Source: Clostridium sp. 12(A)
GTDB taxonomy: Bacteria > Bacillota > Clostridia > Lachnospirales > Lachnospiraceae
Direction of reading: 5' to 3'
DNA length: 64,000 nt
Assembly: GCA_000526575.1 (NCBI GenBank)
Contig: JAGI01000003.1
Span: forward strand, 124,001-188,000
Part shown: positions 1-64,000 of the stretch, piece by piece
Numbering within the stretch: the stretch's first letter is position 1
Layout: every line of letters starts with the position of its first letter
Position numbers and translations under genes: made by a program
Notes under the pieces: generated by a model
Told to the model about the DNA's origin: nothing
Database searches by the model: none
Seen by the model: only the letters and a program-made list of their open reading frames with translations

Positions 1-834
1 ATAAAGATAATCCAGATATTCCTTGGCTGCTTCCTGAGTATTATTTTTATTCGCATTTTCGTCTACAATGGCTACATTGGGCTGAGCCAAGATGCTCATA
101 CTTGGTGATACGATTTCAAATTCATTTGGATATTCTTCTGTTGCCATGATTGCTTCATTTTCCCAGGCAATCAGCACATCTCCCTGGCCGTTTTCCACAA
201 AGGTGGTAGTGGCTCCTCTTGCCCCCGGGTCCATAACAGTAACATTGGAATAAAGCTTAGACATAAAATTCTTCATTTCAGACTCATCGCCGTTAAACTG
301 TTTTCCGGCATAATACCAGGCACCTAGAAAGTTCCAGCATGCCCCTCCACTGCTTTTGGGATCCGGAGTGATAACAGATACTCCTTCCCGAATGAGATCA
401 TCCCAGTCTTTGATTCCTTTTTCATTTCCTTTTCTCACCAGAAAGACAATGGTTGAAGTATAGGGAGCAGAATTATCCTTAAACTCCTTGATCCAGCCAG
501 GTTCAATCAGTCCTGCTTTTTCAATCAGGGTAATATCATGGGCCAGGGCCAGGGTCACCACATCGGCTCCGGCTCCCTCAATAACGGATCTGGCCTGACT
601 GCCTGAGCCTCCATGAGATTGTATTACCTCAATCTCCTTACCTGTTTTGTTTTTATAATAGGCCTCAAATTTTTCATTATAGGCCATATAAAATTCTCTG
701 GTGGGGTCGTAGGAAGCGTTGGTGATAGTCAATTTGCCATCGGCTGCTGCAGTCGTTGTCTTAGCGCATCCTGACAGCAATAGAGCCGTGCCAAAGAGCA
801 GAAATGTAAGCCTTAAGTTTTTTGTCTTTTTCAT
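1..834 (-). CDS. Sulfate/thiosulfate ABC transporter substrate-binding lipoprotein (3' end outside window)
   Basis: The reading frame is open from an ATG at 834 to the window edge, 278 codons, so the C-terminus is missing. The start is supported by AAGGAGGGA just upstream. The N-terminus is a lipoprotein signal ([11 protein letters not shown], hydrophobic run, LLSGC lipobox), so the protein should be anchored outside the membrane. The mature part has features of the sulfate-binding (Sbp/CysP) family: [15 protein letters not shown] at the start of the domain, then [19 protein letters not shown] and a [28 protein letters not shown] block. The role would be capture of sulfate or thiosulfate for a CysTWA-type importer, whose other genes would lie to the left of the window. 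An AT-rich inverted repeat at 937-965 in its upstream region may be an operator. Confidence 0.9.
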
Positions 835-936
835 AATCCCTCCTTATTCATATAAAAATGTGGTTTTCAAATCAGCTTCATGAATCAACCAGAATGATGA
901 TGATTAGCTCACAGAAAAGATATATGATTAGCCCTA

Positions 937-965
937 AACATATATACATATTAATTATATATGTT
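937..965. promoter_or_regulatory. Inverted repeat, candidate operator
   Basis: AACATATATA and TATATATGTT form perfect 10-bp arms around a 9-base spacer, about 100 bases upstream of the sulfate-binding gene start. The arrangement suits a dimeric regulator controlling the sulfate importer, but no known consensus was recognised. Confidence 0.4.
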
Positions 966-978
966 TATTAGGTATAAA

Positions 979-1003
979 AATATGCCTCATAAGGCATTTT
1001 TTC
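979..1003. terminator. Small hairpin with T-tract
   Basis: ATGCCT-cata-AGGCAT is followed by TTTTTT on the plus strand and preceded by AAA, so it resembles a weak intrinsic terminator in either direction. It lies between two divergent genes, so it may be a leader element rather than the end of a transcript. Confidence 0.35.
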
Positions 1004-1246
1004 ATTTACTCTATTCATTATTTATGATTATTATGTATTTCTATAAGCAATTATAGAATCTGATTGTTACTATTATGCGGATTCTATGCATATAAGTCAA
1101 GACATTTAACAAAAAAAATAATATTTTTTTATCTAATATCTTATTTTTACTCCATTTTTATTATTTTTCTTTATTTTATGTTGTGCATTCCACACATCCC
1201 CATGTTCCTGGAATATGATATAGCAAAAATAATAACAGGTTTTTTT

Positions 1247-1882
1247 ATGAACGAGCATTATCCTTTTGTAAATCCTCCGCTTCCCTACGCCTATGATGCG
1301 CTGGAGCCATTTATCGATACAAAAACCATGTGCCTGCATCATGACAGACATTTACAGACCTATGTGAACAATTTAAACGAGACGTTAAAGGGCTGGTGTG
1401 ACCTTCATGACTGGTCACTGGAAAAGCTGATTTGTAACGCAGACTGCCTGCCGGAAGTGATTCGGCAATCCATTAAAAATAATGGAGGCGGCGTTTACAA
1501 CCACATATTTTACTTTAATGGAATGTCAGATCTGGAATCACGGAGCAATGCCGGGATGCTTTTTTCTGCAATCCTGGAAGACTTTGGTTCTATTGACTCC
1601 TTTTTTCAGGAATTTAAGAACAAAGCTCTGTCAGTATTCGGCTCCGGTTATGCCTGGCTTGTCTTAGAACGGGGCAGCGGACTTAAGCTTGTAACTTCTG
1701 CCAACCAGGATACCCCTATTGTTAAAAATCTCTGCCCTATTGCGACCATTGATGTATGGGAGCATGCCTATTATCTGAAACATTATAACCAGAGAGCCGC
1801 CTATATTGATGACTGGTTTCAGGTGGTGGACTGGTGCTATGCCAATGAGCTGTATATGAAATACAAATCCAGTTCCTCATAG
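1247..1882 (+). CDS. sodA: Fe/Mn superoxide dismutase
   Basis: A 211-residue cytoplasmic enzyme of the Fe/Mn superoxide dismutase family, which disproportionates superoxide and helps an anaerobe survive oxygen exposure. The start MNEHYPFVNPPLPY matches the normal N-terminus of the family; the ORF is open upstream to 1064 but that part is unlike any dismutase. Metal ligands are visible as H31 (CLHHDRH), H86 (GGVYNHIFYF), D169 and H173 (DVWEHAYYL). The gateway tyrosine is Y39. Gln154 in NQDTP with Gly at the corresponding site near H86 is the pattern of manganese-type enzymes. Odd points are GSGYAWL in place of the usual GSGWAWL, and GGVYNH instead of GGHANH. The ribosome site is weak (acagg). 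It stands alone, with a terminator for the facing gene following it. Confidence 0.9.
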   Translation: MNEHYPFVNPPLPYAYDALEPFIDTKTMCLHHDRHLQTYVNNLNETLKGWCDLHDWSLEKLICNADCLPEVIRQSIKNNGGGVYNHIFYFNGMSDLESRSNAGMLFSAILEDFGSIDSFFQEFKNKALSVFGSGYAWLVLERGSGLKLVTSANQDTPIVKNLCPIATIDVWEHAYYLKHYNQRAAYIDDWFQVVDWCYANELYMKYKSSSS

Positions 1883-1914
1883 GATATTAGTAATAGTATA
1901 TCTTGGCTTATCCC

Positions 1915-1952
1915 ATTAAAAAAGAGGAGCCTTACAAGGAATGGCTCCTCTT
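1915..1952 (-). terminator. Terminator of the 100-residue hypothetical gene
   Basis: AAGAGGAGCC and GGCTCCTCTT form a 10-bp stem. Read on the minus strand it is followed by TTTTTT, so it ends the gene at 1969-2271. It may also stop dismutase transcripts. Confidence 0.75.
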
Positions 1953-1968
1953 ATCCATGCAGCCAGGC

Positions 1969-2271
1969 TTACTCTTCGCTGTCTACATCCATAAGTATCT
2001 CTAAAATTTTAATTGCTTTCTCATAGCTGATCTGTTTTACATTATGCATCTTATTCATGACCATCTGAGTGACATTATCTTTAGACCCGGTGATATCATT
2101 TTGGGTCGACATTACATGAACTGATTTATCATTCAAATCAATGGTCTCATTGATAAAGTAGCATGCATCATTGGTCAGCTTTACATAGTCTTCTGTTGCT
2201 TCTGCAACATGATAGCACTTTTCTTTATTTTCTTCATATATCATAATTTTATCTCCAGAACACAATATCAT
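1969..2271 (-). CDS. Hypothetical protein, 100 residues
   Basis: Not recognised. The start ATG at 2271 has GGAGGT five bases upstream, and the gene has its own terminator, so it is probably real. The product is small, acidic and soluble, with no signal peptide or membrane segment. The N-terminal half looks like a short beta-rich fold (KIMIYEENKEKCYHVAEA) and the C-terminal half like a helix (YEKAIKILEILMD). It has two cysteines and no metal-binding pattern. A TATAAT hexamer on the minus strand lies at 2288-2293, close to the ribosome site. The region around it is AT-rich. No function is proposed. Confidence 0.6.
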   Translation of the reverse strand: MILCSGDKIMIYEENKEKCYHVAEATEDYVKLTNDACYFINETIDLNDKSVHVMSTQNDITGSKDNVTQMVMNKMHNVKQISYEKAIKILEILMDVDSEE

Positions 2272-2598
2272 ATCGACCTCCGTAAATATTATACAAGTAA
2301 TAATTACTATTATTAATATATCACAAATTTTTTAAAAATCAAAGTTTTTTTTCAAAAAATGATGTTTTTTAGATACATAATTCAGCCATAGAAGTAATGT
2401 TTTTACCCAAATATATCCATAAATATATTAGCAATAAAATAGAAATAACACAATAAAAACATAAATATATTTGTAAAAAAACAGGTCTCTATTGTTTTCA
2501 TCCTGGAATTGATTATCGGTCAGAAAATCCAGAAACAAGTGTATCATTCACTCATTTCTGGATTTTATCTATTATCCATATGGAATATCTTGCATCAC
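2272..2598. other. AT-rich gap
   Basis: This 327-base gap holds long A and T runs, a minus-strand TATAAT at 2288-2293 for the hypothetical gene, and the hairpin at 2524-2566. No coding frame of credible length was seen. Confidence 0.6.
2524..2566 (-). terminator. Hairpin terminator after the YczE-type gene
   Basis: AAAATCCAGAAA and TTTCTGGATTTT form a 12-bp stem, extended inward by AGTG/CACT. It lies 33 bases beyond the stop of the gene at 2599-3201. Confidence 0.65.
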
Positions 2599-3201
2599 TT
2601 AATTGTTACGTTCTCTAAGCCGGTTCATGGTATTCAGGGTGAACTGAATGATGGGACCATAAAGCAGCATGGAGATTAAAGTGCCCAGTCCTATACTTCC
2701 ACCTAACAATGCCCCGATGACGATCAAAAAGCCATCCATGGCGATTCTCACAAACCGGACCTCTTTTTTTAGCTTATCCGAAACAAACATCATCCAGGCG
2801 TCTACTCCGCCCTCTCCCAGACCTGCAGAAACGTAGACTCCGATTCCAACACTTACCAGAAGTATACCTATGATCAATGCCAATACCTTTAGCAGGGTGT
2901 TATCATCTAGCTGGCTCACCAAGGGCATAAAAAAATTGGCGGAAGCCCCAACTAAAACTCCATTGACAACAGAACCAATACCAACTCTTTTTCTATCAAT
3001 AAAAAACAGTATCACGATGATAGTTACAACGAAAATCTGGGATGCCGTCCCCAAGGGAACGCCAAAAAGCTTTCCCATCCCTTCATTAAACAATGATAGT
3101 GCATCTAGTCCAAAATTTGACTTTGCTTCAAAGGCGATTCCACAGCCCATAATGATTGATCCCGCAACAACCAGCAGGAAATCCCACATTCGTTTTGTCA
3201 T
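2599..3201 (-). CDS. YczE/YitT-type integral membrane protein
   Basis: A 200-residue polytopic membrane protein with about five or six hydrophobic segments. The start at MTKRMWDFLLV is chosen because AGGAG lies nine bases upstream; a longer frame to 3234 lacks a ribosome site. Family features include an N-terminal GSIIMGCGIAFEAKSNFG, then LDALSLFNEGMGK, and a second half containing GLGEGGVDAWMM and LGTLISMLLYGPIIQ. The internal resemblance of the two halves (FGLDALSLF versus GEGGVDAWMM) is typical of YczE/YitT-like proteins. The transport substrate of this family is not established. It is monocistronic, with its own terminator at 2524-2566. Confidence 0.75.
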   Translation of the reverse strand: MTKRMWDFLLVVAGSIIMGCGIAFEAKSNFGLDALSLFNEGMGKLFGVPLGTASQIFVVTIIVILFFIDRKRVGIGSVVNGVLVGASANFFMPLVSQLDDNTLLKVLALIIGILLVSVGIGVYVSAGLGEGGVDAWMMFVSDKLKKEVRFVRIAMDGFLIVIGALLGGSIGLGTLISMLLYGPIIQFTLNTMNRLRERNN

Positions 3202-3320
3202 CTTGCTCTCCTCTTTACGTATTCTTTCCAGCAATCCTAATATGATTCAATGACGTATTTTATATCATACTATAAAGAGGAAAGAAAGAAAAGAAGAATT
3301 AACGCAAATAAGAAGCGGCT

Positions 3321-5033
3321 TTAGAATGATAAATTATTCTTTAGCATGATACTTAATTCATCATTATTATTTAATAACTCCTCATACCTTCCGCTATCGG
3401 TGACAGTTCCATGTTTTAATATAATGACCTGATCTACTTTACTGAGTATTTCTTGCCTGTGAGTAATGATAACCACTGTTTTATCTTTTAACCTGGTATG
3501 CAGTAACCCGTTGATCTGGTGTTCTGAATAAACATCAGTATTGGAAGTGACTTCATCAAATAAAATAATAGGTCTGGCATGAATAAGGGCTCTGGCAAGG
3601 GCTATCTTCTGCTTCTGCCCGCCGGAAAGCATTGAGCCATTTTGTCCCACCATATAATCCAGAGATACCTCTTTTAGAAAATCATCTAACCCGCTGTCTC
3701 TGCACGCAATATTCACTTCTTCATCGCTGACTGTTCTATAAAGGCATATATTATTTTTGATGGTATCGTTAAAAAGATAAATCTGCTGGCTTACAATGGA
3801 TACCATGCTTCTATATTCCTGCAATGATATTTTAGAAATATCTGTTCCATTCAATAGGATTCTGCCGTCCGCCGGATCGTATAGCCTGGTAAGCAGATTT
3901 ATAATGGTTGATTTTCCTGAGCCATTTCTGCCGATTAAGGCAGTTTTACTTCCCTTTGGAAATTTCATATTAACGTCTTTAAGAAGAGGCTTTTCTGCTC
4001 CATAGGAAAATGTTATGTTTTCTAATTCCAAATCCCCATATGCTGCTTCTGCAAATGACCCATGATCACTCTCTTCCTTCAAATCCATAAACTCATAAAA
4101 CCTTTTTGTAGACGGTATGATTCCTGAAAGTAAATACCCGATGTTTAATATAGCCGTTATAGGTCCTGTTACGTAAGAGCTGTATGTAATAAAGGCGAAA
4201 ACACTTCCAACCGTCAACTGCAGATCAAACACCAGGTTAGCCCCTACGACATAGATTACCGTCGATAACAAATGAACCATGATAGAATCCGTAATGATAT
4301 TCCATCGGCTGAGCATATTCAATTGTCTTTGTTTCTCTATAATGCGTCTCTGGCGAACGGAAAATTCATCATACTTTTCATTGTATATGTTAAATAACTT
4401 AACTTCATTAATCCCACCTACGGTATCACCAAACCAATTCGCATAAATCTGGTTGCTTATTATAAATTCCTCCACAATCGATTTTTGCTTTTTAGCAAAA
4501 TTCTTCATAACAATAAATTTAACTGGTATAAATATAAGTACCAGAATGGTCATTCTATCATCTATGATGAAAAGACCAACGATGCCTCCCATCATATTAA
4601 ATGCTTGTGTAACAACAAAAAAGACACTTTCATCTGCAATCATGACCATTTTATTGATATCTGCATAAATATTATTTAGTAACTCCGCGTAGTTGGTCCG
4701 ATTAAAACAGCCTGCTTCCATTTTCATCAAATGAGAAAATGACTGTTCCGAAAGGGAATACTGTAATTTGGCGGATATATGGATCCTTTTTCTTTCTTTT
4801 ATGATATCAATCAAAGAGATTACTCCGTAGATTGCCATTAACATAATAGATAATTGAATCAATAAACTTTTATTTCCACCAATAAAACCAGCATCCATAA
4901 TCTGCCTGTTGATTAATGGGATACATAAACTGAGTCCGGTAGAAATCAACAGGCAGCCGATAATCACTGCTATGGTTTTATTATACTTCTTTAAAAGATG
5001 AAGCAATTTTCTTACTGCCTGGCGGTTACTCAT
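3321..5033 (-). CDS. ABC exporter (fused permease and ATPase) of the peptide cluster
   Basis: A 570-residue half-transporter with a six-helix membrane domain (about residues 15-310) followed by an ATPase domain. The Walker A is GRNGSGKST, the signature is LSGGQKQKIALARAL, the Walker B is PIILFDEVTSNTD and the switch His is in VVIITHRQE. This layout fits an exporter working as a homodimer in the membrane. It has no N-terminal C39 peptidase domain, so it would not cut a double-glycine leader itself. The ATG at 5033 lies five bases after the stop of the acyl-carrier-like gene and has only a weak ribosome site, suggesting translational coupling. An earlier TTG at 5090 would overlap that gene. It is the last gene of the peptide operon, so export of the mature Cys-rich peptide is the likely role. 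Confidence 0.85.
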   Translation of the reverse strand: MSNRQAVRKLLHLLKKYNKTIAVIIGCLLISTGLSLCIPLINRQIMDAGFIGGNKSLLIQLSIMLMAIYGVISLIDIIKERKRIHISAKLQYSLSEQSFSHLMKMEAGCFNRTNYAELLNNIYADINKMVMIADESVFFVVTQAFNMMGGIVGLFIIDDRMTILVLIFIPVKFIVMKNFAKKQKSIVEEFIISNQIYANWFGDTVGGINEVKLFNIYNEKYDEFSVRQRRIIEKQRQLNMLSRWNIITDSIMVHLLSTVIYVVGANLVFDLQLTVGSVFAFITYSSYVTGPITAILNIGYLLSGIIPSTKRFYEFMDLKEESDHGSFAEAAYGDLELENITFSYGAEKPLLKDVNMKFPKGSKTALIGRNGSGKSTIINLLTRLYDPADGRILLNGTDISKISLQEYRSMVSIVSQQIYLFNDTIKNNICLYRTVSDEEVNIACRDSGLDDFLKEVSLDYMVGQNGSMLSGGQKQKIALARALIHARPIILFDEVTSNTDVYSEHQINGLLHTRLKDKTVVIITHRQEILSKVDQVIILKHGTVTDSGRYEELLNNNDELSIMLKNNLSF

Positions 5034-5038
5034 TGTTT

Positions 5039-5287
5039 TTAACCAATCAACCTTTCTTCTATTTCCTTTACAAATCCATTGAATGTACAAAAATCCGGAT
5101 TCATCAATGTCTTTTCGTCAAAAACAATATTCTTTTCTCCTTCAATCTCATAGATCAATTCGATAAAATTCCTTGCAAATAAACCTACACCAGGGCTGAA
5201 AAAGTTTGTATCGTATTGGCTTTCTGTTAAGTGCACTGAAAATTTTTCAGCTAGTTTGTTTAACACACTCTCTTTAATCCCGTTCAT
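5039..5287 (-). CDS. Acyl-carrier-related protein of a peptide maturation system
   Basis: An 82-residue protein resembling the small acyl-carrier-related proteins encoded beside Cys-rich peptide radical SAM maturases in clostridia (the TIGR04069 type, recognised from memory). The start at MNGIKESVL is chosen because GGAGG lies eight bases upstream; the ATG five codons earlier is part of that ribosome site. The fold pattern is helical, with GLFARNFIELIYEIE standing where a true carrier has its DSL-containing helix. The serine that would carry phosphopantetheine is replaced, so it probably cannot be loaded in the normal way and may act as a docking or scaffold protein. It sits between the TIGR04066-like gene (15 bases upstream) and the exporter. 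Confidence 0.7.
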   Translation of the reverse strand: MNGIKESVLNKLAEKFSVHLTESQYDTNFFSPGVGLFARNFIELIYEIEGEKNIVFDEKTLMNPDFCTFNGFVKEIEERLIG

Positions 5288-5302
5288 ATAATAGACCTCC
5301 AT

Positions 5303-6376
5303 CTAATTTGACAAATAGTTGATTATTTCATCAATCGCACTCGTAAAAGCTTCCTCATTATTCAGATTAAATACATCCTTTTTATCTAAGCTTTGTATTT
5401 TTTCCTCTACCTTGTTCTGATTGATATAAACTAATCGTTCTTTATCAAATGTTTCACCTCCATATATATCATGAAAAATATTTGATAAATGAAAGCTTCG
5501 TACAGGATACTCATATCTAAATTTCAGATAATTTTTAGTAAAATCCCAGAATGATTCATCATAATCATTATAGGATAAGGAAAGCAGTGTAACATCCACA
5601 ATGATAGAATTTGATACCAAATAATTGATAATACCAAATCCATTGGGATGATCCGCATCATATTGCATGGCTCCTCCCGGGACACCAATGATGATTATTT
5701 CCGGCTCCTCTGTGTTTTCAATTTGTTTTATATAGGAATTGAAACGGTATACTTTTTCAATATCCGGTATATTATCAAACATAAACTCTGGAAAATTATG
5801 CATACCAAAAAAGCTGCTGTATTCCTTACTTCCTATTTGAGAAACACAATACCCTCTATTTAAAAATTCCTTCCTCGCCTTAAGCTGTAATTCAAACTTA
5901 TTTGTATATTCTGCTATTCCACAAACAAGAAGTATGGGCGCATTAATTTTATGTAAACGATTTTCCTTTAATTCAGGATATATTTCATGAGAAATGCAGT
6001 AGTTTTTATAAGTAGTCCCCTTTTCCTTACATTTTTGAATCAATGGTTCCTCCACTTCACTTTCCATTTCACATAAACAAATGATGTTTTTCGCTTGTTC
6101 TATGGAGTATATCATTTTCTCATACACAGCTTCAGAAAATTCTGTAAAAATAATATCAGTTGCCGATTTTATACTCTCATTAATATTTGCCGTTACCTCA
6201 ATCCCCAGTGGATTCTCCTTTATTAATTCCCCAACATCCCTGTCTTCGATTCCTTGTCCTGCCAATGCCACCGGAATAATCGTTTCATAATCGTTTAACA
6301 TATCTCTATATTTTATTATTTCCACATACTCCTTTTTTATTGGATAAATAACAGCTATTTTACCATTCTCTTTCAT
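5303..6376 (-). CDS. Peptide maturation system protein (TIGR04066-like)
   Basis: A 357-residue soluble protein, start MKENGKIAVIYPIKK. Its ATG overlaps the maturase stop codon by one base (TAATG), with GAGGAGG upstream. It resembles the conserved partner of CcpM-type radical SAM enzymes in clostridial peptide clusters (the TIGR04066 type, from memory). Two Rossmann-like halves can be seen: an N-terminal half with KIAVIYPI and EVEEPLIQKC, and a C-terminal half beginning at PILLVCGIAEYTNKFELQ, a possible nucleotide-binding motif, followed by EIIIIGVPGGAM. The precise activity is unknown. The tight operon position makes a role in modifying or handling the peptide likely. It could be an NTP-dependent enzyme or a binding partner. 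Confidence 0.72.
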   Translation of the reverse strand: MKENGKIAVIYPIKKEYVEIIKYRDMLNDYETIIPVALAGQGIEDRDVGELIKENPLGIEVTANINESIKSATDIIFTEFSEAVYEKMIYSIEQAKNIICLCEMESEVEEPLIQKCKEKGTTYKNYCISHEIYPELKENRLHKINAPILLVCGIAEYTNKFELQLKARKEFLNRGYCVSQIGSKEYSSFFGMHNFPEFMFDNIPDIEKVYRFNSYIKQIENTEEPEIIIIGVPGGAMQYDADHPNGFGIINYLVSNSIIVDVTLLSLSYNDYDESFWDFTKNYLKFRYEYPVRSFHLSNIFHDIYGGETFDKERLVYINQNKVEEKIQSLDKKDVFNLNNEEAFTSAIDEIINYLSN

Positions 6377-7833
6377 TAAATGTCCTCCTCGAAATGATAG
6401 CCACTTTTTGCTAATACGCAAATATTCTTAAAGGTATCTATAATCGTATCTTGTAAATTACCGCAATGGTCTAACCTGTTCTTTGCACAAAGCTCTCCTC
6501 CATTATCCGCTTGAACAAAACATAACTTGCAATGAGCAATCGCCCAACAGCTCTTACATTTTTCTTCCGTTATCTTTCCAACATTTAAAAGCTTTTTGCA
6601 TTGATCTAATGATAAGCCTTCCTCTATATTACCAATCACAGAACATGGAGAGGTCTCATCAATCCTCTCACAAGGATAAAAATTCCCGTCTATATTCATA
6701 AACAGTTTTTTCCTGCCAGGAACGCAAGGACCTGATGGGTGAAAAACCTTAGGTATCCCCGTAAAATCTTGCAGCTGCTTTGCGGTCCTAATCACTTCAT
6801 TAAAACTATTTAACTGTATCCTTGTTGGAAGAGCTTTTACTCTCTTCATCTTATGTAAAAAGCACTTATATTTTTCAAATTCCATATGCTGCCTGAACTT
6901 GTCAGCCTGTTTATCAAACGCTTTTTCATCACTTAAATAATTTGTACTGTAAAAGGTAGTATTTACTTTGCTGAACTCAAACAGAGAGTCTTCTGTAAAA
7001 AACAAATCGATATCGATTACCCCATCATCTTGGGCACTTACGGAATTAAACGAGACATTTTGATTAAAATACTCTAGATACTTTTCTTTAAAATAACACA
7101 GTTTTTCGTATATGAGTTCAAAACTACCTGTACCATTGGCAGTAACACGGGATTTATCATGAATATTTTTTGGTCCATCTAAACTTATTGTTAACAAAAT
7201 CTCATTATCTGAAAAGAATTTCATTATTTCATCTGTGAGCAACACACCATTTGTTGTCAAATTAAATACTACTTTTTTTGATATAAATTTTTCCCTTGCA
7301 TATTTAACACATCTTTTTATTAATTCAAACTCCAATAATGGCTCACCTCCATAAAAAGCAACATTTACTACATCACAATTCATGGAATGATTGTAAAGGA
7401 AGTCTATTCCCTTTTTTGCCAATTCAAAACTCATTCTTTTATTAGAGTGCTTCCTGTTATTATAGTAATTTCCTGTATAGGGGCAATAATCACATCTTAG
7501 ATTACAATTTTGAGTCACTTGTAAGTTAATACTCTCTATGTTCGCATCCAGTACATCTTCCAAAAGTTCAGTCATAGGATGTTGAAGCTTTTCAATACTG
7601 AACTTTTTAAAAAGACCTTGTTTCAAACTCTCTTTATAAAATTCTTTGAATTCAATATCATCTACGCTTTCTGCTTTTTCAAAAAAATTTGTCGTTTCTT
7701 TGCTGAATTTATATAAATATTCAAAGCAATTTTTACTTATTCTTTTAATCTTATTTGCATATGTATCAAACATAAAAAAATCTTGGTTGCTTATTTGGAA
7801 CAGTTGATACATAGGTTTTATCTGCTCATTCAT
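6376..7833 (-). CDS. ccpM: Radical SAM/SPASM Cys-rich peptide maturase
   Basis: A 485-residue radical SAM enzyme. Residues 1-100 look like an N-terminal peptide-recognition region, followed by the cluster motif C110-NLR-C114-DY-C117 and the SAM-binding stretch VAFYGGEPLLEF. A Cys-rich SPASM region follows (PCVPGRKKLFMNIDGNFYPC, then CKSCWAIAHCKLCF and a last Cys in LDHCGN) for auxiliary iron-sulfur clusters. Such enzymes install thioether or other crosslinks on Cys-rich precursor peptides; the resemblance is to the CcpM type. The ATG at 7833 has a GGGGG ribosome site. The substrate is most likely the 46-residue peptide encoded 225 bases upstream. The reaction product cannot be read from sequence. 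Confidence 0.88.
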   Translation of the reverse strand: MNEQIKPMYQLFQISNQDFFMFDTYANKIKRISKNCFEYLYKFSKETTNFFEKAESVDDIEFKEFYKESLKQGLFKKFSIEKLQHPMTELLEDVLDANIESINLQVTQNCNLRCDYCPYTGNYYNNRKHSNKRMSFELAKKGIDFLYNHSMNCDVVNVAFYGGEPLLEFELIKRCVKYAREKFISKKVVFNLTTNGVLLTDEIMKFFSDNEILLTISLDGPKNIHDKSRVTANGTGSFELIYEKLCYFKEKYLEYFNQNVSFNSVSAQDDGVIDIDLFFTEDSLFEFSKVNTTFYSTNYLSDEKAFDKQADKFRQHMEFEKYKCFLHKMKRVKALPTRIQLNSFNEVIRTAKQLQDFTGIPKVFHPSGPCVPGRKKLFMNIDGNFYPCERIDETSPCSVIGNIEEGLSLDQCKKLLNVGKITEEKCKSCWAIAHCKLCFVQADNGGELCAKNRLDHCGNLQDTIIDTFKNICVLAKSGYHFEEDI

Positions 7834-7936
7834 GATTCTGCCCCCTCTTATAATCGATCATAATATATCCACATTTATTTTATAGAATCCTCGGAAGTTT
7901 CAAATTGCATACTATTTTAGATTTATACGTTCACTT

Positions 7937-7955
7937 TTTACCTATTAGGGGTAAA
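7937..7955. repeat. Inverted repeat upstream of the maturase gene
   Basis: TTTACC and GGTAAA flank a 7-base spacer, about 105 bases upstream of the maturase start. It could be an operator or a small RNA hairpin in the precursor-maturase interval. Nothing identifies the regulator. Confidence 0.3.
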
Positions 7956-7980
7956 TAGATAACATACTCATATGATAAGC

Positions 7981-8007
7981 AGGGAGCTAACCTTATGATC
8001 AGCCCCC
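7981..8007 (-). other. Stem-loop after the precursor gene
   Basis: On the minus strand GGGGGCT and AGCTCCC pair, with two G-U wobbles, around a 12-base loop. The structure lies 51 bases beyond the precursor stop and has no T-tract. Such structures in peptide operons often cap the abundant precursor mRNA while letting some transcripts run into the maturase gene. Confidence 0.35.
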
Positions 8008-8057
8008 ACTTTTTTGGTGATAATGAAAACATCTTTAATTTTCTCATAAGCCAAAGC

Positions 8058-8198
8058 CTAGAGGATAAAGATATAATGTACTACCTGGTATGATGTACCG
8101 TATTCGTAAGCAACGCTACAGCTACATGGGCATGAACAATTTCCCATTACATAACCTCTGGTTCCGGTTGAAGCTTTTTTCATAAGCGGTTTTTTCAT
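8058..8198 (-). CDS. Cys-rich precursor peptide, 46 residues
   Basis: A small gene with an excellent ribosome site (TAGGAGGTG, seven bases before ATG). The product starts MKKPLMKKASTGTRGY, a short basic leader, followed by a cysteine cluster GNCSCPCSCS with four Cys at alternating or near-alternating positions, then a tyrosine-rich tail (YEYGTSYQ) and a hydrophobic end. It resembles the CLI_3235/Clo7bot class of clostridial Cys-rich peptides whose genes adjoin CcpM maturases, though the exact family is from memory. It lies between agrD and the maturase, in the same direction. Thioether or other radical SAM crosslinks on the Cys cluster, followed by leader removal and export, are the likely fate. 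No double-glycine cleavage site is obvious. Confidence 0.8.
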   Translation of the reverse strand: MKKPLMKKASTGTRGYVMGNCSCPCSCSVAYEYGTSYQVVHYIFIL

Positions 8199-8224
8199 AT
8201 TTACACCTCCTATCTTCATTTATA

Positions 8225-8267
8225 TTTATAAGTAATACTAATACTTTGAACACTCTATATGTATTAG
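8225..8267 (-). promoter_or_regulatory. Candidate precursor promoter with inverted repeat
   Basis: A minus-strand TATAAA (8225-8230) lies 27 bases upstream of the precursor ATG. At the usual -35 distance there is no good hexamer. Instead the inverted repeat CTAATAC...GTATTAG (8238-8244 and 8261-8267) spans that region, as expected for an activator-dependent promoter. It could equally be a hairpin ending the agrBD message. Confidence 0.4.
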
Positions 8268-8285
8268 CTGCTTATACGCATTCAC

Positions 8286-8429
8286 CTATTTCCTTTTTGG
8301 TCTTTTCGGTTGATGATAGATGCCCATACAATGGGGCGGCCAGCTATAGAGATTTTCAGTAATCTCTTTTCGGGCGATCTTCTCCACTACGTTTAAAACC
8401 TTCTTTTCCAATGTTTCCTTTTTCTTCAT
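8286..8429 (-). CDS. agrD: AgrD-type cyclic lactone autoinducer precursor
   Basis: A 47-residue peptide starting MKKKETLEKKVLNVV, with AGGAGGT nine bases upstream. It has the three parts of an AgrD: a positively charged amphipathic helix for membrane binding, a short central signal region (SWPPHCMGIY) and a C-terminal tail HQPKRPKRK that matches the clostridial H-Q-P-K-x-P recognition tail removed by AgrB. The signal ring should be a thiolactone between C34 and the carboxyl of Y38 (CMGIY), with an exocyclic tail ending in WPPH. The start codon overlaps the agrB stop (ATGA), so the two are translationally coupled. The exact N-terminal cut cannot be seen. Confidence 0.92.
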   Translation of the reverse strand: MKKKETLEKKVLNVVEKIARKEITENLYSWPPHCMGIYHQPKRPKRK

Positions 8430-9010
8430 ATTGTTCTTACCTCCTGTTTTATCATTTTTGCCAGGCATAATAAAAATGCACATAAGATAATAGCTATTGA
8501 CATATAACCTATATACACACTTTCAATCCTTAGGAATATAAATGATACAATGACCATGGCTTCTAACAAGACCACTAATCTGGCTGCTTTTTTAGACTCC
8601 TGCAGCTCATGAACATCCATATCCATATTAGGATGATTCACCGTTCCAATTACCTCAATTAAAATAACAGAGCAGAGCAATAGTCCATACATTATGATTG
8701 GTTTTTCAGAAAGCATTTTTGTAATTTCTATCACAGCAATGAACGTTACAGCCGTGCCAAGGTAGCACTTCCAGAACTTATCTGCATGATATCCTCCTGT
8801 CCGTTTTCTCAGCGACAAGAAGAAACATAAAAAACAAACGGTAGGAAGAATTTGACCATAAGCCATACCTAAAAGCAACAATGTAATAACAGTTATGTAA
8901 CGCTCTATTATGGTGATGACTGCATACTCATAATATTCTTCGTCAGTAGCATTTATAAGACATTCTTCTTTCAATCGTCCAACGATCCTTATTGCTATTT
9001 TTTCAACCAT
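8426..9010 (-). CDS. agrB: AgrB-type autoinducer processing endopeptidase
   Basis: A 194-residue integral membrane protein with several hydrophobic segments and a cytoplasmic catalytic motif RKRTGGYHADKFWKCYL. H75 and C82 are the expected catalytic pair of the AgrB family. It cleaves the C-terminal tail of AgrD and forms the thiolactone. The start MVEKIAIRIVGRL is chosen because AGGAGGT stands about ten bases upstream; a longer frame to 9118 has no ribosome site. A TTGTTT-16-TATAAT promoter (9035-9062) lies directly upstream, separate from agrCA. Confidence 0.92.
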   Translation of the reverse strand: MVEKIAIRIVGRLKEECLINATDEEYYEYAVITIIERYITVITLLLLGMAYGQILPTVCFLCFFLSLRKRTGGYHADKFWKCYLGTAVTFIAVIEITKMLSEKPIIMYGLLLCSVILIEVIGTVNHPNMDMDVHELQESKKAARLVVLLEAMVIVSFIFLRIESVYIGYMSIAIILCAFLLCLAKMIKQEVRTI

Positions 9011-9034
9011 ATCAAATGTACCTCCTAATTCTGC

Positions 9035-9062
9035 ATTATAGAATAATTCATAGTTTAAACAA
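9035..9062 (-). promoter_or_regulatory. Promoter of agrBD
   Basis: On the minus strand TTGTTT (9057-9062) and TATAAT (9035-9040) are 16 bases apart, just upstream of the agrB ribosome site. Two GGACA elements (plus strand, 9080-9084 and 9101-9105) lie 21 bp apart upstream of the -35. That spacing suits a LytTR regulator such as AgrA binding direct repeats. Confidence 0.55.
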
Positions 9063-9105
9063 GTAGGTTTGCAGATACCGGACACTGGAAAGCAGAAAAT
9101 GGACA

Positions 9106-9151
9106 AAAAGAGGGGCATCCTATTATACGACTTATAGAATGCCCCTCTTTT
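9106..9151 (-). terminator. Terminator between agrC and agrB
   Basis: AAAAGAGGGGCAT and ATGCCCCTCTTTT form a 13-bp stem followed by T residues on the minus strand. The stem includes the end of agrC itself (stop at 9132). It separates the agrA-agrC message from agrBD and the peptide genes. Confidence 0.75.
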
Positions 9152-10457
9152 GCCCTAATGGTATTACAATGGAAAAGAGAAACTCTCTTTCCAATTCTTG
9201 TATCACATAAGAACCTCCATATTTTTCTATGGTCCTTACAATATTTTTAATTCCTACCCCATGTTCCCCTTCCTCTGATATTTTTGTGGATTTTATTTCA
9301 CCATCTTTATAATGAATGATATGATTAAATGAATTCTTTACTGCAATAATAATGTGATCACTCTCTTTTATAAATTTAAGTCTAATAATTCTCTTTCCAC
9401 TACATTTATTACATGCTTCAATAGCATTATTTAAAAGATTGGATAAAATAATCACGATATCTTCATCTCTGATGCCTACTTCTGCAAGGTTGTTTACCCG
9501 GAACACAAAAACAATCTTCTTTTCAGTCATTTCCTGATATTTGGTATTTAATACAGCGTTTATAATGACATGATTGGTGTTAATCAGATCAAGCTCTTTA
9601 TTCAGATCACCATTAATATTTTTCACATACTTTTTCAATTCATCGTATTGCTTTTTCGCTAACAGCGATTCAATACACATAATTTGATTCTTAAATTCAT
9701 GTGTTTTCCTTTTTTGACTTTCAAATTTTTCGGAGATAGAGCGATACATATTAACCTGGTTTTTCACCTGCATTTGATTGATCCTGTTATCATTGATCTT
9801 GATTTCCCTGTCAACAATATCATTGATTAAATAAAAAACAACCATATTCATGCCAGCTGTACCAACCGCATGAACAAATAAAACATTTGCCTGCCTTTTT
9901 GTCTCCACATAATTAAAAGAGGATAACAGGGATGAAATTATTATAATCGTAAATACTGGAAAAAATAAAAATCTTAGCCATTCTGTATCTTTCAGCATAT
10001 CTGTATCCTTATGGCTGAATTTCTTTCTAATAATTAGAATACATAAAAATAGTATTACTTTTCCAAGCAAAGTTACCAGATAACCTTCTAATCCATGATA
10101 TTCCATTATCTCATGATTACTGGAAAAAAATCGGCTATTTACAGAAAATGCAATAAAATCTGACATTAACATGAGCCCATCATATAAAATTGCCAATACG
10201 AAAGACTTATTATAACTTATGTTTGTATGCCAATACATGACTCCTGAAATTACAATGATATTTATGAGTTGCCTGACGATAAAATGATTGGCTAGCAGCT
10301 CTGCAAAGCAAAATCCACATAGACATAAAAAAAGCAATTGTATGCAGTTTAGACATTTTTTATCCTTGTACCTTTTCCTTCCAAAGGATTCATAAAAAAC
10401 ATTGCAGCAAAATACCTCGAAAATAATGATTAGTAAATTATCAAGATAAGAATTCAT
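9132..10457 (-). CDS. agrC: AgrC-like sensor histidine kinase (GHKL family)
   Basis: A 441-residue kinase. Residues 1-220 form about six hydrophobic segments, as in receptors for cyclic peptides. The cytoplasmic half has the phosphoacceptor H253 in RKTHEFKNQI, an N-box SNLLNNAIEAC and a G-box HGVGIKNIVRTI typical of GHKL kinases. It should sense the AgrD-derived thiolactone and phosphorylate the adjacent regulator. The start ATG follows the regulator's stop directly (10458/10457), so the two are co-translated in the order agrA, agrC. Ligand specificity cannot be read. Confidence 0.88.
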   Translation of the reverse strand: MNSYLDNLLIIIFEVFCCNVFYESFGRKRYKDKKCLNCIQLLFLCLCGFCFAELLANHFIVRQLINIIVISGVMYWHTNISYNKSFVLAILYDGLMLMSDFIAFSVNSRFFSSNHEIMEYHGLEGYLVTLLGKVILFLCILIIRKKFSHKDTDMLKDTEWLRFLFFPVFTIIIISSLLSSFNYVETKRQANVLFVHAVGTAGMNMVVFYLINDIVDREIKINDNRINQMQVKNQVNMYRSISEKFESQKRKTHEFKNQIMCIESLLAKKQYDELKKYVKNINGDLNKELDLINTNHVIINAVLNTKYQEMTEKKIVFVFRVNNLAEVGIRDEDIVIILSNLLNNAIEACNKCSGKRIIRLKFIKESDHIIIAVKNSFNHIIHYKDGEIKSTKISEEGEHGVGIKNIVRTIEKYGGSYVIQELEREFLFSIVIPLGQKRGIL

Positions 10458-11183
10458 CTATATCTCTCCCTGATACGCAATAAATGAATCTTTCACTTGT
10501 TTATAACGTGCCTTTGGTATGATTAACTCAATCCCATTGCTCAATATGGTCTTATATCGAAATACTTCATTCATGTATTTTAAATTCACAAGAAAGCTTT
10601 GATGAATTCTTAAAAAATTGTACCCCCTTAGCTCCCGTTCCAAATCATTCAATGTTTCATACATCGTGTAAATTTTCAATTTTTGTTCCATAATGTGAAA
10701 TTCCAGCTTATGTAATTTACTTTCTATGTATAAAAGCCGGTCTAAGGAAATTTCCCTTTTCGACTCATTAAAATCAAAAACCTTTTTTATAACTGTATAG
10801 TTCATCTTATCGATAACAGCTTCCATGCATTCACTTATGGTGCTTTTAAAATTATTACTATCCTTTAATAAATAACGTATGGCATCTACTTTATATCCTT
10901 CCAGCGTGTAGTCTACATAGGCTGTCACAAAAACAATAAATATCTCTTTACTTATGGTTCGTATTGCCTTAGCTGCTGTAACGCCATCCATCTTATTCAT
11001 ATTAACATCAAGGAATACAATGGTATACTTGACCATTTCAATTCCAAGCGCGATAAAATCTTCGCCAGAAGCAAAGGTATCTATTTGAAAAATCAATCCT
11101 TTGTTCCTCATATAATCTGATATAATCCCTTTTAATTCCTGTCTGAAATAATATTCATCATCACATATAGCAATTCGAAACAT
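10458..11183 (-). CDS. agrA: AgrA-like LytTR response regulator
   Basis: A 241-residue regulator. The receiver domain starts MFRIAICDDE with the acidic pair D8-D9 and the phosphoacceptor D59 in VFLDVNMNKMDG; it ends near residue 125. The C-terminal LytTR DNA-binding domain includes LLYIESKLHKLEFH and LRIHQSFLVNLKYM. It should activate agrBD and probably the peptide operon when phosphorylated by AgrC. A GGGGGG-containing ribosome site precedes the ATG. It is the first gene of the agr-peptide island. Upstream, two AAGGCTC elements occur 50 bp apart on the minus strand, of unknown meaning. Confidence 0.88.
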   Translation of the reverse strand: MFRIAICDDEYYFRQELKGIISDYMRNKGLIFQIDTFASGEDFIALGIEMVKYTIVFLDVNMNKMDGVTAAKAIRTISKEIFIVFVTAYVDYTLEGYKVDAIRYLLKDSNNFKSTISECMEAVIDKMNYTVIKKVFDFNESKREISLDRLLYIESKLHKLEFHIMEQKLKIYTMYETLNDLERELRGYNFLRIHQSFLVNLKYMNEVFRYKTILSNGIELIIPKARYKQVKDSFIAYQGEI

Positions 11184-11389
11184 ACGTTTACCCCCCTAAA
11201 GTTCACATATTTTTCTTTTGACCGACTAATCTTTATATATTCGAGCCTTCTTAATTGCAATATAAAGGCCCTAATTTCATAGATACAAATCAGAGCCTTT
11301 TGATATAATATTATCATAACATTATTTAATTAGCAAACATTACATATGACTATCTAACCATTAAAACCGGGGCTGGAAAACACCTCCTC

Positions 11390-11962
11390 TTAGTTCTTCT
11401 TTCTCAGCTTTAGTCCATCGCGGTAAGCATCACCTACCTTCTCACCAACGGACAAGTATGACTTATTCATCCAATCGAAAGTGATCGGATGGAATTTTTC
11501 AAATGATACCTTGCCATCGTCTCCAAGAATCCGTTCATCCATACTTACATTGACGATTTCGCCAACCAGTCTCCAGGTTTCCTCATCATAGCTCTTCACT
11601 CTGCATTCAACGGCAAAAGGAAGCTCATCGATAATTGGTGCATCTACGAATTCGGACTTTGTTGTATGGAATCCGGACTTTTCAAATTTATCTCCCACTT
11701 TATTCCCTGGTGTTATACCAAGGTAATCACAGGCAGCTTCATTTTCCACATCCGCCATACTTACAACAAAGGAACCTCTGGAAAGAATTCCTTTTAACGT
11801 ATTTCTCTGGGAGGCTACGGTAATCGTAATTTCTGTCTCATTGGTGATTCCGCCCCATACCGCTAACATGGCGGTGGGCTTTTCAACCCCATCATAAGAT
11901 GAAATTATTAAAACCGGCATGGGTGTGATGTATGGCTTTGCTCCGATATTTATTCTAGACAT
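11390..11962 (-). CDS. Flavin reductase-like (FMN-binding split-barrel) protein
   Basis: A 190-residue protein of the flavin reductase-like family. The start MSRINIGAKPYITPMPVLII is supported by AAGGAG upstream. The core KPTAMLAVWGGITNETEITIT, the stretch RGSFVVSM, then ACDYLGITPGNKVGDKFEKSGF follows the family pattern for FMN binding. In clostridia such proteins are often called flavoredoxins and pass electrons between flavin and small partners. The frame is open upstream to 12070, but that extension looks like a remnant of another gene. It is divergent to the AraC regulator at 12276, which may control it. Confidence 0.82.
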   Translation of the reverse strand: MSRINIGAKPYITPMPVLIISSYDGVEKPTAMLAVWGGITNETEITITVASQRNTLKGILSRGSFVVSMADVENEAACDYLGITPGNKVGDKFEKSGFHTTKSEFVDAPIIDELPFAVECRVKSYDEETWRLVGEIVNVSMDERILGDDGKVSFEKFHPITFDWMNKSYLSVGEKVGDAYRDGLKLRKKN

Positions 11963-11968
11963 ATTTAT

Positions 11969-12097
11969 TCTCCTTAAATTTTGTAATAAATCACAGTTAT
12001 CCAATGCTCTAATAAAATCTTTTCCGGATGTCGGGTTCTCCACTCCCATTGCTTTTGCCATTCTGATCATCTATTCTTCTGCAGCCTTACGTTCTGC
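11969..12097 (-). pseudogene. Possible gene relic upstream of the flavin reductase
   Basis: In the flavin reductase frame, the codons before its start read MIRMAKAMGVENPTSGKDF then IRALDNCDLLQNL. Before that, across one TAG, they read AERKAAEE. The stretch resembles the C-terminal helical part of an iron-containing alcohol dehydrogenase, with an internal stop and no ribosome site. It may be what remains of a deleted gene. The match is from memory and short. Confidence 0.3.
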
Positions 12098-12275
12098 AAA
12101 AAAAAATCATTATTTGCTCTTACTTCCTTATTGCTTCCAATTTAAACTTTCTTGTTACTAACCCATCATATAGATTTTCACCCTCCAAATCAGCGCTAAA
12201 TATTAACTTGAATTATGGCTTATTTTAACCTATAATCGGATTTAAGCATGTCTATTTGAAGAAAGGAACGTTGTT

Positions 12276-13220
12276 ATGTCTTGGAATTGCGATACCGAAA
12301 TCGATCAAGCATTAGAAAAATTAGGTCAGGACTTTCCGCACCTCAATTGGGACTTTAGCCCTGATCCGTCCTCAGGAAATAACGAACTGATTTCCCATTG
12401 GTTGGGAGAGAAATCCGAGGAAGTTATGGTGTGTGCATTTAAAGGAAAGAAAATTAAGGAGCGTTTTCATCGCCAGGACTTCTTTTTCATTCATTTTGCT
12501 TACCACGGAGATTATGATGCATTAAGCGCCAACTGTAACAATCGGATCACGGTAAAAGAAGGAGACTGCTACATCGGTCAGCCCTACAGCGGCTATGCGG
12601 CCCAACGTGATTCTGATCACGAATGTATTATTCTCGGAGTACTGATTCGTAAAGAAACCTTTTTCCGGGAATACTTAAGTGCGCTCGCAGCAGATAGCTC
12701 CATGCTCGATTTTTTTCTGAAACCACAGAAAAACAAATATGCAGAAGAGTTCATTCATCTGGAAATTCCAGATTCTTCGCCAATCTGGCTGCTGCTGAAT
12801 GTCATGATTCTTGAATATGCTCATAAAACAGAGGACACACAGAAAATATTAAAGCCTATGGTCATGTCCCTTGCAATGTATCTTTCCTATGAGTACAAGC
12901 GCCAGCATCTACCTACTGGCACGACATTAATTGACCGGATCATGGAATATATCGAATTACACTCTGACTCTGTAACATTGAAAGAAATTGCATCCCATTT
13001 CGGATATCATCCCGTCTATATTTCCCGTCTTTTGCCGGAAAAGACAGGGAAGACCTTTTCTGCTCTGGTAACTGAATCACTTATGCGAAGAGCCAAGCTA
13101 TTATTGGATCATACGGATCTTTCCATTGAAAAAATTGCTGATATGCTGGGATACAGCAATAGCAGCAATTTCTATAAGGCTTTTAAACAGTATTATGGTA
13201 CTTCTCCTCGCCAGCTTTAA
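12276..13220 (+). CDS. AraC-family transcriptional regulator
   Basis: A 314-residue regulator. The N-terminal 200 residues form a sensor region with a cupin-like look (FIHFAYHGDYDA, ITVKEGDCYIGQPYSG). The C-terminal AraC domain has two helix-turn-helix units: VTLKEIASHFGYHPVYISRL and SIEKIADMLGYSNSSNFYKA, ending in YYGTSPRQL. A GAAAGGAA ribosome site precedes the ATG. It is divergent from the flavin reductase gene, a usual arrangement for a regulator and its target. The inducer is unknown. Confidence 0.88.
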   Translation: MSWNCDTEIDQALEKLGQDFPHLNWDFSPDPSSGNNELISHWLGEKSEEVMVCAFKGKKIKERFHRQDFFFIHFAYHGDYDALSANCNNRITVKEGDCYIGQPYSGYAAQRDSDHECIILGVLIRKETFFREYLSALAADSSMLDFFLKPQKNKYAEEFIHLEIPDSSPIWLLLNVMILEYAHKTEDTQKILKPMVMSLAMYLSYEYKRQHLPTGTTLIDRIMEYIELHSDSVTLKEIASHFGYHPVYISRLLPEKTGKTFSALVTESLMRRAKLLLDHTDLSIEKIADMLGYSNSSNFYKAFKQYYGTSPRQL

Positions 13221-13285
13221 TGGTCAATGTTACGGCCTTTGTAGTTAAACACGTTCTTTCCTTCTGTTCTCTATAACATCAAAAA

Positions 13286-13319
13286 GGGCACTTTTCTATA
13301 TTTCTTTAGAAAAGTGCCC
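13286..13319 (-). terminator. Terminator downstream of lysS
   Basis: GGGCACTTTTCT and AGAAAAGTGCCC form a 12-bp stem. On the minus strand it runs into TTTTT, so it would end the dusB-greA-lysS transcript; it also stands behind the AraC gene. Confidence 0.75.
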
Positions 13320-13340
13320 ATAATAGTGCATTCTTATTAA

Positions 13341-13377
13341 ATTTGATGTACTTTTGATGTACTTTGGTTTCCAAAGT
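13341..13377. repeat. Short tandem repeat plus hairpin near lysS
   Basis: TTTGATGTAC occurs at 13343-13352 and again at 13353-13362 (as TTTGATGTAC after CT), followed by the small palindrome ACTTTGG-ttt-CCAAAGT. It lies between the lysS stop and its terminator, in the 3' untranslated part. No function is assigned. Confidence 0.4.
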
Positions 13378-13404
13378 GTCTGTGAATCCCCATAAACTCT
13401 GGAT

Positions 13405-14910
13405 TTATTTCTCCAAGCTCTTCATCGTCGGGAACAGTAGCACATCCCTAATCGCATAAGAATCTGTAAGCAGCATAACAAAACGGTCGATACCAATACC
13501 AATACCGCCAGTTGGTGGCATACCAATCATCAACGCATTGATAAAGTCATCATCCATAGAGTTCGCCTCATCATCACCAGCAGCAAGAAGTGCTTCCTGT
13601 GCCTTGAAACGCTCGATCTGATCTAATGGATCGTTTAACTCGGAATAAGCATTAGCCATCTCACGCTTTGTGATGAACAGCTCGAAACGCTCGGTGTACT
13701 CTGGGTCCTCTGGCTTTTTCTTGGTCAGCGGGGAGATTTCCACCGGATGATCAATGATAAAGGTAGGCTGAACCAGGTGCTCTTCTACGAACTCTTCAAA
13801 TAGAAGGCTTAAGATATCACCTTTCTTATGACGTGCTTCGTAGGATACGTGGTATTTGTCAGCCAGCGCCTTCGCTTCCTCGTCTGTATGAACCTCTGTA
13901 AAATCAATGTCCTTATACTTCTTAAGAGCATCAACCATGGAGATTCTTTCAAAAGGCTTCGATAAGTCGATTTCCACACCATCGTAAGTAACAACAGCAG
14001 TACCAAGTACCTTTAAGGCAACGGAACGGAAGAGATTCTCAACCAGATCCATCATGCCGTGGTAATCAGTATAGGCCTGATATAATTCCATCAGGGTAAA
14101 TTCCGGATTGTGTCGGGTATCAACTCCCTCATTACGGAAAACACGTCCGATTTCATAGACACGCTCTAAACCGCCTACGATCAGACGCTTTAAATAAAGT
14201 TCAAGAGAAATACGGAGCTTTACATCCTCATCAAGTGCATTATAGTGGGTTTCAAATGGTCTTGCAGCAGCACCGCCGGCATTGGCTACCAGCATAGGTG
14301 TTTCCACTTCCATAAAGCCCTGGCCATCCAAATGGTCACGAATTGCTTTGATGATCTGGGATCTCTTTACAAAGGTATCTCTTACCTCCGGATTCATGAT
14401 CAGATCCACATATCTCTGTCTGTAACGGATATCTGTATTGGTAAGTCCATGGAACTTTTCAGGAAGAATCTGAAGGCTCTTAGTCAGCAGATCTACGCTT
14501 TCTGCGTGGATAGAGACCTCGCCTGTTTTCGTGGTAAATGCAGTACCCTTAATTCCAACGATATCACCGATATCCAGCTTTTTGAATTCTTTATACTCTT
14601 CTTCTCCAATGCTGTCTCTGGCTACATAGGACTGGATATTGCCCTTTAAATCCTGAACATTACAAAAGGCAGCCTTTCCCATAACTCTCTTGGACATCAA
14701 ACGCCCTGCAATCGTTACTTCCTTGCCTTCCCACTGATCGTAATGCTCCTTAATGTCGCTGCTGTGTACAGTGACATCATATTTTGTTACCTGAAACGGA
14801 TCCTTTCCCGCTTCCTGAAGCTCTGCCAGCTTCTCACGGCGAACCTTTAATAAATGGTTTAAATCCTCTTCCACAACCTGATTCTGGTTTTGATTCTGCT
14901 GTTCTGCCAC
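13405..14910 (-). CDS. lysS: Lysine--tRNA ligase, class II
   Basis: A 501-residue class II synthetase that charges tRNA-Lys. After a Gln/Asn-rich start ([11 protein letters not shown]) comes the OB-fold anticodon-binding domain ([20 protein letters not shown]). The catalytic domain carries motif 1 ([20 protein letters not shown]), motif 2 ([20 protein letters not shown]) and motif 3 ([20 protein letters not shown]). The length is normal for bacterial LysS. It is the last gene of a dusB-greA-lysS group, 120 bases after greA, followed by a terminator. Confidence 0.97.
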
Positions 14911-15030
14911 CTGTTTGCACTCCTTTGTGAACTATAAAATAAGGAAGTTCGATTCGCCTTGCGGCTCCTCGAACAGTTAATTTCCAAAGCTCAGCCTGCC
15001 TCTGATTTAAGTTCGCTAAGCATATATTAC

Positions 15031-15513
15031 TTATGATACTCTCTGGATCTCCAGTACCTTATACTGAATCACACCAGACTGGGTTTCCACCTCTACAACG
15101 TCTCCCACCTTTTTGCCCATTAACGCCTGGCCAACCGGGGATTCGTTGGAAATCTTATTCTGAAGGCTGTTCGCTTCTGTTGAGCCTACAATCTTGAATT
15201 CCATCTCTTCGTCTTCATCAACATCGTAAACTTTTACCTTACAGCCAATGTTAATCTTATCAAGGTCTATTTCATCTTCCACAACGACTTCTGCATTTTT
15301 GAGTAATTTTTCCAGTTCTTCTATACGCAGCTCGATGTCTCTTTGTTCATCCTTAGCGGCATCATACTCAGCATTCTCGGATAAGTCGCCTTGTTCTCTG
15401 GCTTCCTTGATCTTCTGGGCAACTTCTTTTCTTTTAACTACCTTTAAGTTCTGAAGCTCATCTTCGTATCTTTTAAGACCTTCGTAGGTTAAAATATTTT
15501 TCTTATCTACCAT
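15031..15513 (-). CDS. greA: Transcription elongation factor GreA
   Basis: A 160-residue GreA. It rescues backtracked RNA polymerase by stimulating cleavage of the nascent transcript. The N-terminal coiled-coil finger includes [15 protein letters not shown] and [20 protein letters not shown], with the acidic tip residues of the family. The C-terminal FKBP-like domain includes [18 protein letters not shown]. An AGGAGG-like ribosome site precedes the ATG. It stands between dusB and lysS, an order common in Firmicutes. Confidence 0.96.
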
Positions 15514-15611
15514 GGTTTTCGATTCCTCCTGGTTTCTTACTCGCTCATTCGCATTCCAGATATTATAGCGTAAACATCTGAAAATGTCAAGATTCTGCTT
15601 GGTTTTACTGG

Positions 15612-16580
15612 TTACAATACTAAGATTCTTTCTTCCACAAATCGCCTTAATTCGTCCATGGTTTCTACCTGATTGATATCATTTCTCAATTTGGCAGAAT
15701 GAGGAAGTCCTGCGGTATACCATGCCATATGCTTTCGCATCTCACGCATGGCTACATTTTCTCCTTTTTGCTCCATCTGCATACTGCCATGACGCAGGAT
15801 CATTTGGCTGATCTCTCCTGCATTCGGCTCCGGGAGCAAGGTTCCTGTTTCCAGATAGTGAAGGGTTCTGGAAAAGATCCAGGGATTTCCTTTTGCGCCT
15901 CTGGCAATCATAATGCCGTCACATCCAGTCTCCTCTAAAAGTGCCTTGGCGTCTTCCGGCTTAAAGACATCGCCGTTGCCAATGACCGGAAGGGAGATGG
16001 CTTCCTTTACTTTACGGATGATATCCCAGTCCGCGGTTCCGGAATAATACTGTTCCCTGGTCCGTCCATGGACAGCTACTGCCGCCACTCCGGAGCTCTC
16101 TGCCATTTTTGCAAACTCAACCGCATTAATATCATCCTCGGCAAAGCCTTTTCTAAACTTAACCGTTACAGGCTTTTTTACTGCTTTTACCATGGAAGAT
16201 AAAATGCGCTCCGCCAGCTTTATGTCCTTCATAAGTGCAGAACCTTCTCCATTGTTGACGATTTTGGGAACCGGACAGCCCATATTTACATCTATAAAGG
16301 CAAAAGGACCAGATTCAATCTGGGCCGCCATATCTGCCATAATGGAAGGATCTGACCCAAAAAGCTGAACGCTCACCGGGCCTTCGCCGTCTGCAACTTC
16401 CATTAATTCTTTTGTATTTCTGTTTTTATATAAAATCGCTTTGGCGCTGACCATCTCCGTTACTGCCATACCGCAGCCCTGCTCCCTGCATAAAAATCGA
16501 AATGGCAGGTCTGTAACTCCTGCCATCGGCGCAAGTATCAGGTTATTATCAAGCGTCACATTTCCAATTCTAAGCTTCAC
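15612..16580 (-). CDS. dusB: tRNA-dihydrouridine synthase
   Basis: A 322-residue FMN-dependent enzyme reducing uridines in the tRNA D-loop. Family marks are [12 protein letters not shown] near the N-terminus, the catalytic Cys in [37 protein letters not shown] and IGNGDVF. The start codon is GTG at 16580, which overlaps the stop of the small upstream gene (GTGA). It leads into greA and lysS. The subfamily letter is chosen from general likeness to DusB of Firmicutes. Confidence 0.94.
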
Positions 16581-16933
16581 TTGTCCATTGCTCCATTTTC
16601 TAATTCTTCTCCAAGATAAAACACCCGGTAATACATCTCTAAGGCTTCCAGGAGTTCCCTTTTTTCCTTCCGGTACTGCTTTATCTTTAACACGCTTCCA
16701 ATTTCATCAAACAGATAATCGCTCTCTTCTGCCGTCACTTTAAACTCCAGTGTACCATCCTCCGTAAATTCCAGAAGGAGAATACCGCCTACGTCCTCCG
16801 TATAAAGCACGCACATCACTTTTAAATCCTGTTTGATGCTCTCCGGAAGGCTTTGGAATTGCTGGTTAAAATAGAATCTCTGCTCATAGGAATTGGCACC
16901 ACACAGCACCACATTGTCTCCATCATGTTCCAT
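16577..16933 (-). CDS. Small conserved protein (DUF6145-like)
   Basis: A 118-residue soluble protein. The ATG at 16933 with AGGA upstream is preferred over a GTG at 16948. It contains MCVLYTEDVGGILLLEF and a C-terminal helical part LKIKQYRKEKRELLEALEMY, recalled as features of the uncharacterised DUF6145 family of Lachnospiraceae. It overlaps the dusB start by four bases, so it is translated together with dusB. Nothing shows a catalytic site; the function is unknown. Confidence 0.7.
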   Translation of the reverse strand: MEHDGDNVVLCGANSYEQRFYFNQQFQSLPESIKQDLKVMCVLYTEDVGGILLLEFTEDGTLEFKVTAEESDYLFDEIGSVLKIKQYRKEKRELLEALEMYYRVFYLGEELENGAMDK

Positions 16934-16988
16934 CTTTATTCCTGCCACCGCACTTTCTATCTAAAATTCCCTGCATTTTTTCATAAAA

Positions 16989-17025
16989 AAAGCCAGCAGG
17001 GCGTTTCATTTGCTTTACTGGCTTT
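16989..17025 (-). terminator. Terminator of the LacI gene at 17059
   Basis: AAAGCCAG and CTGGCTTT form a stem with a 21-base loop. On the minus strand it is followed by a run of T, so it ends the LacI-family gene. Confidence 0.65.
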
Positions 17026-17058
17026 ATATTGTAGCATAACGGATATAAAAAGACAAGG

Positions 17059-18066
17059 TTAAAAATCAGTGGTGCAGCGTTTAATCAGCTTACAGGGAAT
17101 CTTGCTGTCACGGGGGACTTCCTCAACATTTCCGTGTAGGATTTTCATCATATTGCTGATGGTCAGATTGCACAGCTCTTCTACCTTATTATCAACAGAG
17201 GATAGCTCAGGATCGCTGCAGATGGAAAGGGCGGAATTATTAAATCCGGTTATGCAAAGATCCTCTGGTATCTTTAACAGCTTTGAATTTGCATATTTAA
17301 TCGCCCCGACTGCCAGACCATCGTCAGTAGCCACCACACTGTCAAAGTTTAAATCTCTCCGTTCCAAGAGAATATCCCGCACGGAATGGATCTTGTTCTT
17401 TACATAAAGCTTTAAATCGCCAAGCACGGGAAGTCCATGGCTTTTTAAAGCCGCCTCATATCCTTCCAGCTTCTGGGTCGCACTGTAGGAATGAGAATCG
17501 CAGAGAAATAGAATCCGTTTTCTTCCTCTTTCAATCATCTGACTGGTTACATCAAAAGTAGCTTTATAGTCATCTCCGTAGGCGCAGTAAACATTTTCAT
17601 TATCCAGATAACCATTGATGAGAAAAACAGGAACCGTCTTAGCGGCGTCACGAACATACTGAATCAGGCTGTCACTGTCACCGGAACCTGCATAGACAGA
17701 GCCTACCATTATAAGTGCATCTATTCTTTTGGCTAAAAGAAGGCTTACATACTTTTCTTTTACAGATTGTTCATATCCAGTACAGCATAAGATGCAGTCA
17801 TATCCATGCTCATGCATGCGGCTTTCTAAATGAGCTACTGCCGTGGCCATATAAGCATCTGAAACATCAGGACACATAATTCCAATGGTCTTCATGGAAT
17901 CCAGTCCAAGACCTCTGGCAAACACATTGGGAGTATAGCCATTTTCATCCATTATAGCTCTTACTTTATTCTTTGTTTTCTCGCTTACTCGGGGGCTGTC
18001 ATTCACCACCCGGGATACCGTAGCAATGGAAACTCCTGCAAGCTGTGCGATATCATAAATATTCAT
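17059..18066 (-). CDS. LacI-family repressor, probable regulator of uxaAB
   Basis: A 335-residue regulator. The start MNIYDIAQLAGVSIATVSRV gives the complete LacI helix-turn-helix followed by the hinge; AGAGGGA lies upstream. A longer frame to 18096 is rejected. The ligand domain includes TIGIMCPDVSDAYMATAV, ALIMVGSVY and VVATDDGLAVGAIKYA. It is divergent to uxaA and its own promoter region holds the palindrome GTAAGCGCTTAC at 18135, so it probably represses itself and uxaAB. The likely effector is a uronate or a uronate-derived intermediate. Confidence 0.9.
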   Translation of the reverse strand: MNIYDIAQLAGVSIATVSRVVNDSPRVSEKTKNKVRAIMDENGYTPNVFARGLGLDSMKTIGIMCPDVSDAYMATAVAHLESRMHEHGYDCILCCTGYEQSVKEKYVSLLLAKRIDALIMVGSVYAGSGDSDSLIQYVRDAAKTVPVFLINGYLDNENVYCAYGDDYKATFDVTSQMIERGRKRILFLCDSHSYSATQKLEGYEAALKSHGLPVLGDLKLYVKNKIHSVRDILLERRDLNFDSVVATDDGLAVGAIKYANSKLLKIPEDLCITGFNNSALSICSDPELSSVDNKVEELCNLTISNMMKILHGNVEEVPRDSKIPCKLIKRCTTDF

Positions 18067-18134
18067 TGTAGTCCCTCTTAGTATCATAAATTTCAATGCG
18101 GGTAAGGCAGCTTTTGCCGCTTTTGAAAGCCAGC

Positions 18135-18146
18135 GTAAGCGCTTAC
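18135..18146. promoter_or_regulatory. Operator GTAAGCGCTTAC upstream of the LacI gene
   Basis: This perfect 12-bp palindrome has the central CG usual for LacI-family sites. It lies 14 bases downstream of the -10 hexamer of the repressor's own promoter, placing it at the start of the transcript, as for autorepression. Confidence 0.75.
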
Positions 18147-18160
18147 ACTATTCTCGGTCA

Positions 18161-18189
18161 ATTATACAGGATTATTTCATAGAAAGCAA
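18161..18189 (-). promoter_or_regulatory. Promoter of the LacI gene
   Basis: Minus-strand TTGCTT (18184-18189) and TATAAT (18161-18166) are exactly 17 bases apart, a near-consensus sigma-A promoter, with the operator just downstream. Confidence 0.7.
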
Positions 18190-18283
18190 CTGTTATTCGG
18201 CATTAATATAGGAAATAATTGATATTTTATTTTAAAAAATCGGCTTATCTAAAAGAAAAAATCTTTCTTTCACTCTTTCCCTA

Positions 18284-18312
18284 TTGACTATAAGATTAAA
18301 ATGGTGTATGTT
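18284..18312 (+). promoter_or_regulatory. Promoter of uxaAB
   Basis: TTGACT (18284-18289) and TATGTT (18307-18312) are 17 bases apart. The start point would fall within the palindrome that follows at 18315. Confidence 0.65.
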
Positions 18313-18314
18313 TT

Positions 18315-18330
18315 ATGTAAGTACTTACAT
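18315..18330. promoter_or_regulatory. Operator ATGTAAGTACTTACAT in front of uxaA
   Basis: This perfect 16-bp palindrome begins two bases after the -10 hexamer, so a bound repressor would block initiation. It shares GTAAG-NN-CTTAC with the sites at 18135, 36107 and 39632. Confidence 0.8.
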
Positions 18331-18377
18331 TGCATGTATTTATTATAAAACCCGTACTAAGAAAGGAAAGGAAGCTT

Positions 18378-19859
18378 ATGCAGGATTTTATCAAAATTCA
18401 TTCCGAAGATAACGTAGCCGTTGCCTTAAAGCCGCTTGCAGCTGGTACTTTCATTGAGACAGGCGATACGGCGGTGACCCTTCTGGAAGATATCCCTCAG
18501 GGTCACAAATTTGCCCTTACCGATATACCTGCCGGCTCATCCGTCATGAAATACGGCTGTGCCATCGGCGCAGCAAAGGAGAATATTGCGGCAGGGGCCT
18601 GGATTCACACACACAATTTAAAAACAGGGTTAGGGGATTTACTTACTTACAGTTACGACAAACAGGATATCAGTCTTGCAAAGACAGAGGACCGCACCTT
18701 TATGGGATACAGACGGCCTGACGGAAAAGTAGGCGTGCGAAACGAAATCTGGATTATCCCAACGGTTGGTTGTGTCAATAAGATTGCATCTGCCATTGAA
18801 CGTGCATCTCAAAAATATATTACCGGATCCATTGACGAAGTAGCGGCATTCCCACACCCATACGGCTGTTCCCAGATGGGCGATGATCAGGAATACACCA
18901 GAACCATTTTAGCAGATTTAATCAACCATCCCAATGCAGGAGGCGTTCTTGTCCTTGGACTTGGCTGTGAAAACAGCAATGTTCAGGAGTTAAAGCGCTA
19001 CATCGGGGAATATGATGAGCGCAGGGTCAAATTCCTGGTGGCTCAGGAATCTGAGGATGAGATGGAGGATTCCATGGCTCTCATCGAAGAATTAGCAGAG
19101 TATGCAGGTACGTTCCACAGAGAACCAATCAGCTGCAGCGAGCTGATCATCGGCATGAAGTGCGGCGGCTCTGACGGTTTATCTGGCATTACTGCCAATC
19201 CAACGGTAGGCGCTTTCTCAGATATGCTGGTATCCAAGGGCGGCACCACCATTCTTACTGAGGTTCCCGAGATGTTCGGAGCGGAAACACTCTTGATGAA
19301 CCGTTGTAAAGATGAGGAAACCTTTGAAAAAACAGTAGAGCTCATCAACGACTTTAAAAACTACTTTACCAGCCACAACCAGACCATTTACGAAAATCCG
19401 TCACCTGGTAATAAAAAAGGCGGTATTTCTACCCTGGAGGACAAATCCTTAGGATGTGTCCAGAAATCAGGCAGTGCTGAAGTGGTGGATGTATTAAAAT
19501 ACGGAGAACCAGTACAGACAAAGGGCTTAAACTTATTAAGCGCTCCTGGCAATGACCTGGTTGCTTCTACGGCTCTTGCTGCTTCCGGAGCTCATATCGT
19601 TCTCTTTACCACAGGCCGTGGAACTCCATTTGCATGTCCGGTACCTACGATGAAGATTGCCACCAACACAGCCCTGAGCGAGAAGAAGAATAACTGGATC
19701 GATTTCAACTGCGGTGTTTTAGTAGAAGGCACCGATATGGATACCCTTAAGAACCAGTTTTTTGATTTTGTAATTGAAGTTGCTTCCGGCAAGAAGGTAA
19801 AATCCGAGGAAGCAGGCTTCCACGATATGGCCATCTTCAAACGGGGCGTGACTTTATAA
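18378..19859 (+). CDS. uxaA: Altronate dehydratase
   Basis: A 493-residue enzyme dehydrating D-altronate to 2-keto-3-deoxygluconate in galacturonate breakdown. The start MQDFIKIHSEDNVAVALKPL, with GGAAAGGAAG upstream, gives the N-terminal SAF domain, which includes HTHNLKTGLGD. The catalytic part follows with RPDGKVGVRNEIWIIPTVGC, FPHPYGCSQMG, LGLGCENSN, GMKCGGSDGLSGITANP and TTGRGTPFACPVPTMKIATN. The conserved cysteines suggest an iron centre as in the UxaA family. It is the first gene of uxaAB, behind a palindromic operator and opposite a LacI repressor. Confidence 0.94.
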   Translation: MQDFIKIHSEDNVAVALKPLAAGTFIETGDTAVTLLEDIPQGHKFALTDIPAGSSVMKYGCAIGAAKENIAAGAWIHTHNLKTGLGDLLTYSYDKQDISLAKTEDRTFMGYRRPDGKVGVRNEIWIIPTVGCVNKIASAIERASQKYITGSIDEVAAFPHPYGCSQMGDDQEYTRTILADLINHPNAGGVLVLGLGCENSNVQELKRYIGEYDERRVKFLVAQESEDEMEDSMALIEELAEYAGTFHREPISCSELIIGMKCGGSDGLSGITANPTVGAFSDMLVSKGGTTILTEVPEMFGAETLLMNRCKDEETFEKTVELINDFKNYFTSHNQTIYENPSPGNKKGGISTLEDKSLGCVQKSGSAEVVDVLKYGEPVQTKGLNLLSAPGNDLVASTALAASGAHIVLFTTGRGTPFACPVPTMKIATNTALSEKKNNWIDFNCGVLVEGTDMDTLKNQFFDFVIEVASGKKVKSEEAGFHDMAIFKRGVTL

Positions 19860-19894
19860 TACTTCATGGATACAGGAAAAGGAGATTAATTCAA

Positions 19895-21382
19895 ATGGAA
19901 AAGTTATGTTATGCAACACTGGAAAAGCAGGGTTATGACGGTTATCTGTTAAAGGATGCGCCAGAGCGTGTTCTGCAGTTTGGCGAAGGAAACTTTTTAA
20001 GAGCTTTCGTGGACTATTTTATTGATATGCTCAACGAGAGAACTGGCTTTAATTCCAAAGTCGTTTTATGTCAGCCTATCGCCCCAGGTCTTGCAGATAT
20101 GATTAACGAGCAGGAGGGACTTTATACCCTCTTCCTCCGTGGATTTGAAAACGGAAAGAAAGTAAATGACAAAAGAGTCATTTCCTGCGTCAGCAGATGT
20201 TTAAACCCTTATAAGGAATATGATGAGGTTCTTGCCTGTGCAGAAAACCCGGATCTTCGTTACATTGCCTGCAACACAACAGAAGCAGGAATCGCATACG
20301 ATCCTTCCTGCCAGTTTACCGATGTACCTGCTGACAGCTATCCTGGAAAACTGACTCAGTTCTTATATAAAAGATTTGAGAAGTTTGGTAAGGAAGCCGG
20401 CAAAGGTTTCGTTATTCTCTCCTGTGAGCTGATTGACAACAACGGAAAAGAGCTGGAAAAATGCGTATTGCAGTATGCAAAGCAGTGGAACCTGGGAGAA
20501 GAATTTATCAGCTGGATCAAGGCTGAAAACATCTTCTGCTCTACTCTGGTTGACCGTATCGTAACCGGATATCCAAGAAATGAAGCTGCCTCCATCTGTG
20601 AGGAATTAGGCTATCAGGATAATCTGATCAATACAGGGGAAGTCTTTGGCTTCTGGGTCATTGAAGGACCTGAGTCTTTAAAGAAAGAGCTTCCTTTTGA
20701 AGAAGCCGGCCTTCCGGTTATTATCTGCGATGACCACAAGCCATACAAACAGAGAAAGGTACGTATCTTAAACGGTGCTCATACTTCCTTTGTATTAGGT
20801 GCTTACCTGGCTGGTCAGGATATTGTCCGTGACTGTATGGATGACGAAGTGATCTGCGGATTTATGAACAAGACCATCTATGATGAAATCATTCCTACTC
20901 TCACACTGCCGAAGGAAGAATTATTAAGCTTTGCTGCTTCCGTCACAGAGCGTTTTAAGAATCCATTCATCGATCATGCTCTGCTTGCCATCTCCTTAAA
21001 CTCCACTTCCAAGTGGAAAGCAAGAGTTATGCCTTCCTTTAAAGGATATGTAGAGAAAACAGGAGAACTGCCAAAATGCATCACAGCTTCCTTTGCATTC
21101 TACATCGCCTTCTATCACGGCATGAACTTAACCGAGGATGGCCTGGTCGCTTCCCGTCCGGCAGGGGACGAATATACAGTAAAAGACGATAAGCCGGTCC
21201 TTCAGTTCTTCTATGATCACAAAGATGATGATGCAGAAACTCTGGCACATGCCGTTTGTAGCAATACTGATTTCTGGGATGAGGATTTAAGCAAGATCCC
21301 TGGCTTTGAATCAGCTGTAACAGGTTACTTAAAAGCCATTGAAGAAAAAGGTGCTTATGCAGTCATGAAAGACTGTCAGTAA
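19895..21382 (+). CDS. uxaB: Tagaturonate reductase (altronate oxidoreductase)
   Basis: A 495-residue member of the mannitol dehydrogenase family that reduces D-tagaturonate to D-altronate with NADH. The N-terminal nucleotide-binding region includes RVLQFGEGNFLRAFVDYFID. The C-terminal catalytic part includes QRKVRILNGAHTSFVLGAYL and the helix around ERFKNPFIDHALLAISLNS. AAGGAG about ten bases before the ATG fixes the start. It follows uxaA by 35 bases and is closed by a terminator. Together the two convert tagaturonate to ketodeoxygluconate. UxaC and the later kinase and aldolase are not in the window. Confidence 0.93.
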   Translation: MEKLCYATLEKQGYDGYLLKDAPERVLQFGEGNFLRAFVDYFIDMLNERTGFNSKVVLCQPIAPGLADMINEQEGLYTLFLRGFENGKKVNDKRVISCVSRCLNPYKEYDEVLACAENPDLRYIACNTTEAGIAYDPSCQFTDVPADSYPGKLTQFLYKRFEKFGKEAGKGFVILSCELIDNNGKELEKCVLQYAKQWNLGEEFISWIKAENIFCSTLVDRIVTGYPRNEAASICEELGYQDNLINTGEVFGFWVIEGPESLKKELPFEEAGLPVIICDDHKPYKQRKVRILNGAHTSFVLGAYLAGQDIVRDCMDDEVICGFMNKTIYDEIIPTLTLPKEELLSFAASVTERFKNPFIDHALLAISLNSTSKWKARVMPSFKGYVEKTGELPKCITASFAFYIAFYHGMNLTEDGLVASRPAGDEYTVKDDKPVLQFFYDHKDDDAETLAHAVCSNTDFWDEDLSKIPGFESAVTGYLKAIEEKGAYAVMKDCQ

Positions 21383-21392
21383 ATAAACCTTA

Positions 21393-21430
21393 AAGGCCTG
21401 TGTATGTTTCATACATGGGCCTTATTTTTC
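21393..21430 (+). terminator. Terminator of uxaAB
   Basis: AAGGCCTGTGTATG pairs with CATACATGGGCCTT around a four-base loop and is followed by ATTTTTC. Confidence 0.85.
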
Positions 21431-21434
21431 TATC

Positions 21435-21962
21435 TTAAATCAATTTTTCATATAGTTTAAACCAATCAAGTCCAGATTCTTCTAATCCCAGACTTACCGT
21501 ATCAATATACTCAAAACCACACTTTTCATAAAGATGAATGGCTGGAACATTCTCTGTGTAAACATCAAGCCGTAAGGATTCAGTTCCCTCTTCTATTCCC
21601 AGTTCTTCTGCATATTGTAACAGTTTAAATCCAATTCCCTGATTGAAATAACCTGGATGAACGGTAAACGTATAAACAACTAAAACCTTATCATAGGATA
21701 AATCTTTTTTCCACCTGACGCTTAAATAAGCTTCTTCCGGTTTGTGTCTTAAGATCATGGAACCAACGATAACGTCTTCTTTTATGGCAACGTATAGATT
21801 GCCCTCTTCGATTCCCCGTATGGCATCATTACGCGTGGGATAGACTCCTTTTTTCCAACCGCAATAATTAATCCCCTTTTCCATATGGTCATTGATTGTA
21901 TCATATAGAATTTCCAGATCATCCGCATCACTCTTTATTCCTTTTCGAATGCTTATGCTCAT
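21435..21962 (-). CDS. GNAT-family N-acetyltransferase
   Basis: A 175-residue single-domain acetyltransferase. The acetyl-CoA site is visible as VYTFTVHPGYFNQGIGFKLL, with the usual V-x-P followed by Q/R-G-x-G, and the C-terminal AIHLYEKCGFEYIDT motif. The acceptor cannot be told. CAACAGGAGG precedes the ATG. It stands alone between two plus-strand operons and shows no link to either. Confidence 0.88.
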   Translation of the reverse strand: MSISIRKGIKSDADDLEILYDTINDHMEKGINYCGWKKGVYPTRNDAIRGIEEGNLYVAIKEDVIVGSMILRHKPEEAYLSVRWKKDLSYDKVLVVYTFTVHPGYFNQGIGFKLLQYAEELGIEEGTESLRLDVYTENVPAIHLYEKCGFEYIDTVSLGLEESGLDWFKLYEKLI

Positions 21963-22039
21963 TGTTTCCTCCTGTTGTAATAGATTTGCCTTATTATACC
22001 AAAGGATTCTATATGAGACAATATTTCTTAACAGGTATC

Positions 22040-22068
22040 TTGTATATTCCCTCCCATGCTAATATACT
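22040..22068 (+). promoter_or_regulatory. Promoter of the KdpD-like gene
   Basis: TTGTAT (22040-22045) and TATACT (22063-22068) are 17 bases apart, about 40 bases before the start codon. Confidence 0.55.
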
Positions 22069-22109
22069 GTTTATAAAATAACTTAACGGCTCATAAAGGA
22101 GAATACGAA

Positions 22110-23630
22110 ATGAATTTCTTTAAAAATGCCCCTGAGAAAGGGAAAGGTATCCAGGATCATTATTCTGCCATGGCTCCATTTCTAATCCGTATGAGCATCC
22201 TGTTTTCATTTTTACTGGGAGCCTCTTTAATCGGATATAGTTTTAAAGCGCTCCAATTACAGGAAACCAATATAGCCATTGTTTATCTGCTGGCTGTACT
22301 TTTAACGGCACGGTATACGGGAGGATACCTCTTTGGCTTCTGGGTCTCTCTCTTTGCAGCCTTTATCTTTAATTTTTTATTTATGGAGCCTTATTACACG
22401 TTTTCTGTTAATACACCAAATTATATTATAACCTTTACCATTATGGCAATTACTGCCTTTATTACCAGTACCTTAACGACCCATGCCAAGCAAAATGCCA
22501 TTCAGGCCAGAGAACGGGAAGAAGAAGCGAAGGCTCTCTATTCCCTTACCAACCGTTTGACCGATGCAGCGGACATTCCTGAAATCGCAGACATTGCAGC
22601 AAGTGCAGTCTGTGAGATGTTAAACTGCAGGGTCGGCTGTGTCTGCTTTGATGAGTCCGGGAAACCGGATGAGGCCTTTACCCGGCAGTTTTCTCCAAAG
22701 AATGGGACGACGAAAGAGGTAACCTCACAGAAATCCTTTTTTGACTGGCTCATATCCGGAAGGGATTCCACCTTAGGCGTCATAAGAATTCCCATGGATG
22801 ATGCAAAGCGCATGACTTCTACCCAGACACGGCTGCTTCAGGGTATGATTGAAAATACAGCACTTGCCATGGACCGTTTTCATGCCGCCGAGCAGCGGCG
22901 TAAAACAAATGAGGCCATCGTCCAGGAGCGTTACCGGGGCAATCTGCTTCAGGCTATCTCTCACGATCTTCGGACTCCTCTTACAGGGATTATGGGAACA
23001 GCAGAAATGCTTCTTACTATGACAGGGAAGGACGACAACCGGTATGAACTGATTAAGGAAATATACGGAGACGCGGACTGGCTCCATTCTCTGGTGGAAA
23101 ACATCCTAAGCCTCACCCGCCTGCAGGAAGGAAAATTAGTTCTTCATAAGCAGGAGGAAGCCGGGGAGGAAGTCATAGGTGCTGCGGTACACCATGTCCT
23201 GCACCTTCATCCGGAGCACGACATATGGGTTACTGCCCCTGAGGAACTGCTTCTCATTCCCATGGACGCCAAATTAATCCGACAGGTTCTGATCAATCTT
23301 TTGGACAATGCCATCAAGCATACAAAGCCGGAACAGGAAATCCAGGTCTCCTTAAAAAAGGAGAACAGCGGTAATTATGCTGTTTTCTCTGTCTGTGACC
23401 ATGGGGAAGGCATTGATGCATCAGACATTTCTAATATCTTTCAAATGTTTTATACCTCTGCTTCCAGGCGAAACGACGTTAAGCTGGGGGTTGGACTGGG
23501 GCTGACCATATGCGAAGCCATTGTGAAAGCTCACGGTGGGGAAATTAAAGCAAGGAACAGGGAGAATGGACCGGGCGCAGAATTTATTTTCACCCTTCCT
23601 TTCAAGGAGAATTTTCATGAATCTAAATAA
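22110..23630 (+). CDS. KdpD-like sensor histidine kinase without the N-terminal KdpD domain
   Basis: A 506-residue kinase. Residues 25-125 hold four hydrophobic segments of the KdpD (DUF4118) type, including LFAAFIFNFLFMEPYYTFSV. Next comes a GAF-like region (about 140-255), then the phosphoacceptor H285 in LLQAISHDLRTPLTG, the N-box LINLLDNAIKH and the G-boxes DHGEGI and GVGLGLTICEAIVKAHGG. The N-terminal Usp-like sensor of full KdpD (over 350 residues) is absent. Its stop overlaps the regulator gene by 14 bases. The context with a P-type pump and RCK proteins suggests sensing of potassium or ionic stress. Confidence 0.88.
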   Translation: MNFFKNAPEKGKGIQDHYSAMAPFLIRMSILFSFLLGASLIGYSFKALQLQETNIAIVYLLAVLLTARYTGGYLFGFWVSLFAAFIFNFLFMEPYYTFSVNTPNYIITFTIMAITAFITSTLTTHAKQNAIQAREREEEAKALYSLTNRLTDAADIPEIADIAASAVCEMLNCRVGCVCFDESGKPDEAFTRQFSPKNGTTKEVTSQKSFFDWLISGRDSTLGVIRIPMDDAKRMTSTQTRLLQGMIENTALAMDRFHAAEQRRKTNEAIVQERYRGNLLQAISHDLRTPLTGIMGTAEMLLTMTGKDDNRYELIKEIYGDADWLHSLVENILSLTRLQEGKLVLHKQEEAGEEVIGAAVHHVLHLHPEHDIWVTAPEELLLIPMDAKLIRQVLINLLDNAIKHTKPEQEIQVSLKKENSGNYAVFSVCDHGEGIDASDISNIFQMFYTSASRRNDVKLGVGLGLTICEAIVKAHGGEIKARNRENGPGAEFIFTLPFKENFHESK

Positions 23631-24318
23631 CAGAAAAATCCTGATTGTTGAAGACGACAAGCAAATAAGAAATTTCATCAGCTATTCCCTTGATCAGGAA
23701 GGGTTTGCCTATGTCACATCAGGCACCGGTCAGGGGGCTCTCTCTATCCTTTTGTCGGATCAGATTGATATTATGCTCCTGGATCTTGGACTGCCGGATC
23801 TTGACGGCATGGAGGTGATTAAGAAGGTGAGGGAATGGTCAGAGCTCCCCATCATCGTGGTTTCTGCCAGAGATCAGGACAAGGAAAAGGCAGCGGCACT
23901 TGACTTAGGGGCAGACGATTATCTCACAAAGCCATTTTCCGCCACAGAGCTTCTTGCCCGAATCCGGGTGGCACTGCGGCACTTAAATCAGCACAATGGA
24001 CCGGAAAGGGCCCAGAACCACCTTCAGGCAGGTGACCTACAAATTGATTTTGAAAAAAGGCTGGTCTATCTGGAAAATCAGGAAGTACATGTAACTCCTA
24101 TGGAATACAGCCTCTTGACCCTGTTCTTTAAAAACATGGGAAAGGTACTGACCACAAAGCAGATACTGACTGAGATCTGGGGGATTCACTACGGCAATGA
24201 CACCCAGGCCCTCCGGGCTCTTATGGCCGGCCTCAGGCGGAAAATCGAAAAAAATCCAGCCAAACCTCGTTATATTATAACGGAAATAGGGGTTGGGTAC
24301 CGGCTGGTTGACGAGTAG
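23617..24318 (+). CDS. KdpE-like response regulator (OmpR family)
   Basis: A 233-residue OmpR-type regulator. The receiver domain runs from NRKILIVEDDKQIRN with acidic D13-D14, through the phosphoacceptor D56 in MLLDLGLPDLDG, to Lys in DYLTKPF. The C-terminal winged helix includes VTPMEYSLLTLFFKN and ends in RYIITEIGVGYRLVDE. AAGGAG before the ATG at 23617 sets the start; an earlier in-frame ATG at 23536 is inside the kinase gene. It probably binds the direct repeats at 24402-24473 in front of the pump gene. Confidence 0.9.
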   Translation: MNLNNRKILIVEDDKQIRNFISYSLDQEGFAYVTSGTGQGALSILLSDQIDIMLLDLGLPDLDGMEVIKKVREWSELPIIVVSARDQDKEKAAALDLGADDYLTKPFSATELLARIRVALRHLNQHNGPERAQNHLQAGDLQIDFEKRLVYLENQEVHVTPMEYSLLTLFFKNMGKVLTTKQILTEIWGIHYGNDTQALRALMAGLRRKIEKNPAKPRYIITEIGVGYRLVDE

Positions 24319-24353
24319 ACAGGCAGCAACAATCTAACCATCATCGATAAAAG

Positions 24354-24399
24354 AAAAACCGGGATAAGAAGTTCTTTATGACTTCTTATCCCGGTTTTT
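24354..24399 (+). terminator. Terminator after the KdpDE-like genes
   Basis: AAAAACCGGGATAAGAAGT pairs with ACTTCTTATCCCGGTTTTT across a short loop, a strong stem ending in a T-run. It separates the two-component genes from the pump operon. Confidence 0.9.
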
Positions 24400-24401
24400 C
24401 T

Positions 24402-24489
24402 TTCTCACATCGTTCCAATACCGTTCTCACACCATTCTCACACCCCCTCTTCCATTCTCACACCCCACTCACAAAATAAGAGCTATGAT
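24402..24489 (+). promoter_or_regulatory. Phased TTCTCACA repeats and promoter of the pump operon
   Basis: TTCTCACA starts at 24402, 24424, 24435 and 24455, with a looser copy (CACTCACA) at 24466. The spacings are 22, 11, 20 and 11 bases, close to whole helical turns. A TATGAT -10 hexamer lies at 24484-24489 but the -35 position has no hexamer and is taken by the last repeat pair. This is the layout of a promoter activated by an OmpR-family protein, most simply the neighbouring KdpE-like regulator. Confidence 0.65.
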
Positions 24490-24585
24490 AGAAATTACCA
24501 AATCGATCTGGCAAAGCAATGAAAAAGCAGACGGCTTTTTTCCCAGGCTGTCAATCTACGAAAAAGGATAGGAAGATAGATCGCT

Positions 24586-27426
24586 ATGAGTAAAACATTA
24601 AAGCAAGCATTTTCTCCCGATGTGTTATCCGATTTACAAAAACTGCCCGTAAAAGAGGTGTATTCTGCTTTAAACACCGGAGAAAAAGGGCTGTCAAAAT
24701 CAGAGGTCGCCACGCGCATCCACCAGTTTGGAAAAAATGCGCTCCAGGAGAAGAAGGGCCAGCCCCTTATCTTTAAATTTCTCTCTAACTTTACCCACTT
24801 TATGGCCATTCTCCTCTGGTGCGCAGGCTTAGTGGGCTTCATTGCCCAGCTGCCTGAACTTGGAATTGCAATCTGGATGGTAAATATCATAAACGGTGCG
24901 TTCAGTTTTTGGCAGGAATTCCGGGCTGGCAAAGCAACTGAGGCTTTAAAGAAGCTCCTTCCAGATTATGCCCGTGTGGTCCGGGACGGGGAAGAGCAAA
25001 AAATACTGGCAGAGGATCTGGTCCCTGGTGATCTCATCCTCCTTGGAGAAGGGGACCGCATTTCAGCCGATGCCCGTCTGGTGGAGGACAATGATTTAAG
25101 CGTGAATCAATCCACCCTGACCGGAGAATCCCATCCAGTCCACAAATCTAAGGATGAGGTAATACGAGATGACCTCTCACGTTCCGAACAGCCTGATATG
25201 ATTTTCGCCGGAACCAACGTAGCGGCAGGAACCTGTAAGGCAATTGTCTATGCGACCGGTATGAATACGGAGTTTGGAAAAATTGCAGGCCTTACCCAGA
25301 CGCTGAAAGAAGAATTAAGTCCTCTTCAAAAAGAGATGAATAAGCTGACCAGGACCGTTTCCATTCTTGCCATCAGCATTGGTGTCGTATTTTTCCTGCT
25401 GTCCATTCTGCTGGTTGGTACAGAATTAGCCGTGGCATTTATTTTCGCCATGGGTATGATCGTAGCGTTTATCCCGGAGGGACTCCTTCCCACCGTTACC
25501 TTATCCCTTGCCATGGGCGTTCAGCGGATGGCCAAAAGAAATGCCCTCATCAAACGTCTTTCTGCTGTGGAGACACTGGGCTGTACCACTGTTATTTGTA
25601 CGGATAAAACAGGAACTCTGACCCAAAATGAGATGACCGTAAGCAATATCTTTATCGGGGGAAAATCCCTTGATGTAACCGGAGTAGGTTATGACCCTTC
25701 GGAAGGCAGAATTCTAGAAAATGGACACCCTGTGGCTCCCGGAACACCAGATTTAAGCAGGCTCTTAAGTGCAGCGGCCCTTTGCTGCAACGCTCATCTC
25801 GTACCCCCAGGCCCGGAATCCTCCCGTTTTACTGTACTTGGAGACCCCACTGAGGCCGCTCTGCTGGTGGCTGCCCAAAAGTACGGCCTAGCACCAGAGG
25901 ATTTAAATAAGAAAGAACTCCGCCTTCGTGAGCTGCCATTTGATTCTGTAAGAAAACGGATGACCACGATTCACCAGGTCTCAAACGACCGGATCGCCTT
26001 TACAAAAGGCGCTCCAAAGGAAGTTCTTGAGCTATGCACCCACATAAGGGTTAATGGAACCTCCATGGAAATGGACGGAAAGACCCGTGCCGAAATCATG
26101 GAAATCAATGACCGTTATGCAAGAAACGGCCTCAGAGTCCTTGCCGTTGCATCCAGAAACCTAAAAGGCATTACCGGAATTCCTCAAAGCTTAAGCCAAT
26201 ATACCCCGGAACTTATTGAGCAGGAGCTTACCTTTTTAGGTCTCATTGCCATGGTTGATCCTCCCCGTCCGGAAGTATCCGAAGCGGTTAAGAAATGTCA
26301 CAGGGCAGGCATACGGATTATCATGATCACCGGTGACTATGGTCTCACGGCAGAAAGCATTGCCCGCCGAATCGGAATTATAAAAGGGGAACATCCAAGA
26401 ATTATTACAGGAATCGAACTTGGGAAAATGCAGCCGGAAGAACTTAAGAAAGCCCTGGAGGGTGAAGTACTCTTTGCCAGAGTGGCGCCGGAACAAAAGC
26501 TGCAGGTGGTAAGTGCACTTCAGGAGATGAAGCATATCGTTGCGGTTACAGGCGACGGAGTCAACGATTCTCCAGCTTTAAAAAAGGCAGACATCGGTGT
26601 TGCCATGGGACTTTCCGGCACTGATGTGGCAAAAGAGGCTGCTGACATGATCCTGACCGATGATAACTTCGCTTCCATTGTCAATGCAGTGGAGGAAGGG
26701 CGTGCAGTCTACAATAATATTCGTAAATTTGCAGTGTACATTTTTAACAGCAATATGGCTGAGGCAGTGCCTATGATTTTCTATCTCTTCTCCAGAGGTA
26801 CGATTCCACTTCCCCTGACCATTATGCAGGTACTTTGTATTGACCTTGGAACCGATATGGTACCGGCCATGGGTCTGGGTGCAGAATCACCGGAGCCTGG
26901 CATCATGGATATTCCACCCCGTTCACAAAAAGAGTCTCTGCTGACTAAAAAACTGCTTTCACGTGCCCTCTTATGGTACGGCTCCATGGAAGCAATCGCC
27001 TGTATGGCTGCTTTCTTTTACCTAAACTGGCTGAACGGCTGGCCTGGTACTCCCCTTCCCGGTACAGGGACCATTTACCGGATGGCGACCACCATGACAT
27101 TTGCAGCCATCGTACTGGCACAGGTAGGTGCTGTATTTGCCTGCCGGACCGAGCGGGTATCCATCTTTAAAACAGGCTTTCATACCAACAAGCTGATTCT
27201 TGTGGGAATCTTGGTAGAGCTGATTCTTTTAAGCCTCATCACCTACTTACCGTTCCTCCACAATCTTTTTAATACGGCTCCACTGGGCTTAAAGGAATGG
27301 GTATTCTTAATCTGGATTCCATTTGCGGTTCTGCTCATTGATGAAATCAGGAAATTCTTCCTGCGAAATCTTAGACCCAGAAAGAATAAAGGAAATTATG
27401 AGAAGAAGGAGATGTATAATTCATGA
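24586..27426 (+). CDS. P-type ATPase, Na+,K+-ATPase-like (P2C type)
   Basis: A 946-residue cation pump. In order: N-terminal cation-ATPase domain, TGES (179-182) in the actuator domain, PEGLLPTVTLSLAMG in helix M4 (E298), the phosphorylation site CTDKTGTLT with D340, KGAPKEVLELC in the nucleotide domain, TGDGVNDSPALKKADIGVAM, and a six-helix C-terminal half. The segment SNMAEAVP (E726) and LCIDLGTDMVPA (D753, D757) match the cation-binding residues of animal Na+,K+-ATPase helices M5 and M6, where E779, D804 and D808 stand. It therefore probably moves Na+ and/or K+, not Ca2+. It starts an operon with two RCK proteins; the next gene overlaps its stop by four bases. Confidence 0.88.
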   Translation: MSKTLKQAFSPDVLSDLQKLPVKEVYSALNTGEKGLSKSEVATRIHQFGKNALQEKKGQPLIFKFLSNFTHFMAILLWCAGLVGFIAQLPELGIAIWMVNIINGAFSFWQEFRAGKATEALKKLLPDYARVVRDGEEQKILAEDLVPGDLILLGEGDRISADARLVEDNDLSVNQSTLTGESHPVHKSKDEVIRDDLSRSEQPDMIFAGTNVAAGTCKAIVYATGMNTEFGKIAGLTQTLKEELSPLQKEMNKLTRTVSILAISIGVVFFLLSILLVGTELAVAFIFAMGMIVAFIPEGLLPTVTLSLAMGVQRMAKRNALIKRLSAVETLGCTTVICTDKTGTLTQNEMTVSNIFIGGKSLDVTGVGYDPSEGRILENGHPVAPGTPDLSRLLSAAALCCNAHLVPPGPESSRFTVLGDPTEAALLVAAQKYGLAPEDLNKKELRLRELPFDSVRKRMTTIHQVSNDRIAFTKGAPKEVLELCTHIRVNGTSMEMDGKTRAEIMEINDRYARNGLRVLAVASRNLKGITGIPQSLSQYTPELIEQELTFLGLIAMVDPPRPEVSEAVKKCHRAGIRIIMITGDYGLTAESIARRIGIIKGEHPRIITGIELGKMQPEELKKALEGEVLFARVAPEQKLQVVSALQEMKHIVAVTGDGVNDSPALKKADIGVAMGLSGTDVAKEAADMILTDDNFASIVNAVEEGRAVYNNIRKFAVYIFNSNMAEAVPMIFYLFSRGTIPLPLTIMQVLCIDLGTDMVPAMGLGAESPEPGIMDIPPRSQKESLLTKKLLSRALLWYGSMEAIACMAAFFYLNWLNGWPGTPLPGTGTIYRMATTMTFAAIVLAQVGAVFACRTERVSIFKTGFHTNKLILVGILVELILLSLITYLPFLHNLFNTAPLGLKEWVFLIWIPFAVLLIDEIRKFFLRNLRPRKNKGNYEKKEMYNS

Positions 27427-28088
27427 GAATGATCATCGTAGGCTGCGGACGAAATGGTTCCGGCCTGGCACTGGCATTAAGTAAAATGGGCCACAACGTG
27501 ACCGTCATAGATTCCAACCCAGGATCATTTAAAGAACTTGGCCCTAATTTTCGGGGAGAGACCATAGAGGGAATTGGGTTTGACCAGGAGGTCCTCTTAA
27601 AGGCACAGATCAAAAAGACCGATGCACTGGCTGCCTTTACCTCCAGTGATGAATCCAATGCGGTAATTGCACGAATCTCCAGAGAAATCTATCACGTACC
27701 AAAGGTAGTCGCCCGTCTTCATGACAGGGAAAAGGCCGAGATTTATAAACGGCTGGGCGTACAGACCTTATCCTCTACAGCCTGGGGAATACAAAGGGCT
27801 GTGGATCTGCTTTGCTACTCTCCTCTTCATACCATATTCAGCATGGGGAACGGAGATGTGGAGCTTGTGGAAATTGAGACCACACCTCTCATGGAAGGCC
27901 ATAAGGCCAGTGAACTTTCCATCCCAGGAGAAGTGAACATTGTATCCATTACCAGGGGAAACAAGACCATACTGCCCACAACAGGTACTGCACTGCAAAA
28001 AGGGGATATTCTCTATGTTGCTGCCGCCATATCTTCCTTTGACCGGTTAAAACGCTTATTTGGAATTTCCAATGGAAAGGGGATATAA
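27423..28088 (+). CDS. TrkA/RCK-type potassium regulatory protein (first copy)
   Basis: A 221-residue cytoplasmic protein with an N-terminal Rossmann RCK domain (MRMIIVGCGRNGSGLALALS, acidic ID at the end of the second strand) and a C-terminal TrkA-C-like domain (ELVEIETTPLMEGHKASELS, ending in GDILYVAA). Such proteins bind NAD(H), ATP or c-di-AMP and gate potassium transporters of the Trk/Ktr type. No TrkH/KtrB channel gene is present here. The ATG overlaps the pump stop (ATGA), so it is likely made in step with the pump. Confidence 0.88.
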   Translation: MRMIIVGCGRNGSGLALALSKMGHNVTVIDSNPGSFKELGPNFRGETIEGIGFDQEVLLKAQIKKTDALAAFTSSDESNAVIARISREIYHVPKVVARLHDREKAEIYKRLGVQTLSSTAWGIQRAVDLLCYSPLHTIFSMGNGDVELVEIETTPLMEGHKASELSIPGEVNIVSITRGNKTILPTTGTALQKGDILYVAAAISSFDRLKRLFGISNGKGI

Positions 28089-28090
28089 AG

Positions 28091-28759
28091 ATGAAGGTCA
28101 TAATTATTGGCGGTGGCCAAGTTGGTGCATATTTAGCTTCCCTTCTATTGGAACGGGGGCATGAAATTAAAATCATTGATGTGAGAGAAACCAGGATCCC
28201 GGTCTTAAAGCGTGACCTTCCTGAGGAATGTGTTATCTGCGGGAATGGAGCCGAGCCAAGGGTCCTGGAAGCCGCTGGGATCAATCAGACCGATGTGGTG
28301 GCCGCCGTGACCGGCTCTGATGAAACAAACCTGGTGGTAGCCACCCTATCCCGCATGGAGTACGGGGTACGCCGTGTGGTAGGAAGGGTAAATAATCCTA
28401 AAAATGCATGGCTCTTTCAGGGAATCATGGGAGTCGATGCCGCTCTTAACCAGGCCGATTTAATGGCTCGACTGGTGGCAGAGGAAATGACAATGGGCGA
28501 TATGATGACCCTTTTAAAGCTACACGGCGGTCAATACTCTCTGGTAGAGCGTATAGTGGACCCGGCATCTCCGGCCGCTGGGAAAACGGTAAAGGAGATT
28601 AATCTGCCCCTGGAATGCGTTCTTGTTGCTATCCTTCGAAAAGACCAGCTTCTTCTTCCCAGAGGAAACACCCATCTGATTGCTGGTGACAAGGTAGTTG
28701 CAATTGCCCATAACTCTTATTTGGACCATCTGGCTGAGACACTGGGATCAGAAAAATAG
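28091..28759 (+). CDS. TrkA/RCK-type potassium regulatory protein (second copy)
   Basis: A 222-residue RCK protein, starting two bases after the first copy. The N-terminal domain begins MKVIIIGGGQVGAYLASLLL and has ASVTG-like ATVTGSDETNLVVATLS in the normal place; the C-terminal domain starts near QYSLVERIVDPASPAAGK and ends GDKVVAIAH. The two copies differ clearly, so they may form a heteromer, like the two RCK halves of full-length TrkA. Their partner could be a channel elsewhere or the pump itself. Confidence 0.88.
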   Translation: MKVIIIGGGQVGAYLASLLLERGHEIKIIDVRETRIPVLKRDLPEECVICGNGAEPRVLEAAGINQTDVVAAVTGSDETNLVVATLSRMEYGVRRVVGRVNNPKNAWLFQGIMGVDAALNQADLMARLVAEEMTMGDMMTLLKLHGGQYSLVERIVDPASPAAGKTVKEINLPLECVLVAILRKDQLLLPRGNTHLIAGDKVVAIAHNSYLDHLAETLGSEK

Positions 28760-28791
28760 CATTCTGCCAGGGAATGGAGGTGCTTTACAGT

Positions 28792-29535
28792 ATGATATTT
28801 AAAGAGTTTGGGACCATCAGTGCACCGACCATAGTCCTTCTTCATGAAGGCGGCCTTTCCTGGTGGTCTCTGATGGAAACCATTGAACTGCTGAAGAAGG
28901 ATTACCACATCGTAGCTCCCATTATAGACGGACACGGAGAAGATGCACAAACCACCTTTTTAAGTATCCAGGATTCTGCCCGTAAACTGATCCAGTATAT
29001 TGATGAAAATAACAACGGTTCTGTCTTTGCCATGGGCGGTTCCACCCTGGGGGCACAGATAGTCGTTGAGGCACTGTCTCAAAGGACTGATATTGCCAGG
29101 TATGCCATCATAGAAAGTCCTTGGGTGATACCATCTAAGTCTCTGACATTTTTAACGGTTTTGGCAGGCAGACTTGCGTACAGACTTTATCACTGGAAAT
29201 GGTTTGCCAGGATCAGAGCCAGAGAATTATCTATAAAGAAACAACATTTTATTGAGTACTTCAGCGACACCAGCTCCATGACAAAAGATTCCCTGATAAA
29301 CATCGCAGTGAATCACTCTTCTTATGCGGTCTCTGACTCATTAAAAAACACCAGAGCCAATGTAATGATTATCATAGGTTCCAGAGAAATTAAGCGTATG
29401 GACCCTTCCATCCATAAGCTGATTGACATGATACCAGAGACCAAGGTATTTATTGTCCCCGGCATGAAGCCCGGGGAATTCAGCATGATACACAGTACAG
29501 AGTATTATTATCTGCTCAAACGCATCACCGGATAA
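28792..29535 (+). CDS. Alpha/beta-fold hydrolase
   Basis: A 247-residue hydrolase-like protein. TIVLLHEGGLSWWSL resembles the oxyanion region, AMGGSTLGAQIVVEAL the nucleophile elbow with Ser, and the C-terminal part (VMIIIGSREIKRMD, then H near IHSTEYY) may supply the acid and His. GGAGG stands 11 bases before the chosen ATG; an upstream ATG at 28774 has no site. It is the last gene of the pump operon, followed by a terminator. The substrate is unknown, and a role in ion balance is only suggested by position. Confidence 0.75.
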   Translation: MIFKEFGTISAPTIVLLHEGGLSWWSLMETIELLKKDYHIVAPIIDGHGEDAQTTFLSIQDSARKLIQYIDENNNGSVFAMGGSTLGAQIVVEALSQRTDIARYAIIESPWVIPSKSLTFLTVLAGRLAYRLYHWKWFARIRARELSIKKQHFIEYFSDTSSMTKDSLINIAVNHSSYAVSDSLKNTRANVMIIIGSREIKRMDPSIHKLIDMIPETKVFIVPGMKPGEFSMIHSTEYYYLLKRITG

Positions 29536-29546
29536 CGATAGAACCA

Positions 29547-29591
29547 AAACGAGCTTTGAAAACCTGACATACAGGAATTCAAAGCTCGTTT
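29547..29591. terminator. Terminator between hydrolase and sugar isomerase genes
   Basis: AAACGAGCTTTGAA and TTCAAAGCTCGTTT form a 14-bp stem, between a plus-strand and a minus-strand gene, so it probably serves both. Confidence 0.8.
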
Positions 29592-29641
29592 CTGTTTATT
29601 TATAATGATAATCCTGTCTTAGTTCAAGAGATTGCCTTACT

Positions 29642-30475
29642 TTAATTACAAGAATAATCCTCAAGAAATTTCCTGGACCATTCCGCATTATCTGGTGTGC
29701 TGTCTTCTATGGTCATCTGAACAAATGGTTTGTCCTTCTTAATAAAATTAAGAATGGTATCATACTTCATGGTACCAGTACCCGGTGCGCCGGATACTAC
29801 CTTGTCACCTTCGATGACAAAATCCTTCATATGAACCACATCTGTATACTCCCCAAGATCCTTAACCGCTTCCCCAATCACTTCCTCATAACGAACACTG
29901 TTTTCTACAGAAAGAAGGTTAACCGGATCCAGAATGATTCTTAAATTAGGGGAATCAATTTCCTTAAGCACCTTTAACGCCTGCTTGGAATCGTATACAA
30001 TATGGCTCCATACTGGTTCTATCGCAATTATAACACCAAATTTCTCCGCGCATTCCACCACCGGACGAAGATTCTTAATGAAAATATTTAAGGATTCCTC
30101 CGTATGGCTCTCCGGTACAAAACGGTATTCTGCATTGGGAGCTCCTGTCTCTGTTCCCACAACACTGCAGCCTAACATGGAAGCAAAACGAAGATGTGCA
30201 AAATAGCGCTCCTGAATCTTTTTAAGCTCTACGGGATCTGGATGAGCCAGATTCAAATAGCACCCCAATACCGCTATATCCACATCATACTTTGCAAACA
30301 GCTTACGTAAATACGTTGCGTAGCCTGGTGTCAGTGCGGAATTTTCAACAGAGTGTTCCTTCACTGTCTTTGTTAATGCCAGATGGGCACAGGAAAAGCC
30401 CTGTTCACTGGCAATTTTCAGTCTTTCTTCTATGGTGCCTGGTGCAACATCGTGTAACCGGATTCCAATCTGCAT
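29642..30475 (-). CDS. Sugar phosphate isomerase/epimerase (TIM barrel)
   Basis: A 277-residue protein of the xylose isomerase-like TIM-barrel family. It has MQIGIRLHDVAPGTIEERLK at the N-terminus, GCSVVGTETGAPNAEY, IAIEPVWSHIVYD, LRIILDPVNLLS, VVHMKDFVI and FVQMTIEDSTPDNAEWSR at the C-terminus. The E, D, H and E residues in these strands are the usual metal ligands. The reaction is not known; the place directly after the polygalacturonase gene (14 bases) points to a step in uronate metabolism. AAAGGAGAGG precedes the ATG. Confidence 0.82.
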   Translation of the reverse strand: MQIGIRLHDVAPGTIEERLKIASEQGFSCAHLALTKTVKEHSVENSALTPGYATYLRKLFAKYDVDIAVLGCYLNLAHPDPVELKKIQERYFAHLRFASMLGCSVVGTETGAPNAEYRFVPESHTEESLNIFIKNLRPVVECAEKFGVIIAIEPVWSHIVYDSKQALKVLKEIDSPNLRIILDPVNLLSVENSVRYEEVIGEAVKDLGEYTDVVHMKDFVIEGDKVVSGAPGTGTMKYDTILNFIKKDKPFVQMTIEDSTPDNAEWSRKFLEDYSCN

Positions 30476-30489
30476 AATTTACCTCTCCT

Positions 30490-32043
30490 TTATTTCACTT
30501 CATAGTGGTCCACATTGGACACGTCAAAGGCTTTCCCTTCCTGGCCTGATATGGAGACATTGTCCATAATCAGGGTATCCACGTTATTGATTAAGAATCC
30601 TTTCTTAGAGCATTCCCCGATTCCGCTTAACATGGCAGGGGCACCCATTTTCGCCTCCTCAGCAAAGGAGACTAAAACATTCTTAAGTTCAATGCGCTCA
30701 ATCTTCTGTTCCGGGAGCCCGTAAAAGAAGGAAGCAGCTACATGACAGTTTTCTGCCTTTATGTTGGTAAAATACAGTTTTTTAATCCATGGTGTCCTGT
30801 CATCCACAGGAAGGGGTTCCCTGCACTGTACATAATCAGACTTGCCATCGGGATCACAGAAATAAAAGCAGTTTACAACAAATGGTGTCATGACGTGATC
30901 CATGTGGATATGGTCAAAATATATTTCGGAAAGTACAGAGTCCTTGCCCCGTCCTCTTCTCGTCTTGATTCGTAACCCTCTGTCCGTGTGACGGAAAAGA
31001 CAGTATTCCACCCGGATATTTTTAACTCCGGCTCCCACTTCGCTTCCTACGGTTACTGCGCCGTGTCCATTTTCCATAAGGCACTGACGGATAACGATAT
31101 TTTCAGAAGGCTTTTTATATCTGCGGCCCATATAAATCTTTCCGGATTTAATTGCAATGCAGTCATCTCCCAGTGAAAAATGAATTCCAAGAATCTCCAC
31201 ATCTTTACATGATTCCGGATCAAGTCCATCGGTGTTGGGCGAATCTGCTGGATTTTTAATAGCTAAATCCAGGAATTTTAAGTCTTCGCTGAAATAAGGG
31301 TGGAGAACCCAGGTAGGGCTGTTCATCAAGGTAAAGCCCTGGAGGCTGATATTTTTACATCTCTCCAAGAATACCATGCGGGGGCGGAAAGCCACCTTCA
31401 TCTGACGTACATTATCCCACCAGTTATCAAAGGATGCCTGACCATTTATGAGTCCCTGTCCATAAATTACAACATCCTCTACATCAATCCCTGTAATGAT
31501 TCCGGCAAACATAGGAAGGGGATTTCCTTCCCAGGTTCCAAGATTATAATCCTCTTTCTCGTCATAGCTCTCAATCATGCCAGGAAATCTTGGGTATTTG
31601 TAACGGTCTGTGTCTGCCAAAAGCTCTGCACCTTCAGAAAGCTCCAATCTTAAATGGCTCTTTAAAAACAAACTGGTAATATGGTATTTGCCTCTTGGAA
31701 TGAGGACTCTTCCATCTTTTGGACAAGCCATAATTGCTGCCTGGATAAACGGAGTATCATCCTGAATCCCATCTCCCTTTGCCCCAATATCCCTGACATT
31801 TAAGGTCACGAATTCATAATCAGTACGGAAGGTTATCTCTGCCTTTTCTCCATCTCTTTCCAAGCAGATATTATAATCCATATCCGGTTTTAAGTCAAAT
31901 AAAGTAAATACGGCCTTCCTGGTCTCTCCAAAGCGTTCTCCATTGATAAAAATGGTTCCAGGAGTATCATATTCATAGATCTGCTCTGTCATAGTTTCAA
32001 TGGTTGCGGTACGTGCTGTCTTTAAAGCAACTCTAAGTTTCAT
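30490..32043 (-). CDS. Glycoside hydrolase family 28, polygalacturonase-like
   Basis: A 517-residue enzyme without a signal peptide, so it acts in the cytoplasm on imported oligogalacturonides. An N-terminal beta-sandwich (residues 1-85) is followed by VNVRD-like LNVRDIGAKGDGIQDDTPFI and the right-handed beta-helix. The GH28 residues are all visible: NTDGLDPESC, GDDCIAIKSG, GHGAVTVGSEVG and RGLRIKTRRGRG. It probably removes single galacturonate units. It follows the transporter operon but is separated from it by a terminator at 32081, so it may have an extra promoter. The ribosome site (GAGG) is modest. Confidence 0.92.
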   Translation of the reverse strand: MKLRVALKTARTATIETMTEQIYEYDTPGTIFINGERFGETRKAVFTLFDLKPDMDYNICLERDGEKAEITFRTDYEFVTLNVRDIGAKGDGIQDDTPFIQAAIMACPKDGRVLIPRGKYHITSLFLKSHLRLELSEGAELLADTDRYKYPRFPGMIESYDEKEDYNLGTWEGNPLPMFAGIITGIDVEDVVIYGQGLINGQASFDNWWDNVRQMKVAFRPRMVFLERCKNISLQGFTLMNSPTWVLHPYFSEDLKFLDLAIKNPADSPNTDGLDPESCKDVEILGIHFSLGDDCIAIKSGKIYMGRRYKKPSENIVIRQCLMENGHGAVTVGSEVGAGVKNIRVEYCLFRHTDRGLRIKTRRGRGKDSVLSEIYFDHIHMDHVMTPFVVNCFYFCDPDGKSDYVQCREPLPVDDRTPWIKKLYFTNIKAENCHVAASFFYGLPEQKIERIELKNVLVSFAEEAKMGAPAMLSGIGECSKKGFLINNVDTLIMDNVSISGQEGKAFDVSNVDHYEVK

Positions 32044-32080
32044 ACTGAATTAACCTCGCATTTTCTTTTTCCTATATACA

Positions 32081-32109
32081 AAAAGGGCGCAGCAACTTCT
32101 ACTACGCCC
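32081..32109 (-). terminator. Terminator after the importer permease gene
   Basis: Minus-strand GGGCGTAG pairs with CTGCGCCC and runs into TTTTT. It lies 13 bases after the stop of the gene at 32122 and would reduce read-through into the polygalacturonase gene. Confidence 0.75.
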
Positions 32110-32121
32110 AATCTAATTCAA

Positions 32122-32973
32122 TTAACCTTTTACGCCTCCAGCTGCGATACCATCAATAAATGCATCCTGCGCACAGAAGAACACAATCAGGGATGGGATA
32201 ATAGAAATTAAAGACATGGCTAAAATTCTATTCCACTGGAATCCGACATCGCCATCCATTGACATACGTAAGTAGATGGAGTTTGTGTATTTGGGCATAT
32301 CGGAAACGTAAATGAGGGGTCCCATAAAGTCATTGGTGGTCCACATGAACTGGAACAGTGCAACGGAAACCAGAGATGGCTTTAACATAGGAACGATAAC
32401 ATACCATAAGGTTTTAATGGAGTTACATCCATCAATCTTAGCTGCTTCCTCAAGCTCCTTTGGCACACCTCTTAAGAACTGTACCAGCATGAACAGGAAG
32501 TAAGTATCTCCTGCAAACAGAGAAGGAATCACTAATGGAAGATAGGAGTTTGTCCATCCCCACTGATTGAACATGATGTACTGTGGTGCATTTAAAACTA
32601 CCTGTGGAAGGAATAAAGTGGAGATCATTAAGGAGAAAAGGATTGCTTTTCCCTTAAATTCAAACCGTCCGAAACCGTAAGCAGTAATGGTTGCAGAGAA
32701 AACAGTGAAAATTACTTTAGGTACTACGATTTTATAAGTGTTGAGCATGGACTTGATTAAGTTAATCTTGCCGCCGTAATCAACAAATGCATTGTCATAT
32801 CCGTCCATAACAGGATTCTTTGGCCAGAACCATGCGCTGGTAAAAATCTCAGAGTTTGTTTTAAAGGTAGCTCCCACCATCCAGATCAGGGGGTATACCA
32901 TAATGAAACCTACAGCAATAAGAAGCGTATAACGAATCACTGTACTGATTTGTCTTCTAGTCTCTTTCGTCAT
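32122..32973 (-). CDS. Carbohydrate ABC transporter permease (MalG type)
   Basis: A 283-residue membrane protein with six hydrophobic segments. The EAA loop ELEEAAKIDGCNSIKTLWYVIVP (read as two pieces here) is the contact with the ATPase, with the conserved EAA---G. The sequence begins MTKETRRQISTVIRYTLL and contains PQYIMFNQWGWTNSYLPL before the loop. It pairs with the MalF-type permease encoded just upstream, five bases away. The ATPase is not in the window; such importers commonly share an MsmX-like ATPase. The substrate is probably oligogalacturonides. Confidence 0.93.
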   Translation of the reverse strand: MTKETRRQISTVIRYTLLIAVGFIMVYPLIWMVGATFKTNSEIFTSAWFWPKNPVMDGYDNAFVDYGGKINLIKSMLNTYKIVVPKVIFTVFSATITAYGFGRFEFKGKAILFSLMISTLFLPQVVLNAPQYIMFNQWGWTNSYLPLVIPSLFAGDTYFLFMLVQFLRGVPKELEEAAKIDGCNSIKTLWYVIVPMLKPSLVSVALFQFMWTTNDFMGPLIYVSDMPKYTNSIYLRMSMDGDVGFQWNRILAMSLISIIPSLIVFFCAQDAFIDGIAAGGVKG

Positions 32974-32978
32974 GTTAT

Positions 32979-33878
32979 CTACCTCCCGTCCTCATCTGAA
33001 TAGTAAACCCACTTCTTCTGGCTTACGAACGCCACAGCCGTAAAGGTCATAACGATAAGGAACAGAATCCATGCCTGTGCACTTGCCATACCCATCTTGT
33101 GACGTAAGAATGCGTTGTTGTAAATCAAGATGGAAATAAGTGTTGTCGCTCCGTTTGGTCCTCCCTTTGTTACAAGGAATGGTCCGTTGAACTCCTGGAA
33201 TGCCTGACATAACTGGGTAATCAGATTGTAGAAAATAACTGGTGTGATAAGCGGAACTGTGATCTTAAAAAACTGTGTCCACTTTCCTGCTCCATCAATA
33301 GATGCTGCTTCATAGAGATCTTCTGATACCCCCTTTAGAGCGGCAAGGAAGATAACCATGGCAGATCCAAACTGCCATACTCTTAAAAGAATGATAACTG
33401 CAAGAGCGCCGTTGGCAGATGCCATCCAGTTGATTTTTTCAGCTCCGAAAGCGCCAATTACGGTATTGATCAGACCGTCTGTATTAAATACCGCTCTCCA
33501 AAGAATTGCTATGGCAATGGAACCACCAAGAATGGAGGGAATGTAATATGCAGTTCTAAAGAAATTTACACCCTTTAATTTAAAATTTAGAATATATGCA
33601 ATGAATAATGCAAATGTCAGCTTTACAGGAACATCAATAATTGCATATTTGAATGTAACCATGAAAGCTCTTCTGATGTCAGAATCTGTAAAAATCTTAT
33701 TATAGTTCATCAAACCTGTCTTTGTTACACCACTGAACAGGTCATAATTTGTAAAGCTATAGTACAGTGAAGATGCGAACGGATAAACTTTAAAAAGTAT
33801 AAATCCAATCAGCCACGGTAGCACAAAGAAAAATCCTGCATTCTCTGCCAGGAACTTATGAATACCCTTAGACTTCAT
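32979..33878 (-). CDS. Carbohydrate ABC transporter permease (MalF type)
   Basis: A 299-residue membrane protein of the LplB/MalF group. It has FVLPWLIGFILFKVYPFASS at the N-terminus, with six hydrophobic segments, and the loop VSEDLYEAASIDGAGKWTQF carrying the EAA---G motif. AGGAGG precedes the ATG. It is the second membrane half of the importer with the gene at 32122, downstream of the binding-protein gene at 34640. Confidence 0.93.
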   Translation of the reverse strand: MKSKGIHKFLAENAGFFFVLPWLIGFILFKVYPFASSLYYSFTNYDLFSGVTKTGLMNYNKIFTDSDIRRAFMVTFKYAIIDVPVKLTFALFIAYILNFKLKGVNFFRTAYYIPSILGGSIAIAILWRAVFNTDGLINTVIGAFGAEKINWMASANGALAVIILLRVWQFGSAMVIFLAALKGVSEDLYEAASIDGAGKWTQFFKITVPLITPVIFYNLITQLCQAFQEFNGPFLVTKGGPNGATTLISILIYNNAFLRHKMGMASAQAWILFLIVMTFTAVAFVSQKKWVYYSDEDGR

Positions 33879-33883
33879 ACTGC

Positions 33884-34552
33884 TTATACCTCCTGTTTTT
33901 TAAGTATTGTGTATTGCGCACGAATCATATTTTCTAAACCTACGCAAGTTTGATTATCGTTCCCCGCAATATTATTCCATACAAGTTCCCCGAAATTGCT
34001 GTATTTATCCCTCTGAAGTACACCAATGTTGCACGCCTTAAGGATGGAATAACCGATTTCCAAAATTTCAGGAGAATCCGGGAGGTCTTTCATCTTTTCC
34101 TTGACTATAACCTTGAACAAATCCCTTAATTCTCTATAATATTCGTAGATCTCTTCTGACATCTGACTGATGGTTTCGATCAGGGCTACTAAATCATTCC
34201 CTGTAAAGGCTTCCTTATTCCGAAACATTGCAGCAATTTCATTATAATGTTCTTTCCTATTATAACTCGTTTCATACGCTGTAACAAATGGCATGAATTC
34301 CAAAGTCCATTCATTTGATATCATTGCTGTATCAATCTTCTGTCTGTATTCCTCATTGTCTGTTTGCCCATAAGCAAAAAAATATGCTAAATAGTCCTGC
34401 ATCGGCAGGCTGCCTGCCGTCCCCTCCAGGGCCTTAAGCCCGCCTAAATGATTCAGTACAAATTCCTTATAAGACTCTTCCCCTAAAGCCTCATACATCT
34501 GTACTGCACCAGTCAGCTGGTATGGTTTCAATGTCTCATATCTGCATTCCAT
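33884..34552 (-). CDS. Shortened GH88/GH105-like protein
   Basis: A 222-residue soluble protein of uncertain function. Parts align by eye with the GH105 enzyme encoded at 37160: MYEALGEESYKEFVLNHL with MYAITKNSRYFEFADAFI, DYLAYFFAYGQTDNEEYRQK with the NINAGKTLFELYDLTGKEKY region, and FMPFVTAYETSYNRKEHYNE with MCQPFYMEYETRFHDKKNCN. The motif WLDGLYM, which carries a catalytic Asp in the family, is not kept here, and the second half of the barrel is missing or unlike. It may be inactive and act as a binding or regulatory partner. The ATG has no good ribosome site. It sits between the binding-protein gene and the permeases, five bases before the first permease. Confidence 0.6.
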   Translation of the reverse strand: MECRYETLKPYQLTGAVQMYEALGEESYKEFVLNHLGGLKALEGTAGSLPMQDYLAYFFAYGQTDNEEYRQKIDTAMISNEWTLEFMPFVTAYETSYNRKEHYNEIAAMFRNKEAFTGNDLVALIETISQMSEEIYEYYRELRDLFKVIVKEKMKDLPDSPEILEIGYSILKACNIGVLQRDKYSNFGELVWNNIAGNDNQTCVGLENMIRAQYTILKKQEV

Positions 34553-34579
34553 GACTTTTGTCTGCCCTTTTCTTTATGG

Positions 34580-34605
34580 GAGCCGCCATAACGTTATGGC
34601 GGCTC
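34580..34605 (-). other. Perfect 26-base palindrome after the binding-protein gene
   Basis: GAGCCGCCATAAC and its exact complement form a hairpin with essentially no spare loop. There is no T-run. It lies between the binding-protein stop and the next gene, where such structures protect the upstream message and lower expression of the permeases. Confidence 0.75.
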
Positions 34606-34639
34606 GTATGAAATGTATGTTTCTTTTCTATAATGCTAA

Positions 34640-36016
34640 TTAGTTCTCCAGAGTATCTGTAACACCCTTGATTAAGTCAGTTGCAGCCTGCTTGGAGTCA
34701 ACTTCACCAGCACTTAATTTACCAAATACTTTGTAGTAAACACCGTCTGGGTTAGCCTTTAAGTCGTTGTGCTCAAATTTGCTGTCCAGAGTGAACTTGC
34801 TGTAGCTCATAACCTTTGTGTTTGCTTCAATTGTTAAAGCATCGCCAAGCTTGTTATCCTGAAGAACCTTTAAGCCTGCTGCGGAGCAAGGAATTCCTCT
34901 CTCAGTAGAACCGATCTTAACGCCTTCTTCATCATTTAACAGGAAGTTAATTAACATAGCTGCTTCTTTTGGATGCTTGGAGCTTGAAGGAACTGCAAAC
35001 GCCATGGAAATCTTTGTAAATCCACCGTTGTTGTTGCCCATCTTAATGAAATCACCAAGAACGAATTCCTGACCTGGCTTGTTTACGCTGCCTTCAAGAG
35101 CTTTTTTGAACTTGGAAGCGGAGGAATCCCACTCGAAGATACCTGCATACTTGCCATCGATCCATTTTGCATTCTTGTCAAGAGAGTCAGCCATATCGCC
35201 ATTGATGGTAGCTAATGTTGGGATAACGTGCTTCTCTTCTAAGCCAGTAATGAAATCCATACCGTCTTTTACTTCATCTTCTGTGTAGTTGATCTGGCCT
35301 TCTTCTACCCAGTTCTTACCATATTTGGACTCAAGATAGTAAACCATTAAGATCATACGATCATACTCACCAACTGCTAATGGATACATATCAGGATCTT
35401 TTGCTTTGAAAGCTTCCCCTGCTTTATACAGAGAATCAAGGTCTGTAGGGATTGCTACACCAACCTCATCAAAAGCTGACTTATTCCAGTAGAACAGACG
35501 ACCTGTTAAAGAAATCGGAACTGCCATTAACTTCTTATCTAATTTACAAAGCTCAAGGCTTTCCGGTGAAAACTGCTTTAAATCAAGAACATCGGAGTAA
35601 TCCTCAAGATTAGCGAATGACTTTCCGCCCTGGCCGTAAGATTCAATCCAGTTCCAGTTGATCTGCATAACATCTGCTGCGTTGCCGCCTAAGATGTTTA
35701 AGGACTGCTTCTCTTCCCAGCCTGTCCATGCGCCGTACTCAGGAGTAACTGTTATGTTAGGATACTTTGCCATAAAGGCTTTGATTGCTTCTTCTGTTGC
35801 AGCATGTCTGCTGTCTCCACCCCACCAGGAAAACTTGAGTTCTACTGGCTCTCCGGAAGTTGTGTCTGAAGCTGCTGCCGAAGTTGTCTCTGCTGCCTTT
35901 GTTGTCTCAGCCGCACCGGTTGTCTCAGTCGTGCCCTTGCCGCCTGCACATGCAGATAAAGACATAGCCATAACAGTCGCTAACCCCATCGCTGTCCACT
36001 GTTTGATTTTTCTCAT
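34640..36016 (-). CDS. Extracellular carbohydrate-binding lipoprotein (importer component)
   Basis: A 458-residue family 1 solute-binding lipoprotein. The signal peptide ends in LSACAGGKG (lipobox), followed by a Thr/Ala/Glu-rich linker. The mature part starts VELKFSWWGGDSRHAATEEA and contains NITVTPEYGAWTGWEEKQSL. It is expected to capture oligogalacturonides outside the cell and deliver them to the two permeases. It is clearly paralogous to the protein at 39716. The promoter (extended -10 TGCTATAAT) and the operator at 36107 lie upstream, so it is likely under the uronate-linked repressor. Confidence 0.93.
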   Translation of the reverse strand: MRKIKQWTAMGLATVMAMSLSACAGGKGTTETTGAAETTKAAETTSAAASDTTSGEPVELKFSWWGGDSRHAATEEAIKAFMAKYPNITVTPEYGAWTGWEEKQSLNILGGNAADVMQINWNWIESYGQGGKSFANLEDYSDVLDLKQFSPESLELCKLDKKLMAVPISLTGRLFYWNKSAFDEVGVAIPTDLDSLYKAGEAFKAKDPDMYPLAVGEYDRMILMVYYLESKYGKNWVEEGQINYTEDEVKDGMDFITGLEEKHVIPTLATINGDMADSLDKNAKWIDGKYAGIFEWDSSASKFKKALEGSVNKPGQEFVLGDFIKMGNNNGGFTKISMAFAVPSSSKHPKEAAMLINFLLNDEEGVKIGSTERGIPCSAAGLKVLQDNKLGDALTIEANTKVMSYSKFTLDSKFEHNDLKANPDGVYYKVFGKLSAGEVDSKQAATDLIKGVTDTLEN

Positions 36017-36106
36017 TTTTCTCTCTCCTTTTTTCTTTCCCTCAAATGAGTTCTTTAAAAGCCTTTGGAAGCATTTACAATTTTCAACAATTTTTTCAAC
36101 CGTTGC

Positions 36107-36118
36107 GTAAGCGCTTAC
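36107..36118. promoter_or_regulatory. Operator GTAAGCGCTTAC in front of the importer operon
   Basis: Identical to the site at 18135. It lies 17 bases downstream of the -10 hexamer (36135-36140) of the minus-strand importer promoter, in the transcript leader. Confidence 0.75.
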
Positions 36119-36134
36119 ACTGTGCTTTTTCTAT

Positions 36135-36143
36135 ATTATAGCA
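36135..36143 (-). promoter_or_regulatory. Extended -10 promoter of the importer operon
   Basis: TGCTATAAT on the minus strand is an extended -10 element. No clear -35 hexamer at 17 bases was found, so the adjacent AraC regulator may assist. Confidence 0.55.
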
Positions 36144-36244
36144 TCCATCATCTTATAATTCATTTCAAATACGGCACAAAACATTGAATATATTGACATC
36201 CTATGATATAATTTTAGTAATATTAGCTAAGGAGAATCCAATTT

Positions 36245-37111
36245 ATGAAAGTACTTACCTCATATTCAGACGGAATTGACCATTGCATGGCTTCCAAATA
36301 CTTCTCAATTGCTCATCTTCATAAAGAATCCGGTGTATTAAGTATGCACAGCCACCGCTGTTATGAGTTTAATTATTCCATCAGCGGGGAACGTACTTTT
36401 TTAATCGAGGACAATAATTACCGCGTAGAACCAGGGAATCTGTTCATGATCAACAATCACGAAAAGCATCAGGTGATTCAAATGGATTCTACCATACCAC
36501 ACGAAAGATATACCATTTTTATAGATCCTTCTTATTTAAAAAGCATTTCCACTCCACTGACAGATTTAACCTATTGCTTCACTCACAGACCTGACAAATT
36601 CTCCCATCGAATTGCTCTGAACCAGGGCCAGCAACGACGATTTACTTACTATATCAACAAATTATCCGCAGAGGAAGGCTTTGGGCAGGACGTGGAAGAA
36701 CGGTCTGTTTTCGCCGAATTTATGGTTTTTGTGACAAAACTTGCCATGGATGCCTCTGCAGGTGACGAAACCGAGGACCAGAGACAGTATTTTAACAGTA
36801 AAGTGGCAGATATCATCACCTACATCCATCATAACATTGATTCCCCTCTTAGCATAGGAGAGATAGCCGCTCATTTTTACTTAAGCACCTCTTATCTTTG
36901 CAGGTTATTTAAAAAGGGGACTGGCACCACCATTAATTCCTATATTACCAACCGCAGGATCGAGCTGGCTCAGACTTTATTGTCCGGGGGCTACAGCGTC
37001 AACGAGGTTTATCTCATGTGTGGATTTAATGATTACAGCAATTTCTTCAAAGCCTTTACAAAAAAGACAGGAATCTCACCAAAGAAGTATGCACAGAACA
37101 GCTTAAGTTAA
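36245..37111 (+). CDS. AraC-family regulator, divergent to the importer operon
   Basis: A 288-residue regulator. The N-terminal cupin region has MHSHRCYEFNYSISGERTF and NLFMINNHEKHQV. The C-terminal DNA-binding domain has SIGEIAAHFYLSTSYLCRLF and SVNEVYLMCGFNDYSNFFKA, then KKTGISPKKYAQ. AAGGAG stands before the ATG. Position opposite the binding-protein gene suggests it activates the importer operon in response to a pectin-derived sugar. Confidence 0.9.
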   Translation: MKVLTSYSDGIDHCMASKYFSIAHLHKESGVLSMHSHRCYEFNYSISGERTFLIEDNNYRVEPGNLFMINNHEKHQVIQMDSTIPHERYTIFIDPSYLKSISTPLTDLTYCFTHRPDKFSHRIALNQGQQRRFTYYINKLSAEEGFGQDVEERSVFAEFMVFVTKLAMDASAGDETEDQRQYFNSKVADIITYIHHNIDSPLSIGEIAAHFYLSTSYLCRLFKKGTGTTINSYITNRRIELAQTLLSGGYSVNEVYLMCGFNDYSNFFKAFTKKTGISPKKYAQNSLS

Positions 37112-37117
37112 TCTAAG

Positions 37118-37151
37118 AGAGGACCAGAACTCCATGTGAGCTCTGATCCTC
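37118..37151. terminator. Bidirectional terminator between AraC and GH105 genes
   Basis: GAGGACCAGAACTC pairs with GAGCTCTGATCCTC around a short loop. T residues follow on the plus strand. It is placed between converging genes. Confidence 0.7.
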
Positions 37152-37159
37152 CTTTTATG

Positions 37160-38296
37160 TTATGACTGGTATTCCCAGCCAGTCCTCTTCATCTCTGTAT
37201 AGGCAAGAAGGAATGGTCCCACTCCTTTTGCATCATCCTTAACAATGGGCTCTGACATATAGTAATCAAAGGTTCCATTTCTTCTGTCCTTACCGCCAAG
37301 TCCTGCTACAAGACAAATTCCGCCAAGGCTCATATTGCCTTTTTCCAGATTTAAGTACTTGTCACAGATACCAAGAAAGGCTTTCTTTCCGTACTGGGCG
37401 TAATCTGCTGGAAGGTATCCAAGACGTACCCCTTTTAAAATAGCATAGGAGAAAATAGCACTTCCGCTGGTCTCCAGATAATTCTTATCCATGCCGCCTA
37501 AATTTACCACCTGATACCACATGCCGCTTTCATCCTGATATTTCAGCATAGCATCAATCAGGCTTACAAATGCCTCTTTCATCCCATTCACTTCTTGAGT
37601 GTCTTGTGGGTCCGCCTTATCCATGGTATCAAGAAGTGCCATGGAATACCAGCCTAGAGCCCTCAGCCAGAAATTCTGAGAGAGACCAGTGACCTTATCA
37701 CACCAGAACATCTCACGCTCTGAATCATAGGCATGGTAATAAAGACCGGTTTCTGTATCCTTCATAAATTGCTTCACATTGGAAAACTGGCTGTAAATAT
37801 CATTGCAATTCTTCTTATCATGAAATCTAGTTTCATATTCCATGTAAAATGGCTGGCACATATAAAGACCGTCAAGCCATACCTGGTTTGGATAAATGTT
37901 TTTATGCCAGAAGTTCCCCTCTTTTGTTCTTGGCATCATTCCAATCTGGCTGTAAATTAAATCGATTGCTTTTCTGTATTTCTCTTTACCGGTCAAATCG
38001 TAAAGCTCAAACAAAGTTTTTCCGGCATTGATATTGTCGATGTTTAATTCCTCCACATCGTAGCCGTCAATGGTTCCGTCTTCTCTTACCCGGTGATCAA
38101 TAAAAGCATCCGCGAACTCAAAATATCTGGAATTCTTTGTTATGGCATACATTTCTAAAATAGCCTTAATCATGCAGCCGTCAATGTAATTCCAACCTGA
38201 CTTTTCTCCGGAAAGGAGTTTTTCAATGTTCCAGGCCGGACAGTCCGGCGTACTTTTTTCCATCAGCTCATTGATGTACATCTCAATTGCATCCAC
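37160..38296 (-). CDS. GH105-type unsaturated rhamnogalacturonyl/galacturonyl hydrolase
   Basis: A 378-residue cytoplasmic enzyme without signal peptide. The GTG at 38296 is chosen because GTGAGGA lies eight bases upstream; the ORF also opens at a GTG 15 bases earlier without a ribosome site. The six-hairpin barrel is seen in IDGCMIKAILEMYAIT, DNINAGKTLFELYDLTGK, WLDGLYMCQPFYMEYETRF (with the catalytic Asp), FWLRALGWYSMALLDTMD and ETSGSAIFSYAILKGVRLG. It removes the unsaturated uronate left by pectate or rhamnogalacturonan lyases. It lies within the pectin locus. Confidence 0.9.
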   Translation of the reverse strand: MDAIEMYINELMEKSTPDCPAWNIEKLLSGEKSGWNYIDGCMIKAILEMYAITKNSRYFEFADAFIDHRVREDGTIDGYDVEELNIDNINAGKTLFELYDLTGKEKYRKAIDLIYSQIGMMPRTKEGNFWHKNIYPNQVWLDGLYMCQPFYMEYETRFHDKKNCNDIYSQFSNVKQFMKDTETGLYYHAYDSEREMFWCDKVTGLSQNFWLRALGWYSMALLDTMDKADPQDTQEVNGMKEAFVSLIDAMLKYQDESGMWYQVVNLGGMDKNYLETSGSAIFSYAILKGVRLGYLPADYAQYGKKAFLGICDKYLNLEKGNMSLGGICLVAGLGGKDRRNGTFDYYMSEPIVKDDAKGVGPFLLAYTEMKRTGWEYQS

Positions 38297-38342
38297 GCTC
38301 GTATTCCTCACTTTGCTATTTGTCTTGTTGGTTTAGATTCTT

Positions 38343-39341
38343 TTACAAGCTATTTCGGTTTCTTACCGTCTTTCTTTTTATCAGGCGGTTTTCCAGCCAT
38401 ACATCCTCCGGCCGTATTCCCTCTTCCATATAGGCAAGGAGCATTCTTGCCCCTTCGGTCGCTATCTGGATGGAATTGCGTTCCACCGTAGTCAGCCTTA
38501 TATCAGCATAACCGGAAATATCCAAGTTGTCAAACCCTGTTAAAGAAATATCATCCGGCACCTTTAATCCCCGTTCTGAGATTGCGGTCGCTGCTCCCAT
38601 AGCCATTTCATCATTAAAACATAAAATGGCTGTCAGATCATCATAAGTATCCAAAAGCCTTCCTGCCGCGAGCCTTCCGCTGTTATACCTGTAATTTCCG
38701 TACTCGACCGGAATGGATCTGGCATTGATTCCCCACCGGCCTGCCACCTGAAGAAAGCCTTCCCGTCTGAGTATGGTAGCCTCTAAATCAGGATTGCCTT
38801 CAATAACACCGATTCTTCTATGACCTTGTTCCAGAAGGTGCTCCATGGCTTTTTCCATCCCTCCCTTTTCATCCGTAAGAACGGAAGGTACATCCGGGTG
38901 GACTCTCCGGCTAATAGCGACCATTGGTATTCGCTTACTACGCGCCTCTTCCACAAACGCTTCATCCCAATCCCCCTGAGACATGATTAAAAGTCCGGCA
39001 AAATTGCTTTGGTTTAGTGTTCCAGGCTCATGCATATCAATTGCTTTTACAATTACATGATAGCCACTTCCAATGACACTATATACTCCAATTAACACAT
39101 CGTGAAGGATATAAGGCGATGTAGACTTACTGATGGTGGAAAAACACAAGCCTATGTTGCGGGATGTTGATTTTTTCAACATAACAGCCGCCTGATTGGG
39201 TACATATCCCATGGATCGGGCAATCTCAAGTATTCTCTCTCTCTTTGACTCTTCCACAGCCCCACCGCCGCTTAAGGCTCTGGAAACCGTGGAGTAAGAA
39301 ACGCCAGCATAAGCGGCAATATCTTTTATGGTAACTGCCAT
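38343..39341 (-). CDS. LacI-family repressor of the pectin locus
   Basis: A 332-residue regulator with the helix-turn-helix VTIKDIAAYAGVSYSTVSRA at the N-terminus, the hinge VPNQAAVMLKKS and a periplasmic-binding-like ligand domain (NIGLCFSTISK, GLLIMSQGDWDE, ILCFNDEMAMGAATAI). GGGAGGGG precedes the ATG. It is divergent to the second binding-protein gene, whose leader holds GTAAGTGCTTAC at 39632. Either this protein or the one at 17059, or both, could recognise that palindrome. Confidence 0.9.
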   Translation of the reverse strand: MAVTIKDIAAYAGVSYSTVSRALSGGGAVEESKRERILEIARSMGYVPNQAAVMLKKSTSRNIGLCFSTISKSTSPYILHDVLIGVYSVIGSGYHVIVKAIDMHEPGTLNQSNFAGLLIMSQGDWDEAFVEEARSKRIPMVAISRRVHPDVPSVLTDEKGGMEKAMEHLLEQGHRRIGVIEGNPDLEATILRREGFLQVAGRWGINARSIPVEYGNYRYNSGRLAAGRLLDTYDDLTAILCFNDEMAMGAATAISERGLKVPDDISLTGFDNLDISGYADIRLTTVERNSIQIATEGARMLLAYMEEGIRPEDVWLENRLIKRKTVRNRNSL

Positions 39342-39715
39342 AGCTTCCCCTCCCTTTACAAATTATCATATCATTCTTTTTTACCTTTGTCATCTTCCAG
39401 AAGAATCATTTTGCAAAGGTTTGCAATCAGTAATACATTTTTATATATTATATATATTATTATTCTATTTTTTATTTTTTATATGTGCAATACTTACTAT
39501 ATTTAAAATAAATAAGTTTTTAACTTTTATATCATTTGCTTTTTTTAGGTAATATTCATAATATTTTTTTTCATTTTTATTTATTTTTCATCTTTTATCT
39601 TTCCTTTGATGTGATAAGATAAGTGGAGTGTGTAAGTGCTTACACTACATATGGAATCGGTGGTACCGGTTCCCACGACTCAATGAGACGACAGAAAGAA
39701 AGTGAGGAAGTATCT
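39342..39715. other. AT-rich divergent promoter region
   Basis: This 374-base gap carries long T and TA runs (39420-39600) and then the operator at 39632. A stem GGAATCGG...CCGGTTCC (39653-39673) follows in the leader of the plus-strand gene. No coding frame was seen; the short in-frame stretch before 39716 has no ribosome site. Confidence 0.6.
39630..39645. promoter_or_regulatory. Operator GTGTAAGTGCTTACAC
   Basis: It has outer arms GTGTAAG and CTTACAC around a TG centre, and shares GTAAG-NN-CTTAC with the sites at 18135, 18315 and 36107. It lies 70 bases before the start of the second binding-protein gene. Confidence 0.7.
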
Positions 39716-41086
39716 ATGAAAAAGAAGTTGGCTAAAGTGACAGCAATTGCTTTATCCGCAGCTATGGGCCTGTCTCTGACAGCCTGTGGTGGTTCTCAGG
39801 GCAAAGCTGATTCTAAAACAGGAACAACAGCACAGACAGAATCCAAGGCGGGAAGTGATTCCGCATCAACGGAACCCGTTGAGCTTCGCATGTCCTGGTG
39901 GGGTGGTGATGAAAGACATACTGCTACGGAAGAAGCAATTAAAAAGTTCATGGAAAAATACCCGAATATTAAGGTAACAGCAGAATACGGCGCATGGACC
40001 GGGTGGGAAGAAAAACAGTCTCTTGGAATTTTAAGCGGAGAATGTGCGGATGTCATTCAGATCGGCTCCAACTGGGTAAAGGATTACAGCAAGGGTGGAG
40101 AAACCTATTTGGACTTAAACCAGTATACTGATGTTCTTGACTTAACTCAGTTTCCTGAGGACAAATTAAAATCAAATGAGATAAACGGAAAACTTATGGC
40201 AGTTCCTATCTCCTTAACTGGACGCCTCTTCTACTGGAATAAAACAACCTTTGACGAAATTGGAGTAGCAGTTCCAACGGATGAAGCTTCTCTTTTGGCT
40301 GCAGGCGCTGCATTTAAAGCTCATGACAATGATCATTATCCTCTGGCTCTTGGAGAATACGACCGCGCTATTTTCCTCGTTTATTATCTGGAAGCAAAGT
40401 ATGGCAAAGAGTGGATTGTAGACGGCAAATTAAATTACACAGAGGCTGAACTGAAAGAAGGCATGGATTTCATAAAGAAACTGGAAGACGAACATGTAAT
40501 TCCTACGATTGCAACCATTAACGGTGATATGGCGGACTCCCTGGATAAGAATGCAAAATGGATTGACGGAAAATATGCTGGTCTTATGGAATGGGATTCC
40601 GGTGTTTCCAAGGTTAAAGCTGCACTTGAAGGCAGCGTCAACAAGCCCGGACAGGAATTTGTTATCGGTGAGTTCCTTAAGTTTGGTGATTTCAATGGTG
40701 GATCTACAAAGATTTCCATGGATTTTGCAGTAAAAGCATCTACCAAGCATCCAAAGGAAGCCGCTATGTTAGTAAACTTCCTGTTAAATGAGCCGGAAGG
40801 TGTTGAGACCTTATCCACTACTCGTGGTGTTCCCTGTTCAGCTGCAGCTCTTAAGGTTCTGGAAGAAAAAGGAATCGGAGATGCAATGACAAAAGAAGCA
40901 AATACAAAAGTACTGGATTATTGCAAGTTCCTTCAGGATCCTCAGTTTGACAACAGTGAATTAAAGGCTAATCCAGATGGCTTATATTACAAGGTATTTG
41001 GAAAATTAAGTGCAAAGGATATTACTCCAGAGGAAGCTGCAAAAACCTTATACGAAGGAGTGGTAACGGTTCTGGAAGAGAATTAA
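39716..41086 (+). CDS. Second carbohydrate-binding lipoprotein, paralogue of the importer component
   Basis: A 456-residue lipoprotein. The start MKKKLAKVTAIALSA with a GTGAGGAAG site gives a signal ending in SLTACGG (lipobox) and a Ser/Thr/Ala-rich linker. The mature domain starts VELRMSWWGGDERHTATEEA and contains VTAEYGAWTGWEEKQSLGIL, closely matching the protein at 34640 over its whole length. No permease genes follow; only an esterase gene does. It may use the permeases at 32122-33878 with another oligosaccharide. Confidence 0.92.
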   Translation: MKKKLAKVTAIALSAAMGLSLTACGGSQGKADSKTGTTAQTESKAGSDSASTEPVELRMSWWGGDERHTATEEAIKKFMEKYPNIKVTAEYGAWTGWEEKQSLGILSGECADVIQIGSNWVKDYSKGGETYLDLNQYTDVLDLTQFPEDKLKSNEINGKLMAVPISLTGRLFYWNKTTFDEIGVAVPTDEASLLAAGAAFKAHDNDHYPLALGEYDRAIFLVYYLEAKYGKEWIVDGKLNYTEAELKEGMDFIKKLEDEHVIPTIATINGDMADSLDKNAKWIDGKYAGLMEWDSGVSKVKAALEGSVNKPGQEFVIGEFLKFGDFNGGSTKISMDFAVKASTKHPKEAAMLVNFLLNEPEGVETLSTTRGVPCSAAALKVLEEKGIGDAMTKEANTKVLDYCKFLQDPQFDNSELKANPDGLYYKVFGKLSAKDITPEEAAKTLYEGVVTVLEEN

Positions 41087-41123
41087 TCTGGTATAATGAT
41101 ATGGAAAGGAATGGCGAACAATC

Positions 41124-41960
41124 ATGAAGCAGTTTACAAAAAATATAGTTATTTCACAGGAGCAGGCAGGTCTAAAAAAATCTGCCGCCCCAGCAAGCCT
41201 GGACGCTTATATTCTTGATTCCATTTCTGTATGTATGGATCGTAAGCGTCCGGCAGTAATTATCTGCCCCGGCGGTGGTTACGGCCATTTATCAGACCGT
41301 GAGGGAGAGCCTGTGGCCATGCAGTTTTTAGCTATGGGATACCATGCATTTGTTCTTCATTACAGTCTGGCTCCAGACGGCTTTCCTTATCCCCAGATGG
41401 AGCTGGCTGCGGCTGTAGCCATGGTCCGTTCCCTTGCCTCGGAGTACCAGATCGACACAGAAAAAGTTGTGGTTATCGGTTTTTCTGCCGGTGGACACCT
41501 CGCTTGCAGTCTGGGAGCATTCTGGAATCAGTCATTTTTATACAGCCCTCTTGGATTAAATCCAGAGGATATTCGCCCAGATGGCCTTATTCTGGCTTAT
41601 CCGGTCATATCCTCGGGCCCCTGCTGTCATTCCGGCTCTTTCCTGAATCTGTTAGGTGAAAGAGCAGAGGATGAAACCATCAGACGGCTGGTATCTTTAG
41701 AACATCAGGTAGGCCCACACACACCAAAGACATTTATCTGGCATACTTCTTCTGATGATGCGGTACCTGTAAAAAACAGTTATCTGCTGGCAGACGCTTT
41801 GACAGATCACGGGGTAAATGTGGAAATGCACATCTATCCCACCGGCTGCCATGGCTTATCCCTTGCAAATCAGGAGGTCTCAGGAGAGGATGGCAAACAC
41901 ATCGTACCTCAGTGTCAAAACTGGATTTCTCTGGCTCATACTTGGATGGAGTATCTATAA
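41124..41960 (+). CDS. Alpha/beta hydrolase, probable carbohydrate esterase
   Basis: A 278-residue esterase-like protein without signal peptide. PAVIICPGGGYGHLSDREGE carries the HGGG-like oxyanion region, GFSAGGHLACSLG the nucleophile Ser, TSSDDAVPVKNS the acidic residue and YPTGCHGLSL the catalytic His. The family includes acetyl-xylan and pectin acetylesterases. Directly behind the second binding-protein gene, it may remove acetyl groups from imported pectin oligosaccharides. GGAAAGGAA precedes the ATG. Confidence 0.85.
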   Translation: MKQFTKNIVISQEQAGLKKSAAPASLDAYILDSISVCMDRKRPAVIICPGGGYGHLSDREGEPVAMQFLAMGYHAFVLHYSLAPDGFPYPQMELAAAVAMVRSLASEYQIDTEKVVVIGFSAGGHLACSLGAFWNQSFLYSPLGLNPEDIRPDGLILAYPVISSGPCCHSGSFLNLLGERAEDETIRRLVSLEHQVGPHTPKTFIWHTSSDDAVPVKNSYLLADALTDHGVNVEMHIYPTGCHGLSLANQEVSGEDGKHIVPQCQNWISLAHTWMEYL

Positions 41961-42002
41961 CGGTTCGAAAAGTATGTCACAAAAATGATGCAGATATAAC
42001 AA

Positions 42003-42053
42003 AAATACGCCTTAAATCGGATCATGATACCACAACCGATTCAAGGCGTATTT
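42003..42053 (+). terminator. Terminator after the esterase gene
   Basis: AAATACGCCTTAAATCGG and CCGATTCAAGGCGTATTT form a long, nearly perfect stem, closing the pectin locus. Confidence 0.85.
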
Positions 42054-42167
42054 CTATTCTGATGTAAAAGTCCTTTTCCATCAGCCCTTTTATGTTTAAC
42101 TTTGTTATATTCTTGACAGAAAACACCTTAAGGGCATTTAAGCCTTCTGTATTTTCTTATGTTCTCC

Positions 42168-43181
<1,014 letters not shown>

Positions 43182-43202
43182 TCAATACGTACACGTTGTA
43201 TT

Positions 43203-46200
43203 CTAATTCATTTTGCCAATCTTTTCAAGTTTTTTTTCCACAACTTTGACATTTTTTTCACCAAGTTTCTTGGCTAAATGACGAATCAGCTCTTCATCGG
43301 CGTTGACATTGCGATTGCTAGGAAGAACCTTTTTTGCCCGTTCCTTTTCCAGATAGATGATAACAGAATCACTACCTTCTGATTCCTTTAATTCTTCTAA
43401 AAGCTCCCGTTCACTGCCTGCATAAGCGTCTTTGTCCGGGAATTTAAGCCAAAGCTCCTTAGGAAGAACGGAAAAGGGAATTACCCGCTCGCAGACCAGT
43501 TTTCCTACAGGATCATCACCAATGGATACTCTTCCCTGGATAAATACTTTGGATTCTTCTATAAAAACGTCACGTTTGCTTTCATAATCCTTGGGAAACA
43601 CGATTACTTCCACAGAACCAAGCAGATCTTCCAGAGTAATAAAAGCCATCATTTTGTTGTTTCTTGTAGTTTTTACTGTTTTCCCGGTAATCATTCCTCC
43701 GATGGTCACATAAGAACCGTCCTGCACCTTTGCGGCTCCGATTTCCTCATCTACAATAAAGTCATTGGTGACCGCGGTGATATTGTTTCTCCAGGTCTCC
43801 TCATAGGCTTCCATGGGATGACCGCTTAAGTAAATGCCAAGGGTCTCCTTTTCAAATGCCAGGATATCCTCTTTGATAAACTCTCCCACATCCGGAAACG
43901 TAATCTGGTAGTGAGTCTTTTCCTCTTCTCCTGCAAAATCAAAAAGAGTCATCTGGCCTTCCATGGTATTTTTACGATCCTTGCTCCTTTGATCTAAAAG
44001 CTCCGGAGCAATCAAAAGCTTCTGCTTTCTCGTCCCTGGAAGGGTATCAAGAGCTCCTGATTTAATGAAGTTTTCCAGGGTCCGCTTGTTGACTTCCTTG
44101 TTGCTCATCCGGTCGATAAAATCTTCCATGTCATGAAACACCCCATTTTGCTGGCGTTCCTGAACAATAAGTTCCACCACGGATCTTCCCACACTCTTGA
44201 TGGCAGAAAGGCCGTAACGAATGGATCCTCCTGACACAGAAAATCCGCTTTCTCCCTCATTAATATCAGGGGGAAGAATCTGAATGCCCATTTGTCTGCA
44301 GTTTAAAATATATTCCGATACCTTTGTTACATTATCCATAACAGAAGTCAGTAAAGCTGCCATAAACTCCTGAGGATAATAATATTTTAAATAAGCTGTC
44401 TGATAGGAAACCACTGCATAAGCGGCCGCATGGGACTTGTTAAAGGCATACTTGGCAAAATCGATCATCTCATCGTAGATGCGGTTCGCCACCTTTTCAT
44501 CTATGCCATTGGCAATACAACCGGTAACTCCTTCCTCCGGATTACCATAAACAAAGTTCTGACGCTCCTTTTCCATGACGTATGTCTTCTTCTTTGACAT
44601 GGCTCTGCGGACAAGATCGCTTCGGCCCATGGTGTAACCAGCCAGATCCCGCACGATCTGCATAACCTGCTCCTGATAAACAATACAGCCGTGTGTCGGC
44701 CTTAAGATAGGTTCGAGCTGAGGACAGTCAAAGGTGATCGACGCCCTGTCATTCTTCCCTTTTAAGTATTTGGGGATAAAGTCCATAGGACCTGGACGAT
44801 ACAGGGAGATTCCGGCTATAATGTCCTCCAGGCTTTCTGGCTTTAACTCTTTCATAAAGCTTTTCATACCAGAACTCTCCAGCTGGAACACGCCTTCGTC
44901 TTTTCCGGTACCAATGGAATTTAAAACAGCCTTATCATCATAATTAATAAGGTCCATATCAATGATAATATCCCTGTTTTTCTCCACTTCTGCGACTGCC
45001 TTCTGGATAACGGTCAGGGTACGAAGTCCCAGGAAGTCCATCTTTAACAGTCCCAGTTCTTCCAACGTTGTCATGGTAAACTGAGTCGTGATGGTTCCGT
45101 CCGCAGCTCTTGATAAGGGGACGTATTCATCCACTGAATTCTTACTGATTACTACTCCTGCCGCATGCATAGAGGTATGCCTTGGCAATCCCTCCAGACG
45201 CATAGACATATCAATTAAGTATTTGACCTCAGAGTCCTCATTGTAGGCACTACGAAGGTCAGGGCTTTGTTTTAGGGCCTTCTCAAGGGTCATGCCAAGA
45301 TCACCCGGGATCATCTTCGCAATGGCGTCACAGCGGGCATAAGGCATATCAAGCACTCTTCCAACGTCACGGACCACACCCTTTGCTGCCAGGGTACCAA
45401 AGGTCACGATCTGAACCACCTGATCCTTGCCGTACTTCTCCACCACATAATCGATGACTTCCTGCCGCCGTTCGAAGCAGAAGTCAATATCGATATCCGG
45501 CATGGATACTCGTTCCGGGTTCAGGAAACGTTCAAACAGCAGGTTATAGCGTATGGGGTCAATATTGGTAATTCCCAGACAGTAGGATACAATACTGCCG
45601 GCGGCAGAACCTCTTCCTGGCCCCACCATAATGTCCTGGGATCTGGCATAATGGATGAAGTCCCAAACGATTAAGAAGTAATCCACGTATCCCATGGAGT
45701 GGATGACATCAAGCTCATAATCAAGCCTCTCCTTTAAGGTTCCGTCGTCTTCCGGATAATGCTCTTTGAAGCCATCGGTACACAGTTTATTTAAATAAGT
45801 CCAGGAATCAAACCCTTCCGGCACTTCATATTTAGGAAGCTTGGTCACTCCAAACTCAATATCTACGTTACAGCGGTCTGCAATTTTCTGAGTGTTGTCA
45901 ACAGCCTGAGTGGCAAAGGAAAACAAGGTTCTCATCTCTTCCTCAGACTTACAATAGTACTGACCCCCTTCATAGCGCATCCGGTTCTCATCTGCAACCT
46001 TTTTCCCCGTCTGAATGCATAAGAGGATGTCGTGTGGTGCCTCATCTTCTGCATAGGTATAATGAATATCATTGGTCGCCACAAGGTCAATTCCGATTTC
46101 CTGACTCATGCGGACCAGCCCCTGATTGACGGTCTGCTGGGCCGCAATCCCATGGTCCTGAAGCTCTAAAAAGAAGTTTCCTTTTCCAAATATCTCCTGA

Positions 46201-46685
46201 TAATGAAGGGCTGCCGCCTTTCCCTGATCGTAAAGACCACGGCTTATGTACCGCTGGACCTCGCCTGCCAGACATGCACTAAGAGCAATGATCCCTTCGT
46301 GATACTTCTCTAAAATCTCATAATCCACTCTTGGTTTATAATAAAATCCATCTACAAATCCCTTGGAAACAATCTTCATCAGATTTTGATACCCTTGGTT
46401 GTTTTCTGCAAGAAGTACCAGATGGTAGTATCTGTCTTCTCCGCTGTTAACCTCCCGGTCAAATCTTGAACCGGAGGTAACATACACCTCACACCCAATA
46501 ATGGGCTTAATTTCGGCTTCTTTGGCTGCTCTGTAAAAATCGATCACGCCATACATGACACCATGGTCTGTGATCGCTACACTGTCCATACCAAGTTCCT
46601 TGACTCTGTGCACAAGCTCTTTGATTTTACTGGAACCATCCAAAAGACTGTATTCTGTATGGACGTGTAAATGCGTAAATGCCAT
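43203..46685 (-). CDS. dnaE: DNA polymerase III alpha subunit
   Basis: A 1160-residue replicative polymerase subunit of the DnaE type. The N-terminal PHP domain starts FTHLHVHTEYSLLDGSSKIK. The polymerase domain has GPGRGSAAGSIVSYCLGI and PDIDIDFCFERRQEVIDYV with the catalytic aspartates. Helix-hairpin-helix and OB regions follow, the latter with GGMITGKTVKTTRNNKMMAF. AAGGAG precedes the ATG. The absence of a built-in 3'-5' exonuclease separates it from PolC. It is followed by pfkA 60 bases later. Confidence 0.97.
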   Translation of the reverse strand: MAFTHLHVHTEYSLLDGSSKIKELVHRVKELGMDSVAITDHGVMYGVIDFYRAAKEAEIKPIIGCEVYVTSGSRFDREVNSGEDRYYHLVLLAENNQGYQNLMKIVSKGFVDGFYYKPRVDYEILEKYHEGIIALSACLAGEVQRYISRGLYDQGKAAALHYQEIFGKGNFFLELQDHGIAAQQTVNQGLVRMSQEIGIDLVATNDIHYTYAEDEAPHDILLCIQTGKKVADENRMRYEGGQYYCKSEEEMRTLFSFATQAVDNTQKIADRCNVDIEFGVTKLPKYEVPEGFDSWTYLNKLCTDGFKEHYPEDDGTLKERLDYELDVIHSMGYVDYFLIVWDFIHYARSQDIMVGPGRGSAAGSIVSYCLGITNIDPIRYNLLFERFLNPERVSMPDIDIDFCFERRQEVIDYVVEKYGKDQVVQIVTFGTLAAKGVVRDVGRVLDMPYARCDAIAKMIPGDLGMTLEKALKQSPDLRSAYNEDSEVKYLIDMSMRLEGLPRHTSMHAAGVVISKNSVDEYVPLSRAADGTITTQFTMTTLEELGLLKMDFLGLRTLTVIQKAVAEVEKNRDIIIDMDLINYDDKAVLNSIGTGKDEGVFQLESSGMKSFMKELKPESLEDIIAGISLYRPGPMDFIPKYLKGKNDRASITFDCPQLEPILRPTHGCIVYQEQVMQIVRDLAGYTMGRSDLVRRAMSKKKTYVMEKERQNFVYGNPEEGVTGCIANGIDEKVANRIYDEMIDFAKYAFNKSHAAAYAVVSYQTAYLKYYYPQEFMAALLTSVMDNVTKVSEYILNCRQMGIQILPPDINEGESGFSVSGGSIRYGLSAIKSVGRSVVELIVQERQQNGVFHDMEDFIDRMSNKEVNKRTLENFIKSGALDTLPGTRKQKLLIAPELLDQRSKDRKNTMEGQMTLFDFAGEEEKTHYQITFPDVGEFIKEDILAFEKETLGIYLSGHPMEAYEETWRNNITAVTNDFIVDEEIGAAKVQDGSYVTIGGMITGKTVKTTRNNKMMAFITLEDLLGSVEVIVFPKDYESKRDVFIEESKVFIQGRVSIGDDPVGKLVCERVIPFSVLPKELWLKFPDKDAYAGSERELLEELKESEGSDSVIIYLEKERAKKVLPSNRNVNADEELIRHLAKKLGEKNVKVVEKKLEKIGKMN

Positions 46686-46776
46686 CTGTCGTATCTCCTT
46701 CTTTCCTTATTTCTTCTATTATAGCACAAAGGGAGTCGCCCTGAAACATCTTATCCCAACTTTTCATAAACAACAA

Positions 46777-46816
46777 GAGGCGGAGCTTCCATACCGTTCT
46801 ATGGAAATCTCCGCCT
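46777..46816 (-). terminator. Terminator after the HPr-like gene
   Basis: Minus-strand AAGGCGGAGATTTCCATA pairs imperfectly with TATGGAAGCTCCGCCTC. It ends the hprK-murB-rapZ-whiA-crh group and stands just before dnaE. Confidence 0.7.
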
Positions 46817-46840
46817 TATCATCTACCTATTATTTCAGAA

Positions 46841-47098
46841 TCACTCATGATTGCTTAAATATTTCTCAATCTCGGTAACAGCCTGTTCCTCATCCGTACC
46901 TTCCGCTGTGACCGTAATCTGCTCCCCAGCCGCAAGACCAAGGGTCATCATCCCCATAATGCTCTTTGCATTGACTCTTTTGGATTCGATCTCAACATAG
47001 ATGTTGCTGTCATACTGACTTGCAACCTGAACTAACATAGCTACCGGTCTGGCTTCTAAGCCTGATGCGAGTTCCACGGTGACTGTTCTTCTTACCAT
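46841..47098 (-). CDS. Crh-like HPr-family protein (Glu at position 15)
   Basis: An 85-residue HPr-fold protein. The start MVRRTVTVELASGLEARPVA is set by GAGGAGG upstream. The catalytic His15 of HPr is replaced by Glu15, so it cannot take part in sugar phosphotransfer; Ser46 (VNAKSIMGMM) is kept at exactly the usual place, so it can still be phosphorylated by HPr kinase. This is the pattern of Crh, a catabolite co-repressor partner of CcpA in Bacillus, where the residue is Gln. The position after rapZ and whiA matches the Bacillus crh operon, and hprK is three genes upstream. Confidence 0.85.
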   Translation of the reverse strand: MVRRTVTVELASGLEARPVAMLVQVASQYDSNIYVEIESKRVNAKSIMGMMTLGLAAGEQITVTAEGTDEEQAVTEIEKYLSNHE

Positions 47099-47127
47099 AA
47101 TTATCCTCCTCATTCCTATGAACGAAT

Positions 47128-48096
47128 CTATTCCATTCTGCTGCCCATACCTGCGGTGCGCAGACGCCCTGCCAGATCACAAAGTTTCCTCAGCCGGTGA
47201 TTCACTCCTGATTTTCCCACTGGTGGGTCAAGCGCTTCTCCAAGCTCCTTTAAGGTAGCTTCCGGTCTTTCAAGTCTCTCTCTGGCAATCTCCCTTAAAT
47301 TGTCGGGGAGATTATCAAGTCCTATTGTATCTTTGATATACTCTATATCTTCTATCTGCTTAACCGCAGCGGATACCGTTTTGTTAATGTTGGCAGTTTC
47401 GCAGTTTACCTGACGGTTTACGCTGTTACGCATGTCCTTTAAAATCCTGATATTTTCAAGCTCCATTAGGGTAACCGGGGCTTCCATCACATTTAAGATA
47501 TCTACGATCTGGTTTCCCTCTTTGATATAGACCACGTAATAACGCTTTCTTTTTACAATTTTTGCTTCAAGGCCAAAGGTGGCAATAATATTCTTTAACT
47601 GCTCTGCTTTCTCTTCTGTTGCACAAACGATTTCAAAATGATAGAATTTCTCAGGATCGCTAATGGAACCTGAGGATAAAAAAGCTCCTCTGATAAATGC
47701 TCTTCTACAGCAGGACTGCTGGATGACTACATTCTGTACTACATTTAAGTTTTCCCCAACTTCTCCGTTTTCATCAAGAAGCTTTACTGCATGCAAAACC
47801 CTAAGGGCATCCTCATGCTCCCGGATTGTAACGGTATACGTCCGGTTCTTATTCAAGTAAGCGTTTCTTCTAATAGAAACATCAGTACTTATATTAAATG
47901 TTTTTTTCAATAATGTAAAGTACTTTCTTGCAACTGCTACATTTTCCGTATGAATTTTAATGGTGTATCTGTCTTCTTCGGATATGATTATTTTCCCGCA
48001 AAGACTGATAATAGCGGCCATCTCCGCAATCTGACAATGCCTTGCCGGACTGATCTGCCGGGAAAGCTCTTCTTTTAACTTGGAAGAAAATGACAT
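47128..48096 (-). CDS. whiA: DNA-binding protein WhiA
   Basis: A 322-residue protein with an N-terminal LAGLIDADG-like domain (CCRRAFIRGAFLSSGSISDP) and a C-terminal helix-turn-helix (ATLKELGEALDPPVGKSGVN, HRLRKLCDLA). In Firmicutes it influences cell division and chromosome segregation. It begins two bases after the rapZ stop. The start MSFSSKLKEEL matches the family N-terminus, although the ribosome site (AAAGGATG) is a little distant. Confidence 0.95.
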   Translation of the reverse strand: MSFSSKLKEELSRQISPARHCQIAEMAAIISLCGKIIISEEDRYTIKIHTENVAVARKYFTLLKKTFNISTDVSIRRNAYLNKNRTYTVTIREHEDALRVLHAVKLLDENGEVGENLNVVQNVVIQQSCCRRAFIRGAFLSSGSISDPEKFYHFEIVCATEEKAEQLKNIIATFGLEAKIVKRKRYYVVYIKEGNQIVDILNVMEAPVTLMELENIRILKDMRNSVNRQVNCETANINKTVSAAVKQIEDIEYIKDTIGLDNLPDNLREIARERLERPEATLKELGEALDPPVGKSGVNHRLRKLCDLAGRLRTAGMGSRME

Positions 48097-48098
48097 GT

Positions 48099-48980
48099 CT
48101 AGCCCATCCTTTTCCGTATACTATCCTTATCAATATCTCTGTGCTCTATCTTAAGCCCGAATTCCTCACTGGGCTTAAGCCTGTCATAGACTGCTTTTGC
48201 AATGGTTACGGAACGGTGCTTGCCTCCGGTACAGCCAATGGCTATTACCAGCTGGTTTTTCCCTTCCTGCACATAATTGGGAATGAGAAAGTCCAGCATA
48301 TCATATAGCTTGTCCAAAAACAAGTCAGCGGTTCCATGTTGCATGACATAGTCCCGCACGATCTTTTCTTCTCCGGTTTTGTGCCGAAGGTCTTCCACGT
48401 AATAAGGATTTGGGAGAAATCTCACATCAAACACCAGGTCTGCATCAGAAGGAATCCCATATTTAAAACCAAAGGAAAGCAGAGTAATATATAGATTCCG
48501 GTAAGATTCATGGTTAACAAAAATCTTCTCCAGTTCCTGTCTCAATTCTTTTGTAAGAAGCTTGCTGGTATCTATAATATAATCTGCCTCTTCCTTTAAG
48601 AACGCCAGCTTCCCCCGCTCTTTTATGATACCGCTGTCAATCCGTCCTCCTGCTGCCAGAGGGTGCGCCCTTCTGGTCTCCTTATACCGCTTGATGAGTG
48701 TCTCATCACCAGCATCCAGGAAAAGGATCTCAAAGGGCACCCGGTTTCTGGACCATTCATCAAAAATCCGATTCAGTACCGACAGATCTTCTCCGCTTCG
48801 GATATCAATTCCAAGAGCAGCATTGGGTATGCCGTCCGGATTGTTAAGGGTCAGTTCTGCGAACTTTTCAATCAGAGGGATGGGAAGATTATCCACGCAG
48901 TAAAACCCCATGTCTTCCAACATCTTTAACGCCTGCGTCTTGCCTGCTCCAGACATGCCAGTTATTATTACAAGCCTCAC
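48099..48980 (-). CDS. rapZ: RNase adapter / nucleotide-binding protein RapZ
   Basis: A 293-residue P-loop protein (YvcJ in Bacillus). The start is GTG, with AAAGGAG upstream, giving RLVIITGMSGAGKTQALKML with the Walker A. It continues GVIDNLP-like FYCVDNLPIPLIEKF, LFLDAGDETLIKRYKETRR and CTGGKHRSVTIAKAVYDRL near the C-terminus. In enteric bacteria it guides RNase E to a small RNA; in Firmicutes its role is less clear. It is grouped with whiA and the HPr-like gene, the widespread arrangement. Confidence 0.95.
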   Translation of the reverse strand: MRLVIITGMSGAGKTQALKMLEDMGFYCVDNLPIPLIEKFAELTLNNPDGIPNAALGIDIRSGEDLSVLNRIFDEWSRNRVPFEILFLDAGDETLIKRYKETRRAHPLAAGGRIDSGIIKERGKLAFLKEEADYIIDTSKLLTKELRQELEKIFVNHESYRNLYITLLSFGFKYGIPSDADLVFDVRFLPNPYYVEDLRHKTGEEKIVRDYVMQHGTADLFLDKLYDMLDFLIPNYVQEGKNQLVIAIGCTGGKHRSVTIAKAVYDRLKPSEEFGLKIEHRDIDKDSIRKRMG

Positions 48981-48999
48981 GTTGTTCTCCTTTGCACTG

Positions 49000-49911
49000 T
49001 TAGAACTTACCCAGCGTCTTTACTTCCATCTCAAGCTCTACTCCGGATTTTTTTCTTACCCGTTCCTTTACTTCCTCACAAAGTGCCTTAATATCCGCCG
49101 CAGTGGCATGATCTTTATTGATCACAAAACCGCAATGCTTATCTGATACCTGTGCACCACCCAGGGTAAATCCCCTCAGTCCTGCATCTTCAATCAGCTT
49201 ACCTGCAAAATAACCTTCCGGTCTTTTAAAGGTACTGCCTGCACTGGGATATTCCAAAGGCTGTTTTTCTTTTCTTCTTCCGGCAAGTTCATCCATCCTG
49301 CTCTTAATAGAAACCGGATCTCCCTCCTTTAACCGGATTTTGGCATCCAGTACCACGTATTGCATTGGTATGATGCAGCTGGTTCGATATCCAAGATTCA
49401 GCTCTGGAGCTGGAATTTCTTTTACTTCGCCCTCAGGAGTCAATACCCTGACAGAGCGCAGCACCTCTTTCATCTCAGAACCATATGCACCGGCATTCAT
49501 TACAACCGCTCCTCCCAGTGTACCCGGGATGCCTGCTGCAAATTCAAACCCTGTTAAGGATGCCTTATAAGCCTCCTGGGCAATCCGGGCTAAAGAAAGT
49601 CCGGCACCAGCCTGAACAATCCCTGTTTCCCGGTCCACTTCACAGCCTGCAAAGCCGTCCATGGATATTACAACTCCGTCAAACCCTTCATCTCCCACCA
49701 GAAGATTGCTTCCATTCCCTAGAATGAAATAAGGAACCTCTTCTTCCCGGCATACACGCAGAACACCAGAAAGCTCCTTTTCCCCGGTTGGAGTTACAAA
49801 GCAGGCAGCAGGTCCGCCTACCTTGAAGGATGTATGCTTTCGCATCTCTTCCCCTACTTTTATATGGTTTTTATCGGCTGCACCAAGAAGTTTTTCATAA
49901 ATATCAGTCAT
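49000..49911 (-). CDS. murB: UDP-N-acetylenolpyruvoylglucosamine reductase
   Basis: A 303-residue FAD enzyme of peptidoglycan precursor synthesis, reducing UDP-GlcNAc-enolpyruvate to UDP-MurNAc. It has MRKHTSFKVGGPAACFVTP, ILGNGSNLLVGDEGF, GIPGTLGGAVVMNAGAYGSE, YPSAGSTFKRPEGYFAGKLI (with the catalytic Ser) and the C-terminal part of a type II MurB. The ATG at 49911 with GAGGTG upstream is preferred over a TTG four codons earlier. It starts eight bases after hprK. Confidence 0.95.
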   Translation of the reverse strand: MTDIYEKLLGAADKNHIKVGEEMRKHTSFKVGGPAACFVTPTGEKELSGVLRVCREEEVPYFILGNGSNLLVGDEGFDGVVISMDGFAGCEVDRETGIVQAGAGLSLARIAQEAYKASLTGFEFAAGIPGTLGGAVVMNAGAYGSEMKEVLRSVRVLTPEGEVKEIPAPELNLGYRTSCIIPMQYVVLDAKIRLKEGDPVSIKSRMDELAGRRKEKQPLEYPSAGSTFKRPEGYFAGKLIEDAGLRGFTLGGAQVSDKHCGFVINKDHATAADIKALCEEVKERVRKKSGVELEMEVKTLGKF

Positions 49912-49919
49912 CAGACACC

Positions 49920-50852
49920 TCAATCATCCTGTTTTCTTGACAGGTTTGCCTGGACGCGGTTATATAATTCCTGAGCCGCGTTGTACCCCATCTTCTTTTG
50001 TCTGTAATTAACAGCCGCTGATTCAACGATAATGGCCAGGTTACGTCCTGGACGTACTGGAATGGAATGACACACCACCCGGTTTCCTAAAAATTCCGTA
50101 TACTGGTCTTCAATCCCCAGTCTGTCATATTCTTTATCTTTATCCCAGTCCTCTAATTTAATTACCATATCAATGGCCTGGGTATCTTTTACGCTTTCCA
50201 CACCGAACAGGGTCTTTACATCAATGATTCCAATTCCCCTTAATTCGATAAAATGCTTTGTAATTTCCGGAGCTCTTCCGATCAGGGTCGCATCACTTAC
50301 CTTACGGATCTCCACAACATCATCGGTCACCAGACGATGTCCTCGTTTGATCAGTTCCAGAGCTGCTTCGCTTTTTCCGATACCGCTCTCTCCCATGATA
50401 AGCACGCCTTCACCAAAAACATCCACTAAAACACCGTGAATGCTGATGCAGGGAGCCAGCTTAACTTTTAACCAGCGGATAATCTCTGCCATTAAGTCAG
50501 ATGTGGTCTTATCTGAAACAAGGCAGGGAACGCCGTAATGGTTGCAAAGAGCCAGGATATCCTCATCAGGAACCTGGCTGCGGCTGTATACCAGGCACGG
50601 AATCTGACAGGCTAAAAGCTTATCGTACATCTCAAGCTTTCTCTCTCTGCCCATCTGATTGATATATTCCTGCTCCACATAGCCGATGATCTGCACTCTT
50701 TCATTATCAAAATGATCAAAAAATCCAGTAAGCTGCAGTGCCGGACGATTGACATCAGGATGGCTTAATACAATTTTATCCGCATCAATCTCCGGAGTCA
50801 TATTCCTAAGACTCATCTTTTCGATCAAATCCGTAATCGCTACTCCATGCAT
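49920..50852 (-). CDS. hprK: HPr kinase/phosphorylase
   Basis: A 310-residue bifunctional enzyme phosphorylating and dephosphorylating Ser46 of HPr or Crh. The N-terminal domain (1-125) contains TGFFDHFDNERVQIIG. The C-terminal domain has HGVLVDVFGEG with the conserved His, the P-loop GESGIGKS (154-161), HRLVTDDVVEI and ELRGIGIIDV. It is the first gene of a group ending in a Crh-like protein that keeps Ser46, so writer and substrate are co-transcribed. AAGGAG stands ten bases before the ATG. Confidence 0.96.
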   Translation of the reverse strand: MHGVAITDLIEKMSLRNMTPEIDADKIVLSHPDVNRPALQLTGFFDHFDNERVQIIGYVEQEYINQMGRERKLEMYDKLLACQIPCLVYSRSQVPDEDILALCNHYGVPCLVSDKTTSDLMAEIIRWLKVKLAPCISIHGVLVDVFGEGVLIMGESGIGKSEAALELIKRGHRLVTDDVVEIRKVSDATLIGRAPEITKHFIELRGIGIIDVKTLFGVESVKDTQAIDMVIKLEDWDKDKEYDRLGIEDQYTEFLGNRVVCHSIPVRPGRNLAIIVESAAVNYRQKKMGYNAAQELYNRVQANLSRKQDD

Positions 50853-50925
50853 GGCGAAACGCTCCTTTTTCCATCTGTTTTTTTCATACTAACACAGATT
50901 CCGTATTTTGAAAAGCTTATAATGG

Positions 50926-52794
50926 TCAATGAAAAAAATCATAAACGCTCTTAGCCGCTCTGGCGTTCATGCCCGGAACTTTTAAAAGTTCCTCCATGGA
51001 AGCTTCTTTTATAGGCTCCAGCCCTTTAAATTCACGCATAAGCGCTTTTCTGCGGTTTGGCCCAATTCCTTCAATATCATCAAGGATGGACTTCACCTGT
51101 CCCTTGCTTCTTAAGCTTCTATGGTATTCAATTGCAAACCGATGGGCTTCATCCTGGACTCTTGTTATCAGCTTAAAGCCTTCAGAATGCCGGTCAATGG
51201 GAATCTCCACATTGTTATAGTAAAGTCCCCTGGTACGATGGTTATCATCCTTTACCATACCGCAGACGGGAATTGCAAGCCCCAGATCCTGAATAACCTG
51301 AAGCGCAATATTTACCTGCCCCCGGCCGCCATCCATCATAATGAGATCCGGAAAACGGGTGAAGCTTCCAAACTCTTCATCCACGCCCTTTTCCTTTAGC
51401 TCCTCTGCTTCCTTTAATCCATGGGAAAACCTTCTGGTCAGCACCTCATGCATGGAGGCATAGTCATTGGCTCCCTTTACCCATTTTATTTTAAACTTTC
51501 GATAATCATTACGCTTTGGTTTGCCATTTTCGTAGACTATCATAGAGCCTACTGACTCGAAACCGCTGATATTTGAAATGTCGAACGCTTCAATTCTCCT
51601 GACTTCCGTAAGCCCAAGCCAATTGCCCACTTCGTTCATGGCTCCAATGGTACGCAGCTCTTCCCGTTTGATCTTTTCCTTATCCTGAGATAAAACAAGG
51701 GCAGCGTTCTTCTCCGCCAGCTCCACCAGACGTTCCTTCTGGCCCTTTCTTGGAACCATGATTTTCACCTTCTGGCCTCGCTTGGCAGACAGCCATTCTT
51801 CGATTACCGTATCATCCTCAAGTCCGGTCTGTACCCACAGCTCCTTGGGAACAAAGGGCGTTCCTGCATAAAACTGCTTTACAAAGCCGGTCAGGATCTG
51901 CTGGTTATCCTCAGCTGCTCCAATATTTACATGAAAATGCTCCCGGCCGATCAGCCTGCCTTCCCGAACAAAAAATACCTGAACAACGGCATCCTTTTCA
52001 TCCTTAGCCATGGCAATGATATCCCGGTCTTCCATACCGCTGTCCGTAATCTTCTGCTTTTGGGCGATCTGCTTTACGCTGTTTAACAAATCCCTGAATT
52101 CAATGGCCTTTTCATAATCCATCTCTTCTGAGGCAGCCTGCATCTTCTCCTCTAACATGGTAATGACCGGACTGTATTTCCCGCCCAGAAATTCCAGGGC
52201 CTGACTAATAGACTTTCCGTAATCTTCCTTGTTAATATAGCCCTGGCACGGAGCCTGACACTGCTTAATATGGTAATTTAAGCATGGCCGTTCCTTGCCG
52301 ATATCTCTGGGCAGATTCCGGTTGCAGGTTCGTATCTGATATAGCTTATGAATCAGCTCTATGGTATCCTTCACAGCTCCAGCGCTGGTGTAGGGACCAA
52401 AATACTTGCATTTGTCCTTTTTCATCTCTCTGGAGAACAGCACACGGGGAAAGTCCTCGTTTACCGTAACTTTAATATAAGGATAGGTTTTATCATCCTT
52501 AAGCATGGTATTATAGCGAGGACGGTGCTCCTTGATCAAGTTGCATTCCAATACAAGAGCTTCCAATTCCGAGTCTGTTATAATGTATTCAAACCGTGCG
52601 ATCCTCGACACCATCTGTTCGATTTTTGCCGTCTTGTTTCTGCTGCTTTGGAAATACTGCCTGACCCTGTTTTTTAAGCTGATTGCTTTTCCTACATAGA
52701 TAATTTCGTCCCTCCTGTCATGCATGATATACACTCCAGGCTGGGACGGCAGTTTTTTTAATTCTTCTTCTATATTAAATTCGATGTGGTCCAT
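50926..52794 (-). CDS. uvrC: Excinuclease ABC subunit C
   Basis: A 622-residue nucleotide excision repair nuclease, which makes both cuts beside UvrB-bound damage. The N-terminal GIY-YIG domain has [20 protein letters not shown]. The central UvrB-binding region is [20 protein letters not shown]. The C-terminal RNase H-like part has [12 protein letters not shown] and [16 protein letters not shown] terminal helix-hairpin-helix pair is seen in [22 protein letters not shown] about ten bases upstream supports the ATG. Confidence 0.97.
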
Positions 52795-52803
52795 GAAAAC
52801 GAA

Positions 52804-53322
52804 TCACCTCAATCTTGATCCATCGTACTTATTTTGTAGTTCCAGATGCCGCTTAATTGCGTAATACTTCTCTTCCGGTTCAGAATCCAGCCGTCCGATC
52901 TCCAGTATTTCACAAATAGCAAGAAGCTCTTCCGGCGAAAATTCATCCTTTCTGTCGAAAAGAACCTCCAGTTTCTCATGATACGTCCTTGCGTCAAGAA
53001 ATGCAAGAAGATTTTTATTGGTTGCCCTTAAATCTTCCGGATGAGCCCCTGCGGGAGCCTCCTCCTGGGGGGCTGTTTCCGGGGCTGCTTCTATGTTTAT
53101 CTTCTCAAACCGGTATTTTTGCTTTACTTCTGGATACTTCTCATGATCCACCTCACTGACAAACATATCATAAGGGCGGACATATACCTGATAGGTACCG
53201 TAAAGTGCCTGATATACCACCATCTTTTCCCTTGTTTCCGAGTGAGTGGCTACCGATACGATCTGATACATCTTATCTTTAAAATGTCTGTAAAAATCTC
53301 CTGGCCTGGGTTCTTTTTCCAT
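52804..53322 (-). CDS. DUF1653-domain protein
   Basis: A 172-residue soluble protein. Residues 5-70 are a DUF1653 domain (RPGDFYRHFKDKMYQIV, HSETREKMVVYQALYG, YVRPYDMFVSEVD), whose function is not known. The rest is an acidic linker and a C-terminal helical part with LLAFLDARTYHEKLEVLFDR. The ATG at 53322 is chosen because GAGGAAAG precedes it. It lies nine bases before uvrC and 15 after the lipoprotein gene, so it is in the same transcript. Confidence 0.75.
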   Translation of the reverse strand: MEKEPRPGDFYRHFKDKMYQIVSVATHSETREKMVVYQALYGTYQVYVRPYDMFVSEVDHEKYPEVKQKYRFEKINIEAAPETAPQEEAPAGAHPEDLRATNKNLLAFLDARTYHEKLEVLFDRKDEFSPEELLAICEILEIGRLDSEPEEKYYAIKRHLELQNKYDGSRLR

Positions 53323-53337
53323 GGCTTTCCTCACTTC

Positions 53338-54699
53338 CTAATTCCTGGAACCACCTGTGGTTACAATCACAACATTTGGTTTTTTCCTGACGTTCGTTTT
53401 TTTATCTTCAGAGCTTTCAGACGTGGACTCTTCCTCAGCCACCTTTCCCTCCAGGCTTTCATAAGCCTTACTGGTCTCCGCCTGGGAGGCACTGGCAGAC
53501 GGCCTTAAGCGCTCCAGCTCTTTTTGTTCTTTTTCCCCTTCTTCTTTGGTAAGAAGTCCTTCCCAGGTATAGCGGTTGGAGGCACTCCAAAGAATCCACT
53601 CATCATATCCGGCATCGTAGACCGCCTGAATCTGAGCTCTTACCTCCTTGGGTCCATAGGGAATATAATGATCCAGATATGAGGCAGTAAAGTCCTGAAG
53701 CCAGGGTCTTACCACTGCCTGCTTTCTGCCCTCTTTCCTATTTTCCAGAAGCTCCTTTTTGGAAAGCTCCAAAGCTGCCAGAACGGTATTGTAGGGCTCT
53801 GTATCTGGATGATCAATATTAAAGTTTCCATCGCTGTAGTGGGATGGATAAATCATAGGGCAGATGTAGTCCAGATGCTCTGCCATGTCATAATAAACTT
53901 GTCCCACTCGCTGCGCATCCACATTGCTTCCAATAATAGTGCCAAATACATCAGCCGAAACATAAATATCATGAGCAGAAAGCTTTTTGTATGCGTATTC
54001 TATAAATTCCGTAATGACATCTGTCTTTGAGCGGCCCCTTGTATCCTTCTCGTCAAACACCACCTGATTCATGGAGCTGTCTGTTGCAAAACGGATATAA
54101 TCAAACTGAACCTCATCAAAGCCAGCCACCGACGCCTGGGTCCCAACTTCCACAAGGTAATCCCAGACCTCCTGGCGATAGGGATTGACCCAGGGAAGTC
54201 CTTTGTTGTCCCGGTGAAGGCTTCCGTCCTGATTTTTCAATCCCCATTCCGGTTTCTTTTCTGCCAAATAAGGATCGCGGAAAGCCACGACCCTGGCTAT
54301 GGTATAAAGCCCTCTGGATTTCAGTTCTTTCATCAGGGCATCCATATCCTTGATGCATCGATCCTCAGCACCGATTTCCTGTACCGTGGGAGCCCCGTCC
54401 ATGGCAAAGGTAATACGCCCATCATCATTTTTCACATCGATGACAACCGTATTGATCTCAGTTCCCTTAATCTTATCAAGGATTGCCTCCATGCCTTCGG
54501 AGCCTGCCATATAGCCGGAGATGTAGATTCCCCTCACCTTTACCGGCTTCTTCCCAGGCTGGGCCGAAACCTTAACGGCACTCTCTTCCACTTCTTTCCT
54601 GGAGGATTCTGTTTCCTCTGATTCGGTAACCTTTTTGTATCTGCTGCATCCGGATGCCACTAACGAGCACACAATTACTGCCAAAAGCCATCTTTTCAT
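53338..54699 (-). CDS. Lipoprotein with a putative glycoside hydrolase domain (DUF4015-like)
   Basis: A 453-residue surface lipoprotein: signal WLLAVIVCSLVASGCSRYKK with lipobox, a Glu/Ser-rich linker, then a TIM-barrel region with VRGIYISGYMAGSEGMEAIL, TVVIDVKNDDGRI, YTIARVVAFRDPYLAEKK, GFDEVQFDYIRFATDSSM, DIYVSADVFGTI and LDYICPMIYPSHYSD. These are features of the putative glycoside hydrolase family once named DUF4015. The substrate is not known; cell wall or capsule glycans are possible. The C-terminal tail is rich in Ser, Glu and Lys. Its ribosome site is weak. Confidence 0.8.
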   Translation of the reverse strand: MKRWLLAVIVCSLVASGCSRYKKVTESEETESSRKEVEESAVKVSAQPGKKPVKVRGIYISGYMAGSEGMEAILDKIKGTEINTVVIDVKNDDGRITFAMDGAPTVQEIGAEDRCIKDMDALMKELKSRGLYTIARVVAFRDPYLAEKKPEWGLKNQDGSLHRDNKGLPWVNPYRQEVWDYLVEVGTQASVAGFDEVQFDYIRFATDSSMNQVVFDEKDTRGRSKTDVITEFIEYAYKKLSAHDIYVSADVFGTIIGSNVDAQRVGQVYYDMAEHLDYICPMIYPSHYSDGNFNIDHPDTEPYNTVLAALELSKKELLENRKEGRKQAVVRPWLQDFTASYLDHYIPYGPKEVRAQIQAVYDAGYDEWILWSASNRYTWEGLLTKEEGEKEQKELERLRPSASASQAETSKAYESLEGKVAEEESTSESSEDKKTNVRKKPNVVIVTTGGSRN

Positions 54700-54753
54700 A
54701 ATACTCTGTTCACTTTCTCTATGGTTTAAGGTGTTGTATTGTAATAATTATTT

Positions 54754-54795
54754 AACATTTTACCACAAATTGTAAAATTTACCAGTTAAAATGTT
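54754..54795. repeat. AT-rich inverted repeat upstream of the lipoprotein gene
   Basis: AACATTTTA and TAAAATGTT, 24 bases apart, lie between the acetyltransferase and lipoprotein genes. It may be an operator or a weak terminator for the acetyltransferase gene. Confidence 0.35.
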
Positions 54796-54818
54796 ATATA
54801 TGCCGGATGCAGTCGTTT

Positions 54819-55589
54819 TTAATATCCGTATATTTCGTATGCCGTATATTCGTAGTCCCTTTCATAACCAAGCTTTTGGGCCAGGGCAACAGAGCCTGGA
54901 TTCTGGGCGTCCCAGCTTGGGTAAAGTCCTCTTTTTAAACATTCCAAAATCAGTTTTGCTCCGCAGGCAAGGGCAGCTCCCCGCCGCCTGTAGTCTGATC
55001 TTGTATCGATTTCTATTTCAATGCCACCAGGATAAGCCGAATAAGATGATGCTCCCGCAATCACCTGACCGTCTAAAAGCACGGCAACTCCAAGCCCCAT
55101 TTTCTCATATTCCTCATAGGTTTCAAAAAGGGAGCATAAATCTCTGGACCAGCTTTCCGCTAAAATCTTATGATACAGATTCCGGTCAATCATCTCCATG
55201 GTAAATGGCTCAGACAGATTATTTACAATGCTTTCTAAATATTCTTTATTAAATCCACGGCCATGCTTCTTAATGGCGTACCTTATCACTTTTTTCGCCT
55301 GGGTCTTCCAGACCTCTTCGATCTTAGCCGCCCATGCTTCATCTCTTGGAACCATAATAATAAAATCAGATTCTCTTCCCTCTGGCTTATTGCGGATCAG
55401 CTCCTCCAGGGGTTCTCCTGAAAAAAAGCAGAAGTCTCCCAGGACGATCTGAGCGGATTTTGGTGGTTCACCATCATCTGCATAGGCTCTTCCCATAACA
55501 CCACCCAAACAGGACCATATCATGGTTTCTTCCCAGCCAGCAAAGAGCTCTTCTATCAAAGAGGTATCTTTTAATTCAATAATTCCCAA
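54819..55589 (-). CDS. GNAT acetyltransferase (zwittermicin resistance-like family)
   Basis: A 256-residue protein. The N-terminal part (LFAGWEETMIWSCLGGVMGR) and the C-terminal GNAT domain (GGIEIEIDTRSDYRRRGAAL, then KLGYERDYEYTAYE) match the GNAT_acetyltran group, which is of unknown substrate in most bacteria. The start codon is TTG at 55589 with GGAG nine bases upstream. It follows tagI closely. Confidence 0.8.
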   Translation of the reverse strand: MGIIELKDTSLIEELFAGWEETMIWSCLGGVMGRAYADDGEPPKSAQIVLGDFCFFSGEPLEELIRNKPEGRESDFIIMVPRDEAWAAKIEEVWKTQAKKVIRYAIKKHGRGFNKEYLESIVNNLSEPFTMEMIDRNLYHKILAESWSRDLCSLFETYEEYEKMGLGVAVLLDGQVIAGASSYSAYPGGIEIEIDTRSDYRRRGAALACGAKLILECLKRGLYPSWDAQNPGSVALAQKLGYERDYEYTAYEIYGY

Positions 55590-55604
55590 TCTTTTTCACT
55601 CCTT

Positions 55605-56165
55605 CTATGGGTTTCCATGGTAGCAGAAGCAGGAAAGCTGGTGATCATTAACCACACCAACTGCCTGGAGGTAGGAATAAATGGTCACTGAGCCGACAAA
55701 GCCCATGCCTCTCTTTTTTAAATCCTTGGAAAGGCTGTCAGATAACGGGGTCTTCACTGGGAAATTATCATCCTGGTTCACAATGATTTTCCCATCGGTA
55801 AAGCCCCATAAGTATTTGGAAAAGGAACCAAATTCCTTTTGAATCTCAATAAATATACGGGCGTTCTTAATGGCTGCTTCCATCTTCTTCCGGTTTCTTA
55901 TAAGTCCCTGATTCTGCATCAGCTCTTCCAGTTTCTCTTCACCGTAGGAAGCCACCTTTTCCACATCAAAGTTGTCAAAGGCCTCCCGGAATTCCTCCCG
56001 CTTCCTTAATATGGTAATCCAGGAGAGGCCAGCCTGAAATGTCTCTAAAAGAAACATTTCATAAAGCTTTTTATCGTCGTATACCGGAACTCCCCATTCT
56101 TCGTCATGGTATTTTACGTAGACTGGTGATTTTTCATCCACCCAAAAACATCTTGTTTTCTCCAT
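55605..56165 (-). CDS. tagI: DNA-3-methyladenine glycosylase I
   Basis: A 186-residue base excision repair enzyme removing 3-methyladenine. It has TRCFWVDEKSPVYVKYHDEE, EWGVPVYDDKKLYEMFLLET, FQAGLSWITILRKREEFREA, and a C-terminal zinc region ending VNDHQLSCFCY. The ATG at 56165 overlaps the stop of the methionine aminopeptidase gene (TAATG), so the two are coupled; the longer frame reaching 56219 lies inside that gene. Confidence 0.94.
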   Translation of the reverse strand: MEKTRCFWVDEKSPVYVKYHDEEWGVPVYDDKKLYEMFLLETFQAGLSWITILRKREEFREAFDNFDVEKVASYGEEKLEELMQNQGLIRNRKKMEAAIKNARIFIEIQKEFGSFSKYLWGFTDGKIIVNQDDNFPVKTPLSDSLSKDLKKRGMGFVGSVTIYSYLQAVGVVNDHQLSCFCYHGNP

Positions 56166-57037
56166 TATCTGGCTAGCACCTCCGGGCCGTCTTCTGTAAT
56201 TAAAATGGTGTACTCCCACTGGGCAGAAAGGCTGCCATCCTGGGTATAAATCGTCCAGCCATCCTTGCTGTCTTGCACCACATCTGCTTTACCGGCATTG
56301 ACCATAGGCTCAACGGTAAAGATCATGCCCGGAACAAGCAGCATATCGGTTCCTCTTGTACCAATGTGGCTGACCCATGGCTCTTCATGGAAATCAACAC
56401 CTACGCCATGGCCTCCGATTTCTCTTACCACAGTATATCCATTGGCATATACGTATTCGGAAACAGCGGCTCCAACGTCTCCCAAATGTCCCCAGGCCCT
56501 GCATTCCTTAAGGCCAAGGTCCAGGCTTTCCTTTGCAACACGTACAAGTTTTTCTGCCTCTGGAGATACCTTGCCGATGCAGTACATTCTGGAAGCATCT
56601 GCGTAGTACCCGTTTAAAATAGTAGTTACATCTACATTGATAATATCCCCTTCCTTAATGATGCGCTTCGGACTGGGAATTCCATGGCATACCACATCGT
56701 TAATAGAGGTACATACACTCTTTGGATATCCTTCAAAATTAAGGGGGGCTGGAATACCTCCCAGGCGAATGGTATTTTCATGAACCAGGGTATTGATATC
56801 CTGTGTCGTCATTCCTGCCTTTATATTCTCACTGACAATGTCAAGAATCTGATTGTTTATAACGCCAGCATGACGGATGCCCTCAATCTGGGCCGGTGTT
56901 TTTATCATATGGTGCTCCGGAACCTCATCACCCATCACTGCATAATTTTCTAATCTTTGGTCAAAAGCCAGATGGCAGTTTTTATATTTCTTACCACTGC
57001 CGCACCAGCATGCGTCGTTTCTTCCTGTTTTAAGCAT
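56165..57037 (-). CDS. map: Methionine aminopeptidase type I with an N-terminal SEC-C motif
   Basis: A 290-residue enzyme removing the initiator methionine. Residues 1-25 form a zinc-binding SEC-C motif (NDACWCGSGKKYKNCH), which can bind SecB-type or ribosomal partners. The catalytic domain has VCHGIPSPKRIIKEGDIINV, VDVTTILNGYYADASRMY, EIGGHGVGVDFHEEPWVSH and IFTVEPMVN, with the metal ligands D, D, H, E and E. AGGTACG-like ribosome site at 57040 supports the ATG. Type I enzymes with this extension are known in Firmicutes. Confidence 0.95.
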   Translation of the reverse strand: MLKTGRNDACWCGSGKKYKNCHLAFDQRLENYAVMGDEVPEHHMIKTPAQIEGIRHAGVINNQILDIVSENIKAGMTTQDINTLVHENTIRLGGIPAPLNFEGYPKSVCTSINDVVCHGIPSPKRIIKEGDIINVDVTTILNGYYADASRMYCIGKVSPEAEKLVRVAKESLDLGLKECRAWGHLGDVGAAVSEYVYANGYTVVREIGGHGVGVDFHEEPWVSHIGTRGTDMLLVPGMIFTVEPMVNAGKADVVQDSKDGWTIYTQDGSLSAQWEYTILITEDGPEVLAR

Positions 57038-57219
57038 TTCGTACCTCCTTCTTACTACACCGTTTTAACATGTTTAGCCAGGAATGTAAAGTGTTTCGCT
57101 TAAATAAAGAAACAAGAGAAAATCTCATGGCTTTTACATCCTTTCTATGATACAATTTATTGATATTAAAGGCAAAGAGTTTATGAAGGCTCAAAACAGG
57201 AAACACAATGGAGGAACAA

Positions 57220-58698
57220 ATGAAATTTGGATTTGACAACAACAAGTATTTAAACATGCAGTCAGAGCATATCAAGGAGCGGATCGGTCAATTTGGGGAC
57301 AAGCTTTATCTGGAGTTCGGTGGCAAGCTGTTTGACGATTATCACGCTTCCAGGGTACTGCCGGGATTTGAGCCTGACAGCAAACTCCGCATGCTGATGC
57401 AGCTTTCTGACCAGGCAGAAATCGTTATCGCTATCAGTGCAGCCGATATCGAAAAGAACAAGATCCGTCACGACCTGGGCATCACTTATGATGTGGATGT
57501 ATTCCGCCTCATTCAGTCCTTTACGGATAAGGGACTCTATGTAGGAAGTGTAGTCATCACCCAGTATTCCGGACAGAAGTCTGCTGATGTATTTAAAAGC
57601 AAGCTGGAAACCATGGGAATCCGTGTATACCGCCATTACATCATTGACGGTTATCCAAGCAATATTCCTTTCATTGTCAGCGATGAAGGCTATGGAAGAA
57701 ATGATTATATAGAAACAACAAAACCTCTTGTCATCATCACAGCACCCGGACCAGGAAGCGGAAAGATGGCTACCTGCTTATCCCAGCTTTATCATGAAAA
57801 TAAAAGAGGGATCAAAGCTGGCTACGCGAAGTTTGAGACCTTCCCCGTTTGGAACCTTCCATTAAAGCATCCGGTGAACCTTGCCTACGAGGCAGCTACC
57901 GCTGATTTAAATGATGTTAACATGATTGACCCATTCCATCTGGAAGCGTACGGCACCACCTCCGTTAATTACAACCGTGATGTGGAGGTTTTTCCTGTAT
58001 TAAGTGCTATCTTTGAAGAAATCTATGGAGAATGCCCCTATAAATCACCTACGGACATGGGTGTGAATATGGCTGGTTTTTGTATTATAGATGATGAGAT
58101 CTGCAGAGAAGCTTCCATGCAGGAAATTATAAGAAGATATTATCAGGCGCTCTTAAGACTGGCTAAGGATACTGGCTCCAAGGATGAAGTCTATAAGATC
58201 GAGCTTATATTAAAGCAGGCAAAAATCACCACTGACAAGCGTCCGGTGGTTAAGGCAGCCAATGAACGCGCAGAAGCAATGGGCTCTCCCTGTGCGGCCT
58301 TACAGCTGGAAGACGGAAGAGTTATCACAGGAAAGACCACCAACCTTCTTGGTTCCTCTGCTGCTCTTTTACTTAACGCAGTCAAGGCATTAGGAGATAT
58401 CCCTCACGATGTACATCTAATCGCTCCTTCCGCCATTGAGCCTATCCAGAAATTAAAAACTTATTATCTGGGAAGCAAAAATCCAAGACTGCATACAGAC
58501 GAGGTCTTAATTGCCTTATCAACCTGTGCCGCCACAGACCCCAATGCACAAATTGCACTGGAGCAGCTGCCTAAATTAAAGGGATGCGAGGCTCATACTT
58601 CAGTCATTCTTTCTGATGTGGATATGAAAACCTTTAAAAAATTGGGAGTTCATCTGACCTGCGAACCGCTTTACGAAGAAAAGAAAATTTATCATTAA
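57220..58698 (+). CDS. DUF1846-family protein
   Basis: A 492-residue conserved protein of the DUF1846 (PF08903) family, start MKFGFDNNKYLNMQSEHIKE. The ATG at 57208 overlaps the GGAGG ribosome site, so 57220 is preferred. The parts TTKPLVIITAPGPGSGKMATC (read as two pieces), LAYEAATADLNDVNMIDPFH and YGTTSVNYNRDVEVFPVL are typical. The first suggests an NTP-binding loop. The enzymatic activity is not known. It is divergent from the map gene and has a strong terminator behind it. Confidence 0.88.
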   Translation: MKFGFDNNKYLNMQSEHIKERIGQFGDKLYLEFGGKLFDDYHASRVLPGFEPDSKLRMLMQLSDQAEIVIAISAADIEKNKIRHDLGITYDVDVFRLIQSFTDKGLYVGSVVITQYSGQKSADVFKSKLETMGIRVYRHYIIDGYPSNIPFIVSDEGYGRNDYIETTKPLVIITAPGPGSGKMATCLSQLYHENKRGIKAGYAKFETFPVWNLPLKHPVNLAYEAATADLNDVNMIDPFHLEAYGTTSVNYNRDVEVFPVLSAIFEEIYGECPYKSPTDMGVNMAGFCIIDDEICREASMQEIIRRYYQALLRLAKDTGSKDEVYKIELILKQAKITTDKRPVVKAANERAEAMGSPCAALQLEDGRVITGKTTNLLGSSAALLLNAVKALGDIPHDVHLIAPSAIEPIQKLKTYYLGSKNPRLHTDEVLIALSTCAATDPNAQIALEQLPKLKGCEAHTSVILSDVDMKTFKKLGVHLTCEPLYEEKKIYH

Positions 58699-58734
58699 GC
58701 CAGGTCTTACCATTTCAGCCCAGGCAAAGAATAG

Positions 58735-58770
58735 AAAAAATGCGTCTTGAAATTCAAGACGCATTTTTTT
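58735..58770. terminator. Bidirectional terminator between DUF1846 and carD genes
   Basis: AAAAAATGCGTCTTGAA and TTCAAGACGCATTTTTT form a 17-bp stem with T-runs on both strands. Confidence 0.92.
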
Positions 58771-58777
58771 ACTTCTA

Positions 58778-59317
58778 TCACGATTTTAAATCAACTGATG
58801 CAACAGGACTATCCTCTTGACTTACCTGCTCTTCCACAAGACCTTTCACCTTGGTCCGATCCATCAAAAGAGCAGCAGCAAGTTCTCCATAAAGAAGCTC
58901 CTGAGCCATATTAAAATAGAAATCATCCTTTGCCGTACTCTTCTTTCCTTCTGCCAAACGCTTCTGTTTCTTTAAATAGAGCGTCTTAATAATCTGCATC
59001 CAGCCAGTACCTTCATTTCTCTGCATGATTTCCTTGTATTTGCCTTCTCTTTGTCTGTCATCTACCACCCAAATGGTTTCTATGTCTGGAATCTGGTCAA
59101 TCAGTTCCAATGCCTCTTCTTTGGTAACAGCAGGTCTTATGGCTGCTTTTTTATTGTCTACCGGTGTATAAACCGCGCTGTGCTGCTCCTCGTAAAGCGG
59201 CTTTAGCGTATAATAAAGCCGGTCTTCCTGGGCCGCAGACATAGCAAGACTTCCAATGGCGTTCACCTTGCAAATACCATGGGTACCATACATAACCAGA
59301 TCGTTTACCTGAAACAT
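58778..59317 (-). CDS. CarD-family transcriptional regulator
   Basis: A 179-residue regulator. The N-terminal RNA polymerase-interacting domain is MFQVNDLVMYGTHGICKVN and LYYTLKPLYEEQHSAVYTPV. The C-terminal helical part, with MQRNEGTGWMQIIKTLYLKK and FYFNMAQELLYGELAAALLM, is the DNA-contacting half. It stabilises open promoter complexes, for example at rRNA genes. AGGAGGA precedes the ATG at 59317; a longer frame to 59347 is rejected. Confidence 0.92.
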   Translation of the reverse strand: MFQVNDLVMYGTHGICKVNAIGSLAMSAAQEDRLYYTLKPLYEEQHSAVYTPVDNKKAAIRPAVTKEEALELIDQIPDIETIWVVDDRQREGKYKEIMQRNEGTGWMQIIKTLYLKKQKRLAEGKKSTAKDDFYFNMAQELLYGELAAALLMDRTKVKGLVEEQVSQEDSPVASVDLKS

Positions 59318-59500
59318 AATGCATTCCTCCTGACTGAAAAACAACACAATATTGCCAATGTTACAACTACTCTCCTATAAGTATAACACTTTACACCATG
59401 TTTTGTCAGTATTTTTTTGTTTTTTAGTCATTTTCGTGAAATATTACCAGATACAACCCTTGTATTATTTGTGCAATTTAAGTAATTATCCCATAAAAAT

Positions 59501-59546
59501 CACCCTAAATATCCAAACATTACCAAAATGTCAGATATTTAGGGTG
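59501..59546. terminator. Terminator of the deo operon
   Basis: CACCCTAAATATC and GATATTTAGGGTG form a 13-bp stem, with T-runs following on both strands. It lies 11 bases after deoC. Confidence 0.85.
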
Positions 59547-59556
59547 CTTTTTATGG

Positions 59557-60207
59557 TCAGTCTTTTTTAGCTGCCAGCTTAACAGCTGCACTTGCACCTA
59601 CCCGGCTGCATCCAGCTTCAATATAAGCCCTTAAATCTTCCAGAGTGCGCACTCCGCCTGCTGCCTTGATTTTTACCTCTGGCCCGATGTGCTCTTTAAA
59701 CAGCTGGATATCAGAAAGAGTCGCACCAGCAGTTCCAAATCCGGTAGAGGTCTTAATATAATCGGCTTTTGCAGCAGTTACTGCTTTGCACATGGCGATC
59801 TTCTCTTCTTCTGTGAGATAACAGGTCTCAATAATGACCTTTAAGATCTTGTCTCCTGTTTCCTGCTTTAACAAACGAATTTCTTCTTCTACTTTTTCAT
59901 AATCTCCGTTTTTCACGTCAGCGAGATTGATTACCATATCCACTTCATTGGCTCCGTCTTCAATGGCTTTCTTGGTCTCAAGAACCTTTGACTCTGTAAC
60001 ACTGTAGCCAAGTGGAAACCCTACTACCGTGCATATATTCAGATTTGGAAATTCCTTATGAACTCTGCTGATATAACAGGGTGGAATGCATACAGAAGCA
60101 GTTTTATATTCCAAAGCCTCCTGACAAAGCACCTTAATCTCATCCCAGGTTGCAACCGCCTTTAATACGGTATGGTCTACATAGCTTAACATTTCTAAAT
60201 CAGTCAT
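59557..60207 (-). CDS. deoC: Deoxyribose-phosphate aldolase
   Basis: A 216-residue class I aldolase cleaving deoxyribose-5-phosphate to acetaldehyde and glyceraldehyde-3-phosphate. The start MTDLEMLSYVDHTVLK has AAAGGA upstream. It shows EVDMVINLADVKNGDY and DYIKTSTGFGTAGATLSD, with the Schiff-base Lys, and AAGGVRTLEDL. It is the last gene of the deoxynucleoside salvage operon, following the phosphorylase by 20 bases. Confidence 0.96.
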   Translation of the reverse strand: MTDLEMLSYVDHTVLKAVATWDEIKVLCQEALEYKTASVCIPPCYISRVHKEFPNLNICTVVGFPLGYSVTESKVLETKKAIEDGANEVDMVINLADVKNGDYEKVEEEIRLLKQETGDKILKVIIETCYLTEEEKIAMCKAVTAAKADYIKTSTGFGTAGATLSDIQLFKEHIGPEVKIKAAGGVRTLEDLRAYIEAGCSRVGASAAVKLAAKKD

Positions 60208-60226
60208 TTGTTTGATTTCCTTTCTA

Positions 60227-61552
60227 TTATACAAGACGCTCTGCGCCTGCTTTTGTAACTCTTGCATAGATGAGAGGCTCTGTGGCCGGCTTTTCATCAC
60301 TGATGGTGACTGCACTTATAAATTCCTCTACGGAAGCCAAAAACAGCTCTTCCTTAGAAGTATAGAGCACTGCCATAACTTCTCCCTCCGCTACGCTTTG
60401 GCCCACCTTCTTTTTAAGAGCAATTCCGGCAGCAAAATCGATTTCACTCTCCTTCGTGATTCTGCCAGCTCCAAGCATGGAAGATGCAATGCCGCAACGC
60501 TCCGTATCCATATGAGTGATGTAGCCACCTTTTGGCGCTTTTACCTCCAGCTTAAAGGGAGCCTTTTGAAACAGAGAAGTATCTTTTATTACGGAAGAAT
60601 CACCCCCCTGTGCTTCCACCATGGCAATCAGGCGCTTTAGTGCACTTCCATCAGCTATGGTCTTTTCTGCCATGGCCCTGCATGCGGAAAGATCACCTTT
60701 TCCTGCCAGAAAGAGCATGCCGGAAGCAAGCTGTAAGCATACCTCTGTCAAATCCTCCGGGCCATCTCCTTTTAAGGTATCCACTGCCTCTATGACCTCC
60801 AGGCTGTTGCCGATGAGACTTCCAAGAGGAATATCCATATTGGTGATCAGCGCCATGGTTTTCTTCCCTGCGTGTTCCCCAATAGCCACCATTTTTTCAG
60901 CCAGGGTAATGGAATCATCAAGGGTTTTCATAAATGCTCCACTGCCTGTCTTTACATCGAGAAGAATGCAGTCACTTCCTGCTGCCAGCTTTTTGCTCAT
61001 GATAGAGGCTGCAATGAGGGGTATGCTGTCTACCGTGGCAGTCACGTCCCGAAGGGCGTAAAGCTTTTTATCGGCGGGTGCCAGATTGCCGGACTGCCCG
61101 ATGACAGAAAGTCCTGTGTTGTTTACCACCTGAAAGAATTCTTCTTCCGTAAGGGTCGTACGCATCCCGGGTATGGACTCCATCTTATCAACCGTTCCAC
61201 CGGTATGTCCAAGACCCCGTCCAGACATCTTTGCAACCTTGACTCCGCAAGCTGCCACAATAGGTGCCACCACCAGGGTGGTCTTGTCTCCAACACCGCC
61301 TGTGGAATGTTTATCCACCTTTATGCCTTCAATGGGAGATAAATCCACCATATCACCGGAGTGAGCCACTTCACTGGTCAAAGTGGCTGTCTCCTTATCA
61401 TTCATTCCATTTAAATAAATGGCCATCAGCATTGCTGACATCTGATAATCAGGAATCTCCCCCTTTACATAGCCATCTATCATAAAACGGATTTCTTCTT
61501 CACTGAGAGTTTCTCCGTTTCTCTTTTTTGCAATTACATCATACATCCTCAT
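60227..61552 (-). CDS. pdp: Pyrimidine-nucleoside phosphorylase
   Basis: A 441-residue enzyme phosphorolysing thymidine, uridine or deoxyuridine. The start MRMYDVIAKKRNGETLSEEE is usual for the family. It has VDKHSTGGVGDKTTLVVAPI, KMSGRGLGHTGGTVDKMESI and TKESEIDFAAGI. The C-terminal part has KKKVGQSVAEGEVMAVLYTS. Cytidine deaminase, encoded upstream, supplies its uridine-type substrates, and deoC processes the product after DeoB. Confidence 0.95.
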   Translation of the reverse strand: MRMYDVIAKKRNGETLSEEEIRFMIDGYVKGEIPDYQMSAMLMAIYLNGMNDKETATLTSEVAHSGDMVDLSPIEGIKVDKHSTGGVGDKTTLVVAPIVAACGVKVAKMSGRGLGHTGGTVDKMESIPGMRTTLTEEEFFQVVNNTGLSVIGQSGNLAPADKKLYALRDVTATVDSIPLIAASIMSKKLAAGSDCILLDVKTGSGAFMKTLDDSITLAEKMVAIGEHAGKKTMALITNMDIPLGSLIGNSLEVIEAVDTLKGDGPEDLTEVCLQLASGMLFLAGKGDLSACRAMAEKTIADGSALKRLIAMVEAQGGDSSVIKDTSLFQKAPFKLEVKAPKGGYITHMDTERCGIASSMLGAGRITKESEIDFAAGIALKKKVGQSVAEGEVMAVLYTSKEELFLASVEEFISAVTISDEKPATEPLIYARVTKAGAERLV

Positions 61553-61567
61553 GGTTTCCCTGTCCCC

Positions 61568-61999
61568 TCATTCACTGGATTTTAAATTATCATTTGTAAA
61601 TCCCATCGGAAGTATTTCCTTTAAGGTATAGACCGAGGTCTTTTCTCCTGCTCCCAGGATAATTTGAAATTCATCAGGATCGCAAAACTCTGCCATGACC
61701 TGCCTGCAAACTCCGCAGGGAGCACAAAAATCTCCTTCTTTCCCTTTTTTATTGCCTACGATGGCAATGGCCTCAAATTCTGTAACGCCTTCTGAGACCG
61801 CCTTGAAAAATGCCGTCCGCTCTGCGCAGTTGGTGGGGGAGAAGGAGGCATTCTCGATGTTACAGCCTCTGTAGACCGTTCCATTTTTTGCCAAAAGAGC
61901 CGCTCCCACACAAAAATCCGAATACGGTACATATGCATTTCTTTGCGCCTCATAGGCCTCTGCCACCAACATGTTTTTCGTTGCTTCCTCAAGCTTCAT
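61568..61999 (-). CDS. cdd: Cytidine deaminase
   Basis: A 143-residue zinc enzyme deaminating cytidine and deoxycytidine. The zinc and proton-relay motifs are visible as NCAERTAFFKA and PCGVCRQ. NAYVPYSDFCVGAALLAKNG is near the N-terminus. GGAGG stands five bases before the ATG at 61999; a GTG two codons earlier is part of that site. It lies between deoB and pdp. Confidence 0.95.
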   Translation of the reverse strand: MKLEEATKNMLVAEAYEAQRNAYVPYSDFCVGAALLAKNGTVYRGCNIENASFSPTNCAERTAFFKAVSEGVTEFEAIAIVGNKKGKEGDFCAPCGVCRQVMAEFCDPDEFQIILGAGEKTSVYTLKEILPMGFTNDNLKSSE

Positions 62000-62011
62000 G
62001 GGCACCTCCTG

Positions 62012-63187
62012 TTATTTTGCTACCTCATCTAAAAAGCTCTTGCCTGCAATGTCACCCTTTACTCCAAATAAATCAAGGACCGTAGCAGCTATGTCTGCAA
62101 AGGTATCTCTTGTGCCAATGGAAACGCCTGCTTTGATTCCCTCTCCATAGATGAGCATTGGTGTGTATTCTCTGGAATGGTCGGTACTTGGAGTTCCAGG
62201 GTCACAGCCATGGTCAGCGGTTATGATAAGGACATCATCTGCTCTCATGCCTTTCATGAATTCACCTAACTGCACATCGAAATCCGTAGCAGCCTGAGCA
62301 TAGCCCTTTACATCGTTTCTATGACCGTATACCATATCAAAATCCACCAGATTCACAAAGCAAATACCTTTAAAGTCATCTTTTTGCGCTTCCAGTGTCT
62401 TAATCATGCCGTCTGTATTATTCACAATAGAAGTTGTTTTATCAATTCCTTTTCCTGCAAAGATATCGTATATCTTTCCAATTCCAATGGTATCATAGCC
62501 AGCCTCTTTCAGGCAGTCAAGCATGGTAGTCTTAGGCGGAAGAAGGGAAAAATCATGGCGGTGAGGAGTCCGTTTATAATCAGGATAAGTCCCCTCAAAT
62601 GGCCTGGCAATTACTCGGCCAAGCCCGTGCTTTCCGGTCAGCAGCTCCCTTGCAATCTTGCAATAGCGGTAAAGCTCCTCTAGAGGAACCACTTCTTCAT
62701 GAGCGGCAATCTGGAACACGCTGTCTGCCGAAGTATAAACAATCAAATCCCCAGTCTCTACATGCTCTTTTCCGAAATCTCTGATGACATCGGTTCCGGA
62801 GTAAGGCTTATTACAGAGGATTCCTCTGCCCGTCTGCTTTTTAAATTCAGAAAGGATTTCCTCTGGAAATCCGTTGGGATAGGTGGGAAGAGGCTCTTCG
62901 GATATAATTCCGGCAATTTCCCAATGGCCTATGGTGGTGTCCTTTCCCTGGGACTTTTCTGTCATGCGTCCGAAGGAACCCACAGGCATCTCTTCTTTTT
63001 CTCCTGCTGTTACGCCATCTATGTTGAACATTCCCAGTTTTTTCAAATTAGGGGTGTAATACTCGTCTGCTTTTGCAATGCTTCCTAAGGTATTGCTTCC
63101 TTCGTCATGAAATTTCGCAGCATCTGGTGCTTCTCCAATCCCAAAGCTGTCTAATACAATTAAAAATACTCTTTTTGTCTCTGACAT
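62012..63187 (-). CDS. deoB: Phosphopentomutase
   Basis: A 391-residue manganese enzyme interconverting (deoxy)ribose-1-phosphate and -5-phosphate. It has RVFLIVLDSFGIGEAPDA, GKDTTIGHWEIAGI, YTSADSVFQIAAHEEVVPL, and the metal-binding VLIITADHGCDPGTPSTDHS. The ATG at 63187 is preferred because the AGGAGGT site is six bases away, whereas an ATG two codons earlier would overlap it. It is the first gene of the deo group. Confidence 0.96.
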   Translation of the reverse strand: MSETKRVFLIVLDSFGIGEAPDAAKFHDEGSNTLGSIAKADEYYTPNLKKLGMFNIDGVTAGEKEEMPVGSFGRMTEKSQGKDTTIGHWEIAGIISEEPLPTYPNGFPEEILSEFKKQTGRGILCNKPYSGTDVIRDFGKEHVETGDLIVYTSADSVFQIAAHEEVVPLEELYRYCKIARELLTGKHGLGRVIARPFEGTYPDYKRTPHRHDFSLLPPKTTMLDCLKEAGYDTIGIGKIYDIFAGKGIDKTTSIVNNTDGMIKTLEAQKDDFKGICFVNLVDFDMVYGHRNDVKGYAQAATDFDVQLGEFMKGMRADDVLIITADHGCDPGTPSTDHSREYTPMLIYGEGIKAGVSIGTRDTFADIAATVLDLFGVKGDIAGKSFLDEVAK

Positions 63188-63205
63188 ATTCATACCTCCT
63201 GTTAC

Positions 63206-63234
63206 GAAAAGGGATTGCTCTGCAATCCCTTCGA
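63206..63234 (-). terminator. Hairpin between the c-di-AMP receptor and deoB genes
   Basis: AAGGGATTGC and GCAATCCCTT form a 10-bp stem around a three-base loop, followed on the minus strand by TTTT. It may end or attenuate transcripts coming from the receptor gene. Confidence 0.65.
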
Positions 63235-63241
63235 CATTTCG

Positions 63242-63577
63242 TCAAATTTTTTCAAATCTTTCCACATCTGTTACAAATATAGTAGCGCCGCCCAGTTCAA
63301 CCGTGGTCGGCATCATCATAAAACCAGAGGATACGGATGCCAGGTTGGGAGCCGGTACATTATATGTTATCTTCTGGCGTTTCCCACAGGTGTCTTTAAT
63401 CAGATTAATGACCAATTCTACCTGCTCGTCTTCTGTACCTATCATCAAAGTCGTATTTCCCTTTTTTAAGAAGCCGCCTGTAGTGGCAAGTTTTGTCACG
63501 CTGTACTGGTGTTCATTCAGTGCATCGGTCACCCGGTTTCCATCATCGGAGCTAACGATAGCATAAATTATCTTCAT
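63242..63577 (-). CDS. darA: Cyclic-di-AMP receptor (DarA/PstA-like)
   Basis: A 111-residue PII-like protein that binds cyclic-di-AMP. The start MKIIYAIVSSDDGNRVTDAL is set by GAGGTGG; the longer frame is ignored. It shows QYSVTKLATTGGFLKKGNTT and LMIGTEDEQ, the loops that hold the nucleotide. The target of such proteins is unknown. It is unlinked by function to the deo genes behind it, and it shares the ion theme of c-di-AMP with the pump region elsewhere in the window. Confidence 0.92.
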   Translation of the reverse strand: MKIIYAIVSSDDGNRVTDALNEHQYSVTKLATTGGFLKKGNTTLMIGTEDEQVELVINLIKDTCGKRQKITYNVPAPNLASVSSGFMMMPTTVELGGATIFVTDVERFEKI

Positions 63578-63689
63578 ATCTACCACCTCACTTTTCATTT
63601 GGCAAAACTGCATTTATTAGATGGTTCTATTATAAAGCATAATCAGGAAAAATAAAACAACCAATCCTAAAATTTTTATAAGTTTTCTG

Positions 63690-64000
63690 TTAATAAGCAA
63701 GATTCTGCATTTTATAAAGAAGCTTTTGATAAATTCTCTCGCTCATCCATGGTTCATTCACCGCATGCAAGCATTCACTGAGCGCAAACCAGCCGACTGC
63801 ACTGTTTTCATCCTCTTTGTTATGGATAGGCAGTGTGTCATCCGCCTCCAACAGATACGTTACATTCAAATGAAGATGAGAAGAGACATAAGCTCCTTTT
63901 TTCTCATGACCGTCCACCGTGAGAATCTCCAGAGAAAAGATGTCCTTGCTCACCGGCACGACTTTGCTGATTCCGGTTTCTTCCATGGCCTCTCTAAGAG
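63690..64000 (-). CDS. NUDIX hydrolase (5' end outside window)
   Basis: The frame is open through the window edge; the visible 102 residues begin LREAMEETGI, the second half of a NUDIX box (R-E-x-x-E-E-x-G), so the start lies beyond 64000. The C-terminal part includes HLHLNVTYLLEADDTL and VGWFALSECLHAVNEPWMS. Such enzymes hydrolyse nucleoside diphosphates linked to another group; the substrate cannot be told from this part. Confidence 0.85.
   Translation of the reverse strand, partial: LREAMEETGISKVVPVSKDIFSLEILTVDGHEKKGAYVSSHLHLNVTYLLEADDTLPIHNKEDENSAVGWFALSECLHAVNEPWMSERIYQKLLYKMQNLAY

Follow-up and report, generated by a model that had tools for sequence, protein, structure and literature searches.

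Many gut Lachnospiraceae carry radical SAM peptide cassettes and several copies of agr, most of them without known purpose. A five-gene cluster of the CcpM/CLI_3235 type has been described in Roseburia intestinalis L1-82, and the available part of that source names no agr system for it (PMC4573289). In Clostridium acetobutylicum, the gene for the LanM-like CA_C0082 lies directly beside agr, behind agrCA, and is agr-controlled and inducible by AIP; its product, which acts in granulose formation, is a LanM-like protein without catalytic residues, and the other lanthipeptide genes are absent (PMC10301443). At the promoter level, LytTR activators are portrayed, in the accessible portion of the source, as using ∼9-bp direct repeats that are 11–13 bp apart and located ∼10 bp above the −35 element; in Streptococcus mutans, LytTR-type direct repeats stand upstream of the −35 of bacteriocin promoters controlled by HdrR and BrsR (PMC6193735).

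The window analysed here is a stretch of 64,000 nucleotides from Clostridium sp. 12(A), a gut-type bacterium. Nine genes lie on the minus strand between positions 3321 and 11183, in the order agrA-agrC-agrB-agrD-precursor-radical SAM-TIGR04066-carrier-ABC, and all coordinates below refer to features on this strand. An earlier note had counted ten consecutive minus-strand genes; every part that it named is present at the place and on the strand it gave, but the named parts number nine. The sole candidate for a tenth gene that we noticed, an ORF of 38 aa (7931..8047), has an unconvincing ribosome site, overlaps a hairpin (7977–8011) and was otherwise met, among the compared loci, only in a genome of the same species (L024), and is a doubtful gene.

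The sequence holds the parts by which an agr system is recognised, namely AgrB, an adjoining AgrD, a GHKL kinase with a LytTR regulator, and a direct-repeat operator with a promoter before agrB. Family models assign agrA (10458..11183) to a response regulator of 241 aa with REC (PF00072, 54.1 bits, cut-off 30.2) and LytTR DNA-binding (PF04397, 55.7 bits, cut-off 22.6) domains, agrC (9132..10457) to a membrane sensor kinase of 441 aa with a GHKL ATPase domain (PF14501, 88.1 bits, cut-off 22), and agrB (8426..9010) to a homologue of the AgrD protease/cyclase of 194 aa (PF04647, 118 bits, cut-off 23). The signal precursor gene agrD (8286..8429; TIGR04223, 28.4 bits, cut-off 19) overlaps agrB by 4 bp and encodes 47 residues containing SWPPH-CMGIY followed by HQPKRPKRK, and we infer that cleavage takes place between CMGIY and HQPKRPKRK, with CMGIY as the putative thiolactone ring. 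AgrB and AgrD of the window belong to a distinct Lachnospiraceae agr lineage, in which AgrD ends in QPKRPK.

An intrinsic terminator (9106..9151; 18-pair stem, 10-nt loop and U-rich tail; −27.2 kcal/mol, z −7.7) closes agrAC. Beside it lies a tandem direct repeat, TGTCCATTTTCTGC-N7-TGTCCGGTATCTGC (9071..9105, period 21), which has the format of LytTR/AgrA operators and which we propose as the AgrA operator, although its second half-site is imperfect (GGTATCTGC). Eight nucleotides past this repeat begins the −35 element of a sigma-A-like promoter, TTGTTT-N16-TATAAT (9035..9062), which stands before agrB and combines a weak −35 with a consensus −10. The arrangement fits the rule for promoters of LytTR activators (period of 20–21, 8 nt from CTGC to the −35), and the operator sites as a set, with 9-bp repeats mostly 12 bp apart and 8–10 bp above the −35, share this format. 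Scanning with a motif trained on agrA and agrB promoter sites, we found this to be the only window site of at least 14 bits among the matches listed, and no operator precedes agrA in the window. A reversed-sequence control of 3.02 Mb gave 0 sites of at least 16 bits and 2 of at least 14 bits, again among the matches listed, and a promoter at a fixed offset accompanies 142 of 177 distinct operator sites versus 1.4% of random positions.

In relatives, the same operator marks the QPKRPK agr lineage, standing before agrB, often before agrA, and before radical SAM peptide cassettes, and the pattern is enriched in genomes with a QPKRPK AgrD (7/14 vs 12/383). Leaving aside linked maturases below 400 bits (L058, L243), an operator was present at most 3 kb upstream of 32 of the 36 agr-linked maturase genes and of 0 of the 48 unlinked ones (Fisher 4e-19, on raw counts that ignore relatedness); after manual removal of duplicates the linked count was 24/28. 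Linked cassettes with operators are present, for instance, at locus L198 of Eubacterium plexicaudatum ASF492. At 25 of 35 linked maturase genes (19/28 without duplicates) there is a site that belongs to neither an agrA nor an agrB promoter and hence lies outside the motif training set. Four linked maturase genes have no operator, two of them with less than 1.8 kb of upstream sequence, and among the matches listed none reaches 16 bits at the deep-branching agr-linked cluster L058, which recurs as L243. The operator marks agr-linked cassettes, whereas none turned up at the unlinked maturase genes, which we take as independent support for the view that agr would switch on the peptide genes. The proposal of the earlier note, that cell density governs production of the modified peptide, gains from this distribution and from the operator-promoter itself.

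Taken together, and judging from sequence, the locus is probably a self-contained quorum-sensing circuit that turns on peptide genes at high density, a reading to which we give a probability of roughly 0.78; density-dependent peptide production is what we would strongly infer from it. The peptide genes follow agrBD on the same strand, downstream of the operator-promoter. Once the cells are dense, the cyclic product of AgrD would activate AgrC, and phosphorylated AgrA would bind the operator and activate a transcript carrying agrBD (a positive feedback) together with the precursor gene. The maturase would then put Cys-based thioether links into the precursor and the ABC protein would carry the product out, most likely as a putative antibacterial or inter-cell peptide. 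In relatives, the same agr lineage would reach separate cassettes via extra operator copies.

The foremost rival explanation is that agr mainly controls other secreted products, while the peptide genes of the window obey a promoter of their own in the agrD-precursor gap or behind the hairpin. The spacing lends it some weight, with 87 nt between agrD and the precursor gene and 224 nt between the precursor and maturase genes, the latter gap enclosing an RNA hairpin (7977..8011; −20.5 kcal/mol, z −4.4, without a T-run behind it). Relatives add to it: in those without a cassette, operator sites lie ahead of genes whose starts resemble signal peptides by eye, and sites also stand before DUF6033 genes, so that the peptide appears not to be the sole output of operator sites there. 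Yet no significant hairpin was found in the agrD-precursor gap, no minus-strand promoter-like match was found in either gap by a weak scan that returned fewer matches than shuffles and misses the agrB promoter, and the window's own genome has no further operator match as good as the one before agrB. We regard this rival as unlikely. Within the agr-driven circuit, the hairpin could possibly protect an mRNA end or cause partial attenuation; because this significant hairpin precedes them, the genes from the maturase to the exporter, with TIGR04066 and carrier between, may be partly uncoupled from the precursor and set to a lower share, which takes a little off the probability that we give to the main reading.

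The 46-aa Cys-rich precursor (8058..8198), containing NCSCPCSCSVAYEYGTSYQVVHYIFIL, matched neither TIGR04065 nor any other family model tested, while TIGR04065 scored above its cut-off in 4 of 5 other precursors tested, the fifth being a lachnocin. The CcpM-like radical SAM/SPASM peptide maturase (6376..7833; 485 aa, with CNLRCDYC) reached 482 bits with TIGR04068, under the curated cut-off of 500, and was likewise under the cut-offs for SCIFF ranthipeptide maturases (TIGR03974, 141 bits, cut-off 425) and lachnocin maturases (NF038170, 247 bits, cut-off 550). The TIGR04066 peptide maturation protein (5303..6373; 356 aa) scored 283 bits (cut-off 200) and is predicted to adopt a DUF1611/DgcN-like two-domain fold, whereas the acyl-carrier-related protein (5039..5287; 82 aa) remained under the cut-off of TIGR04069 (30 bits, cut-off 70; E 5e-7). 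A Pfam scan of the ABC exporter (3321..5033) found membrane and ATPase domains and no peptidase domain. Nor did Pfam find a subtilase among the nine genes, and a subtilase (Pfam S8) lies beside the cassette in 17 of 21 named agr-linked loci. These two absences would suit an arrangement in which AgrB doubles as leader protease of the modified peptide, making the link biosynthetic rather than regulatory. However, those 17 loci pair agr with a subtilase, which argues that agr is no substitute for one, and the operator evidence is regulatory; we know of no AgrB acting on unrelated leaders, and consider this role very improbable.

AgrB lay within 10 kb in 14 of 73 TIGR04066 clusters, compared with 1.1 expected by random placement (a value built on genome-wide AgrB density, with loci that are not independent), and in 12/71 after removal of the two clusters of the window's own genome; seven weak TIGR04066 matches, four weak or split AgrB matches and three clusters of a same-species genome (G023) were left out of the count. 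This excess, the confinement of the operator to linked cassettes, and a second agr-peptide cluster of another agr lineage and another repeat in the same genome, whose precursor is a lachnocin (99.5 bits, cut-off 40), all speak against a chance neighbourhood of two separately regulated units. Such a coincidence could draw on the 59/73 clusters with no AgrB within 10 kb and on 5 of the 14 linked ones (G019, G128, G472, G486, G798) in which agr is loosely near or on the opposite strand, as listed with a motif search for AgrD that passes over AgrDs of different shape, and we hold it to be slightly less probable still than a protease role. Conversely, 29 agr loci of the QPKRPK lineage are well flanked, and 16 of them lack the cassette. 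Linkage is thus obligatory in neither direction, and the independent occurrence that the earlier note had set against its own idea is real, but because the operator follows the coupling, we read it as modular coupling.

One AgrB clade (support 98/96) is joined to maturases scattered over several branches. A further comparison excluded two near copies and AgrBs of fewer than 170 residues and counted as linked L194 and L197, which have a subtilase and exporter and lack a maturase in the available stretch. Since agr-linked maturases fall in several branches, one agr lineage appears to have been coupled repeatedly to different cassettes. The QPKRPK sub-lineage may then be, with odds a little better than even, a portable quorum-sensing module coupled again and again to different cassettes by operator gain, with operator copies marking co-made peptides and with some genomes, the window's own included, holding two mutually orthogonal agr-to-peptide circuits, each with an operator of its own. 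In the least probable reading, AgrC senses the radical SAM peptide itself and AgrD is a relic or a second signal; against it stand an intact AgrD, whose QPxRP motif is conserved in 62 of 68 loci of the lineage while the peptides differ, and the loci that have no cassette. The operator would serve as a sequence rule predicting which peptides fall under quorum control, clusters that ordinary culture leaves silent should respond to an added synthetic cyclic peptide by being switched on, and the role of agr in commensal gut bacteria becomes a question for simple reporter tests.

In our literature search we met no published peptide of this class under agr control, and the earlier note had known of none. 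With staphylococcal and clostridial agr (AgrBDCA), the locus shares the four proteins, the LytTR regulator and an agrB promoter preceded by direct repeats; it differs in the modification cassette that follows agrBD on the same strand, in a CRTTTTCTGC-like half-site and in the QPKRPK end of AgrD. In S. mutans, HdrR and BrsR are held by membrane inhibitors rather than governed by a cyclic peptide and AgrC, as far as the accessible portion of the source goes (PMC6193735). Lachnocin clusters (NF038169/NF038170) are represented by the second agr-linked cluster of the same genome, whereas the maturase of the window is a distant match to theirs. Akin to the CcpM/CLI_3235 system (TIGR04065/66/68/69), radical SAM, TIGR04066, carrier and exporter genes stand together here, but the maturase and carrier fall short of the family cut-offs, the precursor is without a model match, a subtilase is lacking and agr is attached. 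With CA_C0082, finally, the locus has in common a RiPP-enzyme-like gene directly adjoining agr.

Nine genes on the window's minus strand, between positions 11183 and 3321, encode in turn AgrA, AgrC, AgrB, AgrD, a Cys-rich precursor (46 aa), a maturase of the radical SAM/SPASM type, a TIGR04066 protein, an acyl-carrier-related protein and an ABC exporter; thus the parts and place of the system described in the earlier note stood, and its count of ten did not, as only nine genes are named. In family-model searches AgrA, AgrB, AgrC, AgrD and the TIGR04066 protein scored above curated cut-offs, the maturase (482 bits vs a CcpM cut-off of 500) and the carrier protein (30 bits vs 70) fell below theirs, and the precursor matched no family. 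The cluster is therefore related to the CcpM/CLI_3235 system but divergent from it, and is not a filed member. The closest solved structure to the maturase by sequence is 5wgg (E 1e-33), the SCIFF thioether enzyme CteB. The TIGR04066 protein (5303-6373), whose gene adjoins that of the carrier-like protein, is predicted to adopt a two-domain fold like that of DUF1611 proteins/DgcN (pLDDT 89.9), with an invariant Lys159 in a stretch that we liken to a P-loop. A 38-aa ORF between precursor and maturase (7931-8047) recurs, among the loci compared, only in the same-species genome and has no clear ribosome site, which makes it doubtful as a gene.

An 18-pair terminator hairpin (9106-9151; folding z -7.7) lies directly behind agrC, and its tail runs into the tandem direct repeat TGTCCATTTTCTGC-N7-TGTCCGGTATCTGC (9071-9105), which is followed eight nucleotides on, before agrB, by the sigma-A-like promoter TTGTTT-N16-TATAAT (9035-9062). 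Folding also predicted a significant RNA hairpin in the precursor-maturase gap (7977-8011; z -4.4) that lacks a T-run. This hairpin may shield the message of the precursor or reduce read-through, and so raise precursor over enzyme message. No significant hairpin was seen in the agrD-precursor gap. Neither this gap nor the one before the maturase gave a promoter-like match in a weak scan that also misses the agrB promoter; the sole minus-strand terminator candidate beyond agrB lies inside the ABC gene, again in a weak scan, one that misses the agrC terminator. Based on these terminator, promoter and hairpin results, agrAC is a transcription unit apart, agrB, agrD and the precursor are most likely under a common operator-promoter, and the maturase genes are most likely transcribed by read-through from the agrB-precursor unit.

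The repeat before agrB is the proposed AgrA site (operator). According to passages of published work, LytTR activators use 9-bp repeats, for the most part with 12 bp between them and set 8-10 bp above the -35, and they control bacteriocin promoters in Streptococcus mutans (PMC6193735); AgrA is described as binding a pair of direct repeats that lie immediately upstream of P2 and P3 (PMC4227749). Alignment of agrC-agrB gaps revealed a conserved tandem repeat with core CRTTTTCTGC and period 20-21, which a simple seed finds in 45 of 69 gaps, and a weight matrix was built from these repeats. The window holds exactly one site of at least 14 bits (31.8 bits), and 3.02 Mb of reversed sequence gave none of at least 16 bits and two of at least 14. 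A promoter stands at a single fixed offset from 142 of 177 distinct operator sites (random positions, 1.4%). When the 397 genomes of the family sample were searched with the period-20 pattern, allowing no more than one mismatch, 41 matches appeared in 19 genomes (control, 1). Of the 14 genomes with a QPKRPK motif, 7 have the pattern, and these seven hold 25 of the 41 matches, vs 12 of 383 other genomes with the pattern (Fisher 5e-7). The window's own genome is absent from these matches because its site has period 21. When up to three mismatches were allowed there, the window site was the best match (two mismatches), followed by 11 others with three (control, 6), so that in this genome the operator may have no target besides the peptide operon.

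Maturase genes with and without agr nearby differ in the operator. It is present within 3 kb upstream of 32 of 36 agr-linked maturase genes (24 of 28 after removal by hand of eight duplicates) and of none of 48 unlinked ones, which include one from the additional cassette that a same-species strain carries (L025) and one from a congener (L027). In 25 of 35 linked cases (19 of 28 without duplicates) the site is not one at an agr promoter and therefore lay outside the motif training set; in the window the agrB promoter site is the only one. The proposal that agr turns on the peptide genes is thus supported by the comparison, and we strongly infer such control in the window.

The first gene after 191 sites of at least 22 bits in named loci was agrB in 48 cases, agrA in 20, a cassette gene or small Cys-rich ORF in 6 and something else in 104, with no gene found in 13. 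The 104 include heads of peptide cassettes and proteins with signal-peptide-like starts, as judged by eye. Three cassette-head proteins of 226-270 aa behind operator sites (L180, 11129-11941; L184, 6092-6829; L208, 18209-18889) were tested, of which two match DUF6033 (PF19498); such proteins could be effectors made together with the peptides. The operator also lies ∼60 nt before a conserved minus-strand gene (MDL.I..L..S......LHELG.T.VSDL), repeatedly beside agr, in nine loci (L180, L187, L196, L198, L206, L208, L211, L212 and L217).

The AgrD end [HY]QPKRPK is common to six linked loci (the window and those of genomes G300, G168, G292, G053 and G111), unlike the HQPExPExxKxLRKF-like ends seen among other agr copies of the same genomes; in a tree of 56 AgrBs, the six that belong to these loci fall into a single clade (98/96). 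Searched as a DNA pattern, the motif is present in 14 of the 397 genomes of the family sample (control, 4), seven with TIGR04066 clusters and seven with agrB beside the match. The AgrB alignment, used as a query on named genomes, found 68 loci. Their genomes, a good many of which are metagenome bins, include Roseburia faecis, Roseburia inulinivorans, Eubacterium plexicaudatum ASF492, Petralouisia muris, Clostridium brassicae and Lachnospiraceae bacteria A4 and 3-1; at least eight loci coincide with places already sampled and a few are near copies. A QPxRP AgrD is present in 62 of the 68, and maturase plus TIGR04066 in 21, of which 17 have a subtilase, a gene missing from the window cluster; three further loci have the cassette subtilase and exporter, with the maturase absent from the stretch examined. 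Among the 29 named loci that have the motif and are flanked on each side by 7 kb or more, 13 are linked and 16 are not. Five loci (L182, L183, L201, L203 and L212) have a QPKRPK-type agr without cassette, several with the operator before signal-peptide-like genes, which suggests a wider regulon. The agr-linked maturases do not form one branch of the maturase tree but are scattered over several, and on the agr tree linkage switches seven times or more; one agr lineage has thus been paired repeatedly with different cassettes. Even so, linked loci group together on the agr tree more than when labels are shuffled, as only 2 of 500 shuffles gave so low a number of changes. An exception to the link between operator and coupling is G111 (L058/L243), whose linked cassette has no operator site by the weight matrix. 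The agr-peptide locus is thus not a single odd case and belongs to a lineage of quorum-sensing modules bearing a recognisable operator.

TIGR04066 matches occur in 5 of the 25 genus genomes (with the own and the same-species genome counted), in 30 of the 397 genomes sampled from the family and in 21 of the 391 sampled from the class, and merge into 73 clusters when the same-species genome is excluded. AgrB lies within 10 kb of 14 clusters (1.1 expected), which comprise 11 of the 38 clusters in the own family, none of the 21 in family f29 and 3 of the 14 elsewhere. Adjacency of agr and peptide genes is therefore above chance, but it is not obligatory: 59 of the 73 clusters lack a nearby AgrB. 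Five of the 14 are loose, on the other strand or kilobases apart (G019, G128, G472, G486 and G798); the tighter pairs are those of the own genome, which has two, and of G004, G053, G111, G168, G292, G300 and G306. In G306, agrA and agrC lie upstream of the maturase with agrB divergent. Its locus L066 (808-6209) has agrA, agrA and agrC immediately before another radical SAM maturase and a divergent agrB from a different branch, so that coupling may have arisen here independently a third time.

The own genome (4.6 Mb) has seven AgrB genes and a second complete agr-peptide cluster, L023 (G000:C2:1612000-1628000; 3868-12131), in the order agrA-agrC-agrB-agrD-ABC-precursor-maturase-TIGR04066-like protein. 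Its precursor scores as a lachnocin, with 99.5 bits against a cut-off of 40, and the last protein has a subtilase N-terminus (Pfam subtilase 42.8, cut-off 21.8) and scores below the TIGR04066 cut-off (50 vs 200). By the AgrB tree this agr is of another lineage than that of the window, with a different tandem repeat, ACCATTCGG-N12-ACCACTGAG (period 21; 9932-9961), upstream of agrB. The ACCATTCGG-type repeat recurs before agrB in congeners L028 (13984) and L098 (2096) and before the ABC gene in L029 (16804), with three mismatches in L023 and one each in L028 and L098. Because a reversed control (3.02 Mb, at most four mismatches) yields 44 matches, support for the L023 repeat comes from position and conservation more than from rarity, and the repeat is possibly an orthogonal operator of the second lineage. 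In the congener locus L029 (G019:C9:3000-21000), a 1010-aa ORF on the other strand separates the maturase from the TIGR04066-like fusion of a lachnocin-type cluster, directly upstream of which no agrB was found.

By analogy with the agr and LytTR families, a cyclic AgrD signal would act through an AgrC-AgrA phosphorelay, and AgrA would activate at the operator with feedback on agrBD; the maturase would then form thioether links before export of the product. In the titles, abstract openings and passages of a mostly open-access literature, we found no agr-controlled peptide of this class, no operator of this sequence and no QPKRPK AgrD lineage. The passages available report cyclic-lactone-autoinducer and ranthipeptide clusters, tallied apart, in Lacrimispora genomes (PMC11316579), both types in a gut Lachnospiraceae strain (PMC11352710), and a survey of rumen isolates for them (PMC13289728). 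The five-gene Roseburia intestinalis cluster of the CcpM/CLI_3235 class is described, in the part of the source available, without agr (PMC4573289), whereas the window cluster has it. In C. acetobutylicum a LanM-like protein is described as both agr-adjacent and agr-controlled (PMC10301443).
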